From assembly GCA_937871985.1 (NCBI GenBank), contig CALMPB010000390.1:1-20257 (forward strand): a DNA stretch of 20,257 nt, in the 5' to 3' direction. Below, in pieces: positions 1 through 20,257 of the stretch (its first letter is position 1; each line of letters starts with the position of its first letter). The DNA comes from an uncultured Burkholderiaceae bacterium. GTDB lineage: Bacteria > Pseudomonadota > Gammaproteobacteria > Burkholderiales > Burkholderiaceae. The notes under the pieces are model-generated. The model was not told the origin of the DNA and did no database searches. It saw only the letters and a list, made by a program, of their open reading frames with translations. Made by a program: the position numbers and the translations under genes.

Positions 1-2
1 GC

Positions 3-584
3 AATATCCGCTTCATGGCGGGCGCGGCCTACACCTGGCACGACATCGACACGAAGCGCGACGTCGTGGCCGGCAGCCTGAACCAGCGTCTCAAGTCGTC
101 CTATAACGCCTCGTCGACGCAACTGTTCACCGAACTCGGCTACAAGCTGCCGCTGGGCGATGCCTACACCATCGAACCCTTCGCGGGCCTGGCGTGGAAC
201 CAGCTGCGCACCCGCGGTTTCGAGGAATCGGGCGGCACGGCGGCGCTGCGCGGGAATGGCAGCACCGATGACGTGACCAGCAGCACGCTGGGCCTGCGCG
301 GCGGCTGGGAGTTCGGCTCCGAGCGCGCGCCTGGCCGCCTGACCGCGTCGCTGGGCTGGCGCCATGCCATGGGCGATGTGAAGCCCAAGCAGCAGCTGGC
401 CTTCGACGGCGGCAGCACGTTCTCCGTGACGGGCGTGCCGATCGCGCGCAACGCCGCGGTGTTGGGCCTGGGCGCCGAGATGGCGATCGCGCGCAACACC
501 ACGGCCGGCATAGCCTATGACGCGCAATTCGGCGGCGGCAACCGGCAGCAGTCGGGCATACTGAAGCTGGCCGTGCGCTTCTGA
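3..584 (+). CDS. Autotransporter C-terminal beta-barrel domain (5' end outside the window)
   Basis: The reading frame is open from the first bases, so this is the C-terminal part of a larger outer-membrane protein. About 194 residues are visible, in alternating hydrophobic/polar strands rich in Gly, Ala and aromatic residues. They end in ILKLAVRF, a terminal Phe preceded by alternating hydrophobics, which is the usual signature recognised by the BAM machinery for outer-membrane insertion. Phrases such as ELGYKLPLG, EPFAGLAWNQL and SLGWRHAMGD match the autotransporter (type V secretion) translocator domain. The barrel would sit in the outer membrane and export an N-terminal passenger domain that is not in the window. 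The passenger, and so the function, cannot be named. The ATG at 15 is internal and is not the start. Confidence 0.85.
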   Translation, partial: NIRFMAGAAYTWHDIDTKRDVVAGSLNQRLKSSYNASSTQLFTELGYKLPLGDAYTIEPFAGLAWNQLRTRGFEESGGTAALRGNGSTDDVTSSTLGLRGGWEFGSERAPGRLTASLGWRHAMGDVKPKQQLAFDGGSTFSVTGVPIARNAAVLGLGAEMAIARNTTAGIAYDAQFGGGNRQQSGILKLAVRF

Positions 585-646
585 GGCTCAGCCGTCAGGC
601 GCCGGTGGCGGGGTGTTCGGTTTGCGCGAAGACCCCGCCGCGAAGT

Positions 647-685
647 CGGCGGGCTCGTTTGACGGCCGTGAAGCCGAGCCCGCCG
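647..685. terminator. Candidate hairpin terminator between convergent genes
   Basis: A perfect 11-bp inverted repeat, CGGCGGGCTCG at 647-657 and its complement at 675-685, encloses a 17-nt loop. It lies between the end of the autotransporter gene and the end of the oppositely oriented MFS gene, where a bidirectional terminator would be useful. No T-run follows on either side, so intrinsic termination is uncertain. Confidence 0.45.
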
Positions 686-728
686 CAGCCGATGAAAATC
701 ATTTGCGCCGGATAGGCCGCGCTATCCA

Positions 729-2045
729 TCAATCGATGGCGCGGCCCGTCTTGTCGCTGGCCAGGCACACCGAAATCAGGCTCAGCACGCCAGCGAAAAT
801 GAAGTACAGGGCCACGGACTTCGGATCGCCGGTCCAGTCTACCAACAGGGTAGCGAACAAGGGCGCAAAACCGCCAAAAACCGTCACCGAGATGTTGTAG
901 GTTGCGCCTACCGCTGTCGAGCGGACGCGAGTGGGAAAGAGTTCGGCCAGCATTGCGGAGGCCGGGCCGCTATAGATCACCATCAAGATAGCCAGGAAGA
1001 ACTGCTGAGCGATCAGCACCCACGGCAGACGGAAATGGTCGAGGATCCAGAACGAGGGATAGACGGTCAGTATCATGACCAGCGCCGAACCCGCCATGAG
1101 AATCTTGCGCCCGACCCGATCGGAGAGCTTGCCTACCCAAGGGGCGCCCAACAGCGCCACGCCTACGGCGAGCAGGCCCAGGTAGGGCGAATCTATGGTC
1201 ATGTGCAGTTCCTTGACCGCATAGGCCGGCATGAAGCTGCTGGTGATCTTGCTGCACGCGGTCCACAGGGCAACCACGCCTATGCCGCACAGCACTTGCG
1301 GCAGGTTGTGGGTGAAGAGCTCCGACAGCGGCGAGTGCTTGACCGTGGTTTCGGCTTCGCGCTGAAACAGCGGCGACTCATCGAGTTGCCTGCGTACGTA
1401 ATAGCCCATGGGAACGATGAGCAAGCCCAGAGCGAAGGGAATGCGCCAGGCGCCGTTGGAGATGGCTTCCGCGCTGAAAAAAGCCGTGAGGGCCCATGCC
1501 AGGCCTCCCGCCAGGATAAAAGAGCCGGTCTGGCTGAGTTGCTGGAAGGAGGCGTAGTAGCCGCGTTTTTCCGGAGGGGCGGATTCCACCAGGAACGACA
1601 GCGCGCCGCCGATCTCGCCGCCGGTCGACAGGCCCTGAATGATGCGCGCGAGCACGATCATGACGGGCGCGGCAAGGCCGATGCTGGCGTAGGACGGGGT
1701 GGCCACCATGATGAGAATGCCCAGTCCCATGAGGAGCATGCTGAGTGAAAGCGCTTTTTTGCGGCCTTGCCGGTCTGCATAGCGTCCGATCAGCAGGGCG
1801 CCCAGCGGGCGCACGACAAAGCCGATGGCATAGGTGGAAAAGGCGATGATGAGCGAGACCGTCGGGTTGTCGGCGGGAAAGAACGTGCGTCCAATGTAAA
1901 TGGCGAAAAGCCCGTACAAGCCGAAGTCGAACCATTCCAGCGCTCCGCCTATGGTGCAGGCGAAAATGATCTTGCGGCGGCTTTGCTCTTGCTTGGCAAT
2001 ATCCGGTGGCGTGTGCGCGGCCGGGGCGGCTGATTGCATTTCCAT
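729..2045 (-). CDS. MFS transporter, metabolite:H+ symporter (MHS) family
   Basis: This 438-residue inner-membrane protein has about twelve hydrophobic segments. The first, around GGALEWFDFGLYGLFAIYIG, has the WFDFGLYG-type signature of MHS permeases (relatives of KgtP, ProP and citrate/dicarboxylate symporters). The loop after helix 2, RPLGALLIGRYADRQGRKKAL, is the classical MFS motif A, and ARIIQGLSTGGEIGGAL is the following family motif. It probably takes up an organic acid or zwitterion with protons; the substrate cannot be read from the sequence. It lies 53 nt downstream of the M20 amidohydrolase on the same strand, with a GAGAGGG ribosome-binding sequence about 10 nt before the ATG. The two are likely one operon, perhaps importing what the hydrolase cleaves or its product. 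Confidence 0.9.
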   Translation of the reverse strand: MEMQSAAPAAHTPPDIAKQEQSRRKIIFACTIGGALEWFDFGLYGLFAIYIGRTFFPADNPTVSLIIAFSTYAIGFVVRPLGALLIGRYADRQGRKKALSLSMLLMGLGILIMVATPSYASIGLAAPVMIVLARIIQGLSTGGEIGGALSFLVESAPPEKRGYYASFQQLSQTGSFILAGGLAWALTAFFSAEAISNGAWRIPFALGLLIVPMGYYVRRQLDESPLFQREAETTVKHSPLSELFTHNLPQVLCGIGVVALWTACSKITSSFMPAYAVKELHMTIDSPYLGLLAVGVALLGAPWVGKLSDRVGRKILMAGSALVMILTVYPSFWILDHFRLPWVLIAQQFFLAILMVIYSGPASAMLAELFPTRVRSTAVGATYNISVTVFGGFAPLFATLLVDWTGDPKSVALYFIFAGVLSLISVCLASDKTGRAID

Positions 2046-2098
2046 GGTCGTTTTTCCCTCTCGTAGTTGGTAGTTTTTTTTGGTGCAAAGCGCGCGCG

Positions 2099-3274
2099 TC
2101 AGCGGTGCGCCAGGAACGCGTGGGCGATGCGCGCGTAGGCCCCGGCGGCGACGGGCAGCACGGCATCGCAGAAGTCGTAGATATCGCTGTGCAGGTCGGG
2201 GTGGGTTTCGCCTACGCCGACAAAGAACAGGCAGCCGGGGACTTTGTCCAGGTAGAAGGAGAAATCCTCGCCGCCCAACGTGGGCAAGGCGCTGAGCACA
2301 TGTGCCGGCCCGGGGGCGCCGTCGCGCAACGCGGCGATGGCCAGGTTCGTCATGGCGTCGTCGTTGACCACGGCCGGGATGCTGGACAGGGTGCGCAGTT
2401 CAAACCGGGCGCCGTGCGCGGCGCACAGCCCTTCGGCCAGGCGCGTCAGTTGCGCGGTCAGGCGTTCACGGGTTTCCGGGCTGTCATAGCGCAGATTGAC
2501 CAGCATGTCGCAGCGGCTGGGGATGGAGCCGCCGTTGGCAGGCGAGCCGGCTTGCAGGCTGGTGATCGACAGGACGCCGCTGGACAGGGCCGACAAGTGG
2601 CGCGACATCATGCCGTGCCAAGCCTGGATCAGCAGGCTGGCGACATAGATGGGATCGACCCCCAGATGGGGGCGCGAGGCGTGGCCTCCCGCGCCATGGA
2701 CGACGACTTCGATGCGGTCTCCGCCGCCGCAAGTCGGTCCTGGCCGCAGCGCGATCTGCCCTTGGGGCAGGCCAGGGCGGTTGTGGTAGGCGAAAATGGC
2801 GTCCACGTCCTCCAGCGCGCCGGCTGCCACCATGGCGGCAGCGCCCTGGCCCGTTTCTTCGGCAGGTTGGAAGATCAGGCGCACGCGGCCGTTCAGGCTG
2901 TCGCGTTCGCGCGCCAGCAGCCTGGCCGCGAGCAACAGGCTCGCGGTGTGGCCATCGTGGCCACAGGCGTGCATTTTTCCGGTTTGAGCAGACGCATGAG
3001 GCAGCCCGGTGCGTTCGGTGATCGGCAGCGCATCCATGTCTGCCCGCAAGGCCAGGCAACGGCCGTCCGGACGGCTTTGCAGATCAGCCACGACGCCGGT
3101 GCCAGCCACGCCTGTGCGGACGCTGTAACCTAGCTCGCGCAGTTCCGATGCGACCAGGGCCGCCGTATCATGTTCTTCGAACTGCAATTCAGGGTGCCGG
3201 TGCAGGCGGCGGCGCAGGCTTGTCGCATGGGCAAGATCGGCATCGCTGGCAGCGGTGGAAAAGGGGCGGGGCAT
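2099..3274 (-). CDS. M20 family metallo-amidohydrolase (hippurate hydrolase / N-acyl amino acid deacylase type)
   Basis: The protein has 391 residues if started at 3274. The di-metal catalytic elements of the M20D/AbgA-HipO amidohydrolases are present: LRADMDALPI near residue 80, MHACGHDGHT at 101-110, the general-base Glu pair in QPAEETGQGA near 140, AYHNRPGLPQG, and a late GGEDFSFYLDKVPGCLFFVG. The dimerisation (lid) domain begins around GDRIEVVVHGAGGHASRP. Members cleave N-acyl or N-aryl amides of amino acids in the cytoplasm. The frame stays open to an ATG at 3337, but that leaves only 9 bp to the divergent LysR start and adds an unfamily-like MFRVQQRCLEYW extension, so I prefer the MPRPFSTAAS start. 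It is the promoter-proximal gene of a likely two-gene operon with the MHS transporter. Confidence 0.88.
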   Translation of the reverse strand: MPRPFSTAASDADLAHATSLRRRLHRHPELQFEEHDTAALVASELRELGYSVRTGVAGTGVVADLQSRPDGRCLALRADMDALPITERTGLPHASAQTGKMHACGHDGHTASLLLAARLLARERDSLNGRVRLIFQPAEETGQGAAAMVAAGALEDVDAIFAYHNRPGLPQGQIALRPGPTCGGGDRIEVVVHGAGGHASRPHLGVDPIYVASLLIQAWHGMMSRHLSALSSGVLSITSLQAGSPANGGSIPSRCDMLVNLRYDSPETRERLTAQLTRLAEGLCAAHGARFELRTLSSIPAVVNDDAMTNLAIAALRDGAPGPAHVLSALPTLGGEDFSFYLDKVPGCLFFVGVGETHPDLHSDIYDFCDAVLPVAAGAYARIAHAFLAHR

Positions 3275-3346
3275 GATCGGGGCGTTTGGATTATTGGAGC
3301 CCCAGTATTCCAGGCAGCGTTGCTGCACACGAAACAAAGATTTTTT
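3275..3346. promoter_or_regulatory. Divergent promoter region with candidate LysR-type operator
   Basis: These 72 bp separate the divergent amidohydrolase and LysR genes. An imperfect dyad at 3290-3309 (ATTATTGGAG facing CCCCAGTATT, three mismatches) contains a T-N11-A core (T3292, A3304) as LysR-type regulators usually bind. It would let the LysR protein control both itself and the hydrolase-transporter operon. The assignment is inferred from position and motif shape only. Confidence 0.4.
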
Positions 3347-4285
3347 ATGTCGACCTTAAATGAAAGTTATCTGCGCCGCGTTAACCTGAATTTGCTGGTT
3401 GTCTTCATGGTCCTGATGCGCGAGGGAAGCGTCACGCGCGCTGCCGAACGCCTGTACGTCACCCAGGCGGCGGTCAGCGCCGCCCTCGCCCGGTTGCGCG
3501 AGGTACTGGGCGACCCGCTGTTCGTGCGCATGCCATCGGGCATGGAGCCCACGCCGCAGGCGCGGCGCATCGCCGAACGGCTGGCCGGGCCATTGCAGGC
3601 CATCCAGGAAGCGCTGTCGGAGAACGTGGTGTTCGATCCGGACCAGGACCGGCGTACTTTTGTGCTGGGCCTGAGCGATGACCTGGAAGTCACGCTGGCA
3701 CCGCGCTTGCTGGAGCACCTGCAGACGCATCACCCGCTCATCCGCTTGAATACCGTGCAGTTGTCACGCACCAGCGTGGTCGATATGCTGGAGCAGGATG
3801 TCATCGACGTAGCGCTCAGTCCTCCGCCCTATGAGCGCGCTGAGAGCCTGGGAGCGCAGGTCTGCGTACAGGCTGATTACGTCTGCATGTACGACCCGGG
3901 GCGCGTCCCGCTGGATGGCGACATCAGCCTGGCCGAGTTCGTGGCCCTGCCGCATATCGTGGTCAGCAGCCTGCGTCAGCCGCACGGTGTGGTCGATACG
4001 GGGCTGATGCCCTATGACATGCAGCGCCGGGTGCTGACATCGACCAGTCATTACGCGGGCCTGATTTCCCTGCTCAAGAACGTGGCTGCCATTAGCACCG
4101 TGCCGCTCCACGTCGCGCGTTCTTTCCAGGCGCTGGCGGGTCTTCGTTTCTGCGCCTTGCCGATCGCGCTGCCGAAGTATTCGGTTTCGCTCTACTGGCA
4201 TGGCAAAAACAATGGCGCGGATGACAATCTATGGCTGCGCGCGTTGATCCTGGAGCAATTGGCCGGCCTGGAACCGGCAGAATGA
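3347..4285 (+). CDS. LysR-type transcriptional regulator
   Basis: This 312-residue protein has the standard LysR length and layout. An N-terminal winged helix-turn-helix covers roughly residues 10-68 (NLNLLVVFMVLMREGSVTRAAERLYVTQAAVSAALARLREVLGDPLFVR), followed by a linker helix and a periplasmic-binding-protein-like effector domain (VLGLSDDLEVTLAPRLLEHL, then DVALSPPPYER). The N-terminus resembles the NodD/PnpR-type subgroup. The frame is open far upstream, but MSTLNESYLRR at 3347 gives the normal N-terminus and leaves a divergent promoter. It most likely regulates the amidohydrolase-transporter operon in response to its substrate; the ligand is unknown. A strong terminator lies about 70 nt downstream. 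Confidence 0.92.
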   Translation: MSTLNESYLRRVNLNLLVVFMVLMREGSVTRAAERLYVTQAAVSAALARLREVLGDPLFVRMPSGMEPTPQARRIAERLAGPLQAIQEALSENVVFDPDQDRRTFVLGLSDDLEVTLAPRLLEHLQTHHPLIRLNTVQLSRTSVVDMLEQDVIDVALSPPPYERAESLGAQVCVQADYVCMYDPGRVPLDGDISLAEFVALPHIVVSSLRQPHGVVDTGLMPYDMQRRVLTSTSHYAGLISLLKNVAAISTVPLHVARSFQALAGLRFCALPIALPKYSVSLYWHGKNNGADDNLWLRALILEQLAGLEPAE

Positions 4286-4357
4286 CGCGCTGGGCCTTCG
4301 CCTGAAAACCCATCGGGCGGATAGATATGGGGGATTTCCGCGGCAGCCGCTGGAACG

Positions 4358-4384
4358 AAAAAAGGAGCCGGAGCTCCTTTTTTT
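4358..4384. terminator. Strong bidirectional rho-independent terminator
   Basis: AAAAAAGGAGC at 4358-4368 and its exact complement at 4373-4383 form an 11-bp stem around the loop CGGA, with A-run and T-run on the two sides so it works on both strands. On the plus strand it ends the LysR transcript. On the minus strand it lies 43 nt beyond the CCA end of the tRNA-Gly fragment at 4427-4444, so before integration it probably terminated the tRNA-Gly transcript. Confidence 0.9.
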
Positions 4385-4426
4385 CAATGTTCTACAGACG
4401 CCAGCAGAAGTCTGCAGAAAATAATC

Positions 4427-4444
4427 TGGAGCGGGAAACGAGAC
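4427..4444 (-). mobile_element. ICE attachment site (attR-type end): 3' end of tRNA-Gly(GCC)
   Basis: The minus strand reads GTCTCGTTTCCCGCTCCA, identical to the last 18 nt of bacterial tRNA-Gly(GCC): the T-arm 3' half, acceptor strand and CCA. From memory it is also the 18-bp direct-repeat core of ICEclc-family elements. The sequence upstream of it in tRNA sense is ICE DNA, not a tRNA body, so this is the copy left at the element end far from the integrase. Chromosomal genes lie on one side and the ICE core on the other, which supports the call independently. Confidence 0.88.
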
Positions 4445-5218
4445 ATTTACTAGGCGCGTAAGTCGTTGTTTCCCGAACACTTTCTTCGCCGAGGTGGCCA
4501 GCGAAGACCTCAATTGTAGCCTTGTTTTTCGTCCCCGGCAACAAGTTCGTCCAAAGAAATCCATCGACGTCCAAAGACGCACACTCCACGCACCAGACCC
4601 GCACCCCGCACATCGCCATCCGCGTGGACTCGAACTAGCGCCCCATATCCCGTTCTCTGCTTCTGCATCTTTACCGCGATGCCGACTAGGCAGCAGGCTT
4701 CCGATGTCGGGGCAGTTCGGATGCCACCGTGGAAAGGCGCGCACCGCGCATTGCGGTGCCGTCTGCGCAAGCCACGCCGGAAGAACGCACACCCTAGCCA
4801 TGGTGCGTCGGCGCGCGATTCTTTATGGATATATCAGGATGCCGGGATGAACATGACGGGAGCGGATTCGCTGCGTCCAGCTTGACGTTGGATGACGATT
4901 GCGATCCCCTTCGCACCCCTTGAGACCGTTGGCATATCAGGCCATACCCAGACGGTTTTGCAGGGGCCGCAACTTCTTACGACCCTGATAGCGTGAGCGT
5001 CACTGTCGAGCCTGCGTCTTGATGCTCGACCTTCTAGTCGATGAATTTTTACACATCGAGCACACGACGGCTACCAGTAGCGCCGACTGGTAAGAGGTAC
5101 TCAAGCCCAATGACGAAGCCGCCCTCTGGGCTCGCTTCCTGCACAGACAACACGCCGGCCATGAGGTCGGCGGCAAAGGAGTCGGCCATGTAGTTCTTCT
5201 CCTGGAAGGAGACGGAGC
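4445..5218. other. Terminal 774-nt ICE region without a convincing gene
   Basis: Open frames here are short, overlap one another and lack good starts, except for a possible 46-codon gene at 5049-5189 (minus). Visible structures are a 7-bp hairpin, GCACCGC at 4741-4747 with its complement at 4753-4759; a 7-bp hairpin, GTCGAGC at 5005-5011 with GCTCGAC at 5024-5030; and a 6-bp hairpin, TCGATG at 5038-5043 with CATCGA at 5054-5059. The sequence is less GC-rich and less codon-structured than its surroundings. It would hold integrase-arm or excision-factor sites if this end has any, and the promoter of the 5219 gene, but I cannot point to them. Confidence 0.6.
5049..5189 (-). CDS. Possible 46-residue protein, divergent from the bisR-like gene
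   Basis: The minus-strand frame gives a 46-residue protein starting MADSFAADLMAGVLSVQEA and ending SRRVLDV, which reads like a real polypeptide (balanced charge, amphipathic start). An AGGAG sequence (plus-strand 5199-5203) lies 9 nt before the ATG, a good ribosome-binding distance. Against it, the AGGAG is half of a small palindrome whose other half is the ribosome-binding site of the 5219 gene, and only 29 nt separate the two starts. A GTCGAGC hairpin (5005-5030) follows the stop and could be its transcript end. I recognise no family. It could equally be a chance frame or a remnant. Confidence 0.3.
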   Translation of the reverse strand: MADSFAADLMAGVLSVQEASPEGGFVIGLEYLLPVGATGSRRVLDV

Positions 5219-5974
5219 ATGCAAGAGAACAAGAATGATGCACCCACATCAAAGGTGTTCTATCGCCCGATCGAAGCGTCCATCCGCTGGGCCGGGCTGC
5301 TGCGGTACGAGCAGGTGATTCTGGCCTCGATTTCGTCGCCCCGGAACCTGCCACTTTCGCTGGACTGCCCACGCTGGGGCGAACTGCGGCTGTACACCGA
5401 ACGCATCTATGACGGCATCCTCAATGGGGAGCTGCCCTTCGGGCAGGACGGCATCACGACGCACGACACCGAACTGATCGACTCTCTCGATCTCACCGTC
5501 CGCCATGTCGATCTGAAGCGCTGGATGCGCCAGCAATACCCCGAACAGCGACCAGGCTTTCTCTTTTCCCGCAGCGAGCGCATCACCCATCCCTTCATCT
5601 CGCTGGAGACTGGGCAAGCCATGCTGGTTGAGCAGCTCGCCCTGAAATCCGCCTTGGAACAGTCCAAGCGCCAACTTCGCGAGCTGCAGGGCAAGCACGA
5701 CGCGCTGCTCAAGCAGTCCACGGTGATTCCCGCCTGCGCGCAGTGCCCGATCAGCGATCGGGCCGAGGCCACCTACCTGAACATCATCGGGGGCATGCTG
5801 GAGCTGATGCTCGGCCAGTCGCCCTCGGGCACGCCGTACTCCAGCTTCAAGACGCAGGAGGCTGTGGTCAGCGCACTGGTCGCCCATCACCACGGCGTCA
5901 TGGGGATCGCCGAGCGGACGTTGAACGGCAAGTTCGCCACGGCCAGACGCCGGCTGCATAGCGCCACGCTCTGA
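5219..5974 (+). CDS. bisR: BisR-like ICE regulatory protein (251 residues)
   Basis: The protein matches no domain I can name. The identification rests on position, between the attachment end and alpA, where ICEclc carries bisR, the activator that triggers the alpA promoter, and on its length. The N-terminal half (YRPIEASIRWAGLLRYE, then RWGELRLYTERIYDGILNGELPFG) looks globular. Residues about 137-165 (VEQLALKSALEQSKRQLRELQGKHDALLKQ) form a likely coiled coil. CAQCP near 173 has a Cys pair. The C-terminal part, YLNIIGGMLELMLGQSPSGTPYSSFKTQEAVVSALVAHH, then GIAERTLNGKFATARRRL, resembles a helical DNA-binding tail found in phage and ICE proteins of unknown function. AAGGAG at 5206-5211 sits 7 nt before the ATG and lies inside a small hairpin. 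It is followed by 118 nt of regulatory DNA before alpA. Confidence 0.7.
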   Translation: MQENKNDAPTSKVFYRPIEASIRWAGLLRYEQVILASISSPRNLPLSLDCPRWGELRLYTERIYDGILNGELPFGQDGITTHDTELIDSLDLTVRHVDLKRWMRQQYPEQRPGFLFSRSERITHPFISLETGQAMLVEQLALKSALEQSKRQLRELQGKHDALLKQSTVIPACAQCPISDRAEATYLNIIGGMLELMLGQSPSGTPYSSFKTQEAVVSALVAHHHGVMGIAERTLNGKFATARRRLHSATL

Positions 5975-6092
5975 GGATTGCCAGCTTGTATGTGCAGTCG
6001 CGGAGATTGCATTTGCAATGTCTTTCCGCAGCCGTGTCTATTGAATAGAGGTCACGCCAACAAACGCCACTGAGCGTTCAGGAGTGACCGCC
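5975..6092 (+). promoter_or_regulatory. Promoter region of the alpA-parA-parB operon with two palindromes
   Basis: These 118 nt between the bisR-like gene and alpA carry two perfect palindromes: ATTGCA-TT-TGCAAT at 6006-6019, nested in a GCGGA...TCCGC frame, and TCTATT-G-AATAGA at 6037-6049. TTGCAA (6013-6018) and TCTATT (6037-6042), 18 nt apart, could serve as -35 and -10 boxes, in which case both palindromes overlap the promoter. In ICEclc the corresponding promoter is switched on by BisR and then held on by BisDC. That these palindromes are their sites is inference. Confidence 0.5.
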
Positions 6093-6305
6093 ATGTCGCA
6101 AACACCTGTACTGCCACCCAACGAGCGCCGCATTTTGCGTCTGGAAGAAGTCGAAGCGAAGTCCGGCTTTAAGCGCGCCCACATCTACAACCTGATGAAG
6201 AAGCGCCAGTTCCCGCAGGCGCTGCGCCTGGGTGTGCGCGCCGTCGGCTGGGATTCCATCGAAATCGATCAGTGGATCGCCGAGCGCGTCAACAACCGGG
6301 CCTGA
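6093..6305 (+). CDS. alpA: AlpA family MerR-like DNA-binding regulator
   Basis: This 70-residue protein has the AlpA/excisionase winged helix-turn-helix: RILRLEEVEAKSGFKRAHIYNLMKKRQFPQALRLGVRAVGWDSIEIDQWIAERV. LRLEEVEAKSGF...IYNLMKKRQFP is the recognition helix region, and R-x-VGW-x-x-x-EIDQWI is the conserved wing and C-terminal helix. Such proteins activate prophage or ICE integrase and excision genes or act as recombination directionality factors. The ATG at 6093 is chosen over the GTG at 6084 because AGGAG (6080-6084) lies 8 nt before it. It is the first gene of the operon leading into parA 42 nt later, as in ICEclc. Confidence 0.88.
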   Translation: MSQTPVLPPNERRILRLEEVEAKSGFKRAHIYNLMKKRQFPQALRLGVRAVGWDSIEIDQWIAERVNNRA

Positions 6306-6347
6306 CCCGTTCTCCCGCGGACCTTCCATCCTCACACGGAGAACGCC

Positions 6348-7223
6348 ATGCAGGTTGTATCCATCATTTCAACGAAAGGTGGCGTCGGCAAGACCACCAC
6401 GGCCGCGAACCTGGGCGGGCTCGTCGCCGACGCGGGGCTGCGCGTGCTGCTGCTCGATCTCGACGTGCAGCCCACCTTGTCGTCCTACTACGAACTGGAA
6501 CACCGTGCGCCTGGTGGCATCTATGAGCTGCTGGCCTTCAACGAGCGCGACCTCGGCCAGCTCGTGTCCCGCACAATCATTTCGGGCCTGGACCTGGTGC
6601 TGTCCAACGACCACCGGGGCGAGTTGAACACCTTGCTGCTGCACGCGCCGGATGGGCGCCTGCGGCTACGGCACCTGCTGCCGGTCCTGGCTCCCCTCTA
6701 TGACCTGGTGCTGATCGACACCCAGGGCGCGCGCTCGGTGCTGCTGGAGATGGCGGTGCTCGCCTCCGACGTTGCGCTGTCGCCCGTGACCCCGGAAATC
6801 CTCGCGGCGCGCGAACTGCGGCGCGGCACCATGCAGTTGCTCGAAGACATCGCACCGTACCGGCACCTCGGCATCGAGCCGCCACCGCTGCACCTGCTCA
6901 TCAACCGCGTCCACCCCGTGTCGGCGAACGCCCGACTGATCCAGCAGGCCTTGCGCGACCTGTTCCAGGACCATGCCGGCATCCGCGTGCTGACCACCGA
7001 CGTGCCGGCCATCGAAGCCTATCCGCGCGCCGCGACGCGCGGCCTGCCAGTGCATCGGGTCGAATACCGCCAGCCACCGGGCAGAGTCGCCCCCGCCGCG
7101 CTCGACACCATGCGCGGCCTCGCCGGCGAGCTGTTCCCGCAGTGGCAACACCGATTTGCCGCGGTGTCCGGCCGTTCGCCAGTCCCTCTTGATACCGGGA
7201 GGCCCCATGGCGAACGCACATGA
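6348..7223 (+). CDS. parA: ParA family partition ATPase
   Basis: The 291-residue protein begins MQVVSIISTKGGVGKTT, a deviant Walker A motif with the signature Lys10 and Lys15. Walker A' follows as LLLDLDVQPT (Asp37/Asp39), and YDLVLIDTQGA is the Walker B-type hydrophobic strand with its acidic residue. It is a Soj/MinD-like ATPase without an N-terminal helix-turn-helix. In ICEs, ParA works with ParB and helps maintain the excised element; in ICEclc, parA with the next gene, shi, has been linked to growth arrest of transfer-competent cells (recalled, not checked). Its last 17 bp overlap the next gene, implying translational coupling. The Pro- and Arg-rich C-terminus after LFPQWQHRF is not part of the ATPase fold. 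Confidence 0.92.
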   Translation: MQVVSIISTKGGVGKTTTAANLGGLVADAGLRVLLLDLDVQPTLSSYYELEHRAPGGIYELLAFNERDLGQLVSRTIISGLDLVLSNDHRGELNTLLLHAPDGRLRLRHLLPVLAPLYDLVLIDTQGARSVLLEMAVLASDVALSPVTPEILAARELRRGTMQLLEDIAPYRHLGIEPPPLHLLINRVHPVSANARLIQQALRDLFQDHAGIRVLTTDVPAIEAYPRAATRGLPVHRVEYRQPPGRVAPAALDTMRGLAGELFPQWQHRFAAVSGRSPVPLDTGRPHGERT

Positions 7224-7455
7224 ACTTGCCCGAGGGCACAAACGGCTGCGCGCCCTGATCGAGTTCGCTGTCGGTGAAGGCTGGCACGTCAAGCGCACGC
7301 CGGGCGGCCACCTCAAATTCACCAAGGCAGGCTGTGCCGCGATCTACACCAGTTCGACGGCCAGCGACCACCGGGCCGCCCTCAACGCCCGTGCGCAGAT
7401 CCGCCGCGCCGAGCGCGAGGCACGATCCCAAGCGCTGGGAGGCAGCCATGGCTGA
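7207..7455 (+). CDS. shi: Small HicA-like protein between parA and parB (shi position)
   Basis: This 82-residue basic protein is wedged between parA (17-bp overlap at its start) and parB (8-bp overlap at its end). The stretch LRALIEFAVGEGWHVKRTPGGHLKFTKAG resembles the HicA mRNA-interferase fold, in which GW-x-x-x-R-x-x-GSH carries the catalytic His; here the motif is GGHLKF. The C-terminal helix (ALNARAQIRRAEREARSQ) is positively charged. No HicB partner follows. In ICEclc the gene at this place is shi, implicated with parA in stopping division of transfer-competent cells. The start MANAHELARGH is preceded by GGGAGG, which decides it over the upstream ATG at 7156. Function by homology is tentative; the HicA resemblance is by eye. 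Confidence 0.75.
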   Translation: MANAHELARGHKRLRALIEFAVGEGWHVKRTPGGHLKFTKAGCAAIYTSSTASDHRAALNARAQIRRAEREARSQALGGSHG

Positions 7456-9109
7456 GATCACCTCCCAGCAAATGGCCGGCAAGCTGCTCGCGGCAGGGTT
7501 CGAGCGCAGCGGCCCGGCCGCGTCGGCCTTGAGCGACCCGATCGCCGACACACCCATGGTCGTGACCCTGGACCAGTTACGCCCCTACGACCATGACCCG
7601 CGCAAGAAGCGCAATCCGGCCTATGAGGAAATCAAGGCATCCATCCGCGAGCGCGGCTTGGATGCGGCACCGGCCATCACCCGACGGCCTGGCGAGGACC
7701 ACTACATCATCCGCAACGGCGGCAACACGCGGCTGGCGATCCTGCGCGAACTGTGGTCGGAGACCAAGGACGAGCAGTTTTTCCGCATATCGTGCCTGTT
7801 CCGGCCGTGGCCCAGCCGCGGCGAAGTCGTCATGCTGACCGGCCACCTGGCCGAGAACGAACTGCGCGGCGGCCTCACCTTCATCGAGCGCGCCCTCGGC
7901 GTCGAGAAGGCGCGCGAGTTCTACGAGCAGGAAAGCGGCGCCGCCCTGAGCCAGTCCGAACTGGCCCGCCGCCTGGCCGCCGATGGCTTCCCGGTCCAGC
8001 AGTCGCACATCAGCCGCATGAACGACGCGGTGCGCTACCTTCTGCCCGCCATCCCCACTGTGCTCTATGGCGGCCTCGGCCGCCATCAGGTCGAACGCCT
8101 GTCGGTCATGCGCAAGGCCTGCATGCTCGCGTGGGAGCGCTACGCCAAGGGCCGCTCGCTGGTTCAGGACTTCGACGAGTTCTTTCAGGAAGTGCTGTCG
8201 CAATTCGACATCCAGGCCGACGAGTTCTCCGCGCAGCGCGTACAAGACGAGCTGATCGGCCAAATGTCCGAGCTGCTGGGCGTCGATTACGACGTGCTCG
8301 CTTTGGACATGACCGAATCCGAGAGCCGGCAGCGCGCCTTGGTCAGCGACCCGACGCCCCCCGCGACGACACCACCTGCATTGCCGGAGCCGGGGGCCAT
8401 CTCGCGCTCACCTGCCAACACCACGCCGCCCACCGCACGGCTTGCACCGGCGCCACCGCCTGCAGGCAGACCTGCGACGTCCCCCTCGGCGAGCGAGAGC
8501 GACGCGGATGCCAGCCAGCCGAGTACGGCCAGTCTGGCAGCGGATGACGACCTGCTTCAGCAACACATCGTCTCGCCGGCACCGACGACCGAACGGCTCC
8601 AATCCATCCAGCGCATGGTCGCCGACCAGTTGGGTGATGCCCTGCCGCCCGACTTCTCGGCGAATGTCTTGCAGTCCATCCCGGTGCAGGCCGGCGGGCT
8701 CTATCCAATCTCCGATGTCTGGTACATCGACCCGAGCCTGAACACGCCCGAGCGCTTGCGCATCCACATCGCGCAGTTCGCCCGGGAGATCGCGGACGAG
8801 GCCGACCTGGACGAGTGCATCGATGACCGTCCAGGCGGCATCGGCTTCGCCTGCCGTGCCTGCACCCAGACCCCGGCGCCGCTGGGCCGTGCCGTCCTGG
8901 CGCTACTGGCGTGTCTGGCCGGCCAGCAACCCGTCGACGTCGGCCTGGACAGCGGGCAAGTCGTCACCGACCTGCCGGCGCTGCTGCACGGACAGGGCGA
9001 CGCAACCCGGCGACTGAGCGACACCGCACTGGTCAAGCTGTTCCGGCTGCTGCGGCTGGCCCGGCGCCTGCTCGACCTCGAAGCCGGTGCTGCGGACGCT
9101 GGAACGTGA
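7448..9109 (+). CDS. parB: ParB family protein, PFGI-1 ICE type (BisD position)
   Basis: This 553-residue protein belongs to the ParB family of integrating conjugative elements. The N-terminal ParB/sulfiredoxin-like domain spans about 37-130: VVTLDQLRPYDHDPRKKRNPAYEEIKASIRERG, then HYIIRNGGNTRLAIL, with GGNTR replacing the usual GERR box. A helix-turn-helix lies near 166-200 (LSQSELARRLAADGFPVQQSHISRM). A Pro/Ala/Thr-rich linker spans about 298-375, and a separate C-terminal domain starts near LQSIQRMVADQLGDALPP. In ICEclc the equivalent gene encodes BisD, half of the BisDC master activator of transfer genes, so it may be a regulator rather than a partition protein. The ATG at 7448 overlaps the previous stop, and MAEITSQQMAGKLL is a family-like N-terminus. 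BisD identity is from synteny. Confidence 0.88.
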   Translation: MAEITSQQMAGKLLAAGFERSGPAASALSDPIADTPMVVTLDQLRPYDHDPRKKRNPAYEEIKASIRERGLDAAPAITRRPGEDHYIIRNGGNTRLAILRELWSETKDEQFFRISCLFRPWPSRGEVVMLTGHLAENELRGGLTFIERALGVEKAREFYEQESGAALSQSELARRLAADGFPVQQSHISRMNDAVRYLLPAIPTVLYGGLGRHQVERLSVMRKACMLAWERYAKGRSLVQDFDEFFQEVLSQFDIQADEFSAQRVQDELIGQMSELLGVDYDVLALDMTESESRQRALVSDPTPPATTPPALPEPGAISRSPANTTPPTARLAPAPPPAGRPATSPSASESDADASQPSTASLAADDDLLQQHIVSPAPTTERLQSIQRMVADQLGDALPPDFSANVLQSIPVQAGGLYPISDVWYIDPSLNTPERLRIHIAQFAREIADEADLDECIDDRPGGIGFACRACTQTPAPLGRAVLALLACLAGQQPVDVGLDSGQVVTDLPALLHGQGDATRRLSDTALVKLFRLLRLARRLLDLEAGAADAGT

Positions 9110-9124
9110 GCGAGGGAGGCCAGC

Positions 9125-9685
9125 ATGTCCGCACCACACCCACTCAACCAAGCCGTCATCGCCCAGGCGCTCTATGACCTGCGCAATGGGCAACTGCGCC
9201 GCTGCAAGGCGATGGGTTTCAGCGAGGCCGAGCTGGATGCGCTCAAGCATCCCGCCATGGTGAGCGTGCTGGCCAACGCCAATGTCTCGTGGTGTTCCGT
9301 GTCCGTGAATCGCGAGGTGCTCCGGCGTCTGCTCTCGCAGGCGCAGGACGTGGAGAAGGAAATCGCGACCGTCGATCGCATGTTGCGCCTGGGGGCCAGC
9401 ACCGAGATGGTCAGTCGGTTCTATGGCCTGACCCACCAGGAGGTGGCGCTTCGCCGCGAAATCCTCGGTCTGCCCAAACGCAAGGGCCGTCATCCTGTAC
9501 TGGACGAGAAACAAGACACGGAACTATGGCGGCGGTGGAAGGCCGTGACCAGCAGCAGGAACGTCGATCTCGAAGACGAAACCTCCATCCTCGACGCTGC
9601 CATGGACCTGGCCGAAGGCATGTCGCTGCCTCTGTCGGTCGTCTGGGCCTCGATCAAAAGCTGGGTCGATCAAGGGTTGGGTTGA
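9125..9685 (+). CDS. bisC: DUF2857 family protein (BisC position)
   Basis: This 186-residue, largely helical protein is 15 nt after parB, with GGGAGG before its ATG. The core LRRLLSQAQDVEKEIATVDRMLRLGASTEMVSRFYGLTHQEVALRREILGLPKRKGRHPVLDEKQDTELWRRW contains a likely helix-turn-helix (ASTEMVSRFYGLTHQEVALRREILG) and is typical of DUF2857, a family regarded as distantly FlhC-like. In ICEclc the gene in this position is bisC, which with bisD forms the FlhDC-like activator of the integrase, inrR and other transfer promoters and feeds back on its own operon. Here the adjacent ParB-DUF2857 pair preserves that arrangement. Assignment is by family resemblance and synteny; no activity can be read from the sequence. 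Confidence 0.8.
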   Translation: MSAPHPLNQAVIAQALYDLRNGQLRRCKAMGFSEAELDALKHPAMVSVLANANVSWCSVSVNREVLRRLLSQAQDVEKEIATVDRMLRLGASTEMVSRFYGLTHQEVALRREILGLPKRKGRHPVLDEKQDTELWRRWKAVTSSRNVDLEDETSILDAAMDLAEGMSLPLSVVWASIKSWVDQGLG

Positions 9686-9688
9686 GCC

Positions 9689-10927
9689 ATGGCCGTGGAC
9701 GACACCACACCACGCCGTGGCCCCGTCGCACTCGCAGACTTGTTCGATGCTGCACTGAAAGACCTTGCGCCCAAGCCCAACGCCAGTGTGCCCACGCCTG
9801 CCCCGACACCGGCGGCCCAGGCGTCCGGCGATGCCTTCCTGTTCAGTGGCAACCGGCACGAGACCGTGCCGCGGCGGCTGTTCCTCGACCGCCGCCTGAC
9901 GCCCCTGGAGCGCAACGCATGGCAAGTGTTCCGGCTGATGCTCAACGACGATGGCGTGACCGCATTTCCGACGTATGAGCAGCTTCGGCCCTGGCTGGCC
10001 TCGATGCCCTGTGCCGGGCAGGCATCGCATGAGACCGTGGCCCGAGCGCTGACGCTGTTGCGCCTCACCCGATGGTTGAGCCTGGTGCGGCGCCGCCGCG
10101 ACCCCAAGTCTGGCCGCATCCTCGGCAACCTCTATGTCCTGCACGACGAGCCGCTGACGCCCTTTGAAGCGATGCAGCTCGACGCCGATTACCTGGCGCT
10201 GGTCAACCAGTCCCTCGGCCACTCGGCCAAGGCCGTCCAGATGGTCGGCCTGAACACGCTCAAGGAAATCGCGGAAGACCCGCTGCTGTCCGGCCGCACG
10301 CTGCCGTCACGGCTGCAGGTCCTGGCCGAACGCCTCGCCAGCCAGGGCATCACGGCGACCGAAAGTTATCCACAAGAGGATGCCACTCACGATTCCGAAG
10401 AAGGGCCGACGAGCCTTCTTCGGAATCCTGACGACCCCATTTCGGAATCCGAAGCAGGGCCGAAACCCGCGTCAGACGCCTCTCTTCGGAATCCGAAGCA
10501 GGCCCGTACAGTACGTAGTAGTCGTATTGATGAAGTACGTACTACCGCGCAAGCGCGCGCGCTGGGCGATCTGCAATGGCCCAAGCGCTTCGCGGAACTG
10601 AAGGCAGAGCAGCAGACAGGTGCTCGGGTGGCACTACAGCAGGTCGATGCTGCTCTGAGGCAGGCGGTGCTGGACGAATGGGCTGCACGATGCAGCAACC
10701 ATGGCATCCGCAATCCTGCGGGGTATCTGTTCGGCATCATCCAGCGGGCCATCCATGGCGAGTTCAACGCCTGGGCCAAGAAGGACGCGCCATCGGCGCC
10801 CGTTGCGCCGAACGAGCGGCCGCCACCACCAGCACCGCCACCATCCCAGCCGCAGGGTAAGCCAGTGCCGCCAGAAGTCGCCAAGCAGCACATCGAGCGG
10901 CTGCGCAACCTGCTCGCCAGCAAGTGA
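9689..10927 (+). CDS. STY4528-type pathogenicity island/ICE replication protein
   Basis: This 412-residue protein starts 3 nt after the DUF2857 stop. After a low-complexity start it has a conserved core at about 45-230: FSGNRHETVPRRLFLDRRLTPLERNAWQVFRLMLNDDGVTAFPTYEQLRPWLAS, then ASHETVARALTLLRLTRWLSL, a winged-helix-like replication-initiator fold. A variable linker spans about 230-295, and a C-terminal helical domain (DLQWPKRFAELKAEQQ, then GIRNPAGYLFGIIQRAIHGEFNAWA) resembles the C-terminal domain of primosomal/replication proteins. A Pro-rich tail follows. The family is annotated as an island replication protein; its biochemical role is not established. The linker DNA contains a DnaA box and phased repeats, so the gene may carry its own origin, as plasmid rep genes often do. 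Confidence 0.82.
   Translation: MAVDDTTPRRGPVALADLFDAALKDLAPKPNASVPTPAPTPAAQASGDAFLFSGNRHETVPRRLFLDRRLTPLERNAWQVFRLMLNDDGVTAFPTYEQLRPWLASMPCAGQASHETVARALTLLRLTRWLSLVRRRRDPKSGRILGNLYVLHDEPLTPFEAMQLDADYLALVNQSLGHSAKAVQMVGLNTLKEIAEDPLLSGRTLPSRLQVLAERLASQGITATESYPQEDATHDSEEGPTSLLRNPDDPISESEAGPKPASDASLRNPKQARTVRSSRIDEVRTTAQARALGDLQWPKRFAELKAEQQTGARVALQQVDAALRQAVLDEWAARCSNHGIRNPAGYLFGIIQRAIHGEFNAWAKKDAPSAPVAPNERPPPPAPPPSQPQGKPVPPEVAKQHIERLRNLLASK
10366..10544. repeat. Candidate replication origin: DnaA box and iteron-like repeats inside the replication gene
   Basis: A perfect DnaA box, TTATCCACA, lies at 10366-10374. After it, TTCGGAATCC occurs as direct copies at 10419, 10441 and 10485, spaced 22 and 44 bp (two and four helical turns). 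The last two extend to the 18-mer TTCGGAATCCGAAGCAGG. An inverted copy at 10391 makes a perfect 14-bp inverted repeat (10391-10404 with 10414-10427, 9-nt loop). AGTACGTA-N-TA follows at 10510 and 10534. The copy at 10441 is in a different reading frame from those at 10419 and 10485, so the protein sequence does not explain the repeats. Origin function is inferred from this arrangement and from the host gene's family. Confidence 0.6.
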
Positions 10928-10971
10928 GCGAGCCTGCAAGGTGGTGAAGTGGATGCCGGTGGCTGTCAGCA

Positions 10972-10994
10972 GAACTATCCCCTGGGGATAGTTC
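10972..10994. repeat. 23-bp palindrome, copy 1
   Basis: Half-site GAACTATCCCC, central T, then the exact reverse complement. It shares the core CTATCCCC-N-GGGGATAG with copies at 11104 and 13124. The one-base centre makes an RNA hairpin with a normal loop less likely than a dimeric protein-binding site. Confidence 0.85.
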
Positions 10995-11103
10995 CACTGA
11001 TGGCTACGACGTAGAACCGCTGCACGCCAAGCCCCGATCGCCTGCCGCGGGATCGGCCCTGTCCACGCTGATCCAGGCGTGCAGCGTTCCTTGGCGCTCC
11101 ATG

Positions 11104-11126
11104 GAGCTATCCCCTGGGGATAGCTC
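11104..11126. repeat. 23-bp palindrome, copy 2
   Basis: Half-site GAGCTATCCCC, central T, then the exact reverse complement. It is about 117 bp before the inrR-like start. It differs from copy 1 at one base per half-site, and symmetrically, so the palindrome is preserved. Confidence 0.85.
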
Positions 11127-11243
11127 GCGCTACCGGCGTCCCCCACGCCCTGAACCGGGGACGGGCGGGTTTCGGTTTGTTGACTGACTGCCTTCCGCTT
11201 CCTGCCGAAGCTGGCCGCTCTTTTCCAACAACGAGCGGACACC

Positions 11244-12026
11244 ATGGCAACTACCAACGAACCCTTGCAACTGAATCTCGGCTCCCTGCGCAGCGCGATG
11301 TCGCTGACGCTGCACACGCACCACGCCTCGCGCATCTGGCACGGCCGCGCCGCTGCCGAGGGGCGACCGGGCATCGTCGGCCTGAACGGCTACATCGCCC
11401 AGATGAACAAGATGCGGCGCGGCTCGGAGCAGGACGACCCGTACAGCGACTTCTGGATGCTGCGCATCGAGGACAAGCTCGACCAGACCAAGGCCACGCT
11501 GCAATCGCTGCGCGAGCAAGTGGACCAGGCCCTGGCGAGCGTGCCGCCGGCACTCACCCTGGGCGAGAACCTCAACGTGCAGCCCGTCAAGCTGCCGCTG
11601 TTCGTCAATGCGCAGTTGGGCTTTGCCGCGGTGTACCTGCTGGCCGACTACGACGACATCGCCCGCAAGCTGATCCTCGCCCACCACACCGCGCTGATCG
11701 ATCGCTCGACGCTCGAACGCTGGCTCAACGAAGGCGCACATGCGCTGCGCAGTCTTTTCAGCCTGGCCCAGCAGTACCGCTACTCGGGCTGCACCCGCGA
11801 CGACTTCGCTTCCAAGAATGCGGCTGCGCGGGCGGCGCTGGAGAAGTACGGCGAGTTGCCGCAGGACGTGCTGGAGGGCACGCGCCGCTCGAAGTTCGCG
11901 CCGCCCATCGTGCGCCGTGGTCTGCAGCAGCGCGGTGACGGTCCTGCCGCAGCACCATCCGCCAGCGACGAAGCCGCCGCCACCGAGGCTCCCGAAACGA
12001 CGGCCGGCGAGGACGAGCAGGCATGA
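11244..12026 (+). CDS. inrR: TIGR03761 family ICE protein (AcaB-like/DUF1845; InrR position)
   Basis: This 260-residue protein belongs to the TIGR03761 (PFL_4669) family of integrating conjugative elements, related to the DUF1845/AcaB group. Recognisable parts are LGSLRSAMSLTLHTHHASRIWHGR, then GIVGLNGYIAQMNKMRRGSEQDDPYSDFWMLRIEDKL (30-90), then LFVNAQLGFAAVYLLADYDDIARKLILAHHTALI (130-165), and RYSGCTRDDFASKNAAARAALEKYGELPQDVLEGTRRSKFAPPIVRR near the C-terminus, followed by an Ala/Glu-rich tail. In ICEclc the gene at this place (then orf95213, then ssb) is inrR, needed for full integrase expression in the transfer-competent subpopulation. The order here, TIGR03761-DUF3158-ssb, fits. It overlaps the next start by 4 bp (ATGA). 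Equating it with inrR is by synteny. Confidence 0.75.
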   Translation: MATTNEPLQLNLGSLRSAMSLTLHTHHASRIWHGRAAAEGRPGIVGLNGYIAQMNKMRRGSEQDDPYSDFWMLRIEDKLDQTKATLQSLREQVDQALASVPPALTLGENLNVQPVKLPLFVNAQLGFAAVYLLADYDDIARKLILAHHTALIDRSTLERWLNEGAHALRSLFSLAQQYRYSGCTRDDFASKNAAARAALEKYGELPQDVLEGTRRSKFAPPIVRRGLQQRGDGPAAAPSASDEAAATEAPETTAGEDEQA

Positions 12027-12556
12027 GCGACCCGAATCGCGAAACCCGCTACTTCCGCCCGCTGCAACAGACAGCCTTCATGAGGCTGGAACACGCAGGC
12101 TCTCTAAAAGGCCTTTTACGACCTTTTCCTTTTAAAGGTAAGGGGAGTCTGGAGGACTGGGCCAACCAGTGCTTTGCCATGCGCGACGAGTTGATTGGCT
12201 TGGCGCAGCGACTGGTGCTGCAACAGGCAGCCGGGCATCCCTTCCATCTGCTGCCCGTGGAGCTGGCCCAGCAGGCAACTGGCGCGGGAACGACGTTTCT
12301 TCGCTGGCGCAGGCACGACCGCTCGGCCATGGGCGTGGCCCTGTGGCAGGAGCTGATGGCGAGCACCAGTACGCCGGTCAACCTGCTGGCCGACCTGCAC
12401 GCCATCGAGCTTCAGCGCATCACGCTGAACATGCAGATCAGCCTGTTGCACACCTTGGGCAGGCAGGCCCAGGAGTGCGCCAGCAAGGCCGCCGAGGCGG
12501 AAGACGCCTACCTGCGCCGACTCAAGTCCACGCCACCCGCCATGCGTGATCGGTGA
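12023..12556 (+). CDS. DUF3158 family ICE protein
   Basis: This 177-residue protein begins in a 4-bp ATGA overlap with the previous stop, so the two are translationally coupled. The sequence FRPLQQTAFMRLEHAGSLKGLLRPFPFKGKGSLEDWANQCFAMRDELIGLAQRLVLQQA, then PFHLLPVELAQQATGAGTTFLRWRRHDRSAMGVALW, is characteristic of DUF3158, always found beside the TIGR03761 gene and ssb in these elements. The rest is helical with a run of amphipathic repeats (LLADLHAIELQRITLNMQISLLHTLGRQAQECASKAAEAEDAYLRRL) that may form a coiled coil. No catalytic motif is visible and the function is unknown. A local dip in GC content with an AAAAGG-rich stretch occurs around 12105-12135. Confidence 0.85.
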   Translation: MSDPNRETRYFRPLQQTAFMRLEHAGSLKGLLRPFPFKGKGSLEDWANQCFAMRDELIGLAQRLVLQQAAGHPFHLLPVELAQQATGAGTTFLRWRRHDRSAMGVALWQELMASTSTPVNLLADLHAIELQRITLNMQISLLHTLGRQAQECASKAAEAEDAYLRRLKSTPPAMRDR

Positions 12557-12625
12557 TCGCGCCAGGCACCCCAGCGCCCGTCGCCGACCAGGTACGGGTA
12601 TTTCAACCACCACGGAGATTGCAAC

Positions 12626-13078
12626 ATGAGCACGCATTTTTCTGGCGAGGGCAACATCGGTTCGCCCCCTGAGTACCGGGAGTTCCCCAACGGCAACGAC
12701 GAGCCGCGGCGCCTGCTGCGGCTGAACGTGTATTTCGACAACCCCGTCCCCACCAAAGGCGGTGACTTCGAGGATCGCGGCGGCTTCTGGGCGCCGGTGG
12801 AAATCTGGCACCGCGACGCCGCGCACTGGAAGGACCTGTACCAGAAAGGCATGCGTGTGCTGGTCGTCGGCCGCATGGAGCGCGAACCCTGGACGGACAA
12901 CGAGGATCAGCCGCGCGAGACTTGGCAGATCAACGCGCGCAGTGTCGGCATCCTGCCGTTCCGCATCGAGTCCGTGACCCTCAGCCCCAGGCAGCAGGAG
13001 ACCACGCAGGACACGCAGCCGAAACCCCAGGCCACCCCGGAACCGACCGCGCCGAAGGAGCCGAAGCGCAGGAAGTGA
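12626..13078 (+). CDS. ssb: Single-stranded DNA-binding protein, ICE type
   Basis: This 150-residue protein has one OB-fold domain over residues 1-115: GEGNIGSPPEYREFPNGNDEPRRLLRLNVYFDNPVP, then FWAPVEIWHRDAAHWKDLYQKGMRVLVVGRMEREPW, then WQINARSVGILPFRIESVTL. The tail is Gln/Pro/Lys-rich and ends PKEPKRRK. It lacks the acidic D-D-I-P-F tip through which housekeeping SSB recruits repair and replication partners, so it probably coats transferred single strands without those interactions. ICEclc carries an equivalent ssb, expressed with inrR in transfer-competent cells. Some 69 nt separate it from DUF3158, with CGGAGA before the ATG. A hairpin and a palindrome follow. Confidence 0.88.
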   Translation: MSTHFSGEGNIGSPPEYREFPNGNDEPRRLLRLNVYFDNPVPTKGGDFEDRGGFWAPVEIWHRDAAHWKDLYQKGMRVLVVGRMEREPWTDNEDQPRETWQINARSVGILPFRIESVTLSPRQQETTQDTQPKPQATPEPTAPKEPKRRK

Positions 13079-13081
13079 TCC

Positions 13082-13118
13082 GGCATGGGGCGGCGGCAGT
13101 CGTCCGTCGCCCCATGCC
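13082..13118. terminator. Hairpin after ssb, candidate terminator
   Basis: A perfect 11-bp inverted repeat (GGCATGGGGCG at 13082-13092, complement at 13108-13118, 15-nt loop) begins 3 nt after the ssb stop. No T-run follows, so it may protect the 3' end or terminate weakly rather than act as a full intrinsic terminator. Confidence 0.5.
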
Positions 13119-13123
13119 CTTGC

Positions 13124-13146
13124 GAGCTATCCCCAGGGGATAGCTC
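13124..13146. repeat. 23-bp palindrome, copy 3
   Basis: Half-site GAGCTATCCCC, central A, then the exact reverse complement; identical to copy 2 except for the centre base. It lies 5 nt after the ssb hairpin and about 205 bp before topB. With the two copies before the inrR-like gene, it brackets the inrR-DUF3158-ssb block. Confidence 0.85.
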
Positions 13147-13351
13147 CATCAACGTCCACCGGCTTCCACGCGCGCCCGAAAATCGCGGCTCCCGGCCCGC
13201 ACATCCCCGGCCGAACGCCACTCCCGTCCCCGCCATCCCATCCCGTGAAAGTGGTCGCCACCGCATGCGGCTTGTTTGCTGCTGCCCCTGGTGGTGCTCG
13301 GCATCCTCGACTCCAGCAACTCAATGAACCACGGAATTCGGATGGACGGAC

Positions 13352-15364
13352 ATGCGGCTGTTTTTGTGCGAGAAGCCCTCCCAGGGCAAAGACATAGGCC
13401 GGATTCTCGGCGCGACGCAGCGCGGTGAAGGCTGTCTCAGCGGCTCCGGCGTCACCGTCACCTGGTGCATCGGCCATCTCGTAGAAGCGGCAGCCCCCGA
13501 GGTCTATGACGCGGCGCTCAAACGCTGGTCGCTGGAGCAGTTGCCCATCGTTCCCCAGCAGTGGCGGGTCGAGGTCAAACCGAAGACCGCCACGCAATTC
13601 AAGGTCGTCAAAGCGCTTCTGGCGAAGGCGACCCATCTGGTCATCGCCACCGATGCCGACCGCGAGGGCGAGCTGATCGCCCGCGAGATCATCGACCTGT
13701 GCGGCTACCGCGGCCCCATCGAGCGGCTATGGCTGTCGGCGCTCAACGATGCGTCGATCCGCGCCGCGCTCGGCAAGCTGCGGCCGTCCTCCGACACGCT
13801 GCCGATGTACTACTCGGCGCTGGCGCGCTCGCGCGCCGACTGGCTGGTGGGCATGAACCTCAGCCGGTTGTTCACCGTGCTGGGCCGGCAGGCCGGCTAC
13901 GACGGCGTGCTGTCCGTCGGCCGCGTCCAGACGCCGACGCTCAAGCTCGTCGTGGACCGCGACCGCGAGATCGCGGTCTTCAAGTCGGTGCCGTTCTGGG
14001 CCATCGACGTGTCCCTGTCCGCGAGCGGCCAGGCTTTCAGCGCGCAATGGGTTCCGCCCGATGGCTGCACCGACGATGCCGGCCGCTGCCTGCAGCAGCC
14101 CATCGCCCAGCAGGCCGCGCAGCAGATCCGCGCTGCGGGTGCTGCCCAGGTGGTATCGGTCGAGACCGAGCGCGTGCGCGAAGGCCCACCACTGCTGTTC
14201 GACCTGGGCACCTTGCAGGAGGTTTGTTCCAAGCAGCTTGGGCTGGACGTGCAGGAGACCCTGGAGATCGCCCAGGCCCTGTATGAGACCCACAAAGCCA
14301 CCACGTACCCACGCTCCGACTCGGGCTACCTGCCCGAAAGCATGTTCGCCGAGGTTCCCATGGTCCTGGACAGCTTGCTCAAGACCGATCCCTCACTGCG
14401 CCCGATCATGGGCCAACTCGACCGCTCCCAGCGCTCACGCGCCTGGAACGACGGCAAGGTCACGGCGCACCACGGCATCATCCCGACGCTCGAACCCGCG
14501 AACCTCTCTGCGATGAGCGAGAAGGAACTGGCGGTGTACCGGCTGATCCGCGCGCATTACCTCGCGCAATTCCTCCCACACCACGAGTTCGACCGCACCG
14601 TCGCCGAGCTTTCCAGTGGCCAGCAGAAGCTGGCGGCCATCGGAAAGCAGGTGGTCGTCAAGGGCTGGCACCTGGTGCTGGCCGAGCCGCAAGCGGACGA
14701 GGACGGTGAAGCCACGGCGCGCAGCCAGGTGCTGCCCGCCCTGCGCGAGGGCATGCCATGCCAGGTGGCCGAGGCCGAAATCAAGGCGCTCAAGACACTG
14801 CCACCCAAGCCCTATACCCAGGGCGAACTGGTCAAGTCGATGAAAGGCGTGGCGCGCTTCGTGACCGACCCGCGCCTGAAACAGAAGTTGAAGGACACGA
14901 CGGGCATCGGCACCGAAGCCACGCGCGCCAACATCATCACCGGCCTGCTGACGCGGGGATATCTCGTGAAAAAGGGACGCTCCATTCGCGCATCGGATGC
15001 AGCATTCACGTTGATCGACGCCGTGCCCGCAGCGATTGCCGACCCCGGAACCACCGCTGTGTGGGAGCAGGCGCTCGACATGATCGAGGCCGGGCAGCTC
15101 ACCCTGGACGTGTTCATCGGCAAGCAGGCCGCATGGATTTCGCAATTGATCGCGCAGTACGGCAGCACCTCGCTGTCCATCAAGGTTCCCCAGGGACCCG
15201 CTTGCCCGCAGTGCGGCGCACCCACGCGCCAGCGCACCGGAAAGACCGGCCCCTTCTGGTCGTGCAGACGCTACCCCGACTGCAAAGGCACGCTGCCCGT
15301 CGAATCCGGCACGTCCAAGCGCGGTGCCTCGCGCCCGCGCACTAGCGGCCGCAAGGGCTCCTGA
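13352..15364 (+). CDS. topB: DNA topoisomerase III (type IA), ICE-encoded
   Basis: This 670-residue protein starts MRLFLCEKPSQGKDIGRILG, the type IA N-terminus with catalytic Glu7. The TOPRIM domain includes LVIATDADREGELIAREI with Asp101, Asp103 and Glu105, the metal-binding acid triad. SVGRVQTPTLKLVVDRDREI lies at about 190, and the active-site tyrosine is in THKATTYPRSDSGYL (Tyr319). A C4 zinc ribbon is present at the end (CPQCGAP, then CRRYPDC; Cys618, 621, 638, 644), followed by a basic tail that may aid DNA binding. Topoisomerase III decatenates and passes single strands, useful in ICE replication and transfer; family ICEs commonly carry it next to ssb. The 273-nt gap before it holds the ssb hairpin and palindrome copy 3. 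The ribosome-binding site is weak (GGATGGAC). Confidence 0.94.
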   Translation: MRLFLCEKPSQGKDIGRILGATQRGEGCLSGSGVTVTWCIGHLVEAAAPEVYDAALKRWSLEQLPIVPQQWRVEVKPKTATQFKVVKALLAKATHLVIATDADREGELIAREIIDLCGYRGPIERLWLSALNDASIRAALGKLRPSSDTLPMYYSALARSRADWLVGMNLSRLFTVLGRQAGYDGVLSVGRVQTPTLKLVVDRDREIAVFKSVPFWAIDVSLSASGQAFSAQWVPPDGCTDDAGRCLQQPIAQQAAQQIRAAGAAQVVSVETERVREGPPLLFDLGTLQEVCSKQLGLDVQETLEIAQALYETHKATTYPRSDSGYLPESMFAEVPMVLDSLLKTDPSLRPIMGQLDRSQRSRAWNDGKVTAHHGIIPTLEPANLSAMSEKELAVYRLIRAHYLAQFLPHHEFDRTVAELSSGQQKLAAIGKQVVVKGWHLVLAEPQADEDGEATARSQVLPALREGMPCQVAEAEIKALKTLPPKPYTQGELVKSMKGVARFVTDPRLKQKLKDTTGIGTEATRANIITGLLTRGYLVKKGRSIRASDAAFTLIDAVPAAIADPGTTAVWEQALDMIEAGQLTLDVFIGKQAAWISQLIAQYGSTSLSIKVPQGPACPQCGAPTRQRTGKTGPFWSCRRYPDCKGTLPVESGTSKRGASRPRTSGRKGS

Positions 15365-15892
15365 CCGACCCCGCTCCCCAAGAGCCGTGCCCGCCATCGG
15401 CGGCGTGGCCCATGTCCCGCATGCCCTGCGGGACGCCCAGCGCGCAACGCCTTCTCTTGTCCGTGTGCGCGTCCCGCCCGGCCGTCCCCGGCCGCGGGAC
15501 CTGAAGGTAGCTTCTCCGCGAACCATGTCCGGGGTTTCCCGACGCGTTCTGCTGATCTGCATTTTTCCGCCTCTGCGAAGGGTCCCCCGATGGCTTGCCA
15601 GGCTGCGCGAGCCACCCGGAGACCCTTCGCGGTCAGCGGTATTCGATGCCGTGCCCAACGGCGAAAAACTGGGCTCCTTTTGTGCGCGGATGTGCGCCAG
15701 AAGATGCCGGCGCCAACCACGACATGCGCCGGGTGCGATTGCTGACAGCAGACGGTTCTAGCGACGACCGGGCCTGCAACAGCCCACGGGTGGTTCTCTC
15801 CTCCCGAGCCGAAGGCCACACGGCCTTCGGCGCCTTTCTCCTGCCGATCAACGTCCCGGCCCGCCCTGGGCCACACGAACAGGAGACCCGAC
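15365..15892 (+). other. 528-nt gene-free region with four strong hairpins
   Basis: No convincing protein frame is present. Four structures stand out: (a) GTCCCGCA at 15414-15421 with its complement at 15427-15434, 5-nt loop; (b) GTCCCGC at 15471-15477 with 15494-15500, continuing inward as GGCCG/CGGCC; (c) GCGAAGGGTC at 15575-15584 with 15621-15630, enclosing an inner 8-bp stem TGGCTTGC (15591-15598)/GCGAGCCA (15607-15614); (d) GCCGAAGGCC at 15808-15817 with 15822-15831, 4-nt loop, followed by GCCTTTCTCC. Structure (a) may end topB and (d) may regulate the methyltransferase. The region could hold a non-coding RNA, a promoter and operators, or single-strand structures used in transfer. Confidence 0.55.
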
Positions 15893-17509
15893 ATGAACCC
15901 GCAACCTCGCACCCCACGCGGTGTGCCCCAGGCCGCGCCACTGCTGTACGGCAGCGTGTGCAGCGGCATCGAGGCCGTGAGCCTCGCCTGGCAACCCCTC
16001 GGCCTCGAAGCCGCGTGGTTCGCCGAAATCGAGCCGTTCCCGAGCGCCGTGCTCGCCCACCGTTACCCCCACGTGCCCAACCTGGGCGACATGACCGCGA
16101 TCGCCCGCCAGGCGCGCGCCGGCACCGTGCCGGCGCCCGACATCCTGGTCGGCGGCACGCCGTGCCAGTCGTTCAGCGTGGCCGGTGCGCGCCGTGGGCT
16201 GGATGACCCGCGCGGTGCCTTGACCCTTGCATATGTGGAGCTTGCCAATGCCATCGACCAAACCCGCCATCAAGACCGCCGCCCGGCGGCCACCCTCGTC
16301 TGGGAAAACGTCCCCGGCGTCCTCAACGACCGCAGCAATGCCTTCGGGCATTTCCTGGGCGCACTGGCCGGAGAAAGCCGTGCGCTCCAGCCGCCAGGGG
16401 ATCGGTGGGCGCACGCTGGTTGTGTGTCTGGACCCCGCCGCCGCATCGCCTGGCGGGTGCTCGACGCTCAATATTTCGGTGTCGCCCAACGCCGCAAGCG
16501 CGTGTTTCTTGTGGCAAGTGGTGGAGATGACCTCGATCCCGCCGAAGTACTTTTTGAGCGCGCAGGCCTGCTCGGGGATTCTTGTGCGGGCAGCGCGCCG
16601 TGGCAAGAAGCTGCCCGCGCTACTGGACCGGGTGCTGAAGCAGCAGGCGCATGCGCAGGACTTGCAGGATTCGCAGGACTGAAGCAGCCCTACAGCAAGG
16701 TCACCACGACGTTCGGGTTCAGCGGCGGCCCCGGCCCCGTCGATGTGGCCGCATGCCTGATGGCCGCAGGCCCCAAGCACGACATTCGCACCGAGACCTA
16801 CTTGGTGCAGTCGGTCGCAGGCAGCATCGCCCACACCCTCGACACCGCCAACAACGGCAAGGGCAGCAGCGAGGACGGCACCGGCAAGGGTGTTCCGATC
16901 ATCGCCTTCACCGCCCAGGGCAGCGGCGCGGATGCCACGCTCGACCTGACGCCGACGCTGCGCGCTGGCGGCCATCGCACCAGCCACGCGAACGCCGGCG
17001 TCGTGCCCGCCATCGCCTTCGCGCAGAACAACCGCGGCGAAGTGCGCTACGAGTCCGGCCATGGACAGGTGGCTTGCACTGTGCTGTCCAACGGCAAGCC
17101 GGGCTATGGGGTGCCGATGGTGGCCTGCGTGTCCCTGCGCGGCCGCGAGCAGGGTCTTGCCGCCGAGCTGGGCGGCAACGTATCGGCCGCACTGCGCACC
17201 AGCGGCGGAGGCGCGGACAAGCCCCATGTGCTGGCCCCCGACTTCGAGGCGCATTTCCGCTACGACTGGAACGACCCTGGCCCCGGCGACTGGTCGCATT
17301 GGCGGGTGCGGCGGCTGATGCCCGTGGAGTGCGAGCGGCTGCAAGGCATGCCCGACGACTACACGCTGATCCCGTACCGCGGCAAGCCCGCCGCGGACGC
17401 TCCCCGCTACAAATCGATCGGCAACTCCATGGCCGTCCCGTGCATGGCATGGCTGGGGCGGCGGCTCGTGCAGTGCCTGCACAAGACGGGCTCGACCGCT
17501 TCGGATTGA
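15893..17509 (+). CDS. DNA (cytosine-5-)-methyltransferase
   Basis: This 538-residue protein carries the C5-methyltransferase motifs in order: LLYGSVCSGIEAVSLAW (motif I, SAM binding), FAEIEPFPSAVLAHRYP (II), GDMTAI (III), DILVGGTPCQSFSVAG (IV, catalytic Cys91), LVWENVPGVL (VI, Glu138), QRRKRVFLV (VIII, 199-207), RRLMPVECERLQGMPDDYT (IX, from 473) and KSIGNSMAVPCMAWLG (X, from 507). Between VIII and IX about 265 residues, the target-recognition part, include four related segments with a period near 40. It methylates cytosine in a sequence that cannot be predicted here. No cognate endonuclease is adjacent, so it looks like an orphan methylase that may shield the element from host restriction. 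AGGAGA lies 8 nt before the ATG. Confidence 0.93.
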   Translation: MNPQPRTPRGVPQAAPLLYGSVCSGIEAVSLAWQPLGLEAAWFAEIEPFPSAVLAHRYPHVPNLGDMTAIARQARAGTVPAPDILVGGTPCQSFSVAGARRGLDDPRGALTLAYVELANAIDQTRHQDRRPAATLVWENVPGVLNDRSNAFGHFLGALAGESRALQPPGDRWAHAGCVSGPRRRIAWRVLDAQYFGVAQRRKRVFLVASGGDDLDPAEVLFERAGLLGDSCAGSAPWQEAARATGPGAEAAGACAGLAGFAGLKQPYSKVTTTFGFSGGPGPVDVAACLMAAGPKHDIRTETYLVQSVAGSIAHTLDTANNGKGSSEDGTGKGVPIIAFTAQGSGADATLDLTPTLRAGGHRTSHANAGVVPAIAFAQNNRGEVRYESGHGQVACTVLSNGKPGYGVPMVACVSLRGREQGLAAELGGNVSAALRTSGGGADKPHVLAPDFEAHFRYDWNDPGPGDWSHWRVRRLMPVECERLQGMPDDYTLIPYRGKPAADAPRYKSIGNSMAVPCMAWLGRRLVQCLHKTGSTASD

Positions 17510-17552
17510 TCGGCGACGCAGCCTGCGGGCCGCGCCATTCTCCCCCCTGCAT

Positions 17553-17713
17553 TGCCGACGTATCGGCAGCAGCCCGCAGCCAGGGTGTCAAGGCTGCCGC
17601 GGGTTCCCCCCGCGCCACCCGCCAGTTCGCCTCGGCATCTCACCGGCGAACGCTGCCCACCGGGGCATCGATGCCTCATTTCTCCAACCCACGGGATGGT
17701 CGCCACGTCCCGT
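17553..17713 (+). promoter_or_regulatory. Structured RNA leader A with predicted pseudoknot
   Basis: Upstream of the 17753 gene, stems follow in order: TGCCGA/TCGGCA (17553-17568); P1 GCAGCC 17576-17581 with GGCTGC 17592-17597; P2 CGCGGG 17598-17603 with CCCGCG 17609-17614; P3 GTTCGCC 17625-17631 with GGCGAAC 17645-17651. The P3 loop GGCATC (17634-17639) can pair with GATGCC (17670-17675), making an H-type pseudoknot. The P1 loop GGGTG (17583-17587) could pair with CACCC (17616-17620). A last hairpin, ACGGGA/TCCCGT, lies at 17691-17713. The same layout recurs in leader B with compensatory changes. It is probably a cis-acting RNA controlling the downstream gene. Confidence 0.65.
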
Positions 17714-17752
17714 CAGGGGCATGTCGCCACCCGGTCGATTTCAGGACTTCTC

Positions 17753-18310
17753 ATGGACAACATCACCAAGCAAGACCGCATCACGCTGAAGAACCTCAAG
17801 GTGGCAGATTTCGCCAGCGAGGAAACGATGTGCTTCAGCGCCACCGTCGTGTTCGACGGCACTCCCATCGCCGAGGCCCGCAACGACGGCCACGGCGGCT
17901 CGACGTTCCTGCGTGCGCTCAGCAGCAAGGTGGCACTGCTGGCGCAGGCCGAAGCCTTCGCCAAGGGCCTGCCGCCTGCGCCGCTCCACCTCGGCCAGGA
18001 GGGCGAAGACCCTCACTACATCGACATGACGCTCGACTTCCTGGTCGATGAACTGGCCGATGCCATGCACGCGGAACGCAAGGTGCGAGCCGCGTTCAAC
18101 CGCGACATCGGCAACAAGGTGCTTTTCATCAAGGACGGCAAATTGCTGTTCATCAAGGGCATCAAGCTCAAGGCCATCGCCGACCGCAAAGCGTACTTCG
18201 CTTCGCTGCGCACCCGGCAGGCCCAGCCCATCGTCATCCTCGCCGAGCTTGCGCCCGAGCAGGCATTCGACCTGTGGAAGCAGCATGTCCTGGGCGACAA
18301 GCCCGACTGA
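17753..18310 (+). CDS. Conserved ICE protein of unknown function (185 residues)
   Basis: I do not recognise a named family. The N-terminal stretch RITLKNLKVADFASEETMCFSATVVFDGTPIAEARNDGHGGSTFL resembles a small domain found at the start of many phage and plasmid proteins of unknown role, with a conserved SEET-x-C-F-x-A and N-x-GHGG pattern. The middle is acidic (GQEGEDPHYIDMTLDFLVDELADAMHAERK). The C-terminal half (IGNKVLFIKDGKLLFIKGIKLKAI, then QPIVILAELAPEQAFDLWKQHVLG) may form a mixed alpha/beta domain. No transmembrane segment or signal peptide is seen. The ATG at 17753 is chosen because AGGA lies about 7 nt upstream and MDNITKQDRITLKN gives a natural start. It follows structured leader A and ends at a strong terminator, so it forms its own transcription unit. 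Confidence 0.8.
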   Translation: MDNITKQDRITLKNLKVADFASEETMCFSATVVFDGTPIAEARNDGHGGSTFLRALSSKVALLAQAEAFAKGLPPAPLHLGQEGEDPHYIDMTLDFLVDELADAMHAERKVRAAFNRDIGNKVLFIKDGKLLFIKGIKLKAIADRKAYFASLRTRQAQPIVILAELAPEQAFDLWKQHVLGDKPD

Positions 18311-18335
18311 CCCAGCACCCTCGCACCCTCCTGAC

Positions 18336-18366
18336 AGCCCTGCACTCGTGCGGGGCTTTTTGTTTT
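18336..18366 (+). terminator. Rho-independent terminator
   Basis: AGCCCTGC (18336-18343) pairs with GCGGGGCT (18350-18357), with one G-T pair and the loop ACTCGT, followed by TTTTTGTTTT. It is 25 nt after the stop of the 18310 gene and ends that transcript, so the next gene needs its own promoter within 18367-18450. Confidence 0.88.
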
Positions 18367-18451
18367 CCCCGTGCCCATCAATCGGGGCTGGGCCGGATGC
18401 CGTTTTCCAAATGACGCGGCGCGGCCCGCGCATGAAGCTGCCCGCATGTTC

Positions 18452-18606
18452 GCTGATTCGTCAGCACATGCCAGCAGCCAGGGTTCCAGGCTGCCGCGGG
18501 TCTCTCCCGCGTTGCCCGCCAGTCCGCATCGCATCAATTCTGCGGACGCGCGTCCTCGTGACGCTGATGCTTTTCATCAACCGCGTGCGGGAGCTGTCAT
18601 CCCGTG
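18452..18606 (+). promoter_or_regulatory. Structured RNA leader B, paralogue of leader A
   Basis: The order of stems matches leader A: GCTGA-TTCG-TCAGC (18452-18465, a UUCG tetraloop); P1 GCAGCC 18474-18479 with GGCTGC 18489-18494; P2 CGCGGG 18495-18500 with CCCGCG 18506-18511; P3 GTCCGCA 18522-18528 with TGCGGAC 18541-18547. The P3 loop GCATCA (18531-18536) pairs with TGATGC (18565-18570). P1 and P2 are identical in sequence to A; the first stem, P3 and the pseudoknot differ in sequence but remain complementary. TCCC-GTGA-GGGA near 18600-18611 may match the last hairpin of A. Confidence 0.65.
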
Positions 18607-18642
18607 AGGGACGAGGCCCCGCTTTTTCCAAGGAGCCCGTCC

Positions 18643-18867
18643 ATGTCCCAGCAAGCCTCTTTCGGCCAAACCTTCGGGCAATTGGCCTCGACCTACTGCG
18701 GCAAGTTCCTGCCGCTCGAAGTCCTGCAAAGCGCCGCCGGCCACTACATCGGCACGCGCGATACCGAAGGTCCCGTTTCGCGGGAATCCCGCGAGTACTT
18801 CCGCAGCCATGCCGCGGCTCAACGTGCCCTCGAAAGAGGCGGCTGGTCCCAGCTCGCCATTCCCTGA
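18643..18867 (+). CDS. Small conserved ICE protein of unknown function (74 residues)
   Basis: The sequence GKFLPLEVLQSAAGHYIGTRDTEGPVSRESREYFRSHAAAQRALERGGWSQ follows a pattern seen in small proteins of phages and conjugative elements (AAG-x-YIGT...GP-x-SRES-x-EY...A-x-x-AL-x-x-G-x-W), but I know no assigned function. It looks like a compact single-domain protein without membrane segments or Cys motifs (one Cys). AAGGAG (18630-18635) lies 7 nt before the ATG at 18643, which decides it over the in-frame GTG at 18604. It is the first gene after leader B and the 18336 terminator, and is followed 21 nt later by the next gene, likely cotranscribed. Confidence 0.8.
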   Translation: MSQQASFGQTFGQLASTYCGKFLPLEVLQSAAGHYIGTRDTEGPVSRESREYFRSHAAAQRALERGGWSQLAIP

Positions 18868-18888
18868 TCCAACTGGAGGAATCACGTC

Positions 18889-19281
18889 ATGAACCAGCTA
18901 CTGCCGCGGGAAGTCGTCGATCAGATCATGCAGGAAGAACAGCATTTCGCTGCTGCGCCCCAAGCCTTTTTCGAGGCATGGAAGCGCGGCGTCGAGATCG
19001 CTGGCCCCGAGTGGTTCGGCGACGGCACCCGTGAAGGTCTGAACCAGGCCAAGAGCAAGTGGGATCTGCGTCCCAACATGCTGCGGCTCAACGATGCCCT
19101 CGGCGTCCTGAGCAGCGGCGAACGCATGTTCCTGTCCGCCATGGTCAGCTTCTACAACGCGCGCGAGGGCGGTGCCATGCTCAAGCGCTGCCACTTCCAC
19201 GGGCTGTCGGACTTCGACGGTCTCGATCTGCAACGCCGCAAGGTCATCGCCGACCTGCTGGTGAACTACAACGGCTGGTGA
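18889..19281 (+). CDS. ICE protein of unknown function (130 residues)
   Basis: No family is recognised. The protein is soluble, mostly helical and mildly acidic: LPREVVDQIMQEEQHFAAAPQAFFEAWKRGVEIAGPEWF, then LRPNMLRLNDALGVLSSGERMFLSAMVSFYNAREGGAMLKRCHFHGLSDFDGLDLQRRKVIADLLVNYNGW. The Cys-His-His triple in KRCHFHGL might bind a metal but is isolated. It follows the 74-residue gene by 21 nt with GGAGGAA before its ATG, so the two share a transcript. Its end is followed by a small GCCGG/CCGGC hairpin (19282-19294). Confidence 0.78.
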   Translation: MNQLLPREVVDQIMQEEQHFAAAPQAFFEAWKRGVEIAGPEWFGDGTREGLNQAKSKWDLRPNMLRLNDALGVLSSGERMFLSAMVSFYNAREGGAMLKRCHFHGLSDFDGLDLQRRKVIADLLVNYNGW

Positions 19282-19322
19282 GCCGGTCCCCGGCGCACCA
19301 CTGCTTTTCGTTCTCCCCCCGA

Positions 19323-19402
19323 GAGGGACATGCGCCCACAAGGCCATGTCCCTCAATTTCTTCTCCATCACCCTGCGGATGCCATCGTCCGCATGGGCTG
19401 GC
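19323..19402 (+). promoter_or_regulatory. Structured leader C with possible pseudoknot
   Basis: A perfect 10-bp hairpin, GAGGGACATG 19323-19332 with CATGTCCCTC 19345-19354 (12-nt loop), is followed by CCCTGCGGA 19371-19379 pairing with TCCGCA-T-GGG 19388-19397 (one bulged T). The second hairpin's loop GCCA (19381-19384) can pair with TGGC (19399-19402). The hairpin-plus-downstream topology is that of leaders A and B, but the sequence is unrelated and the pseudoknot is only 4 bp, so membership in the same class is tentative. Confidence 0.4.
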
Positions 19403-19429
19403 TCCGCTCATTTCTCGAAAGGGGCCACC

Positions 19430-20116
19430 ATGGCAAACCATTACTACGAAGGCACGGGCGTTCTCGTGCTGGAGCGCGTTACCCCCGTCATCAAGGCGCT
19501 GTTCGGCACCTTCGCGCTGGACGAAGACCATCCCGGCAACGGACAGGCCTACATCGCCCAGATCACCGAGACCAATGATCCGCAATGGGCGGATGTGCTG
19601 GATGGTCTGGAAGACTTGGCCACACAACTGGGCATCCCCATGCCCGATGACGAAGAGTTGTCGATTCCGCCTCTGCTCGAACGGCTGGCCGCGCACTTCG
19701 GTGCCGAGCAGGACGGGGAATTGGAGAACCTGATCGAACACCATCAGTTCGATGGCAGCTCCGACCTGGACGCCTTGCTTCTGATCGCCTCCTGCTTCGA
19801 TGACGGCCATCACCTGACCGCCATCCAGTTCGAGGGCTGCTGGCATTGCAGCAGGCCGAGGCTGTTCGAGTTCGGTGGCAATGGTTGCTATCTGAGCCGT
19901 GAGGTTCAGGTCTTCAGAACGTCTTCGCAGGCGCTCCAACTCGGCGAGCAACTGCGCAAGACCATCCTGGCCGCCGACATCGAAGAGGCCTCGGCATTGA
20001 TCGCGCTGGAGGCCGCTAACCTGCTCGCAGGCATCAACGACGAGCAGTTCCGCCTGGATGTGCGCCACCGCGTCGCCGAACGGCTGGCTCAGACGCCAAC
20101 GATCAGCGCCGCCTGA
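19430..20116 (+). CDS. Conserved ICE protein of unknown function (228 residues)
   Basis: I recognise this as a type often seen as a hypothetical protein in Pseudomonas and beta-proteobacterial ICEs, without assigned function. The N-terminal part, MANHYYEGTGVLVLERVTPVIKALFGTFALDEDHPGNGQAYIAQITETNDPQWADVLDGLEDLATQLGIPMPDDEE, is acidic; the middle (LIEHHQFDGSSDLDALLLIASCFDDGHHLTAIQFEGCWHCSRPRLFEFGGNGCYLSREVQVF) has a CWHC pair and an ordered beta-rich look; the end is helical (LGEQLRKTILAADIEEASALIALEAANLLAGI). Overall it is strongly acidic, which could fit a DNA-mimic or a protein-binding role, but that is speculation. The ATG at 19430 follows AAGGGG; the upstream in-frame ATG at 19346 lies inside leader C. 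Confidence 0.8.
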   Translation: MANHYYEGTGVLVLERVTPVIKALFGTFALDEDHPGNGQAYIAQITETNDPQWADVLDGLEDLATQLGIPMPDDEELSIPPLLERLAAHFGAEQDGELENLIEHHQFDGSSDLDALLLIASCFDDGHHLTAIQFEGCWHCSRPRLFEFGGNGCYLSREVQVFRTSSQALQLGEQLRKTILAADIEEASALIALEAANLLAGINDEQFRLDVRHRVAERLAQTPTISAA

Positions 20117-20137
20117 CGCATCTTTTCTCCTTTCAAC

Positions 20138-20190
20138 CCACCGGCTCCAATTCTCGGTGGCGGGAATTGGCTCCATTATTCAATCTGGAG
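20138..20190 (+). promoter_or_regulatory. Structured leader D: pseudoknot and a hairpin over the ribosome-binding site
   Basis: CCACCG (20138-20143) pairs with CGGTGG (20155-20160). The enclosed loop contains CCAATTC (20147-20153), which pairs with GAATTGG (20164-20170) downstream, giving an H-type pseudoknot of 6 and 7 bp. Immediately after it, CTCCA (20171-20175) pairs with TGGAG (20186-20190), masking the GGAG ribosome-binding site of the gene at 20199. The fold could regulate translation. Not comparable in sequence to leaders A-C. Confidence 0.45.
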
Positions 20191-20198
20191 AGTTCCCA

Positions 20199-20257
20199 TG
20201 TCCCAGAAACCCAATCCCTTTCTCCGCGGCTACTGGAATCTGAAAATCGTCCGCACG
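20199..20257 (+). CDS. Start of an unidentified protein, cut by the window edge
   Basis: Only the first 19-20 residues are present, beginning MSQKPNPFLRGYWN and continuing LKIVRT. GGAG lies 8 nt before the ATG, and the position directly after a structured leader matches the pattern of the preceding genes. Too short to assign a family. Confidence 0.6.

What the first reader, a model, noticed from the sequence alone, without database searches (positions are those of the whole stretch)
17553..18570. Two paralogous pseudoknotted RNA leaders with compensatory base changes, about 900 bp apart
Leaders A (17553-17675) and B (18452-18570) share about 65 nt of closely similar sequence and the same stem order. 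Where the sequence differs, pairing is kept: the first stem is TGCCGA/TCGGCA in A but GCTGA/TCAGC in B; P3 is GTTCGCC/GGCGAAC versus GTCCGCA/TGCGGAC; the P3 loop-to-downstream pairing is GGCATC/GATGCC versus GCATCA/TGATGC. Covariation in three helices including a pseudoknot is hard to get by chance and points to a conserved cis-regulatory RNA placed before different genes of one ICE. Known classes from conjugative elements that should be compared are STAXI (tandem simple pseudoknots, UNCG loops) and the DUF3577 motif; I cannot tell whether this is one of them or new.
Basis: partly seen in the sequence, partly recalled or inferred. Interest (0 to 1): 0.87.

Follow-up and report, generated by a model that had tools for sequence, protein, structure and literature searches.

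The report
Paired radC RNA leaders in ICE
Two similar folded RNA leaders in a mobile DNA element belong to a known but unexplained RNA family (radC), and comparison with a laboratory-studied element suggests that the family marks strongly induced genes of the element's transfer programme.

Summary
Leaders A and B are two copies of a known RNA class, radC RNA (Rfam RF01754; 68.1 and 83.6 bits, cut-off 40), not STAXI.
New here: radC RNAs occur as co-oriented sets inside ICEclc-type elements (165 hits, 83 sources). All 30 radC-RNA genomes checked carry DUF2857, the BisC family. Most leaders share a layout: terminator, bipartite DNA box at a fixed distance, -10-like element, RNA, gene. ICEclc itself has five radC RNAs, three before ORF88400, ORF84835 and ORF81655. 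The box also marks the published inrR and ORF67231 promoters, which have no radC RNA. The probes nearest behind those three leaders were the only ones of 21 induced 5-fold or more in published blots.
Most likely function: a cis-acting 5' leader acting after transcription starts, perhaps stabilising the mRNA. That mechanism is inferred, not shown.

The parts
17478..17511 (+). weak match to the bipartite promoter box, before leader A (10.7 bits; about 2 hits above 10 bits per 80 kb are expected by chance), overlapping the 3' end of the cytosine methyltransferase gene
   Evidence: PWM scan
17535..17541 (+). CCATTCT, -10-like element of leader A (inferred by alignment with the published PinR -10)
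   Evidence: inference
17547..17675 (+). leader A: radC RNA (Rfam match 17537-17674; the first ~10 bases of the Rfam match are probably promoter)
   Evidence: 68.1 bits, E 4.6e-11
17576..17620 (+). leader A first H-type pseudoknot: P2 17576-17581/17592-17597, P3 17598-17603/17609-17614, PK1 17583-17587/17616-17620
17625..17675 (+). leader A second H-type pseudoknot: S1 17625-17631/17645-17651, P5 17654-17658/17663-17667, PK2 17634-17639/17670-17675
17753..18310 (+). gene after leader A, 185 aa, no Pfam, NCBIfam or PADLOC match (the PADLOC scan used the ICEclc orthologue)
18336..18367 (+). intrinsic terminator between the gene of leader A and leader B (stem-loop 18336-18357, then a T-rich tail)
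   Evidence: other elements
18376..18409 (+). bipartite promoter box of leader B (37.1 bits with the matrix that it helped to train; 16.0 bits when its whole class was held out)
18433..18439 (+). TGAAGCT, -10-like element of leader B (inferred)
   Evidence: inference
18445..18570 (+). leader B: radC RNA (Rfam match 18435-18570)
   Evidence: 83.6 bits, E 1.4e-14
18474..18517 (+). leader B first H-type pseudoknot: P2 18474-18479/18489-18494, P3 18495-18500/18506-18511, PK1 18481-18484/18514-18517
18522..18570 (+). leader B second H-type pseudoknot: S1 18522-18528/18541-18547, P5 18550-18554/18560-18564, PK2 18531-18535/18566-18570
18643..18867 (+). gene after leader B, 74 aa, homologue of the ICEclc gene that I map to ORF88400; no family match
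11149..11182 (+). same promoter box before the inrR-like gene (20.7 bits); no radC RNA here
13244..13277 (+). weaker match to the box (13.4 bits) before the topoisomerase gene
9125..9685 (+). BisC-type DUF2857 protein (candidate activator subunit)
   Evidence: E 1.3e-63; BisC has a DUF2857 domain in PMC7423338 (passage)
7274..9109 (+). BisD-type ParB protein (TIGR03764); the start codon is uncertain
   Evidence: E 5.5e-121

Best explanation
Leaders A and B are two radC RNAs (RF01754) in an ICEclc-family element. SHOWN BY SEQUENCE: each is two successive H-type pseudoknots, each with a hairpin inserted (P2/PK1 around P3; S1/PK2 around P5), preceded by hairpin P1. B, like most B-, C- and D-type relatives, sits behind an intrinsic terminator and a bipartite box at a fixed distance; A has only a weak box match overlapping the end of the preceding gene. 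The box also lies before the inrR-like gene here and inrR in ICEclc. INFERRED: the box is the BisDC/InrR-dependent transfer-competence promoter element of ICEclc, with its -10 at the first bases of the Rfam model, so transcription starts at about the first base of P1. The mRNA then begins with a closed 5'-terminal structure. INFERRED MECHANISM (about 0.4 on its own): the leader acts in cis after initiation, most likely by protecting or boosting the mRNAs of a few accessory genes (A185, B74, C265, DUF3577, RadC) in transfer-competent cells.
For: Identity; no rival below E 0.2. Structure: 45 pairs, 91.0% of cells paired, covariation score 0.259 against at most 0.087 when slid; PK1 alone 0.459 against at most 0.211. 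PK1 and PK2 were not in the model that made the alignment. Own loop/linker pairs score 11.16 against 8.64 swapped, 0 of 2000. RNA rather than DNA: 29 G-U against 7 A-C cells. Box: found without position information at -59/-60 in all 23 non-redundant upstream regions used; score 444 against 194-209 in 8 shuffles with equal effort. Held-out classes: B found at one place in 9 of 9, D in 7 of 7. In ICEclc 7 hits above 16 bits against 0.1 expected. Three of them (ORF88400, ORF84835, ORF81655) are homologues of the training set; inrR and ORF67231 are not, and PMC9286271 lists both among the promoters dependent on BisDC and InrR. G438 is ICEclc's host: with the scale set on ORF88400, stops fall at 84835 and 81655, equal to the ORF names. 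Published PinR -35 TTGACT, -10 TGTCGATCCT and start T lie at the box end, +21 to +30 and +37; radC leaders have about ccATsCT at the same place. ORF81655 5' end about 250 nt before its start codon; the radC model starts 235 nt before it. In PMC2892462 Table 2 probes ORF81655, ORF84835 and ORF87986 (second gene of the ORF88400 unit) rose 17-, 75- and 20-fold to 72 h, none of the other 18 as much as 5-fold; inrR, with the box but no radC RNA, did not rise. PMC9286271 suggests post-transcriptional control for intB13 and ORF81655. Association: 30 of 30 radC-RNA genomes checked have DUF2857.
Against: Published start sites conflict: the text of PMC2892462 puts the inrR start 25 nt before the ORF95213 start codon, its Table 1 gives 96,204, and the S3 legend of PMC9286271 gives 152 bp, which could place the box inside the transcript. 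The letters of the published 27-bp motif were not seen. My matrix finds intB13 only weakly (12.0 bits), alpA and traI not at all, and its hit near ORF58432 lies downstream of that radC RNA. With class C265 held out, the box is found weakly there (-0.5 to 8.3 bits). RadC-class leaders (3 of 3, plus L069) have no box, and in ICEclc that RNA overlaps the upstream ORF by coordinates, so a 5'-terminal cap cannot be their whole function. UR84835 and UR89247 fragments gave no subpopulation promoter activity in PMC9286271. Probes further down the same transcripts (ORF83350, ORF73029, ORF68987) did not rise, which fits attenuation as well as stability; the inrR transcript, flat in the blot, is up on the array (log2 5.6), so the two methods differ. 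ORF88400 and ORF81655 reporters lit among the fewest cells (2.30% and 1.47%). G191 has a close BisC and no radC RNA found.
Confidence: 0.7

Rival explanations
1. Ligand- or protein-controlled translational switch: the pseudoknots sense a metabolite or bind an ICE protein and open or close the Shine-Dalgarno region, with the start codon 70-90 nt downstream.
For: In folds the SD is masked in 3 of 3 RadC-class reps (0.0 unpaired), lower than shuffled in C265 (10 reps, 0.17-0.29 against a mean of 0.34) and masked in 4 of 9 DUF3577 reps (0-0.02); the other 5 score 0.38-0.39. Weinberg 2010 rates radC switch status as '?'. Loop letters such as TTCAA are conserved in much of the class.
Against: No masking in A185 (mean 0.54 unpaired against 0.45 shuffled, 5 reps) or B74 (0.37 against 0.35, 17 reps), so it is not a class-wide expression platform. 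No alternative pairing between the RNA and the SD region was looked for systematically.
Confidence: 0.2
2. Processive antitermination or transcription attenuation: the RNA modifies or stalls RNA polymerase so that it passes, or stops at, terminators in the array.
For: Terminators precede 13 of 19 B, 12 of 12 C and 9 of 13 D reps; copies are co-oriented in arrays; ICEclc is thought to have a 14.5 kb mRNA starting at ORF81655, and signals decline 5' to 3'.
Against: Most B, C and D units have their own box, and ICEclc transcripts of these units were mapped as separate. No conserved terminator between RNA and gene was noted by eye; this was not scanned class-wide.
Confidence: 0.15
3. The element works as structured single-stranded DNA (for instance a promoter or initiation site used during transfer) rather than as RNA.
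For: ICE location beside ssb, topoisomerase and methyltransferase genes; the 2010 authors considered this for STAXI.
Against: G-U outnumber A-C cells 29 to 7 on the gene strand (rows are related); the reported 5' end of the ORF81655 mRNA would include the region; a duplex box precedes most copies.
Confidence: 0.04
4. STAXI, or the DUF3577 motif named by the first reader.
For: STAXI is also repeated pseudoknots near ssb, topoisomerase and integrase genes.
Against: No STAXI match to E 10 while radC matches at 1e-15 and 3.4e-12.
Confidence: 0.01

Closest known systems
radC RNA motif, Rfam RF01754 (Weinberg et al. 2010, PMC2864571)
   Same: Both leaders match the whole model above the curated cut-off; before genes on mobile DNA, nearly always in Proteobacteria; one copy in ICEclc is before a RadC gene (PF04002).
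   Different: In the model structure printed neither pseudoknot appears (such models cannot hold pseudoknots, so this does not show that Rfam lacks them) and a 3-bp helix is drawn in the S1/PK2 part; the first ~10 model positions look like a promoter -10. The published drawing was not seen (additional files not held). PMC7657543 (passage and part of section 12) says that the Rfam and ZWD radC structures differ and that covarying pairs were missing.
STAXI, RF01728
   Same: Alike in architecture: tandem pseudoknots at mobile-element genes for DNA handling.
   Different: No model match; STAXI repeats one pseudoknot, radC has two different ones, each with an inserted hairpin.
ICEclc transfer-competence regulon (PMC9286271, PMC7423338, PMC2892462)
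   Same: Homologous genes in the same order, box and BisC/BisD-type regulators in the window.
   Different: Word searches in the main texts of four ICEclc papers found no mention of radC.

Membership tests
radC RNA (RF01754) | covariance-model score above the gathering cut-off (40 bits) | tested here: met
   68.1 and 83.6 bits, positions 1-149 of 149
radC RNA (RF01754) | P1, P2 and P3 helices kept with covariation | tested here: met
radC RNA (RF01754) | upstream of genes for DNA-handling proteins (recalled from the family's description) | tested here: inconclusive
   the two genes in the window have no family match; other copies precede DUF3577 and RadC genes
radC RNA (RF01754) | function as a cis-regulator | not testable with these tools
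   the 2010 table rates cis-regulation 'y', probably
STAXI (RF01728) | match to the STAXI covariance model | tested here: not met
   no match to E 10
   no such match, but it was not checked that Rfam holds this motif; copy D does precede a DUF3577 gene and is radC RNA
ICEclc family of ICEs | BisC (DUF2857) and BisD (ParB) genes | tested here: met
ICEclc family of ICEs | order topB, methyltransferase, ORF88400, ORF87986 homologues | tested here: met
   my arithmetic: gene ends in the window and ICEclc ORF numbers agree within about 15 bases once the scale is set at the methyltransferase end
ICEclc 27-bp transfer-competence promoter motif | letters of the published motif (S3 Fig) | not testable with these tools
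   supplement not held; only the legend was seen
ICEclc 27-bp transfer-competence promoter motif | presence at the 8 published promoters | tested here: inconclusive
   strong at inrR, 88400, 81655, 67231; weak at int; none at alpA and traI; misplaced for 58432

The most novel reading that the evidence does not exclude
radC RNA is a post-transcriptional arm of the transfer-competence programme of ICEclc-type elements: in most copies a tandem-pseudoknot structure starting at nucleotide +1 that acts as a 5'-terminal stabiliser of a small set of mRNAs, so that a few transfer-competent, non-growing cells make these gene products (possibly for use in the recipient) in large amounts.
Probability: 0.35. 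Interest if true: 0.75.

Novelty: new member of a known kind. Interest (0 to 1): 0.5.

Why it matters
radC RNA was described in 2010; two full-text searches of the library found no paper that names it beyond that one and a structure-prediction study. Placing it in ICEclc, a model element with reporters, published RNA-seq and deletion strains in P. putida, makes an orphan RNA class directly testable and offers a concrete candidate cause for the mismatch between transcript and reporter levels that PMC9286271 left open.

Tried and rejected
STAXI: no match to E 10. Leader peptide from the ATG in P1: open frames from 3 aa to the 200-aa limit of the script, no ATG there in A185 leaders other than the L029 type; not conserved. 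General SD masking: holds in some gene classes only. FlhC (PF05280) as the activator: only a hit on another contig (C11) in G001 and none in G303; BisC has DUF2857 instead. Ordinary sigma-70 promoter: none near the leaders in 17300-20257. Phage origin: window 17500-18700 has no match in 50,697 phage records; a strict pattern hit no viral contig, a looser one 51, none scoring above 20.5 bits. Obligate partner of DUF3577: 20 of 369 class genomes have DUF3577, radC RNA found in 2. Class sampling for radC RNA: 2 of 369; 1 of 41 relatives, G001 again.

By record title L067, a Phycisphaerae MAG, is the one host of the 69 outside Proteobacteria, perhaps misbinned. Of 165 hits 108 are unique, and one contig was fetched twice (L002 and L005; L104). 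A3 holds the 97 hits with E up to 1e-15 in 63 sources, so C265-class and other weak hits are outside the pair counts; the cut rows L045 and L013 were dropped (L045 alone), none. In one search four distinct loop/linker pairs have no PK1: three mis-parsed by my script, one (L016) without a stem of 3; they count against PK1. Two of the five measures do not beat shuffles (pairs with a change on both sides 263/500; pair types 500/500), nor does pair types (497/500). Outer PK1 pairs 54-94 and 58-90 are unpaired in 22 of 44 and 18 of 80 rows with letters. The shuffles had fewer restarts than the real run; one search repeats them at equal effort.
Full report
WHAT IS THERE. An Rfam scan of the window gives three matches; two are radC RNA, RF01754, at 18435-18570 (83.6 bits, E 1.4e-14) and 17537-17674 (68.1 bits, E 4.6e-11), both complete and above the curated 40 bits. 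A lax scan of 17300-18800 gives no other family below E 0.2 and no STAXI to E 10. The class comes from Weinberg et al. 2010, PMC2864571 (passages and section 4 seen), whose table rates it certainly an RNA, probably cis-regulatory, riboswitch status open. The additional files with its drawing are not held. A full-text search for four names including 'radC RNA' and RF01754 found only that paper and PMC7657543; 'radC motif' found none.

RELATIVES. 69 of 117 genome loci and 0 of 51 viral loci hold one. In every source with more than one copy all copies point the same way, at recurring spacings (A-B 894-901, B-C mostly 1.9-3.0 kb, C-D mostly 1.1-1.6 kb). Of 25 genomes that I chose among those behind the 69 loci, 25 have 2 to 15 copies. 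By downstream gene: B74 46, D3577 45, C265 36, A185 27, RadC 3, other 8.

STRUCTURE. On alignment A3 (97 hits, 81 distinct rows) 45 pairs including two pseudoknots give 91.0% paired cells; the covariation score is 0.259 against 0.131 in shuffles and at most 0.087 when slid, while the number of pair types does not beat shuffles. The rows were fitted to R1, which contained P1, P2, P3, S1 and P5 but neither pseudoknot, so PK1 and PK2 are not favoured by construction. PK1 (P2 loop with the linker after P3) has 86.4% paired cells, 4 of 5 pairs with changes on both sides, and a score of 0.459 against 0.187 in shuffles and at most 0.211 slid. With 34 distinct loop/linker combinations, own partners score 11.16 and swapped partners 8.64 (sd 0.47), 0 of 2000 swaps reaching it; related rows are not independent, so this is no exact probability. 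It is real as complementarity but nearly silent on covariation. G-U cells outnumber A-C cells 29 to 7, as expected for RNA of the gene strand; this is only indicative, again because rows are related. The whole is two H-type pseudoknots in a row, each with a hairpin in its last loop. The C265 subclass has a short hairpin in place of S1/PK2 (seen by eye) and was not counted.

PROMOTER. A motif search without position information on 23 of 31 non-redundant upstream regions (B, C and D classes and two from L029; other A185, RadC and 'other' regions left out) found one bipartite motif, about AAtsCGGg-N12-TGCCGaTTnCc, starting 59 or 60 bases before the RNA model in all 23; score 444 against 194-209 in eight shuffled sets run with equal effort. 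Trained without B it finds B at one place in 9 of 9 (8.4-17.7 bits), without D it finds D in 7 of 7 (2.4-24.7), without C it finds C at one place but weakly in 5 of 5 (-0.5 to 8.3). In a pass over 27 regions of all classes, 21 exceed 10 bits, two reach 8-9, and four (three RadC, one RadC-like) have none. Terminators stand before 13 of 19 B, 12 of 12 C, 9 of 13 D, 1 of 3 A, 3 of 8 other and 0 of 3 RadC reps, against about 1-8% in shuffles; in the window one lies at 18336-18357. The box also occurs without a radC RNA, at window 11149-11182 before the inrR-like gene and weakly at 13244-13277 before the topoisomerase gene.

LINK TO ICEclc. The window holds AlpA, ParA, a BisD-type ParB and a DUF2857 protein; PMC7423338 (passages) describes BisC as having a DUF2857 domain and BisD a ParB domain. 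Searching the genus of one host found G438, with two identical sets of five radC RNAs 342.7 kb apart on one contig of 6,162,905 bases. Fixing the scale on the ORF88400 homologue puts the stops of the next two radC-led genes at exactly 84835 and 81655, the names of ICEclc ORFs; the RadC gene falls at 58416, against ORF58432. So ICEclc has five radC RNAs, at 89717-89580, 88819-88684, 85832-85681, 82807-82662 and 59140-58993; R1 finds all five. The box matrix gives 7 hits above 16 bits in 80 kb against 0.1 expected: ORF88400, ORF84835, ORF81655, ORF67231, inrR, and two others at 74336 and 58320; intB13 scores 12.0, alpA and traI nothing. The three radC-led hits are homologues of the training set (the ORF88400 box is identical to the window's), so the independent part is ORF67231 and inrR; both stay among the top eight with a matrix trained on C and D alone. 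PMC9286271 (passages) reports a common 27-bp motif in eight of nine bimodal promoters, and lists inrR, 88400, 81655, 67231, traI and intB13 as late promoters depending on BisDC and InrR. Its S3 Fig was not held, so the letters are not compared.

START SITE. PMC2892462 (sections 5-8 read) gives for the inrR transcript a start T 25 nt before the ORF95213 start codon, -10 TGTCGATCCT and -35 TTGACT. All three are found in the sequence, the T 37 bases after the box, the -10 at 21-30 bases and the -35 at its end. radC leaders have about ccATsCT at the place of that -10, which is positions -1 to 5 of the Rfam model. By analogy their transcripts start at about model position 12, the first bases of P1. 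Against this, Table 1 of the same paper lists 96,204 for that transcript and the S3 legend of PMC9286271 a distance of 152 bp; 96,204 lies 151 bases from the box's downstream edge, so the published data are in conflict. For ORF81655 a weak primer-extension product about 250 nt upstream of the start codon was reported; the radC model starts 235 nt upstream.

WHAT IT DOES. Published blots (Table 2): from exponential phase to 72 h of stationary phase ORF81655 rose from 10.2 to 177, ORF84835 from 0.4 to 29.8, ORF87986 (second gene of the ORF88400 unit) from 5 to 100. None of the other 18 probes rose as much as 5-fold (next ORF100952, 1.4 to 6.7, and ORF75419, 7.5 to 28), including ORF83350, ORF73029 and ORF68987 further down the same transcripts, ORF53587 at the end of the transcript that I give to the RadC copy, and inrR, which has the box but no radC RNA. 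Array ratios were highest for 85934-88400 (log2 6.5) and 83350-84835 (6.3), but 66625-67231 (5.8) and 91884-95213 (5.6), without radC RNA, are close. The authors of PMC9286271 note that reads upstream of ORF81655 were highest of all while its reporter equalled Pint, and suggest post-transcriptional regulation. I therefore favour a leader that raises or preserves the 5' part of these mRNAs. The same decline along the transcript would fit attenuation, and SD masking in RadC, part of DUF3577 and more weakly C265 leaders would fit a translational switch, so the mechanism stays open. Deleting ORF88400-84388 or ORF81655-75419 did not reduce transfer to an isogenic recipient; the controlled genes are accessory in that assay.

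DISTRIBUTION. 30 of 30 radC-RNA genomes examined carry DUF2857. In a class sample of 369, 29 have DUF2857 over the cut-off and 2 have radC RNA; these two are among the three with a close BisC (above 210 bits), the third being G191, which has none by the family search. For the 18 of 20 DUF3577 genomes without a radC RNA hit, the best box score in the regions scanned is 8.0 bits; in a few of those loci my script's gene start is doubtful (L238, L241, L248, L249).

VERDICT. A known RNA class correctly spotted by eye; new, as far as I could search, are its place in the ICEclc-type programme, the covarying PK1 (whether the published drawing has it was not seen), and the likely promoter at the start of the Rfam model.

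Noticed in passing
window 17500-17746; L256 4001-4247: This stretch, with the end of the methyltransferase gene and leader A but not its gene, is found at 98.4% identity on many enterobacterial plasmids (133 of 72,556 plasmid records match the query, 130 of them at 95-99%; also 20 of 5,426 E. coli genomes). In the one viewed it lies between sul1/qacE and an endonuclease III-domain gene, near rmtC, and holds a radC RNA (92.3 bits): a leader carried off without its gene.
   Followed up: partly
L257 1049-1193, 2982-3127, 3894-4038: An Enterobacter ludwigii conjugative plasmid (NZ_CP116348.1) has three radC RNAs, before an ATP-binding protein and two hypothetical proteins that match the window's A185-B74 region.
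   Followed up: partly
window 4425-4506, - strand: Complete match to the Rfam family sX8, a proteobacterial sRNA (92.6 bits), before the first ICE-type genes that I identified.
   Followed up: no
L029 oriented 4614; L096 7197: radC RNAs before further gene types: an ATPase-like protein by eye (L029) and an unclassified protein (L096).
   Followed up: no
G438 C1, ICEclc 74336 and 58320: Promoter-box hits above 16 bits in ICEclc at 74336 and 58320 that are not at the starts of published transfer-competence promoters as I map them.
   Followed up: no
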